Part shown: positions 1-64,000 of the stretch, piece by piece
Layout: each line of letters opens with the position of its first letter
Position numbering within the stretch: position 1 is the first letter of the stretch
Source: a bacterium
Lineage (GTDB): Bacteria > Armatimonadota > UBA5829
Assembly (NCBI GenBank): GCA_021371935.1
Contig: JAJFVF010000013.1
Span: forward strand, 310,001-374,000
Reading direction: 5' to 3'
DNA length: 64,000 nucleotides
Translations under genes and position numbers: made by a program
The notes under the pieces: generated by a model
What the model was told of the DNA's origin: nothing
What the model saw: the letters and a program-made list of their open reading frames with translations, nothing else
The model's database searches: none

Positions 1-4
1 CGCA

Positions 5-412
5 ATGGTGCTTATATGCTTGGTGGCGATCCAATCATATGCTGAAACAATTGATCGCTATGACGAAAGTCAGACAGGATGGACCCCACTTTGTATGATG
101 CCGGTAGTTGATGAGCAAGATCAGGACTCATATAGTGGGGTATCACGGGCATTAGGAAACCTTTTCAGCGGATATAGAAACACACTCTCGAAGGTTCGCG
201 GACCGGTGTGCAACTTTACTCCGTCTTGTTCGAGGTTTTCACAAGAAGCGATCCAGAAATATGGCTTTGCAAAGGGACTATTGATGACAACGGATCGCTT
301 GCAAAGATGCAGTTGCTGCATCAATCCAACCTGCTATTCTCGAGGTAAGAAGCGAGATAATAACAGGTCGGTCTTCTATGATCCGGTAATCGATCATTGT
401 TCATGGCATTAG
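5..412 (+). CDS. yidD: YidD-family membrane protein insertion efficiency factor, secreted variant
   Basis: The 135-residue protein carries the YidD (DUF37) signature: CNFTPSC at residues 69-75, then SxxAIxKYG..KG and a terminal RC pair near 101. YidD proteins are small membrane-associated factors linked to YidC-dependent insertion. Standard YidD is about 70-90 residues. This one has roughly 60 extra N-terminal residues beginning with a short hydrophobic stretch that looks like the end of a signal peptide, and an unusually cysteine-rich tail (C102, C104, C105, C110). The start codon lies 5 bases from the window edge and the hydrophobic segment is short, so the true start may lie upstream. The next gene, a TPR membrane protein, starts about 80 bases downstream on the same strand. 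Family assignment is fairly secure; the role of the extended form is unknown. Confidence 0.75.
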   Translation: MVLICLVAIQSYAETIDRYDESQTGWTPLCMMPVVDEQDQDSYSGVSRALGNLFSGYRNTLSKVRGPVCNFTPSCSRFSQEAIQKYGFAKGLLMTTDRLQRCSCCINPTCYSRGKKRDNNRSVFYDPVIDHCSWH

Positions 413-493
413 ATTTCGCAAATATGCAAGTTGTGTTATATGGCAACCACTGTCCCAAGTCAGTGGTTGCTTTTCATCTGGAGGGTATCCCCT

Positions 494-1414
494 GTGTTGA
501 GTAGCAATTATAAGCGTTTGCTTGTCTGTGGTGTCGGGTTGATCATTGCATTGTGCATGTCGAATATTGCATATACATCTGAAGACAGCACTTATCAGTT
601 TGGTGTCTCGTTGTTCAACGAGAGAGATTTCTACAGAGCAGTCACCGAATTCAAGCGCTATGCATTTGAAGCAGGCACTCAAGAGGCAAAGTGCAAATCT
701 GGATATGCGGCTGCTGCTTGTTATCAGCAGGCTCGGGAATGGGCACGTGCTTGTGATGCTTGGAGCCAGTTAATATCCGAATTCCCGAATGATCCGATTG
801 TCACAGAGGCAGCTTATCGTTTAGCCGAATGTATGCTGGCAAGCGGCAATTACGATGATGCGCAAAACGTCTGTGTCCATTACGTGGAGTCCGCTCCGGC
901 GGGCAGTGATTATACCGATGATGCCGCGTTTCTCCAGGGCATTATCAAGCTCACTCGTCATGACTGGAAGGGAGCAAAGGAATGCTTTGTCCAGTTTCAA
1001 AAATCATATGTCGATAGTCCTCTGAAACCTGCGGCAAAATCACTTACTCAGAGATGCGATTTCTTTATGGCTGTGCGGCGCAAATCACCTGCAAAAGCAG
1101 CGCTCATGTCCTCAATAATTCCAGGCACAGGGCAAGGATATGCCGGGCGTGCCGGTGATGGTTGGACAGCGTTTCTTGTAAATGCAGTGTTTGCCGGCTT
1201 TGCCATTGACCGCTTCCATCGTGGTGACGACAGCGCCGGAGTTGTTTTGGGGCTATTATCATTCAGCTTTTATGCGGGCAATGTCTATGGAGCAGGCGGA
1301 GCAGCCGCTGCGAGAAACAGGGCAGATGAAGAGAAACAGATAAAGCTTGCTATGTCGGATATTCAGGCGACAGTCGCGAAGAACCTCGGCCATCCAGACC
1401 GCTTGCACCCATAA
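494..1414 (+). CDS. TPR-containing membrane protein, partner of YidD
   Basis: A 306-residue protein. I start it at the GTG at 494 rather than the ATG at 431 because GGAGGG at 480-485 is a good ribosome binding site and the protein then begins with a normal signal anchor (basic NYKR followed by a hydrophobic run). Residues about 30-190 form TPR/BamD-like helices (FNERDFYRAVTEF, AYRLAECML). The C-terminal third has the motif PGTGQGYAGRAGDG followed by two hydrophobic segments (near WTAFLVNAVFAGF and VVLGLLSFSFYAG). This arrangement of TPRs plus a PGxGQxYxGRxxDG membrane module next to YidD suggests a role in envelope protein handling. That role is inferred from context only. Confidence 0.65.
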   Translation: MLSSNYKRLLVCGVGLIIALCMSNIAYTSEDSTYQFGVSLFNERDFYRAVTEFKRYAFEAGTQEAKCKSGYAAAACYQQAREWARACDAWSQLISEFPNDPIVTEAAYRLAECMLASGNYDDAQNVCVHYVESAPAGSDYTDDAAFLQGIIKLTRHDWKGAKECFVQFQKSYVDSPLKPAAKSLTQRCDFFMAVRRKSPAKAALMSSIIPGTGQGYAGRAGDGWTAFLVNAVFAGFAIDRFHRGDDSAGVVLGLLSFSFYAGNVYGAGGAAAARNRADEEKQIKLAMSDIQATVAKNLGHPDRLHP

Positions 1415-1421
1415 ATGTTTT

Positions 1422-1441
1422 GCCCTCCCATTTGGGAGGGC
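1422..1441. terminator. Perfect hairpin between convergent genes, possible terminator
   Basis: GCCCTCCC and GGGAGGGC form an 8-bp GC-rich stem around an ATTT loop, 8 bases after the TPR gene stop and 60 bases before the end of the convergent glycosyltransferase gene. There is no clear T tract on either side, so terminator function is plausible but not certain. Confidence 0.45.
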
Positions 1442-1503
1442 TAGTCTCCAGACAAACAGTGATGCAAAATGGAATAGCATTGAGAAGTCGATCTGAGCTT
1501 ACT

Positions 1504-2568
1504 TTATAAATTCAGCGCCGTCTCAACCTCCGCCGCACGGCGCGCATATGTATGATCGGTGATTACCCTCTCATACGCCGCCTTGCCAATCGCGAGTGCA
1601 CGCGCCTGGTTCATCTCACGCATATGATGAGCAACATCAGCTCCACTTTGAGCAGTCAATATCTCTTTTCCCGGCTCGAAGAACCTTTCCAGGCCGTCCC
1701 ATCGTTCAGTTATGATACATGCTCCGGCAGCGGCAGCCTGAAACACCCTGGCTGTGGGTGAAAACCCATAATGCGCAACGGCCTCCCATGCCACATTCAG
1801 GATCATCAGCGGACTGCTGTTGAATGCGTTTACATCCCATGAATATATTTCGCCTACCGGTTTCACATTGTCGGGCATCTGCCTGCTCCCCCACCCGCTT
1901 CCCGCAAGCATGAATTTGGAATAAGGCATCTCGCGCGCCGCGCCAAAGAAGAACTCATCGACCCGTAACTCACGCCCAGGCAGCCTGTCCCCGTGAAAAC
2001 CCAGATCAGCCTTAAAGCGTTCCTCAGGGCTGACATGGTGATGAGTTTTCGGATCTATCGCACTATGTATGGCGGCAGTTTTTCTTGCACCCAATGCTGC
2101 ATATGCATTCCGAACGGCATCGCCGCCGTTATGAGTTAGTATCAGGTCATATCCGGATATCTTCGCGCGAAATGGATCGTTCGGATTCTTTTCAATGCGG
2201 TCGAGCGTGATCGGCGCATCCATGTCCCAAAATACACAGACGCAGTCAGGGCGTTTCATACATGGAATGGCTGCCTCCAGCAGTTCGTCGAAAATTCTTA
2301 TTCCACTGGCTTTCACCACAACATCAGCATCACGTGCATCGTCCAGAGCACTGCGCACTCCGTCCTCGCCCTCAGCCGAATAAACGACAACTCTTGCCCA
2401 GTCCGGCTCATCCAGATCACGATGCTGACTGCGGTCGAATGCGTCGGGTTCATAAAATGTAATAGAATGTCCGCGGTCATGCAGCGCTCGGATAATGCCG
2501 CGCAAATATGCCGCGGGCGGATTGAAATGCGAAGAAAGCAGACTCGATCCAAAGAAAGCAATCTTCAT
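1504..2568 (-). CDS. CgeB-like glycosyltransferase family protein
   Basis: A 354-residue cytoplasmic protein that begins MKIAFFGSSLLSSHFNPPAAYLRG, a Rossmann start typical of GT-B glycosyltransferases. The C-terminal half (NVAWEAVAHYGFSPTARVFQ, AAAGACIITERWDGLERFF, then a GKEIL segment) resembles the Glyco_trans_1_2 / CgeB (spore maturation protein) family, which transfers sugars to proteins or polysaccharides. Acceptor and donor cannot be told from sequence. It stands alone on the minus strand between convergent and divergent neighbours. The family call is good; the pathway is unknown. Confidence 0.7.
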   Translation of the reverse strand: MKIAFFGSSLLSSHFNPPAAYLRGIIRALHDRGHSITFYEPDAFDRSQHRDLDEPDWARVVVYSAEGEDGVRSALDDARDADVVVKASGIRIFDELLEAAIPCMKRPDCVCVFWDMDAPITLDRIEKNPNDPFRAKISGYDLILTHNGGDAVRNAYAALGARKTAAIHSAIDPKTHHHVSPEERFKADLGFHGDRLPGRELRVDEFFFGAAREMPYSKFMLAGSGWGSRQMPDNVKPVGEIYSWDVNAFNSSPLMILNVAWEAVAHYGFSPTARVFQAAAAGACIITERWDGLERFFEPGKEILTAQSGADVAHHMREMNQARALAIGKAAYERVITDHTYARRAAEVETALNL

Positions 2569-2640
2569 ATCATAACCTCCGTCTGACGGGCAGTATTACC
2601 AGACAGTATAACCCCCAAACACTCATTCGGCAACGATGAC

Positions 2641-2669
2641 TTGATTTACGCTCATAAAGTTACTATAAT
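2641..2669 (+). promoter_or_regulatory. Sigma-70-type promoter for the TIM-barrel isomerase gene
   Basis: TTGATT at 2641-2646 and TATAAT at 2664-2669 are separated by exactly 17 bases, about 37 bases before the ATG at 2706. A GGAGG ribosome binding site at 2691-2695 follows. Confidence 0.6.
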
Positions 2670-2705
2670 TCCTGTTAATGGCGATCAAGCGGAGGCAGAA
2701 ATCAT

Positions 2706-3671
2706 ATGAAGATAGGCGTATTTGAAGTGCTATTTGCCGGACAGCCGTTCGACAAGGCTCTGGACTATATAGCAGCCTCAGGCGTAGAAATGATAGAACT
2801 GGGCTGCGGCAACTATCCGGGAAATGCACACTGCAATGTCGATGAGCTTCTCGGAAACACCAGTGCTCAGAAAGCACTGCTCGATGCCGTAAACTCACGA
2901 GGACTCCAGATCAGCGCACTGTCATGCCATGGCAATCCCGTGCATCCGAACAAAGACTTCGCCGCCAAGGATCGCGACACGTTCAACAAGACAGTCAAAC
3001 TGGCGAAAGAACTCGAGGTCGGAGTGGTCAATAACTTTTCCGGCTGTCCGGGCGATGGACCCAATGCGACAAGGCCGAACTGGGTAACATGCGCATGGCC
3101 GCCGGACTATGTCGATATACTGAACTGGCAGTGGAACGAAGTCCTGATACCATACTGGCGTGAGCAGGCTAAATTCCTTAAAGATAACGGCGTCAAGGTC
3201 GCTCTGGAGATGCATCCGGGCTTTTGTGTATATAACGTGGAGACCATGCTCAAGCTGCGTGACGCATGCGGTGACTTCATAGGCTGCAATTTTGACCCGA
3301 GCCATCTCTTTTGGAACGGTGTCGACCCGTGCATGGCGATCCGCACGCTGGGCGACGCGATATTCCATGCGCACGCCAAGGACTGCCGTATTGATGAGCA
3401 CAACACATCCATCAACGGCTGCAACGACACAAAAAACTACGGCGATGTGCTCGGCAGAAGCTGGGTATTCCGCACTATAGGCTATGGGCATGACCTGCAT
3501 GTGTGGAAAGACATCGTGAGCACTCTGCGGTCGGTCGGCTATGATTTCGTCCTCTCCATAGAACATGAAGACGGCTTGATGTCCGTCAACGAAGGCTTCC
3601 AAAAGGCAGTCTCCCTGCTCAAAGAAGCAACCATCACTCAGCAGCCCTGCGAAATGTGGTGGAGCAACTAA
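2706..3671 (+). CDS. Sugar phosphate isomerase/epimerase (AP endonuclease 2-type TIM barrel)
   Basis: The 321-residue protein begins MKIGVFEVLFAGQPF and shows the xylose isomerase-like TIM-barrel pattern (GVEMIELGCGNYPG; DNGVKVALEMHPGFC with a metal-ligand Glu; GCNFDPSHLFWNG with Asp and His; HAHAKDC; SIEHEDGLM). The divalent metal site therefore looks intact. Such enzymes interconvert keto/aldo sugars or epimerise sugar derivatives; the substrate is not predictable. The start is fixed by GGAGG at 2691-2695, and a consensus promoter lies just upstream. Its own terminator is not obvious. The next gene has its own promoter, so this is probably a monocistronic unit. A second, distinct member of the fold is encoded at 38397-39176. 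Confidence 0.8.
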   Translation: MKIGVFEVLFAGQPFDKALDYIAASGVEMIELGCGNYPGNAHCNVDELLGNTSAQKALLDAVNSRGLQISALSCHGNPVHPNKDFAAKDRDTFNKTVKLAKELEVGVVNNFSGCPGDGPNATRPNWVTCAWPPDYVDILNWQWNEVLIPYWREQAKFLKDNGVKVALEMHPGFCVYNVETMLKLRDACGDFIGCNFDPSHLFWNGVDPCMAIRTLGDAIFHAHAKDCRIDEHNTSINGCNDTKNYGDVLGRSWVFRTIGYGHDLHVWKDIVSTLRSVGYDFVLSIEHEDGLMSVNEGFQKAVSLLKEATITQQPCEMWWSN

Positions 3672-3755
3672 TTTAGTATTTGGGATTTTGTATTGAGTAT
3701 TTGGATTGTGTGGGGCGATATATTAATGTACCGGATTTCCCTCATGTCTCGTTGT

Positions 3756-3784
3756 TTGTGACGAGAATGTGAGTGTGTTATAAT
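3756..3784 (+). promoter_or_regulatory. Sigma-70-type promoter of ilvE
   Basis: TTGTGA (3756-3761) and a perfect TATAAT (3779-3784) are 17 bases apart. Transcription would begin near 3791, giving a leader of only about 15 bases that contains AGGAG before the ATG at 3806. No room exists for an attenuator or T-box. Confidence 0.6.
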
Positions 3785-3805
3785 AATATCATCAGGAGCA
3801 TTTCA

Positions 3806-4672
3806 ATGGATAAGTGGGTTTTTCTTAATGGCGATTTTGTGCGTTCAGAGGACGCACATCTCTCGATCTACGATCACGGCTTTCTCTATGGAGACGGCGC
3901 ATTCGAGGGCATCAGGGCATACAACGGGCGTGCTTTCAAGCTAAAAGAGCATGTTTCGCGGCTCTACAATTCTCTGAAGGCGCTGGCAATCGAGATGCCG
4001 ATGGATCAAGCCAAATTCGCAGGTAGTGTCGAAAAGCTCCTGGAAATGAATGAGGTCACCGACGGCTATATCCGCGTCAGTATTTCTCGCGGTCTGGCTC
4101 TTGGCCTCGATCCCAAAAATATAAAGGGTGAGGCGACAGTCGTTGTCTCGACGGACAAACTCTCGCTCTATCCTCAGTCGATGTATGATAACGGCCTGGA
4201 AGTGGTCACAGTGGCGACAAGGGTCGCAAATCCTCAGGTCCTGGAGCCGAGGATCAAGTCCCTTGGCAAGTATGTCTGCAACATTCAGGCGAAACTCGAA
4301 GCCAACCATGTGGGCGCCGGTGAAGGTCTTATGCTCACTGAGGACGGCCATGTCGCTGAGTGCACGGGAGACAATATCTTCTTTATAAAAGACGGCGTCG
4401 TGAACACTCCTGCCGCACATCTGGGCATCCTCGAGGGCATAACCAGGCAGACGGCTATGTATTTACTCGGAGAGATGGGGATCAAAGTTGTCGAAGGGAT
4501 ATATACACGCTTCGACCTCTATTCGGCTGATGAAGCATTCCTTACTGGGACAGCCGCGGAAGTCATCCCGATGGTCAAGCTTGATAACAGGGCAATAGGC
4601 GATGGAACACCCGGACCGATCACAAAGAAACTGATGAAGGTGTTCCACGAATACGCATCAAGTCAGGCTTAA
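3806..4672 (+). CDS. ilvE: Branched-chain amino acid aminotransferase
   Basis: A 288-residue fold-type IV PLP enzyme. It transfers the amino group between glutamate and the branched-chain 2-oxo acids, the last step in leucine, isoleucine and valine synthesis. The N-terminus VFLNGDFVRSEDAHLSIYDHG with FLYGDGAFEGIRAYNG is the class IV signature. The PLP lysine is expected in RIKSLGKYVCN (about residue 150), and AECTGDNIFFI follows as in IlvE. I use the ATG at 3806 because AGGAG at 3794-3798 precedes it; the longer in-frame start at 3773 would lie upstream of the predicted transcription start. D-amino acid aminotransferase is the main alternative, but the EGIRAYNG region and length favour IlvE. 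Confidence 0.88.
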   Translation: MDKWVFLNGDFVRSEDAHLSIYDHGFLYGDGAFEGIRAYNGRAFKLKEHVSRLYNSLKALAIEMPMDQAKFAGSVEKLLEMNEVTDGYIRVSISRGLALGLDPKNIKGEATVVVSTDKLSLYPQSMYDNGLEVVTVATRVANPQVLEPRIKSLGKYVCNIQAKLEANHVGAGEGLMLTEDGHVAECTGDNIFFIKDGVVNTPAAHLGILEGITRQTAMYLLGEMGIKVVEGIYTRFDLYSADEAFLTGTAAEVIPMVKLDNRAIGDGTPGPITKKLMKVFHEYASSQA

Positions 4673-4710
4673 AGTCAAAAAGTTGGAAAGTTAATACGTA
4701 TATTTGTTTG

Positions 4711-4733
4711 GGCGCGATATCCGATCGCGCCCC
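4711..4733. repeat. Short GC palindrome after ilvE, related to one at about 63392
   Basis: GGGCGCGATATCCGATCGCGCCC is an imperfect inverted repeat between ilvE and mcsA. A close relative (GGGCGCGATTTCCGATCGCG) lies at about 63391-63410 upstream of the hydrogenase operon, so it belongs to a dispersed repeat. It could also act as a weak terminator for ilvE, although no T tract follows. Confidence 0.4.
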
Positions 4734-4795
4734 CAGAAAATATTAATGTGAGTGGTAATACGTTGTGACGAAACTGCGTCGCGACGGAGGTTTCT

Positions 4796-5161
4796 TTGAT
4801 AAGTGACCCCGTAAAATGCGAGATTTGCGCCGACAGACCTGCAAAGCTGGTCATGGTCAGGCGTAAGGGCGAGGATATTTGCCGGACGTTCGTTTGTCAG
4901 GACTGTGCAAACGAACGGACAAGGCTTTACTCGATCTCAGGACTGAACATCGACCGGATAGTCTCGACTGTACAAAAGTCAGAAACACCCGAGTCGGCTG
5001 CATATAGCTGCAGGCTCTGTGGAACGACTCTGGCCGATATCGTAGTCGACGGCAAACCCGGATGCTGTCTATGTTATGCACGCTTTGCCGGTGAGATTGA
5101 GCATGCGTTGAAATCTGCCCAGGGCAACACATTTCATATTGGTAAAACTCTCGAAAGATGA
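4796..5161 (+). CDS. mcsA: McsA-like zinc protein, activator of the McsB arginine kinase (short form)
   Basis: A 121-residue protein with four CxxC zinc knuckles (CEIC, CQDC, CRLC, CCLC) and the McsA-type tail HALKSAQGNTFHIGKTLER. McsA activates McsB and helps target substrates to ClpCP. Canonical McsA is about 180 residues with a C-terminal UVR helical pair. This copy stops where that segment would begin, so it has the zinc domain only. The start is a TTG at 4796, chosen because GGAGG at 4786-4790 sits 5 bases upstream. Its stop codon overlaps the mcsB start by 4 bases (ATGA), implying translational coupling. No ctsR repressor gene precedes it. Confidence 0.82.
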   Translation: MISDPVKCEICADRPAKLVMVRRKGEDICRTFVCQDCANERTRLYSISGLNIDRIVSTVQKSETPESAAYSCRLCGTTLADIVVDGKPGCCLCYARFAGEIEHALKSAQGNTFHIGKTLER

Positions 5162-6189
5162 GTGAAATAGTCCCCGACTGGATCAAGGGCGACGGTCCCG
5201 ACGCCGATGTTGTAATCTCCACCAGAGCAAGACTGGCCAGAAGCCTGGCGGACTACCCGTTTCCATCTCGCGCCAGCGGGGAAGATTTATCCATGGTGAT
5301 ATCCGAAGTGCGCGGTGCCAGTTCGGGACTTAGGGAACGTTTTCCCAAGCTCAAGCTGATAAACATTGACAAACTCGGCAAGCAAGAGAAATTTTTCCTG
5401 CTTGATTCACATATGGCAAGCGTGGAACAAATAAGTGGCGGTCATGGCCGCGCAATCATACTAGAGCCGAGCGCCGCGCTTTCCATAATGATTAATGAGG
5501 AAGATCATATCCGGCTGCAGTCTGTTGCGTCGGGTCTGGCATGCGAAAAGGCATGGGAACTGGTCGACTGGGCGGATGATATTCTTGCAGAGGGGTTGAA
5601 TTACGGCCATTCGGGAAAGTATGGATATCTAACCGCGAGCCTGAGCAATGTCGGGACGGGGCTTAGAATATCGACCATGATGCACCTGGCCGGGCTTGCT
5701 CTGAAACATAAGGTCAATACTCAGCTCAGAGCTGCATATGACCTTGGAGTGTCGATCAGGGGTCTCTTCGGTGAAGGGACCAGATGGCTTGGAGACATGT
5801 TCCAGGTCTCCAATGAAGTCACTCTCGGGATCAGTGAGAAAGAAATTATCGAGAGAGTCCGGTCCGTCGCGCAATATTTACTTGCCGAAGAAAGGCTTGC
5901 GCGGAAGGAACTATTGAACGAACAGAGAAGTCGTTTGTTGGATATCGCGCGCAGATCATTGGATACGCTAAAGAGTGCGATGTCTGTGAAGCCGCAGGAT
6001 GCGGTGACTCATATGTCCCCCATCCGTCTTGCGAGCGCACTGGGTTTGACAATCAACTGCACCGGCTCATTGATGAATGAGCTTCTTGTGGGGATGCAGG
6101 CAGGTGCGGGTGATGACGGCGGCGTGAGCATAGAGCGCGCGGCTTTTCTCAGAAAGAAATTGGCTGATGTGCACATAATATCCGGCTAG
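5158..6189 (+). CDS. mcsB: Protein arginine kinase McsB, with the conserved active-site Cys replaced by Ser
   Basis: A 343-residue phosphagen-kinase-fold protein. McsB phosphorylates arginines on proteins, marking them for ClpC-ClpP. Family features seen: DVVISTRARLARSL (nucleotide-binding arginines), NEEDHIRLQ (catalytic Glu loop), NVGTGLR, RGLFGEGTRWLGDMFQVSN and EVTLGISEKEI. In place of the usual TSCPTNVGTG loop the protein reads TASLSNVGTG. The cysteine that is conserved in phosphagen kinases (Cys167 in Bacillus McsB) is therefore Ser, and the following Pro is Leu. It overlaps mcsA by 4 bases. A 362-base gap filled by a repeat separates it from clpC. It is probably an active or regulatory McsB; the substitution makes activity worth testing. 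Confidence 0.88.
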   Translation: MSEIVPDWIKGDGPDADVVISTRARLARSLADYPFPSRASGEDLSMVISEVRGASSGLRERFPKLKLINIDKLGKQEKFFLLDSHMASVEQISGGHGRAIILEPSAALSIMINEEDHIRLQSVASGLACEKAWELVDWADDILAEGLNYGHSGKYGYLTASLSNVGTGLRISTMMHLAGLALKHKVNTQLRAAYDLGVSIRGLFGEGTRWLGDMFQVSNEVTLGISEKEIIERVRSVAQYLLAEERLARKELLNEQRSRLLDIARRSLDTLKSAMSVKPQDAVTHMSPIRLASALGLTINCTGSLMNELLVGMQAGAGDDGGVSIERAAFLRKKLADVHIISG

Positions 6190-6551
6190 CTCGGGTATAC
6201 TGATTGTGCCGTATTGAACTTGTAAACATATGCGACCGTCTAAAAAAGTAAAGATTTCAGAGGTAATTGCAAAAGTCATCAACTCTGTCATTTCGAGCGT
6301 AGCGAGAAATCTGCTGTTACAGCGTAAGGTTCAAAGCAGATTCCTCACTAATCCGAATTGCGGCTACATCTCGACAAATAATATACTGCAATTCGGATTA
6401 TAAGTTCGGAATGACAAAAATTAAGACGTTCTCTCGTTTCGCAATTGGCTCTTCAAATATATCGTTTCACGAGGATTTTATAAAATACTCAATATAAAAT
6501 CCAATATACTCAATTATCAGGATCCCATATGTAAAGGGGGGAAACTATAAG
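6190..6551. repeat. Intergenic region mcsB-clpC holding a 131-bp palindromic element
   Basis: No gene is seen in this 362-base gap. Positions 6286-6416 form an element whose ends are imperfect inverted repeats (TGTCATTTCGA / TCGGAATGACA), with an inner pair AATCCGAATTG / CAATTCGGATT at about 6350 and 6391. The ends match the widespread GTCATTCCGAGCG...GCGAGGAATC bacterial repeat, fragments of which recur at 41283-41312 and 53820-53862. An AT-rich AATACTCAATA segment (6485-6495), another dispersed motif here, precedes the clpC ribosome binding site AAGGGGGG. Confidence 0.6.
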
Positions 6552-9026
6552 ATGTGGCAAAGATTTACCGAACGAGCACGCAGAGTGGTGTTTTTCGCGC
6601 AGGAAGAAGCGGGTAGGTTGGGAGAGAATTATGTCTCCACAGAGCATCTGCTTCTGGGTCTTGTGCGCGAAAACGACAGCGTAGCCGCCAGGATTCTGGA
6701 TAGGATGGGCGTAAGTCTTGGCAGGATTCGCTCCGATATCGAGCGCCAGGTCACACGAGGTGACGGGCGTCTGGGGCAGGATATGCAGCTTACTCCCAGG
6801 GCAAAACGAGTCATAGACCTTGCATATGACGAAGCAAGGAATCTGAACAATAATTATATCGGCACTGAACACCTGCTCCTTGGTCTGATACGCGAGGGAG
6901 AAGGAATGGCTGCCCGCGTTCTGCAGAGACTTGGAGTGGACCTCGAACGAACTCGCAGAGAGGTGATGAACTTGCAGGACGGAGAGACAACAGCTATTAC
7001 CTCGACCCGCACACGTTCCAGGACGCCTACTTTGGATGAGTTCGGCAGAGACTACACCGAGCTTGCCAGACAGGAGAAGCTGGACCCATGCATCGGGCGC
7101 GACAATGAGATCGAGCGTGTGGTGCAGATACTCTCGCGCAGAACAAAGAACAACCCATGTCTTATAGGCGAACCTGGCGTCGGCAAGACTGCCATCGCCG
7201 AGGGGCTTGCTCAGAGGATCATCAGCGGAGATACGCCTGAGACCCTCAAAGACAAGCGGATTGTCGCGCTGGACCTTGCGGGGCTGGTCGCGGGAACCAA
7301 GTATCGTGGTGAGTTTGAAGAGAGAATGAAGCGCGTCATGGAGGAGGTCCGCAAGGCCGCCGGTGAGGTGATCCTCTTTATCGACGAGCTGCATACACTC
7401 GTCGGCGCGGGTGCTGCTGAGGGCGCTATAGACGCATCCAATATACTCAAGCCTGCCCTGGCGCGGGGCGAACTGCAGTGTATCGGCGCGACTACAATGG
7501 ACGAATATCGCAAGTATATCGAGCGTGATGCAGCGCTTGAGCGCAGGTTCCAGCCGGTGCAGGTTCGTGAGCCGAGCATAGACGAGACGATTCAGATTCT
7601 TAAGGGTCTGCGTGACCGCTATGAGAAACATCACAGCGTAACAATCGAGGATATCGCGTTGATATCAGCAGCGCAGCTCTCCGACAGATATATCACGGAC
7701 AGAGCGCTGCCGGACAAGGCTATTGATCTGATCGATGAAGCATCATCCAGGGTCAGATTGCGGTTAGCGATGCCACCTGCTGAGCTAAGGCATGCGAAGC
7801 AGGAGTTGACAGGCATACAGTCTGAGCTTAATTCGATCCCAGCCGGGTCTAACTATGACCAGGCCGCCGAACTCAGAGCCAAAGAGCATGACATCAGTGA
7901 GAAGATCGATGAACTCGACCGCAAATGGAAAGAAGATAAGGCGAGCCAGCCATCTGTAGTAAACGAAGACGAAATCGCTCATATTGTCTACAGTTGGACG
8001 GGAATCCCGGTCTCAAGGCTGGTCGAAGGCGAGTCGAGCAAGCTGCTCAAGATGGAGGATGTCCTCCATGGCAGACTGATCGGTCAGCACGATGCCGTTG
8101 TTGCGGTTTCAAAGGCTATAAGGAGAGCGCGCTCGGGCATGAAGGACCCGAAGAGGCCGATGGGCAGCTTCGTGTTCCTTGGACCTACAGGCGTAGGAAA
8201 GACCGAGCTTGCCAGAGCGCTGGCGCAGTATCTGTTCGAGACTGAAGACGCGATCATTCGTATCGATATGTCCGAGTATATGGAGCGCTTCTCCGTATCC
8301 AGACTGGTCGGTGCGCCTCCTGGATATGTCGGTTATGATGAGGGCGGTCAGCTCACAGAGGCAGTTCGTCGAAGACCGTATTCAGTGGTGCTCTTGGACG
8401 AGATCGAGAAGGCGCATCCAGAGGTCTTCAACATCCTGCTTCAGGTAATGGAGGACGGCAGGCTTACGGACTCGCAGGGTCGGATCGTGGACTTCAAGAA
8501 CACGATCATAATCATGACCAGCAACATCGGCGCTCAGTCGATCCAGGGCGGACCGGGAATCGGTTTCAGGCCTGAAGAGTCGCCTGCGGAGTCTGAGCGT
8601 GCCTATGAGTCCATGAAGCACCGCATCACCGAAGAGATGAAGCGGACATTCAGACCTGAGTTCCTGAACCGTGTTGATGATGTCATAGTATTCCATCAGC
8701 TCACGCGGGATGAAATTCTGAAGATCGTCGATCTGATGGTGAACCGTGTTAGTCAGCAGGTATCCGGTCAGGGTATGGAACTCGAGGTCACACGTGAGGT
8801 CAGGGAACTGCTTGGGGCAGAAGGTTTTGATCCTCAGTTCGGCGCAAGACCGCTGCGACGCGCCGTTCAAAGACTGATTGAAGACCCATTGGCGGAAGAA
8901 ATTCTGCTCGGGCGATTCACCGCCGGAGACACGGTCCGTGCGGAACTCGAGGACGGCAAGATATTCTTCACCAAGGAAGCCGATTTGAAGGCTCTGCCTG
9001 TGGAGAGTCAATCAGCGTCTTCGTAA
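6552..9026 (+). CDS. clpC: ATP-dependent Clp protease ATP-binding subunit ClpC
   Basis: A full-length 824-residue class I Hsp100 unfoldase. It has two N-terminal Clp repeats (residues 1-150, STEHLLLGL and GTEHLLLGL), AAA1 with Walker [10 protein letters not shown] and Walker B ILFIDELH (about 210-290), and a middle helical UVR/M domain around 415-465 ([20 protein letters not shown]) that distinguishes ClpC from ClpA. AAA2 has [15 protein letters not shown] and [13 protein letters not shown]. The C-terminal D2-small domain ends [22 protein letters not shown]. With McsA and McsB upstream it forms the arginine-phosphate-directed protein quality control system. The strong SD AAGGGGGG lies at 6532-6540. 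A perfect terminator follows. Confidence 0.96.
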
Positions 9027-9053
9027 GATGGCACAGGCAACAACAAAACAAAA

Positions 9054-9085
9054 GCGCACCCAGCCAAAAGTTGGGTGCGCTTTTT
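9054..9085 (+). terminator. Intrinsic terminator of clpC
   Basis: GCGCACCCAGC and GTTGGGTGCGC form a long GC-rich stem (loop CAAAA) followed directly by TTTTTG, 28 bases after the clpC stop. Confidence 0.9.
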
Positions 9086-9165
9086 GTATGTATTGGCGAT
9101 AGCAATGCGCTGTCATCACAGCCGGATTCTGAGATACATACCACAATCCAGAAATGATGCTTTGC

Positions 9166-9594
9166 CTATCGTGTACGCCTCTTCAGCAGCATTCCGCATA
9201 TACCACAGCCCCCGAATAACATCACAAGCATTGCGCTTGGCTCCGGAACTGCATATGGGGTCAGAGTGAAGTTCTGCTCGGTTGTCTCGTCCGGCAATAT
9301 CTCTATATTATCAACATAGATACTGTAGAAACCATCCTCTGCCTGGACAGAAAAGCCGTATGTATCCGCAAGCGTGGTATATGAGTAGTCGCCATATTCA
9401 TCCGTCACCGTGGTCCACCGCAATGAACTCCCATACCAACAACTCACATAAATACCGGCTAACGGGGCATTGGTGTCGCTTCGGTAAACTGTCCCGGCGA
9501 TAGTACCGTAGGCAAAATCGTCTGCCGAAACCGGAACCGCTGCCGCCAGTGCAACCATGACTGCCAGACACATAAATACCAGTGTATATCTCAT
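9166..9594 (-). CDS. Secreted PEP-CTERM protein with one carboxypeptidase-regulatory-like domain
   Basis: A 142-residue protein. It has a signal peptide (residues 1-25, ending VPVSADD) and a small beta-sandwich with the CarboxypepD_reg pattern (YGTIAGTVYRSDTNAPLAGIYV ... TDEYGDYSYTTL). The C-terminal PEP-CTERM sorting signal has VPEPSA, a hydrophobic helix and the basic end LLKRRTR. PEP-CTERM proteins are processed by exosortase and displayed on or released from the surface, usually in diderms that make exopolysaccharide. No exosortase gene is in the window. A purine-rich site (AGGGAGAG) precedes the start. Function is otherwise unknown. Confidence 0.8.
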   Translation of the reverse strand: MRYTLVFMCLAVMVALAAAVPVSADDFAYGTIAGTVYRSDTNAPLAGIYVSCWYGSSLRWTTVTDEYGDYSYTTLADTYGFSVQAEDGFYSIYVDNIEILPDETTEQNFTLTPYAVPEPSAMLVMLFGGCGICGMLLKRRTR

Positions 9595-9760
9595 TTCTCT
9601 CTCCCTTGGCTCCTGAGGAGCTCTTATGATATTAGTGTGGCCTCGATTATCTGAAAGCTTGTCTCTTTCAGCAACCGCAGTGTATCACCATAACACGTAA
9701 CTGTCAAGTAATAGTGACACACAACGGCATATTTTTGTGTCAGTTGTAATCTTTACGTGC

Positions 9761-9803
9761 AAAAGCAACACGCCCGACACAATATACCGGGCGTGTTGCT
9801 TTT
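9761..9803 (-). terminator. Intrinsic terminator of the glycosyltransferase-TPR gene
   Basis: A 12-bp perfect stem, GCAACACGCCCG (9765-9776) with CGGGCGTGTTGC (9788-9799), is flanked by AAAA and TTTT. It can therefore stop transcription in both directions; it lies 20 bases past the stop of the minus-strand gene at 9821. Confidence 0.88.
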
Positions 9804-9820
9804 GATCTTGTCTACAGATA

Positions 9821-11539
9821 TCAGGCTGCTTTCACGATAAGAGCAAGGTTGTTTGCTGCTTCAGGATAATCAGGTCGCAGCACCAGAGCCTGCTTATATG
9901 CAAGCACAGCCGCATCAAATGCGGACATCTGGTAATAGCAATTGCCCAATGTGAAATAGCCCGGAGCATGATCGGGACACCTGAGCAATCCGGCCTGGTA
10001 CATATCGGCTGCGGTAGAATATTGCTCGATTGCATACAGTATGTCTCCGGCATTGAAATACGTGTTTGCATAGTCGGCACGATTATCAATAGCATCCGAG
10101 AGCATATCCAACCCTTCGGAGACCAGACCATTTTGCGCATAAAGCAGAGCCAGGTTATTGTATGCTTCAACGCATTTGTCGTCGAGTTCTATTGCACACT
10201 TATAATGAATCTCTGCATCAGGTAACTCTCCCTGAGATTCAGCGCAAACACCTAGCTTGAACCGGATATCGGCGCTGTCATGACCACACTCGACGATATG
10301 CCGACATATGTCTCTCACCTCAGAGATTCGACCTTGAGACTCATACGCCGCTATAACTCTGTGCGCCGTGTTCAGAGTGTTCTGGTCAAATTTCCGCATT
10401 GAAAGCAGGAGACTGCCAAGCGCATCCAATTGGCCGGTGGCCAGATATGCCTGAATTAGGACCATGTGCGCCGGGTGATAGTCCGGGTTCTTCTCAAGAA
10501 CTTGCCTTGCCTTCTCGATGGCTTTGTCGAATTTCTTGAGTCCCAGCAGTGCGGCGCTCGTACCCCAGTCGGCCTTGTAGTCGCAGACCGAAAGGTCACC
10601 CCATTTCGCACGTTGCTTTACATTGATAGCCTCTTTGAAGCAGTCGAGAGCCTCCTCATATCTTCCCATTATCAGCAGCGTCCTGCCTTTGTTATATGAT
10701 ATCTCAGGATGCTTAATACCGCGCTTTTCCGCCTGATCCAGAGCATCAAGCGCTTCCTTGCATCTGCCCAATGTGCAATTTATGCTGGCAATATAGCTGT
10801 AGACGCTGGTCGCGAGTTTATTGTGCTTGGGCGACAGGAGCTTTTCGGCTGACTTGAAGTAGGCAAGAGCCTGCTCGTAATTACGACTGGTATGGTGCTG
10901 TTTTGCCATATGGAAGATATAATGCAGACTGTCTGGATTATTATCCAGCTCGATCTGCATCAGTTTAATATTGCGCTCATCTTTATGTCTCTGCTCTATG
11001 ATCTCGGGCAGATAGCCCTCATGATAAATAACAGCGTTGATCGTCGCGCCGTCTACATTCACATCACCATTGTTGGAGATAGCCTCATGAACTCTGCCTT
11101 CATATCGGATCGACGGGCACTTGCGCCATATGCGAATGGTCTCACTGTTATAATAGTTCGTCTCCACATCGGAATAATCGCGGCATCGACTGGATTGAAA
11201 TATGCTGAAGATATCGTATTTGCCCTCATCTATGCCCTGCCGGATCACGGACTTTGACTGCTCGTCCAGACGTTCATCGGCATCGAGTATGAATATCCAG
11301 TCGCATGTAGCCATGTCTATCGACTTGTTGCGGGCATCGGAGAAGTTATCGTTCCACTCATAGTGATAGACTTTCGCGCCATACGACTCGGCAATCTCGA
11401 TGGTTTTGTCAGTCGAGCCGGTATCGACGACCACTATCTCGTCCGCAAATCCCTTCACACTTTCGAGGCACTCGGGCAGATACTTTTCTTCATCACGTAC
11501 GATCATACACACTGATATTGTGTTTTGCTTGCCGCTCAT
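9821..11539 (-). CDS. Family 2 glycosyltransferase fused to a TPR array
   Basis: A 572-residue cytoplasmic protein. Residues 1-200 are a GT-A family 2 domain (ISVCMIVRDEEKYLPECLESV, IVVVDTGSTDKT, DWIFILDADERLDE with a DxD-type metal motif). The pattern resembles the SunS-type branch that glycosylates peptides. Residues 200-572 hold at least eight TPR units, ending DYPEAANNLALIVKAA. The fusion suggests glycosylation of protein substrates held by the TPR superhelix, or assembly with other glycan enzymes, but no target is encoded alongside. It is transcribed away from the GAF-domain gene at 11743. Confidence 0.8.
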   Translation of the reverse strand: MSGKQNTISVCMIVRDEEKYLPECLESVKGFADEIVVVDTGSTDKTIEIAESYGAKVYHYEWNDNFSDARNKSIDMATCDWIFILDADERLDEQSKSVIRQGIDEGKYDIFSIFQSSRCRDYSDVETNYYNSETIRIWRKCPSIRYEGRVHEAISNNGDVNVDGATINAVIYHEGYLPEIIEQRHKDERNIKLMQIELDNNPDSLHYIFHMAKQHHTSRNYEQALAYFKSAEKLLSPKHNKLATSVYSYIASINCTLGRCKEALDALDQAEKRGIKHPEISYNKGRTLLIMGRYEEALDCFKEAINVKQRAKWGDLSVCDYKADWGTSAALLGLKKFDKAIEKARQVLEKNPDYHPAHMVLIQAYLATGQLDALGSLLLSMRKFDQNTLNTAHRVIAAYESQGRISEVRDICRHIVECGHDSADIRFKLGVCAESQGELPDAEIHYKCAIELDDKCVEAYNNLALLYAQNGLVSEGLDMLSDAIDNRADYANTYFNAGDILYAIEQYSTAADMYQAGLLRCPDHAPGYFTLGNCYYQMSAFDAAVLAYKQALVLRPDYPEAANNLALIVKAA

Positions 11540-11742
11540 ACTTCATCTCCAATCGTATATAGCATACTTCACATATGGATTATCGGCAGTTGGCGCCCAA
11601 TGCCTACCAAAATATTTATTACATCCATATTGCGCTACGGCAAGACAGTATGCGGACGATTTGTCACGAAAATTAGCAGTTTTTTTTCTTTCAAACATTA
11701 AGCTCTATAGCAAAACTGCCAAAAATACAAGTTGGGGCAGTA

Positions 11743-13221
11743 ATGAAAAGTACCACTCTTCCCAGCAGTGGTATATTCAAGTCTCACCAGAAGGTGAGTA
11801 AGTTGGTAGTAACCGAAGGCATAAGGAGCACTAATCCAAACGCAGAATCTCTGTTCGAACAAATCACATCGAGCAGGACCACATATCGTCGTCTTGTTGC
11901 GGGGATACTGCTGACCACAGTATTATCAATTGCGGCAAAAATGGTGCTGCCTGCCGGCTATTTGAATGCTTTAGGGAACTCATCAACACTAATGCTTGCC
12001 GCGGGAGCTTGCGTTGGATTTGCCGGCGCCACTTACCTGCTTGCCAGATTCGTTCTCAACTGCGAACTTCGACACCTCATCCTTGCATCTGCATTTATTA
12101 CCATAGCTGAAGGCCATGCCCTGCAGATCATCCTGGATATACGAATGCCCGGATCACTTTCCGCCGGTTGGGTGTCGTCTGCGGCATGGACTATTTCCGG
12201 CATATTATTCGCATGTTCTGCATATGTCAACACGACATGCAAAACAGGTACTCGGCGCAGCGCACTGGTCCAATCACTGCTTGTATGTCTACTCGTATTA
12301 GTAGGGCCGCTCATAGCAGTGCCTTATGTAATTGACGGTCCTTTAAACACTTATATCTCAACCATGGAACAGGGTTCCGTACCGTTTTTGGCAGCGGGAA
12401 TGCTCACAAGACTTGCCGCAGTCGTGCTCTATCTTGTCACGCTTATCGGTTTTTTCCGCCGCACATATACAAATAACGACCGCATGGCAGGAATGATATG
12501 TTTTGCATTCATTCCGTTGATAGTCTCTCTGGCCTTTCGTATGGTATCGACCACACGATTTGACGATTGGTCCATAATCAGCTTGATACTTGAATCACTA
12601 TCATGGCTGGCCATCATGTGCGGCTTTTGTATTCAGAATGCCATAATGCAGCGGGAAGCACAGGACAGGCTCCAAGAACTCGATGCTCTGCACCAGGTGT
12701 CATGGTCGGTTGTCGGCACCGGCACCTTGCATGACCTGTTGGACCTATATGCTCGCACGCATCAAGAACAGCTCGGCGTCAAAGTCGCTGCTGTTTACCT
12801 TGTCGATGAGACGGGTTACAATTTGGAACTGTATGCACTTCGCGGTCCTGCGGATTGCCCTGGAGCAATAGGAAAGAAGTATCCTGTTATGTCGGAAAAC
12901 CGCTGGCCGGGATTTCATACCGGACACACCGCCAAAGCATTCCTCACAAAGGAGGTTCAGGTGGCCAATGACGTCTTCGTGGATGTGGAGTTTATTCCGT
13001 GGAGAATGGTCGCCTCTGATGATGGATGCGCGGTATCGCTGCCACTGGTGGTCCGCAATAATTCCATTGGGGTCGTAAATCTCTATTTTGAGGATTGCAA
13101 ACTACTTACCAGGCAGCGCCTCCGACTGCTCAGCATAATAGCCGGAGCGGCTGCCCCCGCTATCGCAAGCGCGATGGAGAAGAAAAACAACCAGGAACCG
13201 GAACTCGGCATCGCTGCATGA
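11743..13221 (+). CDS. Membrane-anchored GAF-domain sensor without an output domain
   Basis: A 492-residue protein with a poorly hydrophobic N-terminus of about 50 residues, then seven or eight predicted membrane helices (about 50-290: VAGILLTTVLSI, LMLAAGACVGFAG, LLVCLLVLVGPLI, VVLYLVTLIGFF and others), resembling MASE-type sensory modules. A GAF domain follows (about 305-475: LHQVSWSVVGTGTLHDLLDL, GVKVAAVYLVDET, AVSLPLVVRNNSIGVVNLYF). GAF domains bind small ligands or cofactors. No kinase, cyclase or effector region follows: the chain ends 15 residues after the GAF helix. It might signal by partner binding. The start is uncertain; the ATG at 11743 has only GGGG upstream. Confidence 0.7.
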   Translation: MKSTTLPSSGIFKSHQKVSKLVVTEGIRSTNPNAESLFEQITSSRTTYRRLVAGILLTTVLSIAAKMVLPAGYLNALGNSSTLMLAAGACVGFAGATYLLARFVLNCELRHLILASAFITIAEGHALQIILDIRMPGSLSAGWVSSAAWTISGILFACSAYVNTTCKTGTRRSALVQSLLVCLLVLVGPLIAVPYVIDGPLNTYISTMEQGSVPFLAAGMLTRLAAVVLYLVTLIGFFRRTYTNNDRMAGMICFAFIPLIVSLAFRMVSTTRFDDWSIISLILESLSWLAIMCGFCIQNAIMQREAQDRLQELDALHQVSWSVVGTGTLHDLLDLYARTHQEQLGVKVAAVYLVDETGYNLELYALRGPADCPGAIGKKYPVMSENRWPGFHTGHTAKAFLTKEVQVANDVFVDVEFIPWRMVASDDGCAVSLPLVVRNNSIGVVNLYFEDCKLLTRQRLRLLSIIAGAAAPAIASAMEKKNNQEPELGIAA

Positions 13222-13250
13222 CGAAAATGGGAAGCCTCTCGGCTCCCCAT
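13222..13250 (-). terminator. Likely terminator downstream of rplY
   Basis: On the minus strand ATGGGGAGCC...GGCTTCCCAT forms a 10-bp stem with one mismatch followed by TTTTCG. It lies about 110 bases beyond the rplY stop and just after the convergent GAF gene stop. Confidence 0.55.
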
Positions 13251-13276
13251 TCGCAATCATTTGCCAATAATCTAAT

Positions 13277-13352
13277 GCTAAGTAAATTACGCCCATAAAC
13301 GTGTATTAGAGATTGTACTATAGCATATACGGACTCTTGCAATTTACTTAGC
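13277..13352. repeat. Separated 12-bp inverted repeat
   Basis: GCTAAGTAAATT at 13277-13288 and its exact complement AATTTACTTAGC at 13341-13352 flank a 52-base AT-rich spacer between the GAF gene and rplY. It may be a small palindromic insertion; no open frame is inside. Confidence 0.5.
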
Positions 13353-13361
13353 GTAAATTGC

Positions 13362-14006
13362 TTAGGCTTCTGTCTCCGAAGCAGCCTCAGCACTCGGAGC
13401 TTCCTCTTCAGCCGCTCCGGCCTCTTCCTCCACAACAATATGAGGAGCCCTGCAATTGACAACCAGCGCCTCAGGGTCGGCGAGTACATCGATACTTTCA
13501 CCGACAGCCAGTTCGTCAACGCGGATGTGGTTACCCACTTCAAGCCCACTGATGTCCACATCGATCTTTGCCGGAATATCGCCCGGCAGACAGCTTACGG
13601 GCAGTTCATCGAGCATCTGCTCAAGTATACCGCCGTTCTTGACACCGGGTGCTTCTCCGATCAACTCGATCGGCACTCCAACGTGAACCTTTTCCTTCAT
13701 CGATATGCGCTGGAACTGCACATCAAGGAGCTTGCGTGTCAGCGGATCCTTGATATAGTTCTTTATAATCACCGTGCCGTCCACTTTTTTCGGCGCGCCC
13801 TTGATCTTGAGATCAATGAGAGATTTGACACCTGTATCTGATTGTTTGATCTGGTCCAGCAGATCCTGCAGTTTGACTTCAACCGCCACAGATTCCGCGC
13901 CGTGACCAAAGACGTTTGCGGTCACAAAACCATTGCGTCTGAGCTGTTTGGTGTAACCTTTACTCATATCAGAGCGGTAATTCGCTTCGATTTGCAACTT
14001 ATCCAT
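13362..14006 (-). CDS. rplY: Large ribosomal subunit protein bL25 (CTC form)
   Basis: A 214-residue protein. The N-terminal 5S rRNA-binding L25 domain (LQIEANYRSDMSKGYTKQLRRNG, VTANVFGHG) is followed by the longer CTC beta-domain (VHVGVPIELIGEAPGVKNGG, LPGDIPAKIDVDISGLEVG). The tail is an acidic Glu/Ala-rich segment typical of general-stress CTC proteins. I start at the ATG at 14006 because GGGAGG precedes it; the open frame extends much further upstream but that part has no L25 similarity. It would bind 5S rRNA in the 50S central protuberance. It stands alone here, without the frequently adjacent pth. Confidence 0.92.
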   Translation of the reverse strand: MDKLQIEANYRSDMSKGYTKQLRRNGFVTANVFGHGAESVAVEVKLQDLLDQIKQSDTGVKSLIDLKIKGAPKKVDGTVIIKNYIKDPLTRKLLDVQFQRISMKEKVHVGVPIELIGEAPGVKNGGILEQMLDELPVSCLPGDIPAKIDVDISGLEVGNHIRVDELAVGESIDVLADPEALVVNCRAPHIVVEEEAGAAEEEAPSAEAASETEA

Positions 14007-14153
14007 TGTAATTGAATCCTCCCGATCACTCTCACAAGTATACTCATAATGATGCCATTTCGTCAACTCCAAGCGTTGACAGTGAATACAGCCTCGGCTA
14101 TACTTGAAACCGGATGGCGCATGGCCATTACTACTTACCATTGGTGACCCAAA

Positions 14154-14522
14154 ATGGCGGAAGCAATGGAACACTACATGCTCGGTGTTGATGCATTCAA
14201 GGCAGGCAACATCGAGACAGCTATCGAAGAGCTGGAGGCCGCAACTCATCTGGACCACGAAAATCACAAGGCATTTACCTATCTCGGCGTGGCATATGCG
14301 TCGCAGGAGCGGTATAATGCCGCGATAGGAGCATTTAAGACTGCAGAGCAGATTGCCCCTGGTGTTGCGAGTATTCATTACAACATAGCTCAGGCATATG
14401 AGGCAAGCGGAATATCATCTGAAGCCGAGTATGAATACGAACGGGCGTTGGAGATCGATCCGAACTACACCAAAGCAAGGGAAGCGCTGGACGCACTAAA
14501 AAAGCGTCTGCACCACATTTGA
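14154..14522 (+). CDS. Small TPR protein
   Basis: A 122-residue protein made almost wholly of three TPR units (AMEHYMLGVDAFKAGNIETA; KAFTYLGVAYASQERYNAA; SIHYNIAQAYEASGISSEA) with a final capping helix. There is no signal peptide or membrane segment, so it is cytoplasmic. It is probably a protein-protein adaptor. The start lacks a clear ribosome binding site. The gene is immediately followed by a CTAG-bounded repeat element. Confidence 0.65.
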   Translation: MAEAMEHYMLGVDAFKAGNIETAIEELEAATHLDHENHKAFTYLGVAYASQERYNAAIGAFKTAEQIAPGVASIHYNIAQAYEASGISSEAEYEYERALEIDPNYTKAREALDALKKRLHHI

Positions 14523-14532
14523 CGACTAATGC

Positions 14533-14612
14533 CTAGCCCGGATTATGCGCTTGCTGCATAATCCGGGTCTCTGAGAGCATTATTCACGTTTCTCGTGAAT
14601 AATGCGGGCTAG
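14533..14612. repeat. CTAG double-hairpin element, copy 1
   Basis: An 80-bp element with outer ends CTAGCCCG / CGGGCTAG. It contains two hairpins: CCCGGATTATGCG with CATAATCCGGG, and GCATTATTCACG with CGTGAATAATGC, separated by TCTCTGAGA. Relatives lie at 33774, 44497, 48420 and 51632. Its right half overlaps the 3' end of the helicase gene and supplies its stop codon. Confidence 0.85.
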
Positions 14613-16188
14613 TGCGAACCGATGCTGCTGTATTACGTCTCCGACCTTTCGGCTTGCCCTGTTGAACGGGACCGCGTTTGAATTCGGTTAATGTGGTCGG
14701 GCGCACAGAGTAGTCGAAGTCATCGAGCTTGCGACGCTCTATCGGTCCGCCGATGGCTTTCTCTATGTCCCAGACAACACCTGCGTCTTCTTTTGTTATC
14801 AATGTGATCGCATCGCCTTCACGCTCCGCCCTGCCCGTACGCCCTATCCGATGGATATATGTGTCAGCCGTATCCGGGATATCGTAGTTGATTACATGCG
14901 ATATGCTGTCCACATCCAGCCCGCGCGCCGCAATATCGGTCGCAACCAGTATCTGGCATCGACCCAGACGAAAATCGTCCAGAGCAGCCTGTCTCTGGTT
15001 TTGAGACTTGTTCGAGTGCAGCGCTGATGCTCCGTAACCCGCCCTCACGATCTGCTCAGCCACACGATTTGCGCGATGCTTTGTGCGAGTGAATATCAGC
15101 ACTGAGTTCATATCGGTCTTGTCGAGTATCTTTAAGACCAGCGAAGTCTTCAAGTGCTGAGGGCACGGATAGAGAGCATGCGCAACGGTTTTCGCGGGGG
15201 CACAGATGTCCACATCCACACGCTTTGGATCATTAAGAGTATCCTTGGCAAGTTTTGTAAGCTCAGGCGCAAATGTCGCCGAGAAGAGCATATTCTGACG
15301 CTTGCGCGGCAGACGCTTAATAATGCGCTTGATCGAAGGAAGAAAACCCATATCCAGCATTCTGTCCGCTTCATCGAGCACCAGTTTTTCAACACAGGAG
15401 AAGTCGGTGTTGCCGCGATCAATATGATCGAGCAGCCTGCCAGGGCAAGCCACAATTACATCAACTCCACCTCGCAGCGCACGCTGCTGAGCAACCATGC
15501 TGACACCGCCATAGACAGTTGCACTTTTGATCCCGGCATACTTGCCCAGTTGCTTGAACGACTCGTTTATCTGTTCGGCAAGCTCTCGGGTCGGAGTCAA
15601 GACTATGGTCCTCGTGCGCATGGTGTTCACCGGGTTATCGAGAAGATGCTGGAGAATGGGCAGCACAAACGCCGCAGTCTTGCCTGTGCCGGTCTGGGCA
15701 GTGCCGATGAGGTCATCTCCGGCCAGAGCAATAGGAATAGCCGCCGCCTGCACAGCCGTGGGAGTTTCATATCCTGCGTCCAGAATGGCATGCTCAATGC
15801 GAGTATCGAAATTGAAACGGCTGAAAATCGACTTGGTTTCGGCCTCATGAGCCGGTTTATTCGCCTTGCGCAGCACAAATTTCCTTCGCCTTGGCGTTTC
15901 TTTCGCGGCCAGATGCTCTTTGAAGCAGTCGGCGCAATATATTGGCTTATCATCTGATGGCTTGAAGGGGAGAACCGCGTCTTTCCCGCAAATCGAGCAT
16001 TTGGCGATATGTGTCGAGCAGTCACCTCCACGGCTGTGTCTGCGCCTTGCGGTCCGCATTTCGTGACAATCCGTACATCTTGTCGGCGGGTTAAAGCCGA
16101 GTTTGGCGAATTCCTTCTGCTCCTGCACGCTGAACGTGAACTCCTGTCCACAATCGCGGCAGACGCAGAGTTTGTCCTGATATTTCAA
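14584..16188 (-). CDS. DEAD-box RNA helicase with two N-terminal zinc ribbons
   Basis: A 534-residue protein. Residues 1-45 form a zinc ribbon (CRDCGQEFTFSVQEQKEF ... RCTDC) and 60-95 a second (CSICGKDAVLPFKPSDDKP ... CADC). Both are usually small stand-alone proteins. A complete RhlE-like helicase core follows: Q motif near TPTAVQ, AQTGTGKT, PTRELAEQ, DEAD (LVLDEADRM), SATF, then ATDIAARGLDV and HRIGRTGRAER. The basic tail (QGKPKGRRRNTA) likely binds RNA. The last eight codons (SPHYSRET) and the TGA stop come from the CTAG repeat at 14533-14612, so the original C-terminus was replaced. It likely remodels structured RNA, perhaps in ribosome assembly or the cold response. Confidence 0.9.
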   Translation of the reverse strand: MKYQDKLCVCRDCGQEFTFSVQEQKEFAKLGFNPPTRCTDCHEMRTARRRHSRGGDCSTHIAKCSICGKDAVLPFKPSDDKPIYCADCFKEHLAAKETPRRRKFVLRKANKPAHEAETKSIFSRFNFDTRIEHAILDAGYETPTAVQAAAIPIALAGDDLIGTAQTGTGKTAAFVLPILQHLLDNPVNTMRTRTIVLTPTRELAEQINESFKQLGKYAGIKSATVYGGVSMVAQQRALRGGVDVIVACPGRLLDHIDRGNTDFSCVEKLVLDEADRMLDMGFLPSIKRIIKRLPRKRQNMLFSATFAPELTKLAKDTLNDPKRVDVDICAPAKTVAHALYPCPQHLKTSLVLKILDKTDMNSVLIFTRTKHRANRVAEQIVRAGYGASALHSNKSQNQRQAALDDFRLGRCQILVATDIAARGLDVDSISHVINYDIPDTADTYIHRIGRTGRAEREGDAITLITKEDAGVVWDIEKAIGGPIERRKLDDFDYSVRPTTLTEFKRGPVQQGKPKGRRRNTAASVRTSPHYSRET

Positions 16189-16339
16189 TCAATATACTCC
16201 TGGTCGGTTGTTATACTATTGTATTCGAGGCTTGAAGCGAGTGAACCAGTGGGACCGACTTTTTTCGCGAACAACCAGGCCAGGTGCCAAACCAACGTAA
16301 CAATGCACATACATTATAGCACAGATTATAAATTGAGGT

Positions 16340-17344
16340 TTAGACTCTACGTCCGATAACGAACTCAGCCAGTGATCTGAGAGCGCATATGTAATCAGAT
16401 TCCGGCATATCACTAAGTCCGGCGCATGCACGGGAAACACATTTCTGCGCCGAGGCGTGTGCTTCGTCCACAGCACCGCACTCGACAATCCGGCGAGCAA
16501 CTACTTTCGCATTCTCCGGCGTAAGAGGCCTTTCGATAAGCAGCGGTTTAACCTCTCCAAACTCCGGTTTATCCCATGCAATCAGCACCGGCAGAGTAAA
16601 CTTACCATTGACGAGGTCCGAACCCACATCTTTGCCTGTCTCGACAGGGTCACCGACTATATCCAGGATATCGTCAGTGATCTGAAAAGCATGTCCGAGC
16701 ATCATACCGTATTCTGTAAGGGCTTTGCGCTGTTCATTATCTGCTCCACCCAGTATCGCACCACACTCGCAGCATGCGCGCATAAATGATGCGGTCTTTC
16801 CCTGGATTATCTTGTCATAGTTGCGCTGCCACGCCTGTACGCTGCCCTCACTCTGCGCCTGGAGCATCTCGCTTTCCGCCATACCCACTGCCATTGAGGA
16901 GAGTGTCCGCAATATTTCGACGTCGCCATTCGCTCCCAGCAGAGAAAATGCCTTCGAGAGCAGAAAGTCACCGCCCAAGACGCTCAGCTTGTTGCCCCAG
17001 GTGCTGTTTGCAGTGCTCGTGCCCCTGCGCTCATGCGTCTCGTCGACCACATCATCATGCACCAGTGAAGCCATGTGAACCAGTTCCGTTGCCGCCGCCA
17101 GACTTCCGACCCGGTCAATATCGACACCCTTATTGCATGCCAGTGCACTAAGCAGAACAAGTGCCGGTCGTATACGTTTTCCGCCCGCTGAATAGAGATG
17201 CATGGAGAGGTCAAACGCCACTGAGACCTCTGACCTTATTGAGGACTCTATGATCCGCTCGACCTGGTCCAACTCAGTCGCGATAGGACTCGTCCACCCG
17301 GGATGCAAATTTTCGCTTCTCGAATTCAAAACACGAGCGTTCAT
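16340..17344 (-). CDS. Polyprenyl (heptaprenyl/octaprenyl) diphosphate synthase
   Basis: A 334-residue trans-isoprenyl diphosphate synthase. It has the first Asp-rich motif HDDVVDETHERRGT, GGKRIRPALV for substrate binding, GDFLLSKAF, and the second Asp-rich motif QITDDILDIVGD with GKDVGSDL. It condenses isopentenyl diphosphate into the long side chain of quinones. The ATG at 17344 is preferred to the upstream TTG because GGAG lies 6 bases before it. MenG follows the same pathway and lies immediately upstream on the same strand, so the pair points to menaquinone side-chain synthesis and methylation. Chain length cannot be stated from sequence. Confidence 0.88.
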   Translation of the reverse strand: MNARVLNSRSENLHPGWTSPIATELDQVERIIESSIRSEVSVAFDLSMHLYSAGGKRIRPALVLLSALACNKGVDIDRVGSLAAATELVHMASLVHDDVVDETHERRGTSTANSTWGNKLSVLGGDFLLSKAFSLLGANGDVEILRTLSSMAVGMAESEMLQAQSEGSVQAWQRNYDKIIQGKTASFMRACCECGAILGGADNEQRKALTEYGMMLGHAFQITDDILDIVGDPVETGKDVGSDLVNGKFTLPVLIAWDKPEFGEVKPLLIERPLTPENAKVVARRIVECGAVDEAHASAQKCVSRACAGLSDMPESDYICALRSLAEFVIGRRV

Positions 17345-17368
17345 CAATGACTCCAAACAAATTCTATG

Positions 17369-17402
17369 TAATGGCTCAGCAGGAGCTTCGCCCTCCCATT
17401 AC
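17369..17402. repeat. Fragment of the 110-bp AGTTCAG-family repeat
   Basis: GTAATGGCTCAGCAGGAGC ... CTCCCATTAC matches the left arm of the repeats at 29394 and 33879 and is itself bounded by GTAATGG / CCATTAC. A similar fragment is at 59141-59170. Confidence 0.5.
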
Positions 17403-17435
17403 AACGATAAACCGAAACTCATATACACCATACAA

Positions 17436-18146
17436 TCATGCTTTGACACCAACATGCACACATACAGCGCCGAACATGAGGTCATAATATCTCACATCAC
17501 ACAACCCGCTCGACTCCATGTGTTCGGCCAATTCTTCACGCGACAAAAATGACTTCACGGAATTCGGCAGATACTCATATGCGCTGCGCCTGGCATGGAA
17601 CAGCGATGCTGTGTACGGTGTCAAACGGTAAAAATACAGTTTCCAAAACGGCCTCAACAGCGGTGAGCGCACATGGCTGATTTCAAGGTTGATTACCCTG
17701 CCCCCGGGCTTTACCACCCGCGTCATCTCACCAAGCGCTTTCGACAGGTCCGCCACATTGCGGAGTCCAAAGCCTACCGTTGCACAATCGAATGTATCGT
17801 CAGCAAACGGCAGCGCACATGCATTCGCGACAATAAAATCTATATTGCCAAAACCAGCATGTCTAGCCTTATTCTTCGCAATCTCGATCATCGGAGCCGA
17901 AAAATCCACACCAACGATATGACCTGACTCCCCTGCCCTGCGGGCAAGCTCGAACGCGAAATCTCCCGTGCCGCAGCAGACATCGAGCGCATTGCCACCC
18001 TGCGCCATCCCGGACTTCGAGACAGCAAACCGCCGCCACGCCTTATGACGTGTCAAGCTCAAGACACTGTTGAGCAGATCATACTTGGAAGCAATAGACG
18101 AAAAGAGGCTTTCAACGTAAGCCTCTTTGAGATCGTTTTCGCTCAT
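17436..18146 (-). CDS. menG: Demethylmenaquinone C-methyltransferase (MenG/UbiE)
   Basis: A 236-residue class I SAM methyltransferase of the UbiE/MenG family. Seen are SSIASKYDLLNSVLSL (family motif YDxxNxxxS), ALDVCCGTGDFAFELA (SAM motif I), VGVDFSAPMIEIA, GFGLRNVADLSKALGEMTRVVKPGG and the conserved LFxxRxxAYxYLPxSVxxF end. It methylates demethylmenaquinone as the last step of menaquinone synthesis. I prefer the start MSENDLKEAYV at 18146; a longer start at 18185 adds 13 unconserved residues. It probably shares a transcript with the polyprenyl diphosphate synthase about 90 bases downstream. The dual ubiquinone role is unlikely in an anaerobe. Confidence 0.9.
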   Translation of the reverse strand: MSENDLKEAYVESLFSSIASKYDLLNSVLSLTRHKAWRRFAVSKSGMAQGGNALDVCCGTGDFAFELARRAGESGHIVGVDFSAPMIEIAKNKARHAGFGNIDFIVANACALPFADDTFDCATVGFGLRNVADLSKALGEMTRVVKPGGRVINLEISHVRSPLLRPFWKLYFYRLTPYTASLFHARRSAYEYLPNSVKSFLSREELAEHMESSGLCDVRYYDLMFGAVCVHVGVKA

Positions 18147-18225
18147 ATTATCGCCGCAATGCTCCGTATCATTCAACCGTAGCATTATATCGAAAACGCA
18201 TATAGTCAGTCAAACCAGATGGGAG

Positions 18226-18318
18226 AGTTCATTTATCTGGGAATTTTCGGATCAGTAGGAGCTTTGTCCTCCCAATAATGAGCCCGCCGAGCCATATTTG
18301 CCCCCACAAAACTGTACT
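18226..18318. repeat. 110-bp-family AGTTCAG repeat, internally deleted copy
   Basis: A 93-bp relative of the elements at 29394 and 33879, retaining TTTTCGGATCAGTAGGAGC and GAGCCATATTTGC but lacking about 17 bases of the right arm. It lies in the 343-base gene-free gap 18147-18489 together with the repeat at 18371. Confidence 0.7.
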
Positions 18319-18370
18319 GCTTCAACCAGATTACCCAAAGGGTGAATCCTATTAAGAGTAAGCAAGCTTG

Positions 18371-18457
18371 TGTCATTCCAGCGAAAGCGGGAATCCAGAG
18401 TCCCTGCTTTCATCGTGGTGACGGTTCCTGGATTCCCGGTCAAGCTGGGAATGACAC
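18371..18457. repeat. Palindromic GTCATTCC...GGAATGAC element, copy 1
   Basis: An 87-bp element with outer arms TGTCATTCCAGC / GCTGGGAATGACA and inner arms GGGAATCCAG / CTGGATTCCC. A second copy is at 57051-57136. This type (GAAAGCGGGAATCCA) is widespread in bacterial genomes. Confidence 0.8.
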
Positions 18458-18489
18458 ATGGAGCCTCACCATAGTCCTGGGATGCAATC

Positions 18490-19218
18490 CTACCCCGATG
18501 AGACTGTTTGCACTTCAATCTGCCAGGATTCGATATCCAGACCGGAATCCGTCGGGGTGAGGTTCGGTGAGTCCGTGTCATCGCCTGAGAATGTCTGATC
18601 CGTAATAGTGGAAATAGTGATGTAATCCTGCCCGGCAGGACCCAGACCGTCTATCTCGCGCCCATTGACAACCTGGCCGGCATTTGTGGGAAGAGCATTT
18701 GCGGTGATAAAGTTTATATCCAGCTGTGTAATCTCATCGGCTGGAATGGCGGTCGTCTCGATCTGACTGAAGTCGATCACAAATACAATTGCGGATCCAC
18801 CATCCTGAAGCTCCGAACTGATCAGAGGCTGTGGAGAGGTGCGGTTCAGGAAATAACTGCCGGAGAGCACGCCATATAGGTAACCGTCCGGATTATCGGC
18901 GTCATATTCAATGAACGATGTCATACCGACGCTGTTTTCGGCGTCCTGTGAGGTGACCCAACCGGTGCCGCCATATGGCGAATAAAATGCGCCCAGAGGT
19001 CCTGTCGTGGAGTCATTGTCATTATCGATTGCAACAAAATAGTGGTGCACCAGACCCGGATACACCGATTCTGTGGTGCTCACTTCACCGCGAACCCTGA
19101 GCGTGATTACCAATTGCCTGCCGGTTGTCACTGCTCCCGTGGGGTACTTTGCACAACCGCTCAGCGTATATATAATAGTAATGCAGATTATGAATGATGC
19201 AATATGACGTATATTCAT
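18490..19218 (-). CDS. Putative lipoprotein of unknown function
   Basis: A 242-residue protein with a lipoprotein signal (FIICITIIYTLSGC, lipobox LSGC), so it should be acylated and membrane-anchored. The mature part has a beta-rich pattern (VITLRVRGEVSTTESVYPGLVHHYFVAIDND; AIVFVIDFSQIETT) and an Asp/Thr-rich C-terminal tail. I do not recognise a family. I chose the ATG at 19218 over the TTG at 19233 because a TATAAT box overlaps the latter (19233-19238, minus strand), leaving a very short leader. It is divergent from lnt, the enzyme that completes lipoprotein acylation. Confidence 0.6.
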   Translation of the reverse strand: MNIRHIASFIICITIIYTLSGCAKYPTGAVTTGRQLVITLRVRGEVSTTESVYPGLVHHYFVAIDNDNDSTTGPLGAFYSPYGGTGWVTSQDAENSVGMTSFIEYDADNPDGYLYGVLSGSYFLNRTSPQPLISSELQDGGSAIVFVIDFSQIETTAIPADEITQLDINFITANALPTNAGQVVNGREIDGLGPAGQDYITISTITDQTFSGDDTDSPNLTPTDSGLDIESWQIEVQTVSSG

Positions 19219-19247
19219 GACCTTATGGAGCAATTATAGCGCAAAGA

Positions 19248-20732
19248 ATGCAAAAACGTAACCTCTTATTAGCAATAATATCCGGCTTTCTCCTTGCCCT
19301 GGCAATGCCCAGGCCGGGAATATGGCCTCTGGCATGGGCTGGACTCGCGCCTCTACTTATCGCAGTCCATAAATCCAATACCCGTCAAGCCGCCATCTAT
19401 GGTTTTGCCGCCGGGCTGGTATACTTCGGCACGATACTTTACTGGATATCCATATTCGGCTATCTGCCATGGGCTCTGGTCACCATAATAGAGTCGGTAT
19501 TTTTCGCCGTATTCTCAGCTATGGCTGCCAGGTTTGCACCTTCGAGAAAAGGTCCGTTGGGATACATCCTTGTGCCTGCAGCATGGACTGCTGTGCAGTG
19601 GCTGCGCTCACTGGGCGCATATGCATTCACTTGGGGCAGCTTTGCGCACACTCAAGCAGCAAGTCATACAGTCATCCAGCTCGCCTCGTTGGCCGGACCC
19701 TGGCTCATAGACTTTCTGGTCTGCCTGGTCAATGTGTCTCTGGCTGAATTCATAGTTTCTAAATCTAAGAGACGAGCAGGCGCAGCCGCGATTGCACTTA
19801 TTTGTATACTGACGGTCTGGACTGTCGGCAGCGCCATAATACGCACGGAGCCCCGAATGCGCCCAAGCACCAAAGTCGCTATAATCCAGGGCAATGTCGA
19901 TCAAGACGTTGTGCCGAACATAGACTATCTCGCCAACACATATGTCACATACTCTACCATGAGCGCCAAGGCCGTCGATGAGGGCGCGCAGATTATAGTA
20001 TGGCCTGAGACCACTTTGCCTACACCGATAACCGATTATACCTGGGGTGGCATCCTTTCAGGACTAGCGAAGAAGAGCAATGCGACCTATATCATAGGCG
20101 CATATGCCCCTTCGTCCGACCCACACAATCCACTCTACTATAACAGCGCCTTGTGCTACGGACCCGGCGGCGAAAACCTGGGAACATATCACAAGGTGAG
20201 GCTGGTGCCGTTCGGTGAGTTCGTGCCGTTGAGAGATTATCTGCCGTTCTTGAGCAGCTATGGCATCCGTGACCAGGACGTCCTGCCCGGCGAGTCACAT
20301 AACCTGATACAGACCAATATCGGTAAGATCGGGATAAGCATCTGTTTCGAGTCGCTGTTTGCCGATATATCTCGAAATGAGACGAAAAACGGTGCACGTG
20401 CACTGTTCGTCATCACTAATGATGCATGGTTCGAGCACACGTCAGCCGCTCAGGGACATTTGATGATGTCTCAACTCAGAGCAGTCGAGAACAGGCGCTA
20501 TATCGTGCGGGGCGCTGCAACAGGCATATCAGCCATCATTGATCCATACGGACGGATGCAAGCCGACCTCGGTATATTCAAACAGGGGATGGTTTCAGGT
20601 AAGATCCAGCCGCTGGATATGCTCACGCCATACACACGCTCAGGTGACTGGCCGGCATATCTCTGTGCTCTCATCAGCCTGGTCATGGTCACCACGGAGT
20701 TTCGCAGGAAGCGCAGCAAACAGTCTAGCTGA
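19248..20732 (+). CDS. lnt: Apolipoprotein N-acyltransferase
   Basis: A 494-residue membrane enzyme adding the third acyl chain to lipoproteins. Six N-terminal membrane helices (about 1-190) are followed by a periplasmic nitrilase-fold domain with the catalytic triad: Glu in IIVWPETTLP, Lys in TYHKVRLVPFGEFVP and Cys in GISICFES. TNDAWFEHTSAAQGHL and ENRRYIVRGAATG match the family. A C-terminal helix (WPAYLCALISLVMV) anchors the protein. Lnt is typical of diderms and supports that envelope type here. The last bases overlap the convergent small ORF at 20725. Confidence 0.93.
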   Translation: MQKRNLLLAIISGFLLALAMPRPGIWPLAWAGLAPLLIAVHKSNTRQAAIYGFAAGLVYFGTILYWISIFGYLPWALVTIIESVFFAVFSAMAARFAPSRKGPLGYILVPAAWTAVQWLRSLGAYAFTWGSFAHTQAASHTVIQLASLAGPWLIDFLVCLVNVSLAEFIVSKSKRRAGAAAIALICILTVWTVGSAIIRTEPRMRPSTKVAIIQGNVDQDVVPNIDYLANTYVTYSTMSAKAVDEGAQIIVWPETTLPTPITDYTWGGILSGLAKKSNATYIIGAYAPSSDPHNPLYYNSALCYGPGGENLGTYHKVRLVPFGEFVPLRDYLPFLSSYGIRDQDVLPGESHNLIQTNIGKIGISICFESLFADISRNETKNGARALFVITNDAWFEHTSAAQGHLMMSQLRAVENRRYIVRGAATGISAIIDPYGRMQADLGIFKQGMVSGKIQPLDMLTPYTRSGDWPAYLCALISLVMVTTEFRRKRSKQSS

Positions 20733-20913
20733 TATCGCTCTGCCGCATCACCGAGTCTGGAAAGTGTACTTTCAGAGGTGACGGCGATTCATCTTCACTA
20801 TCTATGTCTGCCACCATCTCATCAGTTCGTTTGGACAGCATCAAAGCGCTGTATATGGAAATACCTGTCAGAAGCACCAGCCCACTCAACAACACGACAG
20901 CAATCGTCGCCAT
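20725..20913 (-). CDS. Small single-span membrane protein
   Basis: A 62-residue ORF. It has a very good ribosome binding site (GGGAGG, 9 bases upstream of ATG), one N-terminal membrane helix (IAVVLLSGLVLLTGISIYSALML) and an acidic cytoplasmic or periplasmic tail (DEMVADIDSEDESP). The strong translation signal and clear helix suggest a real gene, but I recognise no family. Its stop lies within the last codons of convergent lnt. Confidence 0.5.
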   Translation of the reverse strand: MATIAVVLLSGLVLLTGISIYSALMLSKRTDEMVADIDSEDESPSPLKVHFPDSVMRQSDIS

Positions 20914-21012
20914 TGCAACAACCTCCCTACCCGCCTGCTTAAAGCATTGTAGATGTTTTTCCCAAAACAGGCAGATTGTGAAACTGCTGGACCGGCGCTT
21001 CTGACGTGTTTT

Positions 21013-22050
21013 CTACATAGTGAGTGTCACTTTGCTCAGCCCTCGCGGCCTGTCCGGATCATATCCCTTCGCATTAGCCAGATAGTATGCAAGCATCTGA
21101 CTGGGCAATATATATAGCAGCGGGCTGAGTTCTTCCTCGATTTGTACAGGAATTTTGAACTGCCGTGTCGCCATCTGCAGAATGTCGTCTTCACTACTGA
21201 TAACAACCATCTCCGCCTTGCGGTCTTTAAGACGTGCGGCTATATCCTTCATACCGTCAAACGTCTTGCCTGGAGGAGCGATGAGGAAACATGCCTCATT
21301 CTCATGCACAGCCGCGATCGGTCCATGAAGGAAATCCGCCGCCGAATAGCCCAGCATTCCGACATAACATGTCTCGGCCAGCTTCAGCGACGCTTCCAGC
21401 GCCGTGCAATAATTGAACCCGCGCGCAATCACATATCCGTCTTGCATATATCTGTAGCGCTCTGCATGATCGCTTATATAGTCCTCAATCGTCAGCACCT
21501 GTCGCATGGCGTCCGCACAGACATGCAGTCGATCCATACAGGAGCTGTCACCACATAGAGCAGCGCTCAGCAGGTATAGCACCGCAAGTGTGGATGTGTA
21601 TGTCTTGGTTGCGGCCACACCCAGTTCTTTACCGGCATGGCAAAGCAGAGTATGATCGGCGATCTGGGTCAACTTCGAGCCCGGCTCGTTTGTAATCGAC
21701 AATGTGAGAGCGCCCATCTTGCGGGACTCCTCAAGGTATTCGGCGACATCGGTGGCTTCACCAGATTGAGATATACCGATGACCAGTGCCCTGTCCAGTT
21801 TCATTTTCGCCTGATATAGAGTGAATGCGGAGCAGTCAGCCAACGCAACGGGTATCCCGTTGTTAATTTCGATGAGGTATTTGCCGTATATGGCGGCATG
21901 GTCTGACGTGCCGCGTGCGGCAATCAGGATAAGATCGATTCCCCTTTGCTTTATTTCCGCAGCCAGATTGCTTGCTGCGCCACGCTCTTCGTTGGCCAGT
22001 TTGCTGACCACATCCGGCTGAGCATGGATTTCTTCGAGCATGTAAGACAT
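21013..22050 (-). CDS. SIS-domain sugar isomerase/deaminase (GlmS isomerase-like, no glutaminase domain)
   Basis: A 345-residue protein made of two SIS domains as in the isomerase half of GlmS: MSYMLEEIHAQPDVVSKL start, ARGTSDHAAIYGKYLIE, GISQSGEATDVAEYLEESR, KELGVAATKTYTSTLAVL, RGFNYCTALEASLKLAETCY, DFLHGPIAAV. The glutamine amidotransferase domain of GlmS is absent, so it probably acts as an AgaS/NagB-II-like aldose-ketose isomerase or amino-sugar deaminase, or as a deglycase. GAGGGG precedes the ATG. It lies directly downstream of mtlD on the same strand, which suggests shared use in hexose or hexitol phosphate metabolism. Confidence 0.82.
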   Translation of the reverse strand: MSYMLEEIHAQPDVVSKLANEERGAASNLAAEIKQRGIDLILIAARGTSDHAAIYGKYLIEINNGIPVALADCSAFTLYQAKMKLDRALVIGISQSGEATDVAEYLEESRKMGALTLSITNEPGSKLTQIADHTLLCHAGKELGVAATKTYTSTLAVLYLLSAALCGDSSCMDRLHVCADAMRQVLTIEDYISDHAERYRYMQDGYVIARGFNYCTALEASLKLAETCYVGMLGYSAADFLHGPIAAVHENEACFLIAPPGKTFDGMKDIAARLKDRKAEMVVISSEDDILQMATRQFKIPVQIEEELSPLLYILPSQMLAYYLANAKGYDPDRPRGLSKVTLTM

Positions 22051-22100
22051 AACAGAACCCCTCTATTTATTTGAGTCGAAAAGTTGGAAAGTCGCAAAGC

Positions 22101-22132
22101 CAAAAAGTCGAAAATCATGCATTCACTTTTTG
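22101..22132 (-). terminator. Possible hairpin after mtlD
   Basis: CAAAAAGT and ACTTTTTG form an 8-bp stem in the 95-base gap between mtlD and the SIS gene. AAAAGTTGGAAAGT just beside it also occurs at about 4678, so this may be repeat DNA rather than a working terminator. Confidence 0.3.
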
Positions 22133-22145
22133 ACTTCGTCACTCC

Positions 22146-23315
22146 TCAACTTTTTGACTTGAAATCGTTGTATTGTCTGATAACCTCTTTTGTAATTTGC
22201 GAGTCTTCCGGCAGTTTGCTTATCTCATTGAGCGCACCTGCCACTCCCCGCTCTTTCAATATCTGCTGCACTTTCGGCGCTGTGGGGTCGGTCGGCAAAT
22301 CGAATAGAAGCGCTGCGGCTATCGCCCTGCTCATATGCTCGGGAAAGAATCCGCACTCCTCAACCAGCTTTGCTCCGCCCACGAGCCGATCATTGGGACC
22401 GAGCTTGCGCATAGGGTCTCCCCCAACCCTGGCGACCTGGTCGCCAAGTGCAGCATTCGCGAACCTGCTGAGCAAGTCGTCTACATGCGCCTGATGAGCC
22501 ACCGGGTCCAGACTATGTTTCTTTACCAGTGCCCTGCCGGTCTCTTCCATAGCAGCACGAACCTCTTTGGCTATCTGCTCATCATCCATAGCCTGCCAGA
22601 CATACTTATACCCCTTCATATAACCCAGATAGGCTGCAGTCGCGTGACCCGCATTATGCGCGTAGAGCTTGCGGTCCACAAAACTCTGGAAGTTGCCCGC
22701 TGGTTCGATGTTTGCTATATCGAACCACTCACCCTTGATGGCGGCCTTTGATATCGGCAAATGCTTATATGGCTCGACAATCACCAACAGAGGATCCTCA
22801 CGCTTCTGCTCGGCGCTCATAACCGGCACCATCCGCCCGACCACACTCTCCACAAACCCTATCTTATCCTCCAGGTATGCATGGTACTCCTGGGCAAGAG
22901 CCTTTTTCACTTCACCCTTGAGGAATGGACCCATATTCTGAAGGTTCTCGCATATGATTATATTGATCGGTTTCTCGACACCGGCTTCGGCACGCGCTTT
23001 GACTCCGGCAGCTATAGTCGGAGCGATCTTGGGCAGCACATTTACGCCAACGGCTGTGCACATCAAATCTGCTGTCTTGATTTCTTCGGCCACTGCCGGT
23101 ATATCCAGTCCGCTCACTGCACGGACATTTTCAATAGTAACCGTCCATGGCTTCTCGCATGCCATTCTGATCGGATATGAACGACACTGGTTAATCAAAT
23201 CCACCAGTTCCTGCACCACATCAACAAACACTACCTCGAACCCGGACTCACTGAATAATTGCCCCGCGAAACCTCGTCCGATATTACCTGCTCCGAACTG
23301 AACTGCCTTTCTCAC
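22146..23315 (-). CDS. mtlD: Mannitol-1-phosphate 5-dehydrogenase
   Basis: A 389-residue long-chain polyol dehydrogenase. The N-terminal Rossmann motif is VQFGAGNIGRGFAGQLF; the following FVDVVQELVDLINQ, the ICENLQNMG segment and the catalytic region DRKLYAHNAGHATAAYLGY (Lys/Asn/His) match MtlD. It interconverts mannitol 1-phosphate and fructose 6-phosphate with NAD. I use the GTG at 23315, 6 bases after AGGTGG; the GTG nine bases upstream overlaps that site. No mannitol PTS gene is adjacent, so the enzyme may make mannitol phosphate as a redox sink or compatible solute, or substrate may arrive by another route. Confidence 0.9.
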   Translation of the reverse strand: MRKAVQFGAGNIGRGFAGQLFSESGFEVVFVDVVQELVDLINQCRSYPIRMACEKPWTVTIENVRAVSGLDIPAVAEEIKTADLMCTAVGVNVLPKIAPTIAAGVKARAEAGVEKPINIIICENLQNMGPFLKGEVKKALAQEYHAYLEDKIGFVESVVGRMVPVMSAEQKREDPLLVIVEPYKHLPISKAAIKGEWFDIANIEPAGNFQSFVDRKLYAHNAGHATAAYLGYMKGYKYVWQAMDDEQIAKEVRAAMEETGRALVKKHSLDPVAHQAHVDDLLSRFANAALGDQVARVGGDPMRKLGPNDRLVGGAKLVEECGFFPEHMSRAIAAALLFDLPTDPTAPKVQQILKERGVAGALNEISKLPEDSQITKEVIRQYNDFKSKS

Positions 23316-23353
23316 AACAACCACCTGATTTGATATTTAGTATTTTTGATTGA

Positions 23354-23755
23354 TTATTGCCTGAGATTGAACGGCTTAGGCAAATAATCCCCCAGACCAA
23401 AGACATCGTATTCCAGATTCAAATTCCCTGAAATGATCTCGGCCGGATTATCCTTATCACTGAATTCCGCAATCACCTGCAGGCACGCCCCACATGGCCG
23501 CGCAAAACCATCTCCATCGGTCACAATCGCGACTGCCTTAATATGCCTCTCGCCCTCGGATACTGCTTTTTGGACGGCTACACGTTCAGCACACATACTC
23601 AGTCCATACGATGCATTCTCTACATTGCATCCCGTATAAACCTTGCCCGAGCCGCACAATACTGCAGCGCCCACTTTGAATCCCGAGTATGGCGCATATG
23701 CACTCTTACGAGCATCTCTTGCCGCTATTAGTAAACCCTGTATATTTTTATGCAT
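23354..23755 (-). CDS. cdd: Cytidine deaminase
   Basis: A 133-residue homotetramer-type cytidine/deoxycytidine deaminase converting cytidine to uridine. It has the zinc-binding CAERVAV (Cys and catalytic Glu) and PCGACLQVI motifs, preceded by YAPYSGFKVGAAV and TGCNVENASYG. I start at the ATG at 23755; the upstream TTG adds four residues without conservation. It lies just upstream of mtlD and downstream of mutS2 on the same strand. With the pyrimidine phosphorylase at 39906 it indicates pyrimidine nucleoside salvage. Confidence 0.93.
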   Translation of the reverse strand: MHKNIQGLLIAARDARKSAYAPYSGFKVGAAVLCGSGKVYTGCNVENASYGLSMCAERVAVQKAVSEGERHIKAVAIVTDGDGFARPCGACLQVIAEFSDKDNPAEIISGNLNLEYDVFGLGDYLPKPFNLRQ

Positions 23756-23809
23756 TTGACATAACAACCAAGCAAATACTCAATATAAAGTACTCAATAC
23801 TAAATTCGT

Positions 23810-26176
23810 TTATCTTTTCATCTCCGCAACAGTGACCCCCGAACCGCCCTCTTCCTGCTCACCGAGTCGGAACGAGTTCACACCTTTATGCGATTTCAGA
23901 TACTGCCATACGGCCTGTCTCATCTGGCCGGTCCCCTTGCCATGAACTATGCGGACGGATATAACCCCAGCCGCCATAGCGTCGTCCATATATTTATCCA
24001 GTTCGATCAGCGCAGGCTCGACGCGCATGCCCCTCAGATGAATCTCAGCATGAAAATCACGAGCCTTTTGCAGACTTATGCTCTCCTGCAGCCTCTGCGG
24101 GCGCACATCCTCAACCTGATGCGCTCGTGGCTTGCGAAGTGATGATATCGACACACTCACACGCATAGCGCCTATCAAAACCACGACCTTGCCCGCCTCC
24201 GGCGGCTCCACAATCTCGCCATCCTGGTTTATGCCGGCAATTCCTACGCGCATGCCGGGCGAAAGTGTCGTTCCCTTCTCGAGCTTTTCTTCCTTATGCT
24301 CGGCAACCTCGACGCGCTTGACCGTCTGCTCATCCAGTTGATCTATCAGCTTTTCTGCTTTTTTCTTGAGGTCCTGTGCGCGCTTGGTGTCGGCCTTCTG
24401 TGCGGCAAGCTGTTCGAGTGTATTTTCGAGTTTCCGAGAATAGGCCTCGATAATGCTCTCGGCACGCTGCTTTGTCTTTGTCTCGACTCGGCTCTTTATG
24501 CTCTCGATCCCGCCGAGTTGCTGCTCATAGCGCTTTCGCAAAATCTCAGCATCCCGCGCATGGCGCTCAGCGGCTTTCCTCTGCTCCGCGGCGGCCTTAT
24601 GGCTCTCCTCGATCTGGCGAATAAGCTCTTCAGATGCCTGCTGGTGATTGCCGAGGCTCTCTTTCGCGGCATCAATTATCGTTTTGTCCAACCCGAGTCG
24701 TCCGGCTATGGCAAAAGCATTGCTGCTGCCCGGAATGCCTATCATCAACCTGTATGTGGGCCGCAGGCTCTCAGGGTCGAACTCGACGCATGCATTTTCC
24801 ACGCCATCACGCAGATATGCGTATTCCTTAAGCTCACCGTAGTGTGTGGTTGCAACAATGCGTGAACCCTGCTGCATCAGATAATCTACAATCGACTTTG
24901 CGAGCGCAGCACCCTCGGCAGGATCGGTCCCCGCCCCAACTTCGTCCATCAACACCATGGTGTTTTTGTTGGAGCCATTCGTGATGCGCACGATATTGTT
25001 CATGTGCGATGAGAATGTCGACAGAGACTGCTCAATGCTCTGCTCATCGCCTATGTCGGCATAAACATTTTCAAATATCGCAAGCTCGGTGCCGGGTTCA
25101 GCCGGTACATGCATCCCGCTCGCGGCCATAAGGGTCAGCAAGCCGACAGTCTTCAATGCAACCGTTTTGCCGCCGGTGTTTGGACCGGTAATCAGCAGCG
25201 CATTAAAATCCTTGCCCAGGCTCATATCTATCGGGACGACATCGCCCTCCAGCAGCGGATGGCGCGCAGACATAAGCTCGATCATGCCGGTATCGTTCAA
25301 AAACGGAGAGGTCGCTCTCTGCTCGATACTGAGCTTGGCTCTGGCAGCGATGCCGTCGATTATGCCCACCACGTTGAGCATCGCCAGAATTTGGCCGCTC
25401 TTTTCGCCGACCAGCGCAGTCAGTCCCGCAAGCACTTTTTCGACCTCTTCACGCTCTTTGACGGCAAGCTGTTTGCGCTTGTTTCCAAGTTCGACCACAG
25501 CCGCAGGCTCTATGAAAAGTGTCGCGCCGGATGCGCTGGCGTCATGGACTATACCCGGGAATTGGCCTCTGTGATCGGCCTTGATCGGGATGCAGTAGCG
25601 GTCACTGCGGATAGTGATGACCGGCTCCTGAATGATCGTCTTATATGAGCTGCCCTGCAGATATGAGTTCATCTTCTCAGTCAGGCGTGATTGAACCGTG
25701 CGCAGTTCTGATCGCACACGACCTAACGCGGCGCTTGCCGAATCCAGCACATCTCCGCTCTGGGCAATCGAACTTGTGATGGCATTTTCTATTGGCGCGA
25801 AGAACTCTATTTCGCTGCCGAGTTCACCCAAAATTGGGTATTTATCGCTCAACTTGCGTAAAAATGTGCCTAGACGCTTTGTGCCATGCAATGTGTTGAG
25901 GATAGCGAGCAGATCGGTCGGCTGCAACAGCGCTTCGACCGCCGCTCGCTCTACATAACCCCTTACGTCCTCGATTCCACCGAACGGAATATTGCCCTCA
26001 TATTGAAGTATTGCGCGGGCTTCACTGGTCTCCTGCTGCTTGCGCACGGCAATATCCAGATGGGTGGTCGGGTACGAAAGACCGGCGACCTCCCGTCCCA
26101 GGGCGCAGGCCGCCTGACTCTGCAGTTTCGCTATTATTTTTTCGAACTCAAGTACTTTGAGTGTATGCTGCTCCAT
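23810..26176 (-). CDS. mutS2: Endonuclease MutS2
   Basis: A 788-residue protein. It begins MEQHTLKVLEFEKIIAKL as MutS2 does. The core and lever domain are followed by the MutS ATPase (Walker A LITGPNTGGKTVALKT; Walker B TMVLMDEVGAGTDPAEGAAL), a long coiled coil (about 520-640, rich in Lys/Glu/Ala), a KOW-like segment and a C-terminal Smr nuclease domain (EIHLRGMRVEPALIELDKY; RIVHGKGTGQMRQAV). MutS2 acts on recombination intermediates and, in Bacillus, on collided ribosomes. A longer start (26233) is possible, but the added residues are not typical. It is divergent from transketolase. Confidence 0.92.
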   Translation of the reverse strand: MEQHTLKVLEFEKIIAKLQSQAACALGREVAGLSYPTTHLDIAVRKQQETSEARAILQYEGNIPFGGIEDVRGYVERAAVEALLQPTDLLAILNTLHGTKRLGTFLRKLSDKYPILGELGSEIEFFAPIENAITSSIAQSGDVLDSASAALGRVRSELRTVQSRLTEKMNSYLQGSSYKTIIQEPVITIRSDRYCIPIKADHRGQFPGIVHDASASGATLFIEPAAVVELGNKRKQLAVKEREEVEKVLAGLTALVGEKSGQILAMLNVVGIIDGIAARAKLSIEQRATSPFLNDTGMIELMSARHPLLEGDVVPIDMSLGKDFNALLITGPNTGGKTVALKTVGLLTLMAASGMHVPAEPGTELAIFENVYADIGDEQSIEQSLSTFSSHMNNIVRITNGSNKNTMVLMDEVGAGTDPAEGAALAKSIVDYLMQQGSRIVATTHYGELKEYAYLRDGVENACVEFDPESLRPTYRLMIGIPGSSNAFAIAGRLGLDKTIIDAAKESLGNHQQASEELIRQIEESHKAAAEQRKAAERHARDAEILRKRYEQQLGGIESIKSRVETKTKQRAESIIEAYSRKLENTLEQLAAQKADTKRAQDLKKKAEKLIDQLDEQTVKRVEVAEHKEEKLEKGTTLSPGMRVGIAGINQDGEIVEPPEAGKVVVLIGAMRVSVSISSLRKPRAHQVEDVRPQRLQESISLQKARDFHAEIHLRGMRVEPALIELDKYMDDAMAAGVISVRIVHGKGTGQMRQAVWQYLKSHKGVNSFRLGEQEEGGSGVTVAEMKR

Positions 26177-26288
26177 TTTTCCAAAAATATTATAGCACTT
26201 TTCACTCATTGCCTCCATCGACACATCGGCCAATAAACGCTACAATATATTATGAGGTTTAGACAACAAAATACCCTGGAGTGAATTC

Positions 26289-28295
26289 ATGTCGCAAGCA
26301 ATTACAGATGCGAGACTTGACGATCTCGCTGTAAACACCATTAAGTTCCTGGCAGTAGACGGCATTGAAAAGGCAAAGAGCGGTCACCCTGGTCTGCCGA
26401 TGGGTGCGGCTGATTATGCTTACGTGCTGTGGACAAAATTTCTGCGTTATAACCCCAAGGACCCCAGATGGCCGAACAGAGACAGGTTCGTCCTCTCCGG
26501 CGGTCATGGATCGATGCTGCTGTATTCTCTGCTTCATCTGGCAGGGTTTGACATCCCGTATGAAGAGCTGCAGAACTTCAGACAGTGGGGCAGCATCACG
26601 CCTGGTCACCCCGAGTTCGACCTTGACAGAGGTATCGAGACGACTACAGGACCTCTGGGTCAGGGCATAGCAAACGCCGTGGGTATGGGAATGGCCGCAA
26701 GCAGGTTGTCGGCAATATTCAACAAGCCCGGCTATGATGTGATCGACCATTTGATCTATGTGATCCTCGGTGACGGCGACATGATGGAAGGCATCAGCCA
26801 TGAGGCGTGCAGCCTGGCGGGTCATCTTGGCCTGGGCAACATCATCGCGATATATGATGACAACCAGATATGCATCGAGGGCGATACATGCCTGACATAT
26901 TCAGATGATGTAAAGAAGCGTTTCGAGTCCTACGGCTGGCACGTGCAGATGATAGACGGACACGACAGAACCGCAGCGTTCGATGCTCTCAAGAATGCCA
27001 AGGCCGAAACCGATAAGCCCAGCCTGATAGTGGCACGGACCAAGATCGGCAACGGCGCTCCCAACAAGTGCGGGACAGCATCGGCTCATGGCGAACCGCT
27101 GGGTCCTGATGAAGCTAAGGCCGCCAAAGAATGTGCCGGATGGCCTATCGACAAGCCGTTCTATATCCCCGATGAAGTAAAGGGACTCTTCGCCTCTCGC
27201 GCCAAGGAGCTTTTGCCCAATTATGACGCATGGCAGAGCATGTTCAAAAAATACCAGCAGGAATTTCCTGAACTCGCCGCTCTCTGGAACAGGATGATGA
27301 GCAAAGATATTCCGGCAGACCTTGCGGACCAGTTACTTGCCAAACTCGACTGCGAAAAGCCGACTGCCACCAGAGCATCGTCAGGCACGACCATACAAGA
27401 ACTCGTAAAACTTGTTCCGTCGCTGTGGGGCGGCTCAGCAGATCTGTGCCCCAGTAACAAGACGGATGTCAAGGGCGGCGGAGACTACTCAAAAGAAAAC
27501 CCGCTCGGCAAAAATATCCACTTCGGGGTCCGCGAGCACGCGATGGGATCAGCGATGAATGGAATGGCCGTATACGGAGGCGTAATCCCCTATGGCGGCA
27601 CTTTCCTGGTCTTTTGCGACTATATGCGCCCGACCATCCGCCTGGCCGCTCTAATGAAGCAGCAGGTGATTTACGTGTTCACTCACGACAGTATATTTGT
27701 CGGTGAGGACGGTCCGACCCATGAGCCTATCGAGCAGATCGCCTCAATGAGGATGATCCCCAATGTCACAGTGATCAGACCGGCAGACACAGCCGAGACC
27801 GCAATGGCATGGACGTGGGCGCTTGAGCACAGAGATGGTCCGACAGTTTTGGCTCTGACCAGGCAAAACCTCAGCCCGGTAAATGACGACCCGGCGAAAG
27901 CCAAGCAGCTTGCAAAAGGCGCATACGTCGTGCGCGATGCCGACAAGGTCGATGTAATGCTGATTGCTACCGGATCCGAGGTCGGCACAGCTATTGGCGC
28001 AGCCGATATACTTGCCGCAAAAGGTATCAAGTCTCGAGTGGTGTCGATGCCGTCTATGGAGATATTCAAGTCTCAGGACAAGGCTTATCAGGACAGCGTG
28101 ATTCCGCCGTCGATCAAAAAGCGCGTGGTTGTCGAAGCCGGAATACCGTTCGGCTGGGACAAATATGCGGGCGACGAAGGTATAATCATCGGCATGGACA
28201 GATTCGGAGCATCCGCGCCGTATAAAGTGCTCGCCGAGAAATTCGGTTTCACGCCGGAATCCGTGGCGGCAAAGACCGAAGAATATCTGAAGTAG
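26289..28295 (+). CDS. tkt: Transketolase
   Basis: A full-length 668-residue TPP enzyme of the non-oxidative pentose phosphate pathway. Visible motifs are SGHPGLPMGAADYAYVLW, the TPP/Mg motif VILGDGDMMEGISHE with YDDNQICIEGDT, the catalytic Glu and His region HFGVREHAMGSAMNGMA, DSIFVGEDGPTHEPIEQ and the C-terminal GIPFGWDKYAGDEG. GGAG 8 bases before the ATG sets the start. It is monocistronic, ends in a strong terminator and is divergent from mutS2. Confidence 0.96.
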   Translation: MSQAITDARLDDLAVNTIKFLAVDGIEKAKSGHPGLPMGAADYAYVLWTKFLRYNPKDPRWPNRDRFVLSGGHGSMLLYSLLHLAGFDIPYEELQNFRQWGSITPGHPEFDLDRGIETTTGPLGQGIANAVGMGMAASRLSAIFNKPGYDVIDHLIYVILGDGDMMEGISHEACSLAGHLGLGNIIAIYDDNQICIEGDTCLTYSDDVKKRFESYGWHVQMIDGHDRTAAFDALKNAKAETDKPSLIVARTKIGNGAPNKCGTASAHGEPLGPDEAKAAKECAGWPIDKPFYIPDEVKGLFASRAKELLPNYDAWQSMFKKYQQEFPELAALWNRMMSKDIPADLADQLLAKLDCEKPTATRASSGTTIQELVKLVPSLWGGSADLCPSNKTDVKGGGDYSKENPLGKNIHFGVREHAMGSAMNGMAVYGGVIPYGGTFLVFCDYMRPTIRLAALMKQQVIYVFTHDSIFVGEDGPTHEPIEQIASMRMIPNVTVIRPADTAETAMAWTWALEHRDGPTVLALTRQNLSPVNDDPAKAKQLAKGAYVVRDADKVDVMLIATGSEVGTAIGAADILAAKGIKSRVVSMPSMEIFKSQDKAYQDSVIPPSIKKRVVVEAGIPFGWDKYAGDEGIIIGMDRFGASAPYKVLAEKFGFTPESVAAKTEEYLK

Positions 28296-28304
28296 TCTTC
28301 AATT

Positions 28305-28341
28305 AAAAATCCCTCCAGGCATGCTCTCTGGAGGGATTTTA
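28305..28341. terminator. Bidirectional intrinsic terminator between tkt and the HDOD gene
   Basis: AAAATCCCTCCAG and CTGGAGGGATTTT form a 13-bp perfect stem around a 9-base loop. The A/T flanks give a U tract in both directions, so it serves both convergent genes. Confidence 0.9.
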
Positions 28342-28366
28342 TGTATTTATCTGCAACGCAACAGAC

Positions 28367-29245
28367 TTATGCTGCCTGTTTCTGACATGGCATCCTGTCA
28401 GCCCAGGAGAGAAGCTCCCCGCACTGTTTGAGCCTGTCGCGCACCTGATCCACAACGAGGTTAACATCCCCTGCAGACATCCCTGCTGCTTCTGCAATAC
28501 TGCCCAAACTGATATCGACCGGCACTCCCACAAGATAGTTTCTGCCCAATCTCTTTGCAAGCATATTGGCAGCCTGGACGACCCTTGCAAGGTCTTCATG
28601 CTCACAAGCATCCTCAGGCATATGATGATATGCGATACCTGCGCTTATCTTCTCAGGAAAATCCCACTGCTGAGCGAGGTCATAGCCTATCTTTGAGTGG
28701 TTTGTGCTCAGATAGTTGTTCTCGGCACGCACCATCTCGAAGTTATATTCTCTGCAGGCTTCGACTATCTGCATAAAACGATTTGGAAGAGCACGGGCTA
28801 TTATGAGCTTGCCTATGTCATGCAGAAGTCCGGCAAGAAAAGCTGATTCGTTGCCTTCCTGGGAACTCCTGCCGACGCAGTTATATATACACTCCGCCGC
28901 CACAGCGCACGTCACGGAATGGGTCCACATATCCTGCCAGTTAAACCCAACAAACAGTCTCTTCGGAAACAACGCCTCAACTACGGATGCAGAAGCGGCA
29001 AGATTCCTTACTGACGCAAATCCCAGTGTCACAACAGCTTCGGTGACTGTTTCAGCTTTCGTACGTCTGCCGAAATATGCCGAGTTGGCCAGGCGCAGCA
29101 CTTTCGTGGCTAAAGACTGATCAAACATTACAACTCTAGAAAGCTGTTCAGATGTAGCGTCCGGAGTGTTTGTAACTTGTATGATACGTGCCAGAGTGGC
29201 TGGCATACTGGGCAGGTCTATTCTTTTTGAAGAACGGCCGAACAT
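28367..29245 (-). CDS. HDOD-domain signalling protein
   Basis: A 292-residue protein dominated by an HDOD domain: LPSMPATLARIIQVTN, QSLATKVLRLANSAYFG, EAVVTLGFASVRNLA and the motif FLAGLLHDIGKLIIA. The His-Asp pair usual in true HD phosphohydrolases is present in HDIGK. The second His-rich part is partly kept (NHSKIGYDLAQQW, YHHMP). HDOD proteins are non-catalytic regulators in chemotaxis, c-di-GMP and motility networks. No output domain is attached. A strong SD (GGAGG) precedes the ATG. The neighbours are metabolic, so its pathway is unknown. Confidence 0.85.
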   Translation of the reverse strand: MFGRSSKRIDLPSMPATLARIIQVTNTPDATSEQLSRVVMFDQSLATKVLRLANSAYFGRRTKAETVTEAVVTLGFASVRNLAASASVVEALFPKRLFVGFNWQDMWTHSVTCAVAAECIYNCVGRSSQEGNESAFLAGLLHDIGKLIIARALPNRFMQIVEACREYNFEMVRAENNYLSTNHSKIGYDLAQQWDFPEKISAGIAYHHMPEDACEHEDLARVVQAANMLAKRLGRNYLVGVPVDISLGSIAEAAGMSAGDVNLVVDQVRDRLKQCGELLSWADRMPCQKQAA

Positions 29246-29393
29246 TTATGCCTCCTGCGGTTTCTTTATGGATATCAAATCCTCTGATATCCATTTGTAT
29301 TTTTCCTCAGTTTTGATGAATTCTGTATACCTGATTTGCCATTACTTGTAAGCCTGTCTATATAGATGGAGAGACATCACGGGATTGCGAGTG

Positions 29394-29503
29394 AGTTCAG
29401 CTATCCGGGATTTTTCGGCTCAGCAGGAGCTTTGCCATCCCAGTAATGATCTTGCCGGGATGGCGAGGTTCCCACCGAGCCATATTTGCTCTCGAACTGA
29501 ACT
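29394..29503. repeat. 110-bp AGTTCAG/CTGAACT element, full copy
   Basis: The element has terminal inverted repeats AGTTCAG and CTGAACT and long internal arms: GGCTCAGCAGGAGCTTTGCC pairs with GGCGAGGTTCCCACCGAGCC, making a large cruciform. It lies in the 331-base gap 29246-29576 upstream of metY, which otherwise shows no gene or recognisable riboswitch. Other copies: 18226, 33879; fragments: 17369, 59141. Confidence 0.8.
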
Positions 29504-29576
29504 GCTTCGGGATTGCAAGTCACCCGCAAAAGTGGTATGCTCTCAAATAGATCGGCTGGAGGATTACACACGAATC

Positions 29577-30857
29577 ATGTCAGACAACTACTCATTCGAC
29601 ACAAACGCACTGCACGCAGGCCACGAGGTCGACCCGACCGGCTCACGTGCTGTACCGATCTACCAGACAACATCATACGTATTCAAAGACACTGAACATG
29701 CCGCCGATCTCTTTGCGCTGGACAAACCGGGATTCATATATACAAGGCTTCAGAACCCGACTCTGGACGTGCTCGAAAAGCGCGTAGCCTCCCTTGAAGG
29801 CGGAGTTGGCGCACTGTCGACCGCGTCCGGCCAGGCAGCGGAGACACTGGCCGTTGTCAATATCGCAAAAGCGGGAGACGACATAGTCTCATCGGCTGCC
29901 CTATACGGCGGCACATATACTCTTTTTAACACCACTCTCCGCAGACTTGGGATAAACACCATATTCGTCGATGCCACTGACCCAGAAAACTTCCGCAGGG
30001 CGCTCACGCCCAAGACGAAGTTGTTATATGTGGAGACGCTCGGCAATCCGAAGCTGGATGTAGTCGATATCCAGGCGATAGCAAATATAGCCCATGAGGC
30101 AGGCATTCCGCTCATTATCGATAACACAGTCGCAACGCCGTATCTGTGCAGACCCATTGAGTGGGGAGCCGATATCGTGATCCATTCGCTGACCAAATGG
30201 ATGGGCGGACATGGCTCGTCACTGGGCGGGATCATAGTAGATTCGGGCGAATTCGACTGGACAAACGGCAACTTCCCGGATCTGGTCGATCCAGACCCGA
30301 GCTATCATGGGCTGTCGTTTACAAAGTCATTCGGCGATGCGGCATATATAGCCCGTGCACGTGTCAGCGCAATGAGAGACCTTGGTCCGACGTTGAGTCC
30401 GTTCAACGCATTTCTGATATTGCAGGGAATCGAGACTCTCTCGCTGCGTATGGACAGGCACAGCTCGAATGCTCTAGCGGTTGCGAAATTCCTTGAGGGT
30501 CATGCAGCAGTCGGATGGGTCAATTATCCAGGGCTTGCGAGTCATCCCGGCCATAAGCTGGTCGGCAAATATCTGCCTAAGGGCTGCAGCAGCCTGATCG
30601 GCTTCGGGATAAAAGGCGGGTTTGAGGCTGGTGTCAAGTTCATAAACTCAGTAAAGCTACTTTCGCATTTGGCCAATATAGGTGACAGCCGTTCGCTGGT
30701 GATTCATCCTGCCAGCACGACTCATCAGCAGCTATCCACAGATGAGCGCGAGGCTGCAGGCGTGACTGACGATTTTATTCGCCTATCAATCGGCATCGAG
30801 GACATCAACGATATCATTGCAGACATCGATCAGGCTCTGGAGGCGTCACAGAGGTGA
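29577..30857 (+). CDS. metY: O-acetylhomoserine sulfhydrylase
   Basis: A 426-residue Cys/Met-metabolism PLP enzyme of the MetY group. It makes homocysteine from O-acetylhomoserine and sulfide. Motifs: [43 protein letters not shown], the PLP lysine in [11 protein letters not shown] and [12 protein letters not shown] start at ATG 29577, where [15 protein letters not shown] matches family N-termini and GGAGG lies 14 bases upstream. The open frame continues upstream through the repeat element but that is not family-like. It is the first gene of metY-metX-metW and overlaps metX by 4 bases. Confidence 0.93.
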
Positions 30858-32017
30858 TTACCAGTGAACCCGGGTCGGTCGGGATAGTCGATACGCAATA
30901 TTTCACATTCGCTGAGCCGCCGAACGAGCTGGACCTCGAGTGCGGTCGCAAACTCGGACCCATAACGCTCGCCTATGAGACCTACGGCAACCTGAACGCC
31001 GACAAGAGCAATTGCATACTGATCTGTCACGCACTAACAGGCGACTCTCATGCCGCCGGCACGCACGCCGGTGAAGAAAAGTCACTCGGCTGGTGGGACA
31101 ATATGATCGGACCTGGCAAGGCGTTCGACACGACAAAGTATTTTGTCGTCTGCTCAAATATAATCGGCGGATGCAAGGGCAGCACCGGTCCCAGGTCTAT
31201 CGACCCAAAGACAGGTAAGCCATATGCGCTCAACTTCCCGATGGTGACGATACCAGACATGGTCCATGCGCAAAAAGCCCTCATAGACCACCTCGGGATC
31301 AAGCAGCTTATGTGTGTGGTCGGCGGAAGTATGGGCGGCATGCAAGTGCTCCAATGGGCTGTAACCTACCCAGACATGGTTCGCATGGCGATACCCATTG
31401 CGACCACCGCGAGGCTCTCGCCCCAGGCAATTGCGTTCGATGCAGTGGGCAGGCAGGCGATCATGGTCGACCCAAACTGGAACGAAGGCAACTATTACGA
31501 TAGCGACACCCCAAGCGGCGGCTTGAGCATTGCGCGAATGATCGGGCATATAACCTATCTATCCGACAAGTCCATGACATCTAAATTCGGGCGAAATTTG
31601 CAGGACAAAGACAACCCCGAATATGATTTCGTGACTGAGTTTCAAGTGGAGAGTTATCTCAACTATAAAGGCGACTCATTCGTCAAGCGCTTCGACGCGA
31701 ATTCGTATTTGTATATAACCAAGGCAATGGACTATTTCGACCTCTCGCAGCCCAGCGGTGAACTGCGAAAGAGCCTTGCCGGTGTGAAATCGGCTTTTCT
31801 GGTCGTATCGTTCTCATCCGACTGGCTGTTTCCGTCGTATATGTCCAAGGAGATCGTGGCAGCCTTGAGGCGAAACAACGTGGATGTCAGCTATGCAGAG
31901 ATTCAGTCGGATTATGGGCACGATGCGTTCCTGTTGGAAGTGGATGCGCTCAGCCGCCTGATCGAGAGTTTCCTTGAATATGCCGACCCCATGAATGGAC
32001 ATGATGATGAGTTCTGA
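30854..32017 (+). CDS. metX: Homoserine O-acetyltransferase
   Basis: A 387-residue alpha/beta hydrolase acetyltransferase. It has [25 protein letters not shown] near the N-terminus, the nucleophile motif [13 protein letters not shown], and the catalytic Asp/His in SSDWLFPS and YGHDAFLLE. It acetylates homoserine to feed MetY. The GTG start overlaps the metY stop (GTGA), with GGAGGC about 10 bases upstream, so the genes are translationally coupled. The 3' end overlaps metW by 23 bases. A succinyl donor is possible in this family and cannot be excluded by eye. Confidence 0.93.
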
Positions 32018-32639
32018 AATATCGACAACCGGCCGCGAGTATAATCTTCAGCCCGAGCTGAAACATATAGTGGACATGGTCAAGCCAGGAAGCCGCGTGC
32101 TCGACCTCGGCTGTGGTGAAGGCGATCTGCTCAAAGCCCTGCAGATTCAAAAACGCGCGCGTGTGCAGGGAATCGAACTATCGGACACCGCCATTCAGGA
32201 GTGCATCACAAAGGGCTTGTTCGTCTATCATGGCGACCTTGACGAGGGTCTGGCCGACTTCAACGACCAGAGCATGGACTATGTGATCCTCACAAACACC
32301 ATTCAGGTGTTGCACAGGCCGGACTTTCTGATACAGGAAGCCGCCAGAGTCGGCAGACACTGCATCATATCGATCCCGAACTTCGGGTATTGGAGGGTGC
32401 GCTTCCAACTGTTGTTGAAAGGGACCATGCCCCGGACCAGCCGACTGCCGTATGACTGGTATGACTCGCCCAACATCCACCTAACCACAATCGCCGACTT
32501 CAGACGGTTTTGCAGAGAACATGATCTTGCCATCGTCCATGAGACGAACCTCGTGATCGGCGAAAACAAATGCGACCCTGTCCGGTTCGCTCCAAATATA
32601 CTTTCCGACTACGGCATATTCCTGCTCAAACAAAAATAG
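31995..32639 (+). CDS. metW: Methionine biosynthesis protein MetW
   Basis: A 214-residue methyltransferase-fold protein. It has [62 protein letters not shown] and [17 protein letters not shown], a series diagnostic for MetW. MetW pairs with MetX, and their genes are commonly adjacent. It overlaps metX by 23 bases and is last in the operon. The role in methionine synthesis is well supported by context, although its chemical reaction is not settled. Confidence 0.9.
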
Positions 32640-32735
32640 TTTGATGGACTGATGGTTTGATGGTCGGGTATCAGTAAGTATGCGAAAGACCTGCATGACC
32701 ATCACACTATCAAACTCTCAAACCATCCTACCATC
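32640..32735. repeat. GATGGTTTGATGGT inverted repeat after metW
   Basis: TTTGATGGACTGATGGTTTG on the left is complementary to CAAACCATCCTACCATCAAA on the right, apart from small mismatches. It separates metW from the convergent outer-membrane protein gene and could act as a bidirectional terminator. Similar ATCAAACCATCAAACC sequence lies at about 57205-57220. Confidence 0.5.
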
Positions 32736-32739
32736 AAAC

Positions 32740-33741
32740 CTATCTCGTCGTGCTCGGATAGATAATCAAAAACCCCCTGACTTCAGGCACAAGTCCGTCG
32801 TCCGGCTCGATGACGGGTATTCTCCAACCAAAACCGACCGTCACCGTATTCATGACCTTCACGCGAAAACTTGGGGCTACATATAAGGTGGTCCCGTGAA
32901 GTGTGGTCCCGGCCAGTGCGGGCTGTTCCACACCCGGCGGAGGCGCATTGGGATAGCTGTCGTCACCCTGCACCTGAAGAATGGCGCTGGCAGATATCGC
33001 CGCATATCTTGCTATGCCGTATGTCCCCGTAGCCGCGCCGATAAATATATTGCCAATCTTGACATCCTCATCACCCTTGGTATAAAACTTGCCCGCCGCC
33101 AGAGCCTCGTATGACAGTCTCTCCTGAGTCTTGCTGTATGCAAGGGCAAGATATCCATTCCATGTGCCGCTCGACGGCTGCCAACTCAGCGGATATCTTT
33201 GAGGATAGCCGGTGTAATATCCGTTCGTGACCGAGTTACTCTGATCAAAGACACCATTGTCTTTACCGGTGGGCAGTTCCATACCGAAAGTGACCACAGC
33301 CCTCTCACTTCCCCTGCCCCTCCAGAGCAATCTTTTGCCCAACATTGTGATTCCTCCGACTGTAGTGTTGGTGGCAGTTGCGGGCTGGCCTCCAATCTCG
33401 CCGGTTATGGCGCTCCTTTGGACAGGTATCGACAGCACCGCCCCCCAGTCCTTTGAAAAGCCGTGCAGCGCGCCGATTCGTGTAACGGTGAACCTGGCGT
33501 TGAGATTGGGCTGAACATTTTCACCGTTCAGATTTGCTTTTTTAGCCTCATATACGAGACTGTCAAAATCGGGGATTGTTTCTCCCGGTTCAGGTATCGT
33601 GGTGCCCATACCGGCAAGTGGAAAGTTATACAGATTGTCGATAAACACCGGCGGTGATTGAAGGAATCCACGGTCCTCGTCGCCATAACACGCGCAAAAT
33701 GCAGCCATCAGAACTATGGTCGAGATAACGGTCAGTCTCAA
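32740..33741 (-). CDS. Predicted outer-membrane beta-barrel protein
   Basis: A 333-residue protein with a signal peptide (residues 1-20, ending CACYGDED). The rest alternates short beta strands with aromatic girdles (WGAVLSIPVQRSAI; GGITMLGKRLLWRG; AVVTFGMELPTGKDN; YLALAYSKTQERLSYEALAAGKFY; TVGFGWRIPVI) and ends in a strand rich in hydrophobic residues (GFLIIYPSTTR). This resembles the transporter-like MetA-pathway/phenol-degradation barrel superfamily. The barrel call is from pattern, not from a diagnostic motif. No substrate can be assigned. It supports an outer membrane in this organism. Confidence 0.6.
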   Translation of the reverse strand: MRLTVISTIVLMAAFCACYGDEDRGFLQSPPVFIDNLYNFPLAGMGTTIPEPGETIPDFDSLVYEAKKANLNGENVQPNLNARFTVTRIGALHGFSKDWGAVLSIPVQRSAITGEIGGQPATATNTTVGGITMLGKRLLWRGRGSERAVVTFGMELPTGKDNGVFDQSNSVTNGYYTGYPQRYPLSWQPSSGTWNGYLALAYSKTQERLSYEALAAGKFYTKGDEDVKIGNIFIGAATGTYGIARYAAISASAILQVQGDDSYPNAPPPGVEQPALAGTTLHGTTLYVAPSFRVKVMNTVTVGFGWRIPVIEPDDGLVPEVRGFLIIYPSTTR

Positions 33742-33773
33742 AATTTCACCCCCATGAACTCACTGAAACGGCT

Positions 33774-33853
33774 ATAGCACGCATTATTCACAAGAAATGT
33801 GAACAATGCTCTCGGAGACCCGTATTATGCGCCTCCCTCATAATACGGGATAG
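33774..33853. repeat. CTAG double-hairpin element, degenerate copy 2
   Basis: The same two-hairpin order as copy 1 in reverse: GCATTATTCACA...TGTGAACAATGC, then CTCGGAGACC, then CCGTATTATGCG...CATAATACGGG. Its outer CTAG ends are decayed to CTATAG / GATAG. It sits between the outer-membrane protein gene and the AGTTCAG repeat at 33879. Confidence 0.75.
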
Positions 33854-33878
33854 TATACCCACCCTGCTCTTTATAGAG

Positions 33879-33989
33879 AGTTCAGTTATATGAAAATTTT
33901 CGGGTCAGAAGGAGTTTTGTTCTCCCAATAATGGGCTTGCCGGGAAGGCGAGGCTCCCGCCGAGCCATATTTGCTCCCGCAAACCGAAC
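33879..33989. repeat. 110-bp AGTTCAG element, copy upstream of the chaperonin
   Basis: A 111-bp near-relative of the element at 29394, with AGTTCAG at the left and CGAACT at the right and arms GGGTCAGAAGGAGTTTTG / CGAGGCTCCCGCCGAGCC. It ends 46 bases before the chaperonin ATG and may carry or displace its promoter. Confidence 0.75.
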
Positions 33990-34035
33990 TGTTTCGCTCT
34001 TTACTTTGACTCGTCATGCGTGCAATAATAAACAT

Positions 34036-35601
34036 ATGGCTAACAACATCAGACAGACAAACAGTCCAAATGAAGCAGACGAGCGAGTATCCGCTCTGGT
34101 CACAAACGCTGCTGCCGTGAGCGCGCTGGCATCGGCAGTGGAAGGCACACTGGGACCCAAAGGGCTGGACTGTATGCTCGTAGATAAGTTTGGGGATGTG
34201 ACCGTCACGAACGACGGCGCCACGATCCTCGACAAGATAGATACCAACCATCCCGCCGCGCAGATGCTGATAAAGGCTGCACGCGCACAGGAAAATGAGA
34301 TAGGCGATGGCACGACCACGACAGCAATCCTGGCGTGTGCATTGATCTCCGAAGGGCTGGCGAATGTCCAGAAGGGCGTTCCGGTGACCAAGGTGATCGA
34401 GGGCATGCGTTTTGGCGTAAAGGCTGCTCTCGACTTTATCAAGCATCAGGCGGCACAGAATTCAGCCGATAAGCATCTGACACAGGTGGCGCTGGTTGCC
34501 GCGCGAGGCAATGAGGACATTGCGGGCTTGATCGTGGAGGCGGCGCGCCTCGTGGGTAATGAGAAGCTCAAAGACCCAGGTTACTGCCTTGCAGACGCGA
34601 TAGTCGCCAAGGAATATGCTCAAAACGAAGTCTTCACGGGCGTGATTTTGGATAAACAGCGCCTGAGCAGGCAGATGCCTCGAAGCATTGAAAATGCCAA
34701 AGTGTTCATAATCGACGACGCGCTTGAGCCGGGTCAGGTTGAGGACGATGCGCTTGCGACAGAGTCCGGCTTTGCGAGATATATGGCTCTCCAGGACGAG
34801 TTCAGGCGCGATGTCGAAAAAATTGTCGGGTTGGGAGTCACATTCATCGCGGCATCAAAGGCAATCGATCCTGTGGCGGAAGAAGTTCTCACAGACACCG
34901 GCGTGCTGGCAGTCAGACGGCTGTCATCACGGGATATTGCCAGGTTGGTAGAACTCACCGGCGCACGCACACTCAAGCGCTCAGGTCTTGCAAAGGACCC
35001 AGCCGAACTGCAAGGTTTCCTCGGCACCTGCGATAGGGTATACGAGGATGAACGGCTCGACCATATCAGAGTGCTCGGAGGCAAAGGTCATGGCATGCCC
35101 ACTGTGATTGTCGGAGCATCGACACGTGAGGTCAAAGACGAACGCGAAAGGATAGCCAGAGACGCCGCTGGAGCCGTACAGTCGGCCGTGAAGACCGGCG
35201 TGGTGGCCGGCGGTGGAGCGATCGAGATAGGCGCTGCAAAGCATATACTCTCGCTCAAAGAAAAGGCTCATGGCATGGCGTCATACGGCATCGACGCAGT
35301 TTCGGCTGCGTTGAAACGGCCGCTGAGCCAGATCGTTGCGAATGCCGGTTTCAACCCTCTGGAGAAGGTCGAGGAGGTTCTGTCAGCGCAGAGTAAAGCA
35401 GACGACTGTTCGCTTGCAATAGACTGCGACACAGGTGAGGTATGCAATATGACCAAGTGCGGCGTAGTCGATCCGGCAGGTGTGAAATTATATGCTCTGA
35501 GCACGGCAGCCGAAGTTGCAGAGGCCATCCTTAGGATAAACACAATCATCAGAAAGCGGGAGGAGTCTGCCGCCCCCGCAAAGTCATCGGAGTTGATATG
35601 A
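34036..35601 (+). CDS. Group III (thermosome-like) bacterial chaperonin
   Basis: A 521-residue Hsp60. It looks archaeal/CCT-like rather than GroEL-like: VEGTLGPKGLDCMLVDKFGDVTVTNDGATIL at residues about 45-75, the ATPase loop GDGTTTTAILA, and VAGGGAIEIGAAKHI with an acidic GEVCNMTKCGVVDPAGVK segment near the C-terminus. The GroEL GGM tail is absent. Bacterial group III chaperonins, known from Carboxydothermus, have a built-in lid and need no GroES; they are often encoded beside dnaK-operon genes, as here with grpE. ATG at 34036 starts MANNIRQTNSPNEADERV but lacks a clear SD. The longer in-frame start at 33931 lies inside a repeat. Confidence 0.9.
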   Translation: MANNIRQTNSPNEADERVSALVTNAAAVSALASAVEGTLGPKGLDCMLVDKFGDVTVTNDGATILDKIDTNHPAAQMLIKAARAQENEIGDGTTTTAILACALISEGLANVQKGVPVTKVIEGMRFGVKAALDFIKHQAAQNSADKHLTQVALVAARGNEDIAGLIVEAARLVGNEKLKDPGYCLADAIVAKEYAQNEVFTGVILDKQRLSRQMPRSIENAKVFIIDDALEPGQVEDDALATESGFARYMALQDEFRRDVEKIVGLGVTFIAASKAIDPVAEEVLTDTGVLAVRRLSSRDIARLVELTGARTLKRSGLAKDPAELQGFLGTCDRVYEDERLDHIRVLGGKGHGMPTVIVGASTREVKDERERIARDAAGAVQSAVKTGVVAGGGAIEIGAAKHILSLKEKAHGMASYGIDAVSAALKRPLSQIVANAGFNPLEKVEEVLSAQSKADDCSLAIDCDTGEVCNMTKCGVVDPAGVKLYALSTAAEVAEAILRINTIIRKREESAAPAKSSELI

Positions 35602-36155
35602 AGCAGCACAAAGAAAATACAACACATAAGGTCCCAATCGACCCGGATGAACAAGAAGTCGTATCGAACGAAGAAGTCGTCTCGGACATGCAGATTCTGC
35701 AAGAAGAGATAGAGAAACTGCAAAATGACGTCCAGGAAGCGCATGATAAATATATCAGAGCACTTGCGGATTTCGATAATTACCGCAAACGCCAGCGCGA
35801 GGAGACCGCCCGCTCGTGCGATTTTGCTCGAATAGAAGTAATAAGCACCCTGCTGCCTATAATCGACAATTTCGAGCGGTCTGTGCAGGCCGCCGAAGAG
35901 AATCACAGCTACGATGCTTTGGTGGAAGGCGTGTCGCTTACTCTGCGTCAGCTTCATGATATGCTCACCAAACAGGGCGTAGAACCTATTGAGTCTGTGG
36001 GTCAGGAGTTCAATCCCGAGCTGCACGAGGCGCTGATGAGAGTGGACACGGACGATTACCCCGAAAACACAATAGTCGACGAGCTTGAGAAGGGCTATAC
36101 GCTCAACGGAAAGGTGCTGCGCCCTGCCCGCGTGCGAGTGGCTATGTCCGATTAA
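35598..36155 (+). CDS. grpE: Nucleotide exchange factor GrpE
   Basis: A 185-residue GrpE. It has a charged N-terminus, a long dimerising coiled coil (about 25-90: LQEEIEKLQNDVQEAHDKYIRALADFDNYRKR) and the C-terminal beta domain (VEPIESVGQEFNPELHEALMR; GYTLNGKVLRPARVRVA). GrpE releases ADP from DnaK. The ATG overlaps the chaperonin stop by 4 bases (ATGA), so the two chaperone systems are co-translated. Neither dnaK, dnaJ nor hrcA is in the window. Transcription probably ends shortly after. Confidence 0.95.
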   Translation: MKQHKENTTHKVPIDPDEQEVVSNEEVVSDMQILQEEIEKLQNDVQEAHDKYIRALADFDNYRKRQREETARSCDFARIEVISTLLPIIDNFERSVQAAEENHSYDALVEGVSLTLRQLHDMLTKQGVEPIESVGQEFNPELHEALMRVDTDDYPENTIVDELEKGYTLNGKVLRPARVRVAMSD

Positions 36156-36166
36156 TTACAAACAAA

Positions 36167-36200
36167 AACGGCTCACCCCGATATATCGAGATGAGCCGTT
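36167..36200 (-). terminator. Terminator between grpE and the hypothetical gene at 36220
   Basis: AACGGCTCA and TGAGCCGTT make a 9-bp stem. On the minus strand it is followed by TTTTTG, so it is a good terminator for the minus-strand gene; on the plus strand the tail (ATTG) is weak. Confidence 0.75.
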
Positions 36201-36219
36201 ATTGCTAAACTTGCCCCTG

Positions 36220-36585
36220 TTAGCTGGCAGCATACCATGCAAACGGGCTTTCCTTTATAATCATTCTGGCAGGTTCCTTGGGGGTGTTCTCCACCAATAT
36301 CGCCTGACCCGCTTCTTCTTTTTCGACTTTGTATCGACTGCCATCACCATCAACCAGAGCGCCCTTCACCACACTGAGCGCCTGATCGAAGCAGCCCTTG
36401 TTGACAATGATCGGATGCGAAGAGCTCAGGTTCTGGAAACCAAGCCCTGCCTCCGTAAGGAGCTTCTTCACTTCCACAAATACTTTGCCGCGAGAGCTGT
36501 CGTTCTCGATTACGGCCTGTACTTCAGTCTTTCCAAACCGTGTCGAAACACGCGCGTTTTTTCCAAGCTTGCCTTTTTCAGCCAC
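36220..36585 (-). CDS. Hypothetical protein, unknown family
   Basis: A 121-residue basic-to-neutral protein with no signal peptide or membrane helix (VSTRFGKTEVQAVIENDSSRGKVFVEVKKLLTEAG; YKVEKEEAGQAILVENTPKEPARMIIKESPF). The start is a GTG with AGGTGG about 7 bases upstream, and a good terminator follows, so the gene is likely real. Alternating beta strands in the C-terminal half suggest a small alpha/beta or beta fold. I recognise no family and assign no function. Confidence 0.6.
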   Translation of the reverse strand: MAEKGKLGKNARVSTRFGKTEVQAVIENDSSRGKVFVEVKKLLTEAGLGFQNLSSSHPIIVNKGCFDQALSVVKGALVDGDGSRYKVEKEEAGQAILVENTPKEPARMIIKESPFAWYAAS

Positions 36586-36724
36586 TAAAATCCACCTCGT
36601 TAATCAATTCCGGCACGCGAATACGTTTCCGATTAATATCTGCTGGTTACCCGCTGACTTGCAGGTAAATAATTATACCACGGTCATGCAATTTTGCGCA
36701 ATATCAACCTGGTCTCATTTTCTA

Positions 36725-36753
36725 TTGCACTTTCTACGCAGAAGTGTTATACT
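36725..36753 (+). promoter_or_regulatory. Sigma-70-type promoter of rpsT
   Basis: TTGCAC (36725-36730) and TATACT (36748-36753) are 17 bases apart, 45 bases before the TTG start of rpsT. Confidence 0.65.
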
Positions 36754-36798
36754 AGCAAGGTTATCGATCCTATGGCAGGGACAGGGGGTGAGACCTAG

Positions 36799-37071
36799 TT
36801 GCCGAATATCAAGTCAGTTGTTAAAGACGTCAAGAAGTCTCGCGAGCTCAGGCTGCGAAATTTGGATACAAGGTCCAAGATCAAGACCTTTGTAAAAAAG
36901 ACCAAAGCTGCACAGGATGCATCAGCAGATAATGGCGCCGAGCTGCTCAATGAGACTGTGAGCATAGTAGATAAGGCAGCAAAGCGCGGCATTATTCATC
37001 CGAACGCGGCTGCAAGACGCAAGTCCAGGCTTATGAAGCGTGCCGCTTTCAAGGCAAATGCACAGTCATAG
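36799..37071 (+). CDS. rpsT: Small ribosomal subunit protein bS20
   Basis: A 90-residue, highly basic three-helix 16S rRNA-binding protein: MPNIKSVVKDVKKSRELRLRN at the N-terminus, SKIKTFVKKTKAA, and the family-typical C-terminus KRGIIHPNAAARRKSRLMKR. The start is TTG at 36799, set by AGGGGG at 36783-36788. Non-ATG starts are common for rpsT and can be part of its translational autoregulation. A consensus promoter is upstream. Confidence 0.95.
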   Translation: MPNIKSVVKDVKKSRELRLRNLDTRSKIKTFVKKTKAAQDASADNGAELLNETVSIVDKAAKRGIIHPNAAARRKSRLMKRAAFKANAQS

Positions 37072-37147
37072 CCGACGTCGATTATAGAATTTTCCAGACT
37101 GAGAGGTAAGCGCTGCTGCCTCTCTTTCTCTTTGTACGTTTTGTGTT

Positions 37148-38065
37148 GTGGGTTTCGGACAGATGGTCACCAAGAAACATATTGAGGATGGACTTCAAAA
37201 AATCAGGCTGAGCACTGGCGATGTTGTCGTAGTTCACAGTTCGCTGTCGAGTTTTGGTAATGTAGATGGTGGAGCCGACACTGTAATCGATGCTTTGCTG
37301 GATGTCATCGGTGAGCAGGGTACACTCGTAGTGCCGACATACACATACGGTCTGGATATATTTGACCCTCAGACATCCACATCATTGTGCGGAGCAATCA
37401 CCGAGGCCGTCCGCATGCACCCAAATGCACTTCGCAGCCTGCACCCCACCCACTCTATCGCAGCCATAGGCGCACTGGCAGATATGATTACCACGGGTCA
37501 CGAAAAAGTCCATTCATTTGCTCGTGGGTCTGCATTGTTCAATGCACTGCAGTCTCGGGCTAAGGTCCTCCTGCTGGGAGTATCTCACACATCAAATTCG
37601 ATGATCCATGTGGCTGAGGAGATCGCTAATCTGCCGTATCTTGACCGGTCAAGACATATCGAGTTCAAGAATGTGCAGGGCAAAGCCGTTCAAAAATGGG
37701 TGCGCAGACCCGGCTGCAGCCAGGGTTTCGGTGCGATTGAAGAAGTGCTGGATGAGCATGACGCCATACGTGAGACGACCATCGGTGAGTGCCGTGCGCG
37801 GATTATGACAGCGAGGTCGGTCGTCGAGGCAGCACTGGAGATACTTAAGATGAACCCGGAAGGTCTTCTATGCGAGAGGCCGGACTGCGAGGCATGCGCC
37901 CAGGCCAGGGCAATGGTCGAAGCGACAGAGGTCGAAAATCAGGACAAAGAAATAATCGAGATGGCCGAGGAAGAAGAACGGGTCAGGCGCGCTATACAGA
38001 AGCGTCTGCAGGGCGGCGAAGTCAAATTCTTTGATGCCGACGACGAATATACTTCGCCAAATTAG
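37148..38065 (+). CDS. AAC(3)-family acetyltransferase with a Cys-containing C-terminal extension
   Basis: A 305-residue member of the aminoglycoside 3-N-acetyltransferase (YokD-like) family. Seen are VVVVHSSLSSFGNVDGGADTVIDALLDVIG, GTLVVPTYTYG, SLHPTHSIAAIG and SNSMIHVAEE. Core AAC(3) proteins are about 265 residues. This one continues with CERPDCEAC and an acidic helical tail (IIEMAEEEERVRRAIQKRL). Many chromosomal members do not act on antibiotics, so resistance should not be assumed. The start is GTG 37148 or ATG 37163; neither has a strong SD. A cupin gene follows 9 bases later, suggesting an operon. Confidence 0.8.
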   Translation: MGFGQMVTKKHIEDGLQKIRLSTGDVVVVHSSLSSFGNVDGGADTVIDALLDVIGEQGTLVVPTYTYGLDIFDPQTSTSLCGAITEAVRMHPNALRSLHPTHSIAAIGALADMITTGHEKVHSFARGSALFNALQSRAKVLLLGVSHTSNSMIHVAEEIANLPYLDRSRHIEFKNVQGKAVQKWVRRPGCSQGFGAIEEVLDEHDAIRETTIGECRARIMTARSVVEAALEILKMNPEGLLCERPDCEACAQARAMVEATEVENQDKEIIEMAEEEERVRRAIQKRLQGGEVKFFDADDEYTSPN

Positions 38066-38074
38066 GAGGGAAAT

Positions 38075-38395
38075 GTGCACTTTTGCAAATTAAGCGATTT
38101 GGAACTGCGTCAAATGCTCCCCGGATGCAATGCTCGATTCATTCATACAGACAATATGACTGTCTCCTATTGGAACCTTGACGGGGGAGCTGTAATACCG
38201 CCTCACAAGCATCCACATGAACAGGTGACCAGTCTGATAGAGGGCAAGCTCGAAATGAGTGTCGGTGGCGAGTGCAAGACAATAGAGCCGGGTGAGATAG
38301 TCATCATCCCCGGAGATGTCGAACACAGCGTCAATGCGCTTACGCCCTGCTATGTGATAGACGCATTCTATCCCGCAAGAGACGACTATAGATAA
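38075..38395 (+). CDS. Single-domain cupin protein
   Basis: A 106-residue cupin. Motif 1 is PPHKHPHEQVTSLIEGKLEMSVGG (His, His, Glu metal ligands) and motif 2 is PGDVEHSVNAL (His). The metal site is therefore complete. The start is GTG at 38075 with AGGAGGG four to five bases upstream. It follows the AAC(3)-like gene closely and ends one base before the convergent TIM-barrel gene. It could be a small sugar or amino-acid-derivative isomerase, dioxygenase or binding protein; the substrate is unknown. Confidence 0.82.
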   Translation: MHFCKLSDLELRQMLPGCNARFIHTDNMTVSYWNLDGGAVIPPHKHPHEQVTSLIEGKLEMSVGGECKTIEPGEIVIIPGDVEHSVNALTPCYVIDAFYPARDDYR

Positions 38396-38396
38396 C

Positions 38397-39176
38397 TTAG
38401 GACCTAGTCAGAAAATCGCACGACTGATGGATCAGGCTAATCGCATCATCGCCATGGTTTGCAAGCTCTATGCACATAAACGTATCCTGCGGCAGAGCAC
38501 GTAGTTCCGTCATCACCGCGTTCCAGTCTATATTGCCCTCACCCGGCGGCAGATGAAGGTCCTCCTTGCCAAGGTTGTCGTTAATGTGGAGTTCGATTAT
38601 AAGATCACAAAACTCACGCAGGTAATCCTCGACAGGCACACCATCAAGAGCCTTGCTGCGATTGGCATGACCGGTGTCTATGCATATCCCCAACCCCGGG
38701 ACCGAACCGATAACATCGAGTGCGTGCCTCATCATAGCGATACCTGTGCGTCCAGAGTTTTCAAATGCGAGCATAATTCCAGAGTCTGCAGCGAACTTGC
38801 ATATATCGCGCAGGGTTTGTGGTGACGGCGGATTATCACAGTGTTCCAGTCCGAATGTGGCCGAGTGAACCACCAGCACGCTGCCACTGAAACTTGCAAC
38901 CATCGGTATCTCGGCCATGAGCTTGTCATAGTCCCACTCGAACTGGTTTGTGTGGCAGGTCAGAAATTTTGCCTTTTTACCAATCTCACGAATCTGCTCG
39001 ATTGCTTGCTGTGTATACGGCTTGTAATTATACTCGGAAAGAAAAACCTCTACACCCAGCCCGTCGTCTACAATTGCTTTTGCACAGTCAGCAACCGGCA
39101 TGCAATCGCTGTTGGGATCATCATGAGGGAAAAACACATAAACAGATGCGCTGAGGTTGCTCTTAATATCGCTCAT
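38397..39176 (-). CDS. Sugar phosphate isomerase/epimerase (TIM barrel)
   Basis: A 259-residue AP endonuclease 2-type TIM barrel. The metal ligand strands are visible: GIMLAFENSG (Glu), GLGICIDTGHANRS (Asp, His), IIELHINDNLG (His) and MCIELAN (Glu). GEGNIDWNAVMTELR is the typical loop before the last strand. It is distinct from the larger barrel at 2706. Likely function is isomerisation or epimerisation of a sugar or inositol-type substrate. Convergent with the cupin gene, with a single base between the stop codons. Confidence 0.8.
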   Translation of the reverse strand: MSDIKSNLSASVYVFFPHDDPNSDCMPVADCAKAIVDDGLGVEVFLSEYNYKPYTQQAIEQIREIGKKAKFLTCHTNQFEWDYDKLMAEIPMVASFSGSVLVVHSATFGLEHCDNPPSPQTLRDICKFAADSGIMLAFENSGRTGIAMMRHALDVIGSVPGLGICIDTGHANRSKALDGVPVEDYLREFCDLIIELHINDNLGKEDLHLPPGEGNIDWNAVMTELRALPQDTFMCIELANHGDDAISLIHQSCDFLTRS

Positions 39177-39295
39177 TATACTCTCCTGCTAAATTGGCAA
39201 ACTTAACTATACGACGAGCACGGTAGTAATCCCTCTTTACTCCGGCGGTAAACCCTGCAATAATAGTCTGGTTAATAACATGCTGGAGGTCATTT

Positions 39296-39667
39296 ATGCC
39301 GAACACCATCAAAATCACAGCCGGATCGGTCACACAGACCGCCACCCTAAACGACAGCGAATGTGCCAAGAAAATATGGAATGCGCTGCCCATAGAAGCC
39401 AACGGCAGCACATGGGGTGATGAGATATATTTTGAAATCCCCGTAGACTGCGACCGAGAAAACCCAAAAGAGACAGTTGAACTAGGCGACCTGGCCTATT
39501 GGCTGGCCGGAAGCTGTTTTTGCATATTTTTTGGACCGACGCCTATGAGCCGCGGCAGTGAGATCAGACCCGCAAGCGCAGTGGAGGTATTCGGCAAACT
39601 TGACGGCGACCCGAATGAGTTCAAAAAAGTGCACAGCGGACAGAAAGTTGTTATTACAAAAGAATAA
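39296..39667 (+). CDS. Cyclophilin-like fold protein (TM1367 family)
   Basis: A 123-residue protein matching the small cyclophilin-like family typified by Thermotoga TM1367: KITAGSVTQTATLNDSECAKKIWNALP, WGDEIYFEIPV, VELGDLAYWLAGSCFCIFFGPTP and EVFGKLDG. Members have the cyclophilin barrel, but peptidyl-prolyl isomerase activity is not established for them. GGAGG lies 8 bases upstream of the ATG. A strong terminator candidate follows at 39754. Confidence 0.8.
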   Translation: MPNTIKITAGSVTQTATLNDSECAKKIWNALPIEANGSTWGDEIYFEIPVDCDRENPKETVELGDLAYWLAGSCFCIFFGPTPMSRGSEIRPASAVEVFGKLDGDPNEFKKVHSGQKVVITKE

Positions 39668-39753
39668 TCGCATTTGGGAACCATCTTGTTCCATCTATCG
39701 TAGTTATGAATGAAGCAACAACGACCTTCTTTTAATTCTACCTCCTTTCTCAT

Positions 39754-39785
39754 GCCCTGACCGACTTGGTCAGGGCTTATTTTTT
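39754..39785 (+). terminator. Intrinsic terminator after the cyclophilin-like gene
   Basis: GCCCTGACC / GGTCAGGGC with a GACTT loop, followed by TTATTTTTTG. Confidence 0.85.
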
Positions 39786-39899
39786 GCCTGTACGATTTTA
39801 ATATTTTCATATACCGGGAACGTACAAAATGTGATATGCGTAAAATATAGTGACTAAAGATACTGGTTATCTTTTCTCCTTTCTCCTCCTTTCCTTCGA

Positions 39900-39931
39900 C
39901 CCCGGTCAAAAGAGATCGGGGCTCTTTTTTT
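39900..39931 (+). terminator. Second plus-strand terminator overlapping the 3' end of pdp
   Basis: CCCCGGTC and GATCGGGG (one G-T pair) with loop AAAAGA, then CTC and seven Ts. It points along the plus strand although the gene it overlaps is on the minus strand, implying a plus-strand transcript here. Confidence 0.65.
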
Positions 39932-41240
39932 GTACCGACTCATATATCACCTCATGTATGAGCGGTGGAACTTGCGGCATATCTCCTATGACATATGCAT
40001 TACAAACAGCCAATGCAGCCCCAGCAGCCTTTGACTCATCGTTATAGTGCAGCCTTGCCATTGTCTCGCCTTTCTCAACTCTGTCGCCCAGTTTTTTCAT
40101 CACCATAATGCCCACCGCCGGGTCAATCGAGTCTTCTTTACGTTCACGTCCTGCGCCAAGCATACATGCCGCTCTGCCTATCTGAGCGCAATCGATCATA
40201 GATACAAAACCCGATTCCTTGCTCACAACATCGGCTGTGTTTTTTGCCTGAGGAAGCAGAGTAGTGTCATCAATCACTGCAGGATTGCCGTCCTGCGCAG
40301 ATATAATCTGAGCAAACTTCTTCAGCGCACCGCCACTGACGAGCGATTCAGAAGCCATTGCACGCGCTTCGTCTTCGGACTTGCACTGTTCAGCCATGTA
40401 TAAGATTATTGCAGATATTTCTACACACAAACTCCTAAAATCATCCGGTCCGCCGCCTTTAAGAGTGTCAATCGCCTCGACGACCTCCAAAGAATTGCCT
40501 ACTGCATAACCCAACGGCTGATTCATATCAGTGATGGCAGCGCCGACTTTTCGACCCAGGTTTGTGCCTATTGCGATCATAGTTTGGGCAAGCTCTCTGG
40601 CCCGAGGCAGGTCATGCATAAACGCTCCCGAGCCGACCTTGACGTCCAGCAGGATAATATCACTCGAGCATGCAATCTTCTTGCTCATAATGCTTGCAGC
40701 GATGAGCGGTATGTTCTCGACCGTCCCGGTGACGTCTCGCAGAGCATAAATTTTCTTATCGGCAGGCACTATATCATGCGTCTGGCCTGCAATCGCCGCA
40801 CCTATATCGTTCACCTGCCTCACAAACCTCTCTGGAGAAATGGCAGTGTTGAAGCCGGGTATGGATTCGAGCTTATCGAGAGTCCCGCCTGTGAATCCAA
40901 GTCCTCTGCCGGACATTTTCGGCACAGCCAGTCCGCATGACGCCAGGATCGGGATTACGACTAATGTAGTTTTGTCCCCCACTCCGCCTGTGCTGTGCTT
41001 GTCCACCTTTGTATTAGTTATTGCCGATAAGTTTAACACTTCGCCGCTCGCGATCATTGCCTTGGTCATAGCCGAGGTCTCGGCAAAGCTCATGCCGTTG
41101 ATGAACGCAGCCATCAGAAATGCAGACATCTGATAATCAGGCACAGCCCCGGATGCGTAATCCAGCACTATTCTGGATATTTCTTCATTAGTAAGCTCAC
41201 GTCGGTCTCTTTTGGAGGCGATTATATCTTGTATTGTCAT
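39906..41240 (-). CDS. pdp: Pyrimidine-nucleoside (thymidine) phosphorylase
   Basis: A 444-residue glycosyltransferase-fold phosphorylase: KHSTGGVGDKTTLVVIPILASCGL (phosphate-binding, family signature), SGRGLGFTGGTLDKLESIPGF, DVTGTVENIPLIAASIMSKKIA and DVKVGSGAFMHDL. It cleaves pyrimidine nucleosides with phosphate to base plus (deoxy)ribose 1-phosphate. Length and the KVGSGAFM region fit bacterial PyNP; thymidine-specific DeoA is the alternative. It works with cytidine deaminase (23354) in nucleoside salvage. A plus-strand terminator overlaps its last codons. Confidence 0.92.
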   Translation of the reverse strand: MTIQDIIASKRDRRELTNEEISRIVLDYASGAVPDYQMSAFLMAAFINGMSFAETSAMTKAMIASGEVLNLSAITNTKVDKHSTGGVGDKTTLVVIPILASCGLAVPKMSGRGLGFTGGTLDKLESIPGFNTAISPERFVRQVNDIGAAIAGQTHDIVPADKKIYALRDVTGTVENIPLIAASIMSKKIACSSDIILLDVKVGSGAFMHDLPRARELAQTMIAIGTNLGRKVGAAITDMNQPLGYAVGNSLEVVEAIDTLKGGGPDDFRSLCVEISAIILYMAEQCKSEDEARAMASESLVSGGALKKFAQIISAQDGNPAVIDDTTLLPQAKNTADVVSKESGFVSMIDCAQIGRAACMLGAGRERKEDSIDPAVGIMVMKKLGDRVEKGETMARLHYNDESKAAGAALAVCNAYVIGDMPQVPPLIHEVIYESVQKKSPDLF

Positions 41241-41400
41241 ATGTCAATTCCTCAAATAGTTGAAAGCTGGAAAGCAAAAAAGCAGATTCCTCGACTTCGC
41301 TCGGAATGACTGAATTTGAAATGCTGTGCTAACAAACTAGATTTTACCAGGAAGCAGGATACAGTCAAGCGGAAATTGAAGTTGGGAGTCGGAGGTCGGA

Positions 41401-42036
41401 ATGCGCTGCATATCAGTGATAGCGATACTTTTTTTGGCAATATCTCTACCCACATGTGCGCAAGTCAGCGTACCGCAGGGGTCTATCGACAAACTCAGCA
41501 GCACATTTTCGATTACTCGCGACAAACTCTGGGAATTAAACGATGAGTTCTGGCACGAGGGCGAGTTCGAGCGGTGCATTGCCATGATGCGTCTAATAAC
41601 GCGGATCGACCCGCATGACACACAGGCATACAGCGACGGCGCATGGCTGATGCAAAACCAGCTCAGGGACGATGAGGCCGAAGTATTTCTGCTTGAAGGC
41701 CTTGCGAATAACGGCGATGTGTATGATCTATACTTCGAGCTCGGGTATTATTATTATCTTCACGAAAGGTTCGATGAAGCAATAGACTATCTGATCGCAG
41801 CCTCCACATTCGATGCGCCTATGACGACCTGGCATACCCTCGCCCATGCATATGAGCTTGCGGGCTATGTCGATTCGTCTCTGGGGGTATGGGCATATCG
41901 AAATTCGGTTGACCCGGAGAACCCGGTTCCTCCAATGCAAATTGAAAGGATATTGAGCGGCGGACCGGCATCGGGCGTGCCGAGGTTTATGTCTCAAGCC
42001 AGGCAGGAGCGAAAAGCCAGAGCCGGAATGAAATAA
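41401..42036 (+). CDS. Exported TPR protein
   Basis: A 211-residue protein with a signal peptide (ISVIAILFLAISLPTCAQ; a Cys close to the cleavage point could make it a lipoprotein). Four TPR-like units follow (ELNDEFWHEGEFERCIAMMRL; AYSDGAWLMQNQLRDDEAEVF; YDLYFELGYYYYLHERFDEAI; TWHTLAHAYELAGYVDSSL). GGAGG is present just before the ATG. It probably scaffolds envelope complexes; no partner is obvious. It is convergent with the metalloprotease gene with one base between stops. Confidence 0.65.
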   Translation: MRCISVIAILFLAISLPTCAQVSVPQGSIDKLSSTFSITRDKLWELNDEFWHEGEFERCIAMMRLITRIDPHDTQAYSDGAWLMQNQLRDDEAEVFLLEGLANNGDVYDLYFELGYYYYLHERFDEAIDYLIAASTFDAPMTTWHTLAHAYELAGYVDSSLGVWAYRNSVDPENPVPPMQIERILSGGPASGVPRFMSQARQERKARAGMK

Positions 42037-42037
42037 G

Positions 42038-44395
42038 TTAGTCGATCACATTCAAGACAGTCCCGGTTTGCTCAGGCGCAAGAATTCCATCAAGGATGGT
42101 CAGCGAACCTGCAGTCAAAGAAGTGCCGGTCGTCGGTCTTACATAGACATACTGGTTATTTCCACTCACCCCGGCGCAGGATCTGAGCTTCCACAATCCA
42201 TCATCAGCCGCCTCCGGATAACCCCACAACTGAACAAGCAGCCCATAACAGAGTTTGTTTGACATCGCCGTCGCCATATTAACACCTAATGGTCTTGGAA
42301 GCGATTCGCCCTGGCAAACCGTCTTAACAGAGGTCGACTGAATATATTTCTCACCGGCAGTATTCGTGCTCAAGATGCCGGTTATGTCGACTCTGTCGCC
42401 TGATGTTACTTCAGCGCCTGACACGACTTTCAAACCGCATGCTCTATTGTCGTCCTCAATGTAGAATGAATCGCTCATAGTTGCAGTCACAATTTTATTG
42501 GTAATGCTCACCGACAGACCATCGCTTACACTCTTTACATTGCCGATAGGTGTCGAAGCATCCACGGTAATGCCGTCGGAGGCGGTGGTCTCGCTCCAGA
42601 CACCGCTTGTATTTTCGGCCTCGACGTATACATAGTAAGTGCAACCGTCGATCATGGACAGACAAATATTCGCATCTGTCTGCTTTCCGGCGGAAGTCCA
42701 GTCTCTGACATAACCCGAGCCCCTGTCGACCGGTGACGTGCCGACTGCATATTTGTATTGAGCTATCTGGGTCTCGGAATCGACAGCGCTCCATGAGGCA
42801 TGCAGGCTGCCTGTGTTGTTTGTGTATTGGCCGTCATCCTGCACGGATTCCACAACAGGCGCGGTATCATCGGCAAGGACGACTACACTCAGTGTGCACA
42901 CAGGCGACAAATTGCCCACAGTGTTTTGCGCGTACACATCGATCGAATGCTCACCGGGAGCGACACCAGTTATTTCAAAGCTGAAATATTCAAGCGGCGA
43001 ATCGAACGTGCCGTCACTGGCTGCGGCACTCGTCCATGTGCCGCCGTCGATGCTATACTCCACACCAGTGATTGTATTGATCGTGACAAGTGTAAAAGAT
43101 GGTGAGTTGCAGGGTATGTCATATGCCGTTCCGCTAAAGTGGAGAGTGCTATTTTTTGTCGAGCTGCCGTCTTGACATGTGGCGCTGCAGTCGACAGACG
43201 TGTCTATCGGGTCTAATATACTGTCTTCGTCAGTATCCAGCCAGCCTATCTGCCCACGAGTGTAGCTGCACAGATTATCTGAGCAGTCCCTCATAACACA
43301 CGACACGCTGTCGGGATTATTATACGAGCAGTTTGCGTTTGCGATGCCGAGATAACCGTATGAACCGAAATCGCAGCATGAATAGCTTCCACAGTATTCG
43401 TCCGCCGCACCGAATATATGGCCTACTTCATGCCTAAAGACCTGGTCCATGCGGCTGTGTCCCCAAGAGCCGCAGTCATATGTCATCACCACCATCGGGC
43501 CGTTTCTGTATGCAAAGCTGTATGCTCCGTCCGGGAAACATCCATCGGTGTCGTTATAGCTGTCTGCCACATAGACACAAAAACCCCAGTCGGTATCATA
43601 CTTCGTCCTCATGTCGTTTATATAAGCTAGAGTCAAACTCGTCCCATTTGCGTATATGTCATAATAACCCAGCGTGCCCAGCGTGTTCACTATCCATGCA
43701 TCTGAAAATATCGAACTGATCTCAATCGGCTCATACTCACAAGTCGCGCCCAAATTTTCCAACGGCACATCATAATATACTGTCAGGCGAGCCTTTCCCT
43801 CCGATTTGTCGATCCACCAGTCCATCCCCTGCACAATCTTCGCGAGCACTGAATCTATGCGCTCCTGCGACCAATTCTCGGAACCACCATTGCTTTCGGG
43901 CAGTATTATTCCGACCGCAACCGAGCCTATCATATAACTACTGGTCTGATAATATCCCGGCGCCAGGGATGAATATTCGGAGCCGGATTCCTCGGATGAA
44001 AGCGTAATGACATCATTATCAGGCAGCGACACATCCCCAGCAGCAGAAAAAAGTGAAATATGAGGAGCACACAGTGAATTGAAAACGTCCAGACCTCGTA
44101 TGGAATTGGGGTCCAGATCGGCAAAATTTTCAGGACTTGTCGCCTGGGTAAGGACGGCTCGCACTTGTGGAAGATCGAGTTGAAAAGGTGAATCTACATC
44201 GCATATCAACACTTGTGGCGCGAAAACATGCCTGACCGCTGCGCCCATATGCTCAACACTTTTGACCGCGGCCAAACAATCATCTCTGCTGTTTGTGTTC
44301 AAGACTACACATACCGTGTCCCCCATGACAACAGATGTCACCAACGACAGCACAGCAATCAATTTTATACGCCATATTGCGCGCAACCAGCCCAA
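42038..44395 (-). CDS. Large secreted zinc metalloprotease-like protein
   Basis: A 785-residue protein with a signal peptide (residues 1-28). Residues about 30-400 form a catalytic region with HEVGHIFGAADEY (HExxHxxGxxD) and, 50 residues later, SCVMRDC, which fits a Met-turn. This places it among metzincin-type or M64-like peptidases with an Asp or Glu as the third zinc ligand. A short cysteine-rich stretch surrounds the site. After that come two immunoglobulin/fibronectin-like domains (about 420-620) and a C-terminal OB-like beta domain (VSDGLSVSITNKIVTATMSDSFYIED). Likely secreted for protein degradation or surface maturation. Confidence 0.75.
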   Translation of the reverse strand: MGWLRAIWRIKLIAVLSLVTSVVMGDTVCVVLNTNSRDDCLAAVKSVEHMGAAVRHVFAPQVLICDVDSPFQLDLPQVRAVLTQATSPENFADLDPNSIRGLDVFNSLCAPHISLFSAAGDVSLPDNDVITLSSEESGSEYSSLAPGYYQTSSYMIGSVAVGIILPESNGGSENWSQERIDSVLAKIVQGMDWWIDKSEGKARLTVYYDVPLENLGATCEYEPIEISSIFSDAWIVNTLGTLGYYDIYANGTSLTLAYINDMRTKYDTDWGFCVYVADSYNDTDGCFPDGAYSFAYRNGPMVVMTYDCGSWGHSRMDQVFRHEVGHIFGAADEYCGSYSCCDFGSYGYLGIANANCSYNNPDSVSCVMRDCSDNLCSYTRGQIGWLDTDEDSILDPIDTSVDCSATCQDGSSTKNSTLHFSGTAYDIPCNSPSFTLVTINTITGVEYSIDGGTWTSAAASDGTFDSPLEYFSFEITGVAPGEHSIDVYAQNTVGNLSPVCTLSVVVLADDTAPVVESVQDDGQYTNNTGSLHASWSAVDSETQIAQYKYAVGTSPVDRGSGYVRDWTSAGKQTDANICLSMIDGCTYYVYVEAENTSGVWSETTASDGITVDASTPIGNVKSVSDGLSVSITNKIVTATMSDSFYIEDDNRACGLKVVSGAEVTSGDRVDITGILSTNTAGEKYIQSTSVKTVCQGESLPRPLGVNMATAMSNKLCYGLLVQLWGYPEAADDGLWKLRSCAGVSGNNQYVYVRPTTGTSLTAGSLTILDGILAPEQTGTVLNVID

Positions 44396-44496
44396 TAGTC
44401 ACCCTCCAGAGGATAGTAATAGCATACAGACACTGTGTTGTCAAGCAAATCTATAAAAACACTATTCTCTGGCAATATGCATAAGGTTGCGTTCAC

Positions 44497-44577
44497 ATAG
44501 CCCGGATTATGTACCTCTCGAATAATGCGGGTCTCCGAGAGCATTATTCACGTTCCTCGTGAATAATGTAGGATAGC
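44497..44577. repeat. CTAG double-hairpin element, copy 3
   Basis: Begins TAGCCCGGATTATG and ends AATGTAGGATAG, with the hairpin GCATTATTCACG / CGTGAATAATG intact and the left hairpin degenerate (AATAATGCGGG replaces the usual arm). It lies in the 263-base gap between the metalloprotease and STN-protein genes. An AGCCTG...CAGGCT hairpin follows at about 44603-44628. Confidence 0.75.
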
Positions 44578-44658
44578 GGTCAGCTATACATAACGAAACG
44601 GAACCTGCATGCCCTGCAGGCTCCGTTCACATAAACCAGTCTCCAATGCAACTATTGC

Positions 44659-45588
44659 TTAGTCTTGTGACTCTTCCTTCATTTCCTCCGCAACAGCTTT
44701 TGCATCCTCTTGAAGTATTTCCCTTTGCTCAGCAGTTATCATCGACATCGTCTGCATATTTAATTTCAGCATGGCGCGTCTCTGTTCTTGAGGCATATTA
44801 AAGAGCATGTCGGTCTGCCTTGAGACCATCAGCTTGATGGAATCCGGATTCGCGTTCAACATTGTCTGCATCACAGCGCTCATATACTCCGGTCCAATGT
44901 TATTCATCATATCCAGATTGGCAATAATCGCCTGCTCCCTCTCCTCAGGACTCATGCTCATAAAAAGGTCCATCTGTTCCTTCGCACTATCTTTGAATTT
45001 ATTAACCGCCTTATTATCCTCAGCTTTTTTTGCTGCTACAGCGGCATCATTGGTTATGACATAGACAAGCTGCAGACCCTCTTTATTGACAACCGTATCC
45101 AATGCGGCTTGCACACCAGCATCGTTTTCGCTGTGGAGCATGCATTTTTTGCTTGATGAGCCTGCAATGACAATATCAGGAAAGCTAAGACCAGAAGCGA
45201 GACGAATTGTGGCAGCCAACCTGTCCGGTTGTTCGAGCAACTTTGACTTGGGATCGATATAAACCTTGCGCCAATCCAACTTTTCCGTCTTGCATATCGT
45301 CTCCAAAATCGTCTGCAGAGGCAATTCACTGAGCAAGAAAGTCATATTGTTCTTCACACTCGATTCAACGACTATCTTCTGCTTCGATTTCTCGGCAAGT
45401 GTCTTGAACACATCTGCGGCATCCATATCCTTTGCATCGATAGAGATTTTTACCTCGTCAGACGTGGCTGCAGCCTCAGCAGCACTATCTTTTGCTTCTG
45501 TCTTAATCTCATTTGCCGCAAATGCTCCAGCACCCACTGCCAATATCATCGCAAACGCCAAGTAAACACCCAGACATTTCATCATCAT
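44659..45588 (-). CDS. Exported protein with a secretin-type STN domain
   Basis: A 309-residue protein with a signal peptide (residues 1-24, ending GAFAAN). Residues about 45-110 match the STN/secretin N0-like domain (VKISIDAKDMDAADVFKTLAEKSKQKIVVE ... LPLQTILETICKTEKLDWRKV). The C-terminal half is helical and rich in Met, Gln and Glu (MDLFMSMSPEEREQAIIANLDMM; MLFNMPQEQRRAMLKLNMQTM), resembling stacked short helical repeats. No secretin pore domain is present. AAGGGG precedes the ATG. It may interact with a secretin or TonB-type receptor encoded elsewhere; that is inference. Confidence 0.65.
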   Translation of the reverse strand: MMMKCLGVYLAFAMILAVGAGAFAANEIKTEAKDSAAEAAATSDEVKISIDAKDMDAADVFKTLAEKSKQKIVVESSVKNNMTFLLSELPLQTILETICKTEKLDWRKVYIDPKSKLLEQPDRLAATIRLASGLSFPDIVIAGSSSKKCMLHSENDAGVQAALDTVVNKEGLQLVYVITNDAAVAAKKAEDNKAVNKFKDSAKEQMDLFMSMSPEEREQAIIANLDMMNNIGPEYMSAVMQTMLNANPDSIKLMVSRQTDMLFNMPQEQRRAMLKLNMQTMSMITAEQREILQEDAKAVAEEMKEESQD

Positions 45589-45736
45589 AGATATCCCCTT
45601 GCATGCTCACATTGTGAGTTGATAATAGATAATTCGTGATCGCGAGTAATCATCCTGCTATTTATATACAGAAGGAGTTCACTAATAGTCATGGGAAATA
45701 GCAAGTATCTACTGATTGTGAGGAACCAACTCCGTA

Positions 45737-46732
45737 ATGATAAGTGAGAGCAAACTATCCATACTTCGATGTCCGGTTTGCAAGAAAGACTTATGTCAGG
45801 AACAAAACTATCTGGTATGCACTGATTGTCACACCAAATTTCCCGTCATAGACAATATCGTTGTGTTCCTTACAAGAGATGACCTCACGAATTTCCTTGG
45901 CGAAGCCTGGGGCAGCGAGTTAAAGAAAGAAAATCATGGCAATTTTGCCTCAAATGAGGATACACCTGACTATTTGGAGAGTATTTGCAAGGATGCCGCA
46001 AAAACAGTCAACAGATCGCGTTGGCTGGCCACTGCTCCCGGCTTATCCGAATCAGAAAGGAAAAAAGCAGAAGAGGCAACCTGGCCGTTCATCGATCTGG
46101 ATATGCCTGAAGAAGCAAAAAAAGCTATAGCCAAAAGCAGAGAAAGAGTGGTTGAACTCTCAAGAGCATCATCTGCAAAAAGGGTTCTGGACTGGCCCAC
46201 AGGACCAGGATATTGCCTGCATTATCTGGCAAACCATGTTTCTCCCCAAACACTGGTAGTGGCACTCGATGTCAATTTCGGCATGCTTGCACGGAGAAAG
46301 ATCTATTTTGATGAGTACGGCCTATCGGATAATGTGCTGCTTGTGGCTGCTGACGCAAGGAATATGCCGTTTGTGGACAATACATTCTCTTCGGTAACGG
46401 TATGGGGAGGCACGATCGAAATTGAAAATGCAGAAGCAGGTTTCAAAGAAACACATAGAGTCCTCGAAAGTGGCGGATGGGTTGGAGTATCCGGCGATCA
46501 GTATAGTGAAAACTCCGCAAGCATCGAAATTTGTAAAAAACTGGGGCTTTATTCGCTTGCAACAAGAAACCGACTCGAATCCACTATGAAGCGAATTGGC
46601 TTTAATAACCTTGAATATGAAATATTGTTCGAGGGATATGATATGGACCTGGATACACCCGATGAAGACAGATGCCCTTTGCCTGCACGTGGGGATTGGT
46701 ATCAGCATATAGCTGCATCCGTGCAAAAATAG
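45737..46732 (+). CDS. SAM-dependent methyltransferase with N-terminal Trm112-like zinc finger
   Basis: A 331-residue protein. Residues 8-45 are a zinc-ribbon start (LRCPVCKKDL ... LVCTDCHTKFPVIDNIVVFL), as seen in Trm112-like domains fused to methyltransferases. A class I methyltransferase follows from about 145 (VLDWPTGPGYCLHYLANHV in place of the usual motif I glycines, ALDVNFGMLARRK, ADARNMPFVDNTFSSVTVWGG, THRVLESGGWVGVSG). Motif I is unusual (DWPTGPG rather than DxGxG), so the SAM site may be modified. The substrate is unknown. It lies alone on the plus strand between exported-protein genes. Confidence 0.72.
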   Translation: MISESKLSILRCPVCKKDLCQEQNYLVCTDCHTKFPVIDNIVVFLTRDDLTNFLGEAWGSELKKENHGNFASNEDTPDYLESICKDAAKTVNRSRWLATAPGLSESERKKAEEATWPFIDLDMPEEAKKAIAKSRERVVELSRASSAKRVLDWPTGPGYCLHYLANHVSPQTLVVALDVNFGMLARRKIYFDEYGLSDNVLLVAADARNMPFVDNTFSSVTVWGGTIEIENAEAGFKETHRVLESGGWVGVSGDQYSENSASIEICKKLGLYSLATRNRLESTMKRIGFNNLEYEILFEGYDMDLDTPDEDRCPLPARGDWYQHIAASVQK

Positions 46733-46760
46733 CTATTACACACAACATGGTTTTATTATA

Positions 46761-46790
46761 GCGGAGCCTGTTTGGGTAAACAGGCTCCGC
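46761..46790. terminator. Long perfect hairpin between convergent genes
   Basis: GCGGAGCCTGTTT and AAACAGGCTCCGC form a 13-bp stem with loop GGGT, between the methyltransferase and the first C39 gene. There is no strong T run on either side, so it is a probable but not classical bidirectional terminator. Confidence 0.6.
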
Positions 46791-46816
46791 TCGATAATAG
46801 TTTCTTTGTAGGAAAC

Positions 46817-48271
46817 CTAGTTCGGTGTAACCCAGACTCGCAGTGCTTCGAGTCGTTTGCCCTGTCCTGTAGTTCCCGCAACTGTGCCGTTCGAGACAAC
46901 AGGCATCCAGCCGATGTCCTGAACATGAGCCTGATAGCTGACCGAATAACCTGCGCCGCAGGTTATTGCGATTGCTTCCATCTGCTTGTTAATGCCGGTG
47001 GTGCCGGCCATCGTTCCATTCGAGACCCAAGGCTGCCAATCAAAACCATCGCCTATATGGACACTATAATGTATATCAGTGTTCGGTGATGATATGCAAA
47101 TTGCCTGTATCGCCTTACTTTGACCCGTCGTGCCAGCAGTTTCTCCGTCCTTGACCCAATCCTGCCACCCAACGTATGGGACATGTGCCGAATACTGCAC
47201 GTGTGTGCCCGTTCCGGGATTGGGAGCATCGCCAGGCAGGTTGTTAAGATCGACGAGCCATATCTTAAGCGCTTCAAGACGCTTCCCCATACCCGTAGTT
47301 CCGGCCGTAGCGCCATCGCAAACGACAGGCAGCCAGCTATAGTCTTGAACTTGAGCCTGGTAATACACCTTATAGCCATCACCAGGTGCAATCTGAATAG
47401 CTTCAATTTGCTGAGCAAGACCAGTAGTTCCTGCAACCTCTCCATCACCTACCCAGTTTTGCCAGCCGACACCGCTAACGTGAGTGCTGTAATAGATATT
47501 TGTTCTTGGCGAGTAGATGCAAATGGCTTCCATTCTCTTCAGCTGCCCCACAGTCCCTGTCAATGCGCCACCTTCGACCCAGCTCTGCCAGCCAACATTT
47601 TGAACATGTGAAGTGTACTGAATGAATGTGTCTACTCCCGGACTAGGCCGGGCAGGCGGAGGCTGCGGCGGATTGTAGAAACCTTTTATGACCCCGCAGC
47701 CCACGGCGTTCATCGCGTTAATCATATCGTAGTCACTGTAATATTTGTGCTCACCTAAGTAGGTGCCCGGATCATTACATATGAGGTAGTTATCGCCATA
47801 CCCAACCGCCGCAATATAGTGGCCACCGGTGTAGGAATAGCCACGATTACTCAGATAGCCGGCATATACATGAACCAACACCGGCCTTCCGGCAGCGATT
47901 TCGCTCTTGACCGATGCAAGAGTAGACGTGGTCTGATAGGCATAATCAACATGGAAGACACCATGCGCGGCGCTGGTAAGTTGGCTCAGGCTGGTTCCAT
48001 TCATGTCGTTGCCGCTGGTATCACCGCCCAGATAGCTCCACACATCTATCATGTCCTGCGGTGTAGGTGTTCCGTTGGAGTTCGATATGCCATGCACATA
48101 ACGGCAGCACATGCTCAGCGACGCGGGACCGCAAGAGCCATGTCCGCAAGTGCCGTCGTTCCAAAACTGCTGGAGGAACGGAACTTCTAAAACTACGTCC
48201 GTATATGCCGGCACAACCGACATAACAAAAATTGCAACCAATAGCATCACAATTACTTTTAGCTTGTTCAT
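46817..48271 (-). CDS. Secreted C39-like cysteine peptidase with six ChW repeats, paralog 1
   Basis: A 484-residue protein with a signal peptide (1-25). The C39-like papain-fold domain spans about 26-200, with the nucleophile Cys47 in GSCGPAS, a preceding oxyanion Gln (FLQQFW), His151 in GGHYIAAVGYGD and Asp in ICNDPG. After a Pro-rich linker come six repeats of about 40 residues with GWQSWV..G..AGTTGQ..R.EA.. spacing, which match clostridial hydrophobic W (ChW) repeats arranged as two sets of three. ChW repeats are surface or adhesion modules. No ABC transporter is attached, so this is not a bacteriocin exporter. It likely acts extracellularly on peptides or cell-wall-linked substrates. Confidence 0.85.
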   Translation of the reverse strand: MNKLKVIVMLLVAIFVMSVVPAYTDVVLEVPFLQQFWNDGTCGHGSCGPASLSMCCRYVHGISNSNGTPTPQDMIDVWSYLGGDTSGNDMNGTSLSQLTSAAHGVFHVDYAYQTTSTLASVKSEIAAGRPVLVHVYAGYLSNRGYSYTGGHYIAAVGYGDNYLICNDPGTYLGEHKYYSDYDMINAMNAVGCGVIKGFYNPPQPPPARPSPGVDTFIQYTSHVQNVGWQSWVEGGALTGTVGQLKRMEAICIYSPRTNIYYSTHVSGVGWQNWVGDGEVAGTTGLAQQIEAIQIAPGDGYKVYYQAQVQDYSWLPVVCDGATAGTTGMGKRLEALKIWLVDLNNLPGDAPNPGTGTHVQYSAHVPYVGWQDWVKDGETAGTTGQSKAIQAICISSPNTDIHYSVHIGDGFDWQPWVSNGTMAGTTGINKQMEAIAITCGAGYSVSYQAHVQDIGWMPVVSNGTVAGTTGQGKRLEALRVWVTPN

Positions 48272-48330
48272 CTGTTACTCTCTCCCTTCAAATTGGAAAA
48301 TGCTATCTAAGAAGCAAATTTCAAATCTGA

Positions 48331-48350
48331 GCACCACCTCCTTTTGATGC
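48331..48350 (-). promoter_or_regulatory. Conserved leader hairpin upstream of C39 paralog 1
   Basis: On the minus strand GCATC-AAAAGGAGGT-GGTGC places a perfect Shine-Dalgarno tract in a loop closed by five pairs, 60 bases upstream of the real start codon. Found also before paralogs 2 and 3. Confidence 0.5.
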
Positions 48351-48419
48351 ATCTCGAGAGCCGAACAAAAAAGACATGCTTCTAAATGGTCTTCTTCGCA
48401 CTCAATAATGTTGAGGAAT

Positions 48420-48499
48420 CTAGCCCGCATTATTCACGAGGAACGTGAATAATGCTCTCGGAGACCCGGATTATGCGCGAAGTGCATGATCCGCGCTAG
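48420..48499. repeat. CTAG double-hairpin element, copy 4
   Basis: An 80-bp element in inverse orientation to copy 1: CTAGCCCGCATTATTCACG ... CGTGAATAATGC, CTCGGAGA, CCCGGATTATGCG ... GCATGATCCGCGCTAG. Its right-hand CTAG contains the stop codon of C39 paralog 2. Confidence 0.85.
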
Positions 48500-49947
48500 A
48501 TCGGGGTGATCCAGATCCGCAGCGCTTCTAGACGTCTGTCCTGACCTGTAGTTCCTGCAACAGCGCCGTTGGATACGACCGACATCCAGCCTATGCCCTC
48601 CACATGAGCCTGATAGCTAACGGAATATCCTGCGTCGACGGTAATTTGAACAGCCTCAATCCTCTTTGAAAGACCGGTGGTACCAGCCAATGCGCCGTTC
48701 GACACCCAGTTTTGCCAACCAAAGTTTTCTACATGAGCACGATAAGAAACAGTAGTGTTGGGCGAATATATACACAGGCCTTCCATCCGTTTGGCTTGAT
48801 ATGGAATGCCGCACTCTGCTCCGTCCATTACCCAACTCTGCCAGCCATAATCCTGAACGTGCGCCGAATACTGAATATGCGTGCCCGCTCCGGGGTCCGG
48901 CCTGTTACCAGGCAGATCGTTAAGGTCAATGAGCCAAATCTTGAGCGCTTCAAGTCGTCTGTCCTGGCCTGTCGTGCCCGCTATTGCCTCATTACAAACA
49001 GGAGCCTGCCAGCCTATTCCCTCCACATAAGCCTGATAGTAGACCGAATATCCTTCACCGACCCCTATTCTCACGGCTTCGATTCTTTGTCCAAGACCTG
49101 TCACACCGGAGAGGTCTCCATCGTAAACCCAATCCTGCCAGCCGTAGAAGCCTATATGGGCACAGTAAGAGACTTCCGTGTCGGGTGAATATATACACAA
49201 GCCTTCCATCCGTTTGGCCTGGTATGTAGTGCCGCAATCTGCTCCGTCCATAACCCAACTCTGCCAGCCGTAATCTTGAACATGCGCCACATATTGGATA
49301 TGTCTACCCGCGCCCGGGTTGGGTCGGGACGGTGGAGGCCACGGCGGATTGTAGAAGCCTTTTATAACACCGCAGCCTACGGCGTTCATCGCGTTGATCA
49401 TATCGTAGTCACTGTAATATTTGTGCTCACCTAAGTAGGTGCCCGGATCATTACATATGAGGTAGTTGTCGCCATACCCGACCGCCGCAATATAGTGGCC
49501 ACCGGTGTAGGAATAACCGCGATTGCTCAAATATCCGGCCCAAACATGAACCAGCACCGGCCTACCTGCTGCAATCTCGCTCTTGACCGATGCAAGAGTA
49601 GACGTAGTCTGATAAGCGTAATTTACGCTGAAAACGCCATGCGCGGCACTGGTAAGTTGGCTGAGGCTGGTTCCATTCATGTCGTTGCCACTGGTGTCAC
49701 CGCCCAGATAGCTCCAGATGTTAATCATATCCTGCGGCGTAGGATTCCCGTTTGTGCCGGATTGACTATAAACATAGCGGCAGCACATTGTCAGCGATGC
49801 CGGACCGCAAGACCCATGTCCGCAAGTACCGTCATTCCAAAACTGTTGAAGGAACGGAACGTCTAAAATCACGTCCGTATATGCCGGCACAACCGACGCA
49901 GCAAAAACTACAACCAACAGCGCAACGATTACTCTTAGCTTGTTCAT
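48496..49947 (-). CDS. Secreted C39-like cysteine peptidase with six ChW repeats, paralog 2
   Basis: A 483-residue protein, very similar to paralog 1 over the signal peptide and C39 domain (nucleophile in GSCGPASL, GGHYIAAVGYGD, ICNDPGTYLGEHKYY all kept). It is more divergent in the six ChW repeats (for example GWQSWVMDGADCGTTYQAKR). The peptidase is therefore under stronger constraint than the repeat region, which may vary binding. The stop codon TAG falls in the outer CTAG of repeat copy 4. It carries the same 5' leader hairpin as the others. Confidence 0.85.
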   Translation of the reverse strand: MNKLRVIVALLVVVFAASVVPAYTDVILDVPFLQQFWNDGTCGHGSCGPASLTMCCRYVYSQSGTNGNPTPQDMINIWSYLGGDTSGNDMNGTSLSQLTSAAHGVFSVNYAYQTTSTLASVKSEIAAGRPVLVHVWAGYLSNRGYSYTGGHYIAAVGYGDNYLICNDPGTYLGEHKYYSDYDMINAMNAVGCGVIKGFYNPPWPPPSRPNPGAGRHIQYVAHVQDYGWQSWVMDGADCGTTYQAKRMEGLCIYSPDTEVSYCAHIGFYGWQDWVYDGDLSGVTGLGQRIEAVRIGVGEGYSVYYQAYVEGIGWQAPVCNEAIAGTTGQDRRLEALKIWLIDLNDLPGNRPDPGAGTHIQYSAHVQDYGWQSWVMDGAECGIPYQAKRMEGLCIYSPNTTVSYRAHVENFGWQNWVSNGALAGTTGLSKRIEAVQITVDAGYSVSYQAHVEGIGWMSVVSNGAVAGTTGQDRRLEALRIWITPI

Positions 49948-50025
49948 CTGTCACTCTCTCCCTTCAAATTGGAAAATGCTATCTACAACACTACAAATGC
50001 GTTAAGAAGCAAATTTCAAATCTGA

Positions 50026-50045
50026 GCACCACCTCCTTTTGATGC
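50026..50045 (-). promoter_or_regulatory. Conserved leader hairpin upstream of C39 paralog 2
   Basis: Identical to the motif before paralog 1 (GCATC-AAAAGGAGGT-GGTGC), 79 bases before the start codon. Confidence 0.5.
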
Positions 50046-50066
50046 ATCTCGTCAACATTGAACAAG

Positions 50067-50094
50067 CCGAAGTCTGCCTTTCTGCAGACTTCGG
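50067..50094 (-). terminator. Hairpin downstream of C39 paralog 3
   Basis: CCGAAGTCTGC and GCAGACTTCGG form an 11-bp perfect stem, 34 bases past the stop of paralog 3, followed on the minus strand by CTTGTTC. Confidence 0.6.
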
Positions 50095-50127
50095 TCGTAA
50101 TCATATCAATACTGTCTATGGTGGAAC

Positions 50128-51576
50128 CTAAGTCGGGGTAATCCAAACTCGAAGCGCCTCAAGTCGTTTGCCGGCAATTCCGGCTACACCGCCATCAGAA
50201 TAAACGGACATCCAGCCGTAGTCCTGAACATGCGCCTGGTAGCTGACCGAATACCCCTCGCCGACTGTTATCACTATAGCTTGCACCGGCTTATTAATGC
50301 CGGTAGTACCTGATAATGCTCCATCCGATACCCAGCCTTGCCAGCCAAAGCCTTCTCCCACATAGACACTGTAATTAACAGTGGTATTCGGCGAGGACAT
50401 ACACACAGCTTCAATTGCCTTTGACAACCCCACCGTGCCGGCAGTCGAACCGTCCTGAACCCAGTCCTGCCATCCATAGTTCTGAACATGCGCCACATAT
50501 TGTATATGCGTTCCTGCCCCGGGATCGGGCGCAGAGTCCGGCAGATTACTTAGATCAATTATCCAAGCCTGGAATGCTTCCATACGCTTATTCTGCCCGG
50601 TTGTTCCTGCAACAGTCCCATTAGAAACAACTCCCAGCCATCCGTAGTCCTGAACGTAAGCCTGGTAGTATACCGAATACCCCTCGCCGACTGTCAGCCG
50701 TATGGCCTCTATCTTCTGCCCAAGACCTGTAGTGCCGGATAGTTCTCCGTCATATTTCCAGTCCTGCCAGCCGTAGTTTCCGACATACGAACTGTAATAA
50801 ACTGAAGTGTTTGGAGAGGTCATACATATCCCTTCCAATCGCTTGCTCTGGTTTGCCGTACCAGCAAGTCCGCCGTCCATTGTCCAATTTTGCCAACCGA
50901 TGTCCTGAACGTATCCTACATACTGAATGTGTGGACCTACACCGGGGTTAGGCGTAGCTGGAGGAGGCTGCACGGGGTTGTAGAAACCTTTGATTACACC
51001 ACATCCCACCGCATTCATTGCGTTGATCATGTCGGCGTTGCTGTAGTATTTGTGCTCACCGAGATATGTTCCCGGATCGTTGCAGATGAGGTAATTGTCA
51101 TTATAGCCAACCGCCGCAATGTAATGGCCTCCGGTATAGGAATAGCCGCGATTGCTCAAATAACCGGCATATACATGAACTAATACAGGTTTTCCGGCAG
51201 CGATTTCACTCTTGACCGACGCAAGGGAAGAAGTGGTCTGGTAGGCATTGCCGATGCTGAAAACACTATGAGCGGCGCTGGTCAACTGGCCGAGGCTTGT
51301 ACCGCCGGCATCGTTGCCGTCAAGACTGCCGCCCAAATAACTCCAGATATTTATCATATCCTGGGGCGAGGGTGTCCCGAGGGCACCGCACTGACCGAAA
51401 ATGTAGCGGCAGCACATGGTTAGCGATGCGGGTCCGCATGAAGTACTGCCGCATGCGCCGCCGTTCCAGAACTGATAAAGAAACGGCACGCCTAAAATCA
51501 CGTCCGCATATGCCGACACAGCCGACAACATTAAGACTAAAGCCAGCAGTAGTACTATTGCTCTAAACTTGTTCAT
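50128..51576 (-). CDS. Secreted C39-like cysteine peptidase with six ChW repeats, paralog 3
   Basis: A 482-residue protein with the same plan as paralogs 1 and 2: signal peptide, C39 domain (SCGPASLTMCCRY, GGHYIAAVGYNDNYLICNDPG) and six ChW repeats. The C39 start differs slightly (ACGSTSCGPAS). I place the start at ATG 51576 (MNKFRAIVLLL), which aligns with the other two proteins; the open frame upstream runs into repeat DNA. A CTAG repeat element is inserted in its 5' leader. The three genes are the same length and orientation, evidence of tandem duplication. Confidence 0.85.
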   Translation of the reverse strand: MNKFRAIVLLLALVLMLSAVSAYADVILGVPFLYQFWNGGACGSTSCGPASLTMCCRYIFGQCGALGTPSPQDMINIWSYLGGSLDGNDAGGTSLGQLTSAAHSVFSIGNAYQTTSSLASVKSEIAAGKPVLVHVYAGYLSNRGYSYTGGHYIAAVGYNDNYLICNDPGTYLGEHKYYSNADMINAMNAVGCGVIKGFYNPVQPPPATPNPGVGPHIQYVGYVQDIGWQNWTMDGGLAGTANQSKRLEGICMTSPNTSVYYSSYVGNYGWQDWKYDGELSGTTGLGQKIEAIRLTVGEGYSVYYQAYVQDYGWLGVVSNGTVAGTTGQNKRMEAFQAWIIDLSNLPDSAPDPGAGTHIQYVAHVQNYGWQDWVQDGSTAGTVGLSKAIEAVCMSSPNTTVNYSVYVGEGFGWQGWVSDGALSGTTGINKPVQAIVITVGEGYSVSYQAHVQDYGWMSVYSDGGVAGIAGKRLEALRVWITPT

Positions 51577-51631
51577 CTGACGACTTCTCTCCTTTAGATT
51601 AGAAAATGCTTGCAACACTACGATTGACTTC

Positions 51632-51708
51632 GATCCCCACATTATTCACGAGGCGTGAACAATGCTCTCGGAGCCCCGGTTATGCGCTTCCCGCATAATC
51701 CGGGCTAA
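51632..51708. repeat. CTAG double-hairpin element, copy 5, in a gene leader
   Basis: CACATTATTCACG ... CGTGAACAATG, CTCGGAG, CCCCGGTTATGCG ... GCATAATCCGGGCTA. Compared with paralog 2, the element interrupts the sequence between the GAAAATGC segment and AAGCAAATTTCAAAT of the leader. Confidence 0.8.
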
Positions 51709-51725
51709 AGCAAATTTCAAATCCC

Positions 51726-51745
51726 GCATCGCCTCCTTTTGATGC
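51726..51745 (-). promoter_or_regulatory. Conserved leader hairpin upstream of C39 paralog 3
   Basis: GCATC-AAAAGGAGGC-GATGC on the minus strand. Compared with paralogs 1 and 2 the right arm changes from GGTGC to GATGC, turning a G-U pair into A-U while keeping the stem. Confidence 0.5.
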
Positions 51746-51953
51746 TTTTCGTTTGGGTGTACCGAATCCAAACGAAAATATTCGGCCGTACGCTAACCAA
51801 TCAACTGCTATTACAATCTCGCTTTTTCCGACCAGTGTTCTCTACTAGAGCCCGCCGGCACTCGGCGAATTATACTTCACAATTAAAAATGTGTCAACTA
51901 GATATATATCCTGTAATATATTATGTATAATTGCAACTCGGCATAAGCTAGGC

Positions 51954-51986
51954 ACAAAAATGGGAGGAGCCTTACGACCCCTCCCA
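51954..51986 (-). terminator. Intrinsic terminator of the hydrogenase operon
   Basis: On the minus strand TGGGAGG ... CCTCCCA forms a stem followed by TTTTTGTG, 28 bases beyond the hydA stop. Confidence 0.85.
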
Positions 51987-52013
51987 GCATATAACACTCA
52001 ATATATCTTCCGA

Positions 52014-53783
52014 TTACTTAACTTTCACCTTTATCGGCTTTTTCGCCTCTTGTTTGACCGTGCGGCAAGACCGCGGGGTGTAGTGAGTATGCAAAAGCTC
52101 ATGGCTCTTGTGTGATAGAGGTTTGTCTAAGAATTCCTCGTATAATTTAACAACAGCCGGGTTTTCATGACTCTTACGGATAGCCATAGACTCGTCTTCA
52201 TCATAGATAGCCTTAACACGAGCCTTGCGAATTTCCTCTGAGGTCGGTTGAGGCTGACCGCCGCCGCCTATGCAACCGCCGGGACAGCACATGATCTCGA
52301 TAAAGTGATAGTCCTTGAACTCACCATTTTTGATACCTTCGAGGACCTGGCGAGCATTGGCTAGACCATGAGCAACAGCAGCTTTCACCGACAGATCACC
52401 GACCATGACAGTTGCCGACCGCACACCCTCCATTCCGCGCACTGCTTCGATATTGATATCTGGAACCGGCTGACCCGTAATTAGCTCATAGGCTGTTCTT
52501 AGAGCAGCTTCCATGACTCCGCCCGTGTTGCCGAAGATGACCGCAGCGCCAGTCGACATTCCAAGCGGATCGTCATATTCACTGTCAGCCAAGTTAGGCA
52601 AATCTATACCGGCCTCTTTCATCATACCGGCTGCCTCACGGGTCGTCAGGACATAGTCCACGTCCTGATAGCCCGAATCGGCCATCTCAGGCCTTTCGCA
52701 CTCGAACTTCTTTGCGACACACGGCATGATCGAAACCGAGACGATATTCGCCGGATCGATACCCATCTTCTGGGCATAGTACGTCTTCGCGAGGGCACCG
52801 AACATCTGCTGCGGACTCTTGCAGCTCGACACATGCGGGAGCAACTCTGGATAATAATATTCGATAAACTTGATCCACCCAGGCGAGCATGACGTAAGCT
52901 GCGGGAGTACCCCACCCGTCTTTATTCTCTCGATAAGCTCGCTGCCCTCTTCCATGATCGTGAGATCGGCAGTGAAGTCCGTGTCCATAACGCGGTCGAA
53001 CCCCATCATCTTAAGAGCTGTAACCATCTTTCCAGTTACACGGCTCCCGGCGGGCATGCCGAACTCTTCACCTATTGCAGCGCGAACGGCAGGAGCTGTC
53101 TGCACGAGGACATGCTTGGTCGGGTCATAAATCGCCTCCCAAATCTTGGCGGCGGGATCATTGCCCTTGAGAGCACCGGTCGGGCAGCGATTGATGCATT
53201 GGCCGCAGTTCACACAGACCACATCCGCAAGTTCATCGCCCATTCCCGGCACTATCACAGCATTCCATCCACGATTGGCAGCATGCAGTGCAGCCACGCT
53301 TTGGATGTCATCGCATGTGCGCACGCATCTGTTGCAGAGTATGCACTTTTCAGGATCGCGGATCACAGACAGGCTCGACTGATCCTTATCCCAAATCTTG
53401 CGCTCACCCTTGAAACGTATATCCTGAATGCCGAACTCTTTAGCAAGCGCCTGAAGTTCACACTTTCCACTTTTGGCGCATGTCAGACACTCCTGTGGAT
53501 GGTTCGCCAGCATGAGTTCAACGATCATTTTGCGCGCCTCACGCACCCTTGGCGTATGCGTCAGAACTTCCATTCCGTCGGAAACCGGATAGCAGCACGC
53601 AGCACACAGTGTTCTCTGTCCCTTTACCTCCACCGAACATACCCGGCACACACCGTCGGGCATGAGGTCGGAGTGGTAACAGAGCGTCGGTATGTAGATT
53701 CCTGCCTTGCGAGCAGCAGTCAGGATGGTATCGCCCGGTTCGGCTATCAGACTCTGTCCGTTTATCGTAAGGTTAATTGCCAT
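52014..53783 (-). CDS. hydA: [FeFe]-hydrogenase catalytic subunit, copy 1
   Basis: A 589-residue protein. It has an N-terminal [2Fe-2S] ferredoxin domain (CYHSDLMPDGVCRVC ... C), a His-ligated [4Fe-4S] site (HPQECLTCAKSGKC), two [4Fe-4S] clusters (CILCNRCVRTC; CVNCGQCINRC) and the H-cluster domain. H-cluster signatures are TSCSPGW (about 292), MPCVAKKFE (about 351) and EIMCCPGGCIGGGGQP (about 494); the C-terminal small-subunit helix follows. In the first signature Ser stands where clostridial monomeric enzymes have the proton-relay Cys. With NuoE- and NuoF-like subunits upstream it fits the NAD-linked, bifurcating HydABC type. It is separated from nuoF by 415 bases of repeat DNA. Confidence 0.93.
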   Translation of the reverse strand: MAINLTINGQSLIAEPGDTILTAARKAGIYIPTLCYHSDLMPDGVCRVCSVEVKGQRTLCAACCYPVSDGMEVLTHTPRVREARKMIVELMLANHPQECLTCAKSGKCELQALAKEFGIQDIRFKGERKIWDKDQSSLSVIRDPEKCILCNRCVRTCDDIQSVAALHAANRGWNAVIVPGMGDELADVVCVNCGQCINRCPTGALKGNDPAAKIWEAIYDPTKHVLVQTAPAVRAAIGEEFGMPAGSRVTGKMVTALKMMGFDRVMDTDFTADLTIMEEGSELIERIKTGGVLPQLTSCSPGWIKFIEYYYPELLPHVSSCKSPQQMFGALAKTYYAQKMGIDPANIVSVSIMPCVAKKFECERPEMADSGYQDVDYVLTTREAAGMMKEAGIDLPNLADSEYDDPLGMSTGAAVIFGNTGGVMEAALRTAYELITGQPVPDINIEAVRGMEGVRSATVMVGDLSVKAAVAHGLANARQVLEGIKNGEFKDYHFIEIMCCPGGCIGGGGQPQPTSEEIRKARVKAIYDEDESMAIRKSHENPAVVKLYEEFLDKPLSHKSHELLHTHYTPRSCRTVKQEAKKPIKVKVK

Positions 53784-54198
53784 AGTTTATCACCTTTACA
53801 AGAATTGTTTCAGTATGGTTCAAAGCAGATTCCTCGTCGTTCCTCCTCGGAATGACTGAGCTTGAAACGATATTTCTGCATATTGATGCGATATCTTACG
53901 TCAAAACACAATACTCAATACAATATATTAAGTACCAAATCAGTTGCCCTCTCCCCCAGGAGAGGGAGTTAAGGTCGGCACTTCGAGACAATAATCAATA
54001 CAATATACTAAACACTAACGCATTATGCGGATTAAACTATTGTTTTAGTCCCCGTAGGGGGACTTTGTGCCTTTGTAGCCGCGAATTTATTCGCCGTGCG
54101 GTTGAAACCGCAGCTACAACAGCACGAAGTCGGCCTTCGCCGACTGAAAAAGGCATTGTTCACGCTCAATCTAATCCGCATTACGCGTAAATACTAAA
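53784..54198. repeat. Gene-free 415-bp repeat cluster between hydB and hydA
   Basis: Contains a piece of the GTCATTCCGAGG...AATCTGCTTT repeat (53820-53862), an AATACTCAATACAATATATT segment, CCCTCTCCCCCAGGAGAGGG (53946-53965), an inverted pair GCGGATTA / TAATCCGC spanning about 54027-54180, and a GTAGCCGCGAATTTATTCG...CGGTTGAAACCGC unit (about 54077-54117). No open frame with coding character is seen. No hydA promoter was obvious. Confidence 0.6.
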
Positions 54199-55818
54199 TC
54201 AGGCCTGCGCCTCCTCAAGAACTTTATCCATCGCACAGACGCCTGCCGGGCAGACTTTATCTCTCACGTGAGCCAGATATTCATCCCTAAAAAGAGGCAG
54301 ACTGCTCCTAAACGCCACAGCCGCAAACTGCCCCAGTCCGCACTTCGACGAAGCCGCCATAGTGTCGCCCAGCGATTCGAGCAGTTTCAGGTCTTCCTCA
54401 CTGCCCGCGCCGGATGTCCACCAGTTCAGGATTTCAAGAATTCGTTTTGTTCCCTCGCGGCACGGCACGCACTGCCCACAGCTCTCGTGATAGAAGAACT
54501 CGGCGACATTTTGCATGAGGTCTACGATGCACCTGCTCTCATCGAGCACGATCAGCGCTCCCGCACCCGGCGTAAGGTCCTCAGCACAAAGACGCCTGTC
54601 CAGCGCATCCTCACCGACCACAACACCACTTGGTCCGCCCATCAGACAAGCCTTAAAGCGCCTGCCGCTCTTGATACCGCCCGCAAGGTTGTATATTACC
54701 TCCCGCAGCGTGACCCCGAATTGCACTTCATACACACCGGGATAGAGCACATCGCCGCATGGCGAGAATATCTTTGTGCCCTTGGTCTTCTCTGTTCCAA
54801 GCGTGCAATACCAGTCCGCGCCGAATGCGACTATATGCGGAACGGTAGCCAGGGTCTCGACATTGTTTATGACAGTCGGGCTGCCCATCAGGCCGTAGGT
54901 CGGTGGGAAGGGCGGCTTCATCCGAGACTCGCCGCGTTTTCCTTCCAAAGACTCCAGCAGAGCGGTCTCTTCACCACAGATATAGGCTCCAGCACCCTTG
55001 AAAATCTTGATATCGAAGTCGAACCCTGACCCGAAGATATTCTTGCCGAGGATACCCATAGCCCGGGCATCCGCGATAGCCTTCTCCGTATGAGAAACCG
55101 ACTGATGATACTCGCCGCGAATATATATGTAGCCCTCGCCGGCGCCCACCGCGTAGCCCGCGATGATCATTCCCTCGATTACCTGATGTGGGTCGCCTTC
55201 GAGTATCAGCCGATCCTTGAAGTTGCCCGGCTCGCCCTCGTCCGCATTGCAGATCACGGCCTTGTGCTTGTCGGTCGCCTTAGCGGTAAACTCCCACTTC
55301 AGTCCCGTCGGGAAACCCGCTCCGCCGCGACCCTTGAGCTGAGACGCTTTGACCTGGGCTATCACATCTTCGGGTTTCATCCCCGTAAGAGCCTTGGCAA
55401 GACCGTCATAGCCGCCATGCGCGATATATTCGTCAATGCTGGTCGGGTCGATCACACCGACATTCTTGAGGACCACCCTCACCTCACCAGCGCGCGGTTT
55501 GGCTTTGCCGTCGACCACTGCAGCCGATGGACCCGTATATACCAATCGCTTGACCTGCCTGCCCTTGAGCAGATGCTCCTCTACGATCTCCGGGATATCT
55601 TGGGCAGTAACATTTGCATAGGTCACGCCCTCGGGATATATTACCAGCGCCGGACCGGCTCCTGTAAGCCCCAGATCGCCCGTCTCGACCACTTTGATCT
55701 CTTTATCCAGACCCTTTTTCTTGATCTCATTGACCAGCGCTGTCTTTATGGCCATCGCGCCTTTGAGGACGGCGGGTGTGCCCGTGTCTACCAAAACATG
55801 TGCTCTATAGAACGACAT
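54199..55818 (-). CDS. hydB: NuoF/HydB-like flavoprotein of the hydrogenase, with cysteine-free N-terminal domain
   Basis: A 539-residue NADH-oxidising subunit with FMN/NADH motifs KGRGGAGFPTGLKWEF (about 163), CNADEGEPGNFKDR, GAGAYICGEETALLESLEG and the [4Fe-4S] ligands ESCGQCVPC with KCGLGQ. The first 100 residues keep the thioredoxin-like fold seen in HydB, but all four expected cysteines are gone (VDTGTPAVLKGA and ETGDLGLTGAGP). The protein ends at VCPAGVC, so the usual C-terminal 2[4Fe-4S] ferredoxin domain is missing. It is adjacent to hydC (stop TAA directly followed by ATG). It would pass NADH electrons to HydA through FMN with fewer clusters than standard HydB. Confidence 0.9.
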   Translation of the reverse strand: MSFYRAHVLVDTGTPAVLKGAMAIKTALVNEIKKKGLDKEIKVVETGDLGLTGAGPALVIYPEGVTYANVTAQDIPEIVEEHLLKGRQVKRLVYTGPSAAVVDGKAKPRAGEVRVVLKNVGVIDPTSIDEYIAHGGYDGLAKALTGMKPEDVIAQVKASQLKGRGGAGFPTGLKWEFTAKATDKHKAVICNADEGEPGNFKDRLILEGDPHQVIEGMIIAGYAVGAGEGYIYIRGEYHQSVSHTEKAIADARAMGILGKNIFGSGFDFDIKIFKGAGAYICGEETALLESLEGKRGESRMKPPFPPTYGLMGSPTVINNVETLATVPHIVAFGADWYCTLGTEKTKGTKIFSPCGDVLYPGVYEVQFGVTLREVIYNLAGGIKSGRRFKACLMGGPSGVVVGEDALDRRLCAEDLTPGAGALIVLDESRCIVDLMQNVAEFFYHESCGQCVPCREGTKRILEILNWWTSGAGSEEDLKLLESLGDTMAASSKCGLGQFAAVAFRSSLPLFRDEYLAHVRDKVCPAGVCAMDKVLEEAQA

Positions 55819-56346
55819 TTATCTGCCCTCCTTTGCGCCGACCCCGGTGTTTCCGGTGTTTCGGGAACTTGTTCCCGAAACATATTTCGCCAGAATCCCC
55901 GGCACCATCTCTGGCGTGAGATTGCCGTAGACATCGTCATTGACCATCATCGCGGGCGCAACACCACACAGACCCATGCAGCTCACAGTCTCGAAAGTAA
56001 AAATGCCGTCCTCCGTGGTCTCGCCCGGCTTTATACCGAGTTCCGCGGTGACGGCATCTCGAATCTGCTTACTGTCCTCGATGTGGCATGGCGGCGAGTC
56101 GCATAAGCGCACAATGTGCCTGCCGTGCGGCTTGGTGTAGAACAGGCTGTAGAACGTGGCGACGCCATGGACATCGCCCACGGTCACATCCAGCCTTTCC
56201 GCCACTGTCTCCATCACCTCGGGCGAGAGGAAACCTAACTCGTCCTGAAGCTCATGAAGCAGTGGGATCAGATTACGTTTGTCACTGTCATATTTTTCGA
56301 TGATCTCTACGATCAGCGAACTGCATCCACACGAATCACAACCCAC
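55819..56346 (-). CDS. hydC: NuoE/HydC-like [2Fe-2S] subunit, copy 1
   Basis: A 175-residue thioredoxin-like [2Fe-2S] protein: helical N-terminus (LIPLLHELQDELGFLSPEVMETVAERL), VHGVATFYSLFYTKPHG, and cluster ligands CDSPPC and SCMGLC. An additional CDSCGC sits at residues 3-8. It partners NuoF in NADH oxidation. The stop codon abuts the start of hydB, so the two are translationally coupled. The C-terminal 20 residues (TSSRNTGNTGVGAKEG) are low complexity. Confidence 0.92.
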   Translation of the reverse strand: MGCDSCGCSSLIVEIIEKYDSDKRNLIPLLHELQDELGFLSPEVMETVAERLDVTVGDVHGVATFYSLFYTKPHGRHIVRLCDSPPCHIEDSKQIRDAVTAELGIKPGETTEDGIFTFETVSCMGLCGVAPAMMVNDDVYGNLTPEMVPGILAKYVSGTSSRNTGNTGVGAKEGR

Positions 56347-56483
56347 AGTTTTCCTCCGAAGAATTTAGTATTGTTTATTTTTGATTGATTATTTGCTGCT
56401 CGCCTTCGGTCCTCAACGTTGGGTGAACAGATGAGAATTTCTAAATTCTGAATTTCAAATCATGAGTTCATAATCACTCAAAA

Positions 56484-56816
56484 TTATATTGACGGTCTTT
56501 CAAGCGCGATCAAGAATGTTGTCATATGAACAAGAAGACATGTTGCCAAAACAACAATCACAACAATCAGTATCGGTTTATAACTAAAGCGACTCCGCAA
56601 TAAAATTAGGGTTATTAAGAATTGGCCGCCGTAAATTATCCACCCTATCCACCACTCATCAAAATTGAACCCGCCGAACTTGTGGAATGGAGGATTTTTC
56701 CTCCCTGCACCTGGAAAATGCAAAATAAGGCTGATCCAGACACCAAGCAAAAGTACGCTACTAACCAAAACCGGAGCTATATTCTGTCGGGTTATTTTGT
56801 CGCGTAATACGTGCAA
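56484..56816 (-). CDS. Small three-span membrane protein between the two hydrogenase sets
   Basis: A 110-residue protein with three hydrophobic helices (IAPVLVSSVLLLGVWISLIL; WIGWIIYGGQFLITLILL; PILIVVIVVLATCLLVHMTTF). The start is TTG with GGAGAAG three bases upstream, a good translation signal. The family is not recognised. It lies between hydC copy 1 and hydA copy 2, but repeats flank it on the upstream side, so it may be an unrelated insertion rather than part of the complex. Confidence 0.5.
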   Translation of the reverse strand: MHVLRDKITRQNIAPVLVSSVLLLGVWISLILHFPGAGRKNPPFHKFGGFNFDEWWIGWIIYGGQFLITLILLRSRFSYKPILIVVIVVLATCLLVHMTTFLIALERPSI

Positions 56817-57221
56817 ATACTTCTCCTACCATTGTCACCATATTTTTCGGTGTATCGAGAATTTGTTCCCAAATGGACGCTTCTCCAGAGCCGCTGAGTC
56901 ATTGAACACTCACTGTGTTCAGCGTCTCATAATTTTCAGCGTTTCAGTGGTTCCGAAAGGCTTCACCCTCACCGCAACCCTCTCCCCCAGGAGAGGGAGT
57001 TGGGTGGCGATTCGGAAATCGCCACCCAGGCTGGCAGATATGAGATACCTTGTCATTCCCGCGAAAGCGGGAATCCAGACGCTAAGTTTTCATTGAAGCG
57101 CCTGTTTCTGGATTCCCAGTCAAGCTGGGAATGACATAGTTTCATACCTTAGTTTCGGGACACACCCTGTCCCTGTCATCAAGCCATTAAACAATTAGAC
57201 TATCAAACCATCAAACCAAAA
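56817..57221. repeat. Gene-free 405-bp repeat cluster downstream of hydA copy 2
   Basis: Holds CCCTCTCCCCCAGGAGAGGG (56981-57000), an adjacent hairpin GGGTGGCGATT / AATCGCCACCC (57002-57028), the GTCATTCC palindromic element at 57051-57136 and an ATCAAACC-rich tail. No gene is seen. Confidence 0.6.
57051..57136. repeat. Palindromic GTCATTCC...GGAATGAC element, copy 2
   Basis: An 86-bp copy of the element at 18371: TGTCATTCCCGCGAAAGCGG at the left and CAAGCTGGGAATGACA at the right, with inner arms GGGAATCCAG / CTGGATTCCC. Confidence 0.8.
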
Positions 57222-59015
57222 CTACTTCTTGGACTCGACCTTTTCGATATCGTCCACAGGCACATCCGTCGGCCAGATAGACCTGGAAGTATACTTCGTG
57301 TGAAGCAGTTGGTGCGACTTATGGCCCAGCGGCTCGCCAAGGAACTCCTTATAGAGCGCCATCACGGCAGGGTTCTCGTGACTCTTTCGCACGGGCAGAC
57401 CCTCGTCTTCACGATATATGGCCTCGATCCGCTTCTGCCTGATCTCGTCGTTTGTCGGAATAGGCTGGCCGCCTCCGCCGATACACCCGCCGGGGCAGCA
57501 CATGATCTCTATGAAGTGATAGTCGGCCTTGCCCTCCATAATCAGGTCCATCAGCTTGCGGGCATTGGAAAGCCCACTGGCTACGGCAACCTTTACGTCC
57601 AGTTGACCCTTGCCCTCGGCACATACAAGCGGAATGGTGGCTTCCTTGACACCTTCCAGGCCGCGAACGGCTGTCAGGTTCACATCTTTGAGAGTTTCGC
57701 CTGTAACCACCTCATATACAGTGCGCAGAGCAGCTTCCATAACGCCGCCTGTCGCACCGAATATGACCGCCGCGCCCGTGGAGATACCCAGAGGCTCATC
57801 GAACGGCTCATCGGGCAGGTTCGGGAAGTCCACACCCATCTCGCGCATCATCTGAGCGGCTTCGCGGGTCGTCAGGACCGCATCCACATCAGGAATATCA
57901 TCGACACTGCACATCTCATCGCGCCCGGCTTCCAGTTTCTTGGCTGTGCACGGCATGATCGAGACGCAATATATGTTCTCTGGCTTGACACCGATCTTGT
58001 CGGCATAATATGTCTTTGCCAGAGCGCCGAACATCTGCTGCGGGCTCTTGCAGCTCGATAGATGCGGCAGCAGTTCGGGGTAGAAGTGCTCGATGAAGTT
58101 GATCCAGCCCGGCGAGCATGACGTAATCATCGGGAGCACGCCGCCCGTCTTAAGGCGCTGGAGAAGTTCGTTGCCTTCTTCAAGGATCGTAAGGTCGGCG
58201 GTGAAGTCCGTATCAAAGACTTTGTCGAACCCAAGTCTGCGCAGACCCGCCACCATCTTCTTTGTGACCAGGCTCCCTGCAGGCATACCGAACTCTTCAC
58301 CAATCGCGGCTCGAACGGCAGGAGCTGTCTGCACGATGACATACTTCTCCGGGTCATTAATGGCATCCCATACGCGCTCAATATGACTCTTCTCACGCAG
58401 AGCGCCCACCGGACATATGCTGATACACTGCCCGCATGCCACGCAAGCCACATCGCCCAGGTTCTTCTTTGCGGCGGGAGCAATCACAGTCTCGAACCCC
58501 CGCTCGACAGGGAATAGCTGCCCCACACTCTGCACCTCATTGCAGACAGTAACGCACCTGCGGCATAGAATGCACTTGCTAGAGTCGCGGACAATGCTCG
58601 GGGAACTGGTGTCAACCAGCACAGGCGGCATTTCGCCCTCGAAGCGGTTCTCCTGAATGCCCATACGCTTGGCCAGGGCTTGCAGTTCGCAGTTGAGACT
58701 GCGAACGCATGTCAGACACTCCTGCCTGTGCGCAGAGAGCATCAGTTCGACCACAGTCCTGCGCGCGTCATGGACGCGCCTGGTGTTGGTATGCACGACC
58801 ATACCGTCGGCCACGGGAAACGCGCAGCTTGCCTGCAGACCTCGTCCGCCCTCGACCTCTACCAAGCACACCCGGCATGCGCCAAGAGCCTTGTGGCCGT
58901 CCATATGGCAGAGTGTCGGAATATATATCCCCGCGGCGCGCGCAGCATCCAGAGCTGTGCTGCCTTTGGGGACTTCCACTGTTATGTTATCAACGGTTAC
59001 TTTGATGTTTTCCAT
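57222..59015 (-). CDS. hydA: [FeFe]-hydrogenase catalytic subunit, copy 2
   Basis: A 597-residue paralog of the copy at 52014 with the same modules: [2Fe-2S] (CHMDGHKALGACRVC), His-ligated cluster (HRQECLTCVRSLNC), 2[4Fe-4S] (CILCRRCVTVC; CVACGQCISIC) and H-cluster signatures TSCSPGW (about 296), MPCTAKKLE (about 355) and EIMCCPGGCIGGGGQP. Again Ser replaces Cys in the first signature. The two copies are strongly alike, so they come from duplication followed by divergence. Its upstream partners are the NuoF-GltD fusion, NuoE and an HndB-like ferredoxin, an Hnd-like gene set (NADP-reducing hydrogenase type). Confidence 0.93.
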   Translation of the reverse strand: MENIKVTVDNITVEVPKGSTALDAARAAGIYIPTLCHMDGHKALGACRVCLVEVEGGRGLQASCAFPVADGMVVHTNTRRVHDARRTVVELMLSAHRQECLTCVRSLNCELQALAKRMGIQENRFEGEMPPVLVDTSSPSIVRDSSKCILCRRCVTVCNEVQSVGQLFPVERGFETVIAPAAKKNLGDVACVACGQCISICPVGALREKSHIERVWDAINDPEKYVIVQTAPAVRAAIGEEFGMPAGSLVTKKMVAGLRRLGFDKVFDTDFTADLTILEEGNELLQRLKTGGVLPMITSCSPGWINFIEHFYPELLPHLSSCKSPQQMFGALAKTYYADKIGVKPENIYCVSIMPCTAKKLEAGRDEMCSVDDIPDVDAVLTTREAAQMMREMGVDFPNLPDEPFDEPLGISTGAAVIFGATGGVMEAALRTVYEVVTGETLKDVNLTAVRGLEGVKEATIPLVCAEGKGQLDVKVAVASGLSNARKLMDLIMEGKADYHFIEIMCCPGGCIGGGGQPIPTNDEIRQKRIEAIYREDEGLPVRKSHENPAVMALYKEFLGEPLGHKSHQLLHTKYTSRSIWPTDVPVDDIEKVESKK

Positions 59016-59079
59016 AGGTTTCCTCTTTCGTTCGGAACTAAAAGCTATGTGCGAAGGACTGCGCCCTCACCCGATCCTT

Positions 59080-59170
59080 TCCCGCTAGGGAGAGGATTCT
59101 TTGCTCTCCCCCAGGAGAGGGAGTTACGCTGCCTTCGACAGCGGCTCGGCAGGAGCCTCGCCCTCCCATT
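59080..59170. repeat. Repeat remnants between the fusion gene and hydA copy 2
   Basis: CTTTCCCGCTAGGGAGAGGA and CTCTCCCCCAGGAGAGGG hairpins, then a fragment of the AGTTCAG-family element (CGGCTCGGCAGGAGCCTCGC), all in the 157-base gap 59016-59172. Confidence 0.55.
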
Positions 59171-59172
59171 TG

Positions 59173-62100
59173 CTATGTCCCTGCATCGCACCTCAGACAC
59201 CTGGCGGCCTCGCGGAGCGCCTGTTCTCTGGTAAAGCCCAAATCGACCTCGGTCATACCCACGCGCTTCTCCACAGCGAGCATATTGCAGCACACGCGCG
59301 GAGTCTCGACTATATCGTCCACATCCTCTGGAGCTTTCGGAATCTCAATATCCTCAGCATCCGAGGCAAGCTCGCCATAGCCGCCCAGGTATCGGTCGAT
59401 TGAGATTGCAGCTTTGATGCCGTCACCGATAGCGCCGATCACAGTCCACGGACCCTTCACGACATCGCCACCCGCGAATACACCATCGAGGTTTGTCTTC
59501 ATAGTCGACTCCTCGATCTGGACAGTGCCTCCACGCTTGGTCTTGAGGTCTTCTCCTGCGAATTTGACGTCAGGCTCCTGGCTGATAGCAGTGATGACCG
59601 TATCGACCGGCAGATCGAAGATTGCCCCGTCGATAGGCTTGGGAGCGCGGCGTCCTGACTTGTCGAAGTCTGCAAGCTCCAGCATTTGGCACTTGAGAGT
59701 CTTGACCTTACCGCCCTCACCGACAGCCTCGACCGGGAGCGAGAGATACTTGATCTCGATCCCTTCGACCTCAGCTTCATGAATCTCTTCCTCGGCCGCG
59801 GGCATATCGTCACGCAGTCTGCGGTAGACGATTGTCACTTTCTTCGCTCCGAGACGATGGGCAGTGCGCGCAGCATCGATTGCGGCATTGCCACCGCCGA
59901 CCACTGCAACCTTCTCGCCGACCTTGATCGTATTCCTGCCCAGGTTCACATCCTTGAGGAACGTGATCGAATCATATATGCCGTTCAGGCTCTCGCCCGG
60001 AATGCCGAGTGTCCAACCTTTGTCTGCGCCGACAGCAATGAATACGGCGTCGTAGTCATTCTTGATCTTCTCGAATGGAATATCTTTGCCGATGCGCGTA
60101 TTTAGCTTGATCTCAACGCCGAGCTGCTTGATCATATCGATCTCACCGGCAAGGACTTCACGCGGAAGCCTGTACGGCGGGATGCAGCTTGCAAGCATGC
60201 CTCCTGCGACAGGGTCAGCCTCGAATACAGTGGGAACATGACCCATCCTTGCGAGGTGATACGCCGCCGTGAGACCCGCGGGTCCGCCGCCGATGACGGC
60301 GACTTTCTTACCTGCGACCCTTGAGAGTCTCTTCGACGGAAGAGGCAGATTGCCGTTTTCTGCGGAGTCGGCTGCAAATCGCTTTAGAGCACGGATCGAG
60401 AGAGGCTCGTCAATCTGAGCGCGCCTGCACTTGTCCTCGCAAGGCGCATTGCATACACGCCCACAGACCGATGTGAACGGGTTCTTGTCGCGGATCAAAC
60501 GCAGGGCATCGGTAAACCTGCGAGCACCGATCAAAGCGACATACTGCGGAACATGCGTCCCGGCAGGGCATGTATGCGAACACGGCGCATCAAAGAGCGA
60601 GTTGCATACACATGCAGGGCAGCGCTTGTCTTTGATATGAGCTTCATACTCATGGCGGAAATAGCGGATGGTCGACAGGACCGGGTTCGGAGCCGTCTGG
60701 CCCAGACCACAGAGCGCTGAGTCGCGTATCTGTGTTCCCAGGTCTATCAGCAGCTCTATATCGCCATCCTGACCCAGCCCATGGGCGATCCGGGTCAAAA
60801 TTTCAAGCATACGCTTGGTCCCAACCCGGCATGGGGTGCATTTGCCGCAGCTCTCGTCCTGAATAAAGTCGAGGAAATAGCGGGCAAGGTCCACCATACA
60901 TGTGTTTTCGTCCATAATGATGAGACCGCCCGACCCCATCATCGCGCCCAGTTCCTTGAGCGAGTCATAGTCCATCGGGACGTTGAGATGCTCCTTGGGA
61001 ATACACCCGCCCGAAGGTCCACCGGCTTGAGCGGCCTTGAATTTCTTGCCGTTGCGCACACCGCCGCCGATATCGAATATGATATCGCCCAGTGTGGTCC
61101 CCATCGGGACTTCGACAAGACCTGAGTTATTGATAGCGCCTGCCAGCGCGAATACTTTAGTTCCCTTGCTGCCCTCAGTGCCGATTGCAGCGAAGGCATC
61201 TGCTCCATTTTGGATGATCCATGTGATGTTGGCGTAGCTCTCGACGTTATTAAGCAGCGTCGGGCACTCCCAGAGGCCGGATATCGCCGGGAACGGCGGT
61301 CTCGGCCTTGGCTCGCCGCGCTTACCCTCGATACTCGCCATGAGGGCTGTCTCTTCACCGCAGACGAACGCTCCCGCGCCGATCCTGATGTCCAAATCGA
61401 ACCCGAAACCGGTGCCCATAATGTTCTTTGAGAGGAACCCCCACTCTCTGGCCTGGTTGATAGCTGTCTGGAGTCTCTCGATAGCCAGAGGATACTCGGC
61501 ACGGACATAGACATAACCCTGATTCGCGCCGACCGCATAGCCTGCAATCGTCATAGCTTCTATAACCGAATGCGGGTCGCCCTCAAGGACGCTGCGGTCC
61601 ATGAATGCGCCCGGGTCACCCTCGTCGGCGTTGCACAATACGTATTTCTGATCGCCCGTTGCCTTTGCGGTAAACTCCCACTTGAGACCAGTCGGGAAGC
61701 CGCCGCCGCCGCGTCCGCGCAATCCTGATTTCTTGACCTGGTCGATAACCTGCTCGGGTGTCATCTCACCAAGGGCTTTGGCTAGGGCTGAATAGCCATC
61801 GCGGGCTATATACTCCTCAATATTGCCCGGGTCGATAATGCCGCAGTTGCGCAGGACGATCTTGAGCTGCCTCTTGAAGAAAGGCACATCCTGCATCCTG
61901 GGCAAGACGGATTCGCCCTCGCCCTCTTTGTGCATAAGGTCCTCGACAGGGCGGCCTTTGAGCAAATGCTCCTCGACTATCCGCTTTGCGCCCTCAGGAG
62001 TGAGTTTTTCATAAAAAGTGCCGTCGGGTAAAATTGCTGCGACCGGACCGAGGTTGCATGACCCCATGCAGCCGGTCATTACGAGTTTTACTTCATCGGC

Positions 62101-62217
62101 AAGGCCATGGCTTTCGATCTCGCTGCGCATAGCCTCGGCCACATCCTTGCATCCGCACGAGACGCATCCCGCGCCCGCGCAGACAAGCACATGAGTCCTA
62201 TAAAACTGATCAGCCAT
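59173..62217 (-). CDS. NuoF-GltD fusion flavoprotein of the second hydrogenase set
   Basis: A 1014-residue fusion. Residues 1-110: thioredoxin-like [2Fe-2S] domain with intact ligands (CAGAGC; GCMGSC). Residues 110-520: NuoF core (GRGGGGFPTGLKWEF, CNADEGDPGAFMDR, GAGAFVCGEETALMAS, ESCGKCTPC). Residues 520-1014: GltD/NfnB-type region with a 4Fe-4S N-domain (CPACVC, HTCPAGTHVP, VCGRVCNAPCEDKC), FAD-binding VIGGGPAGLTAAYH, NAD(P)-binding VVGGGNAAIDAARTAHRLGA, FAGGDVVKGPWTV and a terminal CLRCD. It has two pyridine-nucleotide sites on one chain. Related pieces occur in Hyt, Nfn and Sporomusa-type Stn bifurcating enzymes as separate subunits. It probably couples NADH, a second NAD(P)H pool, ferredoxin and H2. 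Confidence 0.9.
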   Translation of the reverse strand: MADQFYRTHVLVCAGAGCVSCGCKDVAEAMRSEIESHGLADEVKLVMTGCMGSCNLGPVAAILPDGTFYEKLTPEGAKRIVEEHLLKGRPVEDLMHKEGEGESVLPRMQDVPFFKRQLKIVLRNCGIIDPGNIEEYIARDGYSALAKALGEMTPEQVIDQVKKSGLRGRGGGGFPTGLKWEFTAKATGDQKYVLCNADEGDPGAFMDRSVLEGDPHSVIEAMTIAGYAVGANQGYVYVRAEYPLAIERLQTAINQAREWGFLSKNIMGTGFGFDLDIRIGAGAFVCGEETALMASIEGKRGEPRPRPPFPAISGLWECPTLLNNVESYANITWIIQNGADAFAAIGTEGSKGTKVFALAGAINNSGLVEVPMGTTLGDIIFDIGGGVRNGKKFKAAQAGGPSGGCIPKEHLNVPMDYDSLKELGAMMGSGGLIIMDENTCMVDLARYFLDFIQDESCGKCTPCRVGTKRMLEILTRIAHGLGQDGDIELLIDLGTQIRDSALCGLGQTAPNPVLSTIRYFRHEYEAHIKDKRCPACVCNSLFDAPCSHTCPAGTHVPQYVALIGARRFTDALRLIRDKNPFTSVCGRVCNAPCEDKCRRAQIDEPLSIRALKRFAADSAENGNLPLPSKRLSRVAGKKVAVIGGGPAGLTAAYHLARMGHVPTVFEADPVAGGMLASCIPPYRLPREVLAGEIDMIKQLGVEIKLNTRIGKDIPFEKIKNDYDAVFIAVGADKGWTLGIPGESLNGIYDSITFLKDVNLGRNTIKVGEKVAVVGGGNAAIDAARTAHRLGAKKVTIVYRRLRDDMPAAEEEIHEAEVEGIEIKYLSLPVEAVGEGGKVKTLKCQMLELADFDKSGRRAPKPIDGAIFDLPVDTVITAISQEPDVKFAGEDLKTKRGGTVQIEESTMKTNLDGVFAGGDVVKGPWTVIGAIGDGIKAAISIDRYLGGYGELASDAEDIEIPKAPEDVDDIVETPRVCCNMLAVEKRVGMTEVDLGFTREQALREAARCLRCDAGT

Positions 62218-62220
62218 CTG

Positions 62221-62739
62221 TTAGCTCCCCCTGTACTTCTTGATGATCTCCGGAATCTTGTCCACTTTGACGCGGCGATAGATATCCGGGCCTACCGTAA
62301 CGACCGGCGCGAGGCCGCAAGCGCCCACGCATCGGTTCACTTCAAGGGAGAACTCCCTGTCCTCTGTGGTATTATTGACCTTTATGCCGAGTTCGTGCTC
62401 GAACTTTTCGAGGACCTGCTTTCCACCGCGGACATAGCATGCAGTCCCGAGGCATACCCTGATCGTATGCTTGCCCCGTGGGACCGTGGTAAAGAATGAA
62501 TAAAAACTGAGCACGCCGTGCACCTCACTCAAGGGCACATCCAGTCCCTTGGCGATGCGCGCCTGAACCTTTTCAGGCAGCCAGCCAAAAAGCTCCTGAG
62601 CGGCATGCAGGGTCTGGATCAGTGGACCCTTCACTTCCTTATGTTTGGCTATAATCTTATCCAGTTCTTCGTAAAGCCTGGCTTCTTCCTCTTGCGCGGC
62701 TTTTGCCTTGGCCTCACATTCACAAGTGTGTGTCGACAA
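62221..62739 (-). CDS. hydC: NuoE/HydC-like [2Fe-2S] subunit, copy 2
   Basis: A 172-residue NuoE-type protein: LIQTLHAAQELFGWLPEKVQARIAKGL, VHGVLSFYSFFTTVPRG, ligands CLGTAC and CVGAC. It would dock the [2Fe-2S] to the NuoF part of the fusion. I set the start at TTG 62739 because AGGAGGT lies 9 bases upstream; the longer ATG version adds 19 residues without family likeness. The N-terminus contains a short CECE motif. The stop is three bases before the start of the fusion gene, an operon arrangement. Confidence 0.92.
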   Translation of the reverse strand: MSTHTCECEAKAKAAQEEEARLYEELDKIIAKHKEVKGPLIQTLHAAQELFGWLPEKVQARIAKGLDVPLSEVHGVLSFYSFFTTVPRGKHTIRVCLGTACYVRGGKQVLEKFEHELGIKVNNTTEDREFSLEVNRCVGACGLAPVVTVGPDIYRRVKVDKIPEIIKKYRGS

Positions 62740-62958
62740 CTTCCTCTTACCTCCTTCGAAAATGCGGAGCATTTTCGTTCCCTTCGTGGCGAACACAACA
62801 ACACCGCGGAGCAGTCGCGAAAGTGTTCATGCCACGATTCCTAACGGGTTTCTGAAGCCCCCTCAGAGCGTTCATACACCCCTAAGCGCTTCGCGCAATT
62901 ATGAATCATGAATCGTCTCTGCCCGCAATCCATGATTCAGATTTCAAGATTCAGATAA

Positions 62959-63318
62959 TTAGCTCGCTGAAACGACCCAGTCGCCGATGATACTGCCATT
63001 GACGATATGCTGGGCGATGATCTGACGTGCTTTATCCGCATCGATATAACCATATGTCACGGACTTGCCGTCCTTGATTACATCGACCGTCGGCTCCTGC
63101 TCGCACAGCCCTTTGCATCCGGTCTGTGTGACCGACACATCGGATATCCCGCGTTTGTCGAGTTCATCCAGTATGGCAGTCATCACTTCACGAGCGCCCG
63201 CCGCTATTCCGCATGTGCCCATTGCGACGACCACCTTTGCAGAAAACTTGCCCTCGCGCAGTTTCATCTGCTCAAGAGCTTTCTCCCGCACTTTCTTTAG
63301 ATCTTCGAGTGTTTTCAT
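62959..63318 (-). CDS. hndB: HndB-like [2Fe-2S] ferredoxin
   Basis: A 119-residue thioredoxin-like [2Fe-2S] protein: helical start (MKTLEDLKKVREKALEQM), KVVVAMGTCGIAAGAREVM and QTGCKGLCEQEP. The first cysteine pair is reduced: only one Cys (TC) is seen before the GIAAGA turn, while the TGCKGLC pair is intact. It matches HndB of the Desulfovibrio NADP-reducing hydrogenase (HndABCD). It is the first gene of the second hydrogenase set. ATG 63318 is preferred to the upstream GTG, which overlaps the SD AGGGGG. Confidence 0.85.
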   Translation of the reverse strand: MKTLEDLKKVREKALEQMKLREGKFSAKVVVAMGTCGIAAGAREVMTAILDELDKRGISDVSVTQTGCKGLCEQEPTVDVIKDGKSVTYGYIDADKARQIIAQHIVNGSIIGDWVVSAS

Positions 63319-63339
63319 AAATTGTTTCACCCCCTGATA

Positions 63340-63534
63340 GATTTAGTATTTTAGATTTGATATTGATTATTCGCCGAAACTTATTCATGTTCGGGCGCGA
63401 TTTCCGATCGCGACCGGAAATGAATCATGCGATTTGAAATCGTAAACTTCTTTTCCGGGCTGGATCAGATATCCAGCCCGATCAAAGATCAAAGATTTAG
63501 TATTTTAGATTTGGGATTGATTATTTGCTGAAAC
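63340..63534. repeat. AT-rich repeats upstream of the hydrogenase operon
   Basis: TTTAGTATTTTAGATTTG followed by GATTATT and GAAACTTATTC occurs twice (about 63344-63386 and 63496-63540), with the palindrome GGGCGCGATTTCCGATCGCG between. Related TAGTATTT...TTGATTGATTATT sequences occur near 23337 and 56366. Any hydrogenase promoter must lie here, but I could not identify it. Confidence 0.5.
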
Positions 63535-63903
63535 TTATTCGTATGCGTCTATTGCAAAGTCCATACGGCCTCTCTTGTCAAAGATTACATAAATCGGTCC
63601 GTCAAGCCATTTGAATCCAAACAAATCGTATCTGTAAACCCGACTATCTGAGTCTTTTACAACACCCCTGCCGCATTTGCTCAATTCTTCAGTCGAGCTT
63701 TGTGATTCGCTAAACCCACGTAATACACTTTTCACCTGAATGCGTGTCATACCAGGACACAGCGCATTATATGAATGTGTCAAATAAGCAAACGTGCTTA
63801 GTCCGAGAATGATATACATAACAAAAGCGGTGACTATTACCAACACAACAGTCATTAATATCCGCTTGATAGTCCATGTTTTCTTCTTAACGATCACATC
63901 CAT
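63535..63903 (-). CDS. Small membrane-anchored protein with a BamE/SmpA-like fold signature
   Basis: A 122-residue protein: an N-terminal membrane anchor (ILMTVVLVIVTAFVMYIILGL), then PGMTRIQVKSVLRGF and RYDLFGFKWLDGPIYVIFDKRGRM. The order G-M-T-x-x-x-V followed by a two-strand W/Y-x-V-x-F-D pattern resembles the small SmpA/OmlA (BamE-like) domain. The likeness is short and the assignment tentative. Located upstream of the hydrogenase operon on the same strand but separated by repeat DNA, so not obviously part of it. Confidence 0.55.
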   Translation of the reverse strand: MDVIVKKKTWTIKRILMTVVLVIVTAFVMYIILGLSTFAYLTHSYNALCPGMTRIQVKSVLRGFSESQSSTEELSKCGRGVVKDSDSRVYRYDLFGFKWLDGPIYVIFDKRGRMDFAIDAYE

Positions 63904-64000
63904 AGACTCATAACGTCCCTGATGTCGATGGTCGGGGGGATTCTTGCCCTTGACCTCTCTTCGCGGGCATTCCTGCCCGTAGAGATTTTATACTTTAGAT

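Follow-up and report, generated by a model that had tools for sequence, protein, structure and literature searches.

The window analysed here, the whole 64,000-nt stretch (positions 310001-374000 of contig C13, in a 98% complete Armatimonadota genome of 3.54 Mb on 22 contigs), carries a chaperonin gene, cpn3, that runs directly into grpE. This arrangement raises two questions: what kind of chaperonin is encoded, and does its closeness to grpE reflect a working partnership or the history of an operon? Chaperonins of Group III assemble as double rings, show little cooperativity and fold their clients independently of GroES. The initial annotation of the locus had described a thermosome-like Hsp60 with the motifs TNDGATIL and GDGTTTT that overlaps grpE by 4 bases; both motifs are present in the cpn3 product, and the overlap was confirmed in the sequence as ATGA (Table 1).

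The cpn3-grpE unit and its genomic setting

At the junction, GGAGTTGATATGAAGC, the grpE start codon ATG (35598-35600) overlaps the cpn3 stop codon TGA (35599-35601), and a GGAG motif (35589-35592) lies five bases ahead of the grpE ATG. We infer that the two genes are probably co-transcribed, and they are probably translationally coupled as well. The cpn3 reading frame contains a further in-frame ATG at 33931; alignment with relatives fits the start at 34036. Among NCBIfam models, the archaeal thermosome matched the cpn3 product best (289 bits, compared with 183 bits for GroEL), with all scores under the cut-offs, while GrpE reached 160 bits with NF010738 (cut-off 137) and is spanned by the PF01025 profile from residue 24 to 182. 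In the 15-row alignment of cpn3 relatives, residues G90-T95 (the GDGTTT loop) and D376 are unchanged and R157 is, like D376, invariant. The ATPase residues, DGT and the catalytic Asp, align in 16 of 16 rows of the chaperonin alignment.

Table 1. Features of the cpn3-grpE region (positions within the window).
Feature	Position	Strand	Basis
Perfect 11-N9-11 inverted repeat, not CIRCE	33819..33849		Divergent intergenic region upstream of cpn3
cpn3, Group III chaperonin gene	34036..35601	+	521 aa; PF00118 (Cpn60_TCP1) 377 bits; tree; alignment; AlphaFold model
GGAG ribosome-binding-like site and 4-base ATGA stop/start overlap	35589..35601	+	Sequence
grpE, DnaK nucleotide exchange factor	35598..36155	+	185 aa; PF01025 174.6 bits; sole genome match
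15-pair hairpin, candidate end of the two-gene unit	36167..36200		Just past the grpE stop; terminator scan

Other components of the chaperone network are encoded at a distance. Whole-genome searches gave no HSP70, DnaJ, Cpn10 or HrcA match on contig C13, in agreement with the initial annotation, which had noted the absence of dnaK, dnaJ, groES and hrcA from the window; all of these are located on other contigs, and the grpE of the window is the single GrpE match of the genome. HSP70 matches lie on C12, C7 and C19, DnaJ matches on C12, C2, C8 and C9 (that on C19 being below the cut-off), Cpn10 matches on C7 and C10, and the HrcA match on C12. With respect to dnaK, groEL and groES, whose search elsewhere in the genome had been proposed, C12 carries a full-length dnaK followed by hsp20, dnaJ and the gene of a MerR-type regulator, and two groES-groEL pairs are found on C10 and C7. 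No zinc-finger domain was found in the C12 dnaJ product, the MerR-type regulator may by analogy be hspR-like, and hrcA is ~26 kb away from dnaK.

The consensus patterns that we take to represent CIRCE and the HspR box matched nowhere in the window at up to 3 mismatches, and control of cpn3-grpE by either element was rejected on these grounds. Within the same genome, CIRCE was detected solely ahead of the two groES-groEL pairs, with 0 and 1 mismatch, while a reversed CIRCE pattern used as control gave 2 forward and 2 reverse matches at up to 3 mismatches. An HspR-like box near dnaK (L009:13892, 2 mismatches) is within chance expectation, as 33 of 200 shuffles also reach two matches. The inverted repeat upstream of cpn3 has CIRCE-like spacing and another sequence; its exact pattern occurs in 2 of 212 loci, both of them the window's own DNA, and no such repeat was seen upstream of cpn3 in a 90%-identical relative, for which reasons it was rejected as an operator. 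The scan judged the hairpin past grpE terminator-like for the minus strand, the strand of its T run, and counted 7 terminator-like sites in the region, compared with 3.1 (sd 1.8) on average after shuffling.

As to the flanking genes, neither Pfam nor NCBIfam yielded a match at E 0.001 for a 333-aa ORF divergently upstream of cpn3, and methionine genes stand in a row at 29385-32639 (O-acetylhomoserine sulfhydrylase, metX, metW). The segment 37148-38065 encodes an AAC(3)-like N-acetyltransferase (PF02522, 177 bits) that is probably not a resistance enzyme, since its score falls short of the cut-off for each of the five NCBIfam AAC(3) models listed.

Assignment of the chaperonin to Group III

A tree of 72 chaperonins was built with 37 of the 40 Armatimonadota cpn3 (the other three being shorter than 450 aa) and 22 of the 66 non-Armatimonadota loci. 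Support for Groups I, II and III was 100/100, 100/99 and 97/96, respectively. The 37 Armatimonadota rows form a single clade (95/97) with Group II outside, and the window cpn3 is nested among Armatimonadota relatives, in sets supported at 100/98 and 100/100, apart from the genome's own two GroELs. A branch set Group I apart, without the window cpn3, in all 200 bootstrap trees (100%); the placement within GroEL that the initial annotation, in calling for such a tree, had named as evidence against its assignment did not occur. The Bacillota rows are not monophyletic, as L194 joins the Armatimonadota (87/95), and Ch-CPN, the chaperonin of Carboxydothermus hydrogenoformans, is found on a long branch. 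An AU test constraining the window row to join Group I did not reject the constrained tree (p 0.155). We take this outcome as uninformative and read it as the long Group I branch being free to attach anywhere, the tip of the window included, because the identity of the window row to the Group III sequence beside it still amounts to 90%.

Structural comparisons point in the same direction. Among PDB entries, the best sequence match of the window chaperonin is 9rwq (588 bits), labelled ‘ACII’ in the PDB copy used and, according to excerpts of PMC12696368, an ancestral Group III protein. It is followed by 5x9u (Ch-CPN, 430 bits), the best natural sequence match, which covers residues 6-509, and Group II proteins reach 268 bits or lower. 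The AlphaFold model, built from 15 sequences with a mean pLDDT of 87.8, most closely resembles 5x9v (TMq 0.89, rmsd 1.9 over 491 columns, 44% identity) and then 5x9u (TMq 0.88), these two being closed and open Group III crystals.

In the alignment, the window chaperonin is devoid of the 6-residue nucleotide-sensing-loop insert that is present in 6 of 6 Group II rows, and its R157 aligns with the Arg of Ch-CPN. Excerpts of PMC5635000 give the absence of the nucleotide-sensing loop and an Arg replacing the Group II Lys as the mark of Group III, and state that Group I possesses the loop. Unlike this latter statement, the three GroEL rows in our alignment are likewise gapped at the insert, and the loop gap thus separates Group III from Group II only. 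The lid region (203-268) is gap-free against Ch-CPN, but not against the three GroELs, and the six Group II rows carry 4 more residues here than the window chaperonin. Loop gap, Arg and lid length are hence common to the window protein and Ch-CPN (5x9u/5x9v). The Group II archaeal thermosome is like the window chaperonin in fold and built-in lid, but forms its own clade and differs by the loop insert and the extra lid residues.

Taken together, the tree (97/96), the fold match to 5x9v and the loop, Arg and lid features uphold the earlier proposal of a group III chaperonin, and we regard the identification of the window protein as a Group III chaperonin of the built-in lid type as solid. Membership in the common Cpn60_TCP1 family and the matches, at lower score, of GroEL models would be compatible with a divergent GroEL paralogue that carries thermosome-like motifs by chance; this reading is contradicted by the tree, the fold ranking and the lid alignment, and we attribute practically no probability to it.

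Gene neighbourhood in Bacillota and Armatimonadota

According to excerpts of PMC5635000, genes of Group III chaperonins, the group of Ch-CPN, are located within the dnaK operon with one exception, and a link to DnaK is suggested; excerpts of PMC5220055 speculate that DnaK delivers clients to the Group III chaperonin. At the present locus, this location, which is usual for Group III yet not strictly defining, was not encountered: grpE alone adjoins cpn3, and dnaK is on C12. To view the broader picture, the best 80 of 163 cpn3 loci from named genomes were scanned, 14 of which were assigned to Armatimonadota, the other 66 having mostly Bacillota titles. Among these 66 loci, counted where the flank is long enough, hrcA lies within 1 kb upstream of cpn3 in 64 of 64, grpE is the next gene at a distance of at most 300 nt in 61 of 65, and dnaK follows downstream in 57 of 59, the usual Bacillota order being hrcA-cpn3-grpE-dnaK-dnaJ. 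Four loci (L190, L193, L194, L199) have hrcA, cpn3 and dnaJ without grpE, and the dnaK of L199 is a 109-codon piece. As exemplified by Sporomusa ovata (L153), the Bacillota operon resembles the window in that cpn3 stands directly upstream of grpE on one strand, but includes dnaK, dnaJ and hrcA, which the genome of the window has on other contigs.

A further difference concerns CIRCE, which the window lacks and the Bacillota operon carries: an exact copy was found at most 100 nt from the hrcA start in 63 of the 66 non-Armatimonadota loci, versus 0 of 39 Armatimonadota cpn3 loci (L042-L066, L216-L229), where a single 3-mismatch match (L063:7341) was seen although hrcA is beside cpn3 in 22 of 36. 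Judged from these motif counts, regulation of the cpn3 operon by HrcA seems to characterise the Bacillota form and to be missing throughout the Armatimonadota loci.

The rarity of group III chaperonins that the initial annotation had mentioned, along with their kinship to dnaK-operon genes, is borne out, the former in Armatimonadota by the presence of cpn3 in 40 of 291 genomes (30 of 194 high-quality ones), the latter by our locus comparison and by the excerpts of both papers cited above. Where cpn3 is present in this phylum, grpE comes after it in 30 of 37 genomes, hrcA before it in 22 of 36, and a nearby dnaK was seen in 2 of 31. These ratios cover those of the 40 loci that have enough flank for the gene in question, and their counts are not independent, since many genomes have one event in common. 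Both genomes with dnaK nearby (f12) show the order hrcA-cpn3-grpE-dnaK. Seven genomes of the window's family have enough flank, and the 1 kb upstream of cpn3 revealed hrcA in none of them; one, G002, has the gene 1.7 kb upstream. Cpn3-negative relatives have hrcA before grpE in 13 of 29 loci with enough flank (grpE loci having been obtained from 31 of 35 genomes, 2 of the 31 short-flanked for this count). Within the window's genus, each of the 4 genomes with cpn3 has it next to grpE (that of the window, G002, G003 and G004; the cpn3 identity is 83% for G003). G004 and the window have metX, metW and the next upstream ORF in common, and the flanks obtained for G002 and G003 contain nothing else that matches a window gene at E 1e-8.

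The patchy occurrence of cpn3 in the phylum (40 of 291 genomes) might be taken to indicate a recent horizontal gain from Bacillota or Archaea, and the two f4 genomes, which the GrpE tree places with the class of the window, lie on long branches beyond that class in the cpn3 tree, be it by transfer or artefact. However, the Armatimonadota sequences form one clade (95/97) with Group II outside, and in both phyla cpn3 has the same operon position, with hrcA before it and grpE after it, so that we deem a recent gain very unlikely; an ancient transfer of cpn3 is possible. Viral carriage was considered and rejected; relatives of the chaperonin on viral contigs (best 80 of 155) are 22-35% identical, save for a 119-residue fragment (L260) at 46%.

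Probable operon inheritance and a possible partnership with GrpE

On the basis of the neighbourhood comparison between Bacillota and Armatimonadota, we consider the cpn3-grpE pair a remnant of an ancestral hrcA-cpn3-grpE-dnaK-dnaJ operon, and it is probable in our judgment that the window encodes an ordinary Group III chaperonin, which would serve as an extra general folding chamber. In the simplest reading, the loss of dnaK from this heat-shock operon would fall early in the history of Armatimonadota and that of hrcA in the family of the window, leaving the cpn3-grpE pair in the window's lineage, while dnaK (in a putative dnaK-hsp20-dnaJ-hspR-like operon) and hrcA now reside on another contig. 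The protein would form an ATP-driven double-ring folding chamber shut by its own built-in lid, with GroES not needed, its ring and ATPase cycle being those expected of the group. Its likely role would be that of a chamber for aggregation-prone clients beside DnaK and the two GroEL-GroES systems. Coupling would set co-expression of cpn3 with GrpE and would not thereby require a physical hand-over.

From the tight coupling, the initial annotation had proposed that the two machines fold clients in series. In its explicit form, this proposal implies that GrpE-driven client release from DnaK feeds the Group III chaperonin and that selection has kept the coupling. It agrees with grpE outlasting dnaK as neighbour of cpn3 in Armatimonadota (30 of 37 versus 2 of 31), with the adjacency of cpn3 and grpE throughout the window's genus while flanking genes change, and with the delivery by DnaK that is speculated upon in the excerpts of PMC5635000 and PMC5220055. 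Yet grpE is not beside cpn3 in 7 of the 37 Armatimonadota genomes that carry cpn3 within enough flank, so the linkage is not universal. Counted by eye, the link to grpE is broken in about four lineages (f18, f6, f35, G005), about as many as the roughly five in which the link to hrcA is broken (f1, f18, f35, f36 and one f45 genome), and two f18 and two f6 genomes have cpn3 while grpE sits elsewhere in a dnaK-hsp20-grpE-dnaJ-hspR cluster.

The GrpE tree also speaks against a dedicated hand-over. It comprises 57 rows (26 from among the 40 cpn3-bearing genomes and 31 from cpn3-negative ones), was computed from the last 200 residues by a quick method with SH-aLRT support only, and implies at least 10 changes of cpn3 state, at least 6 of them forced by supported branches, with grpE kept. 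Within the window's own genus, G001 (98% complete) has grpE and no cpn3. Of 31 adjacent cpn3-grpE pairs, 7 overlap by exactly 4 bases when starts are taken as the first in-frame codons. Given the linkage breaks, the state changes and the 7 of 31 overlaps, co-expression of cpn3 and grpE is likely and a dedicated hand-over possible; with repeated loss of cpn3 while grpE was kept, and breaks of the grpE and hrcA links on about the same scale, we judge such a hand-over to be improbable, and the proposal of serial folding is not sustained. The adjacency is best read as operon inheritance. Somewhat less probable still is the notion that GrpE, and not DnaK as such, is the functional partner of Group III chaperonins in Armatimonadota, the pair being kept as a two-gene unit after the departure of dnaK and hrcA since client release triggered by GrpE is timed to chaperonin capture.

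Several loci deserve separate mention. In L045 (G005), ~3.6 kb separate cpn3 and grpE and hold a second, 77-aa cpn3 fragment. Five other Armatimonadota loci (L104, L105, L106, L107, L131) display the order dnaK-hsp20-grpE-dnaJ-hspR; 4 of these 5 genomes have cpn3 elsewhere, and none was found in the fifth, G055. In the window's family, G007 (reported 100% complete, 260 contigs) has dnaK but lacks cpn3, and its best GrpE match does not go below E 1.6, which may represent either a common assembly gap or joint loss. The GrpE proteins of four cpn3-negative members of this family (L097, L098, L099 and L100 in G008, G009, G012 and G014) are on, or grouped with, a very long branch.

The cpn3-grpE pair of the window is largely expected, as the Group III chaperonin and the hrcA-cpn3-grpE-dnaK-dnaJ operon were already known. 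What is new is the scope: the published rule that all but one of these genes are in the dnaK operon does not hold in Armatimonadota, a phylum on whose Group III chaperonins we found no papers in the literature collection searched. The Armatimonadota pattern thereby both extends and limits the published statement. In the published work, as far as the excerpts show, the link between Group III chaperonins and Hsp70 is founded on gene neighbourhood. In Armatimonadota, cpn3 occurs near dnaK, between hrcA and grpE, beside grpE alone or beside neither, and has been lost from further genomes, and these variants constitute a ready comparative set for the question of whether the chaperonin needs GrpE or DnaK.
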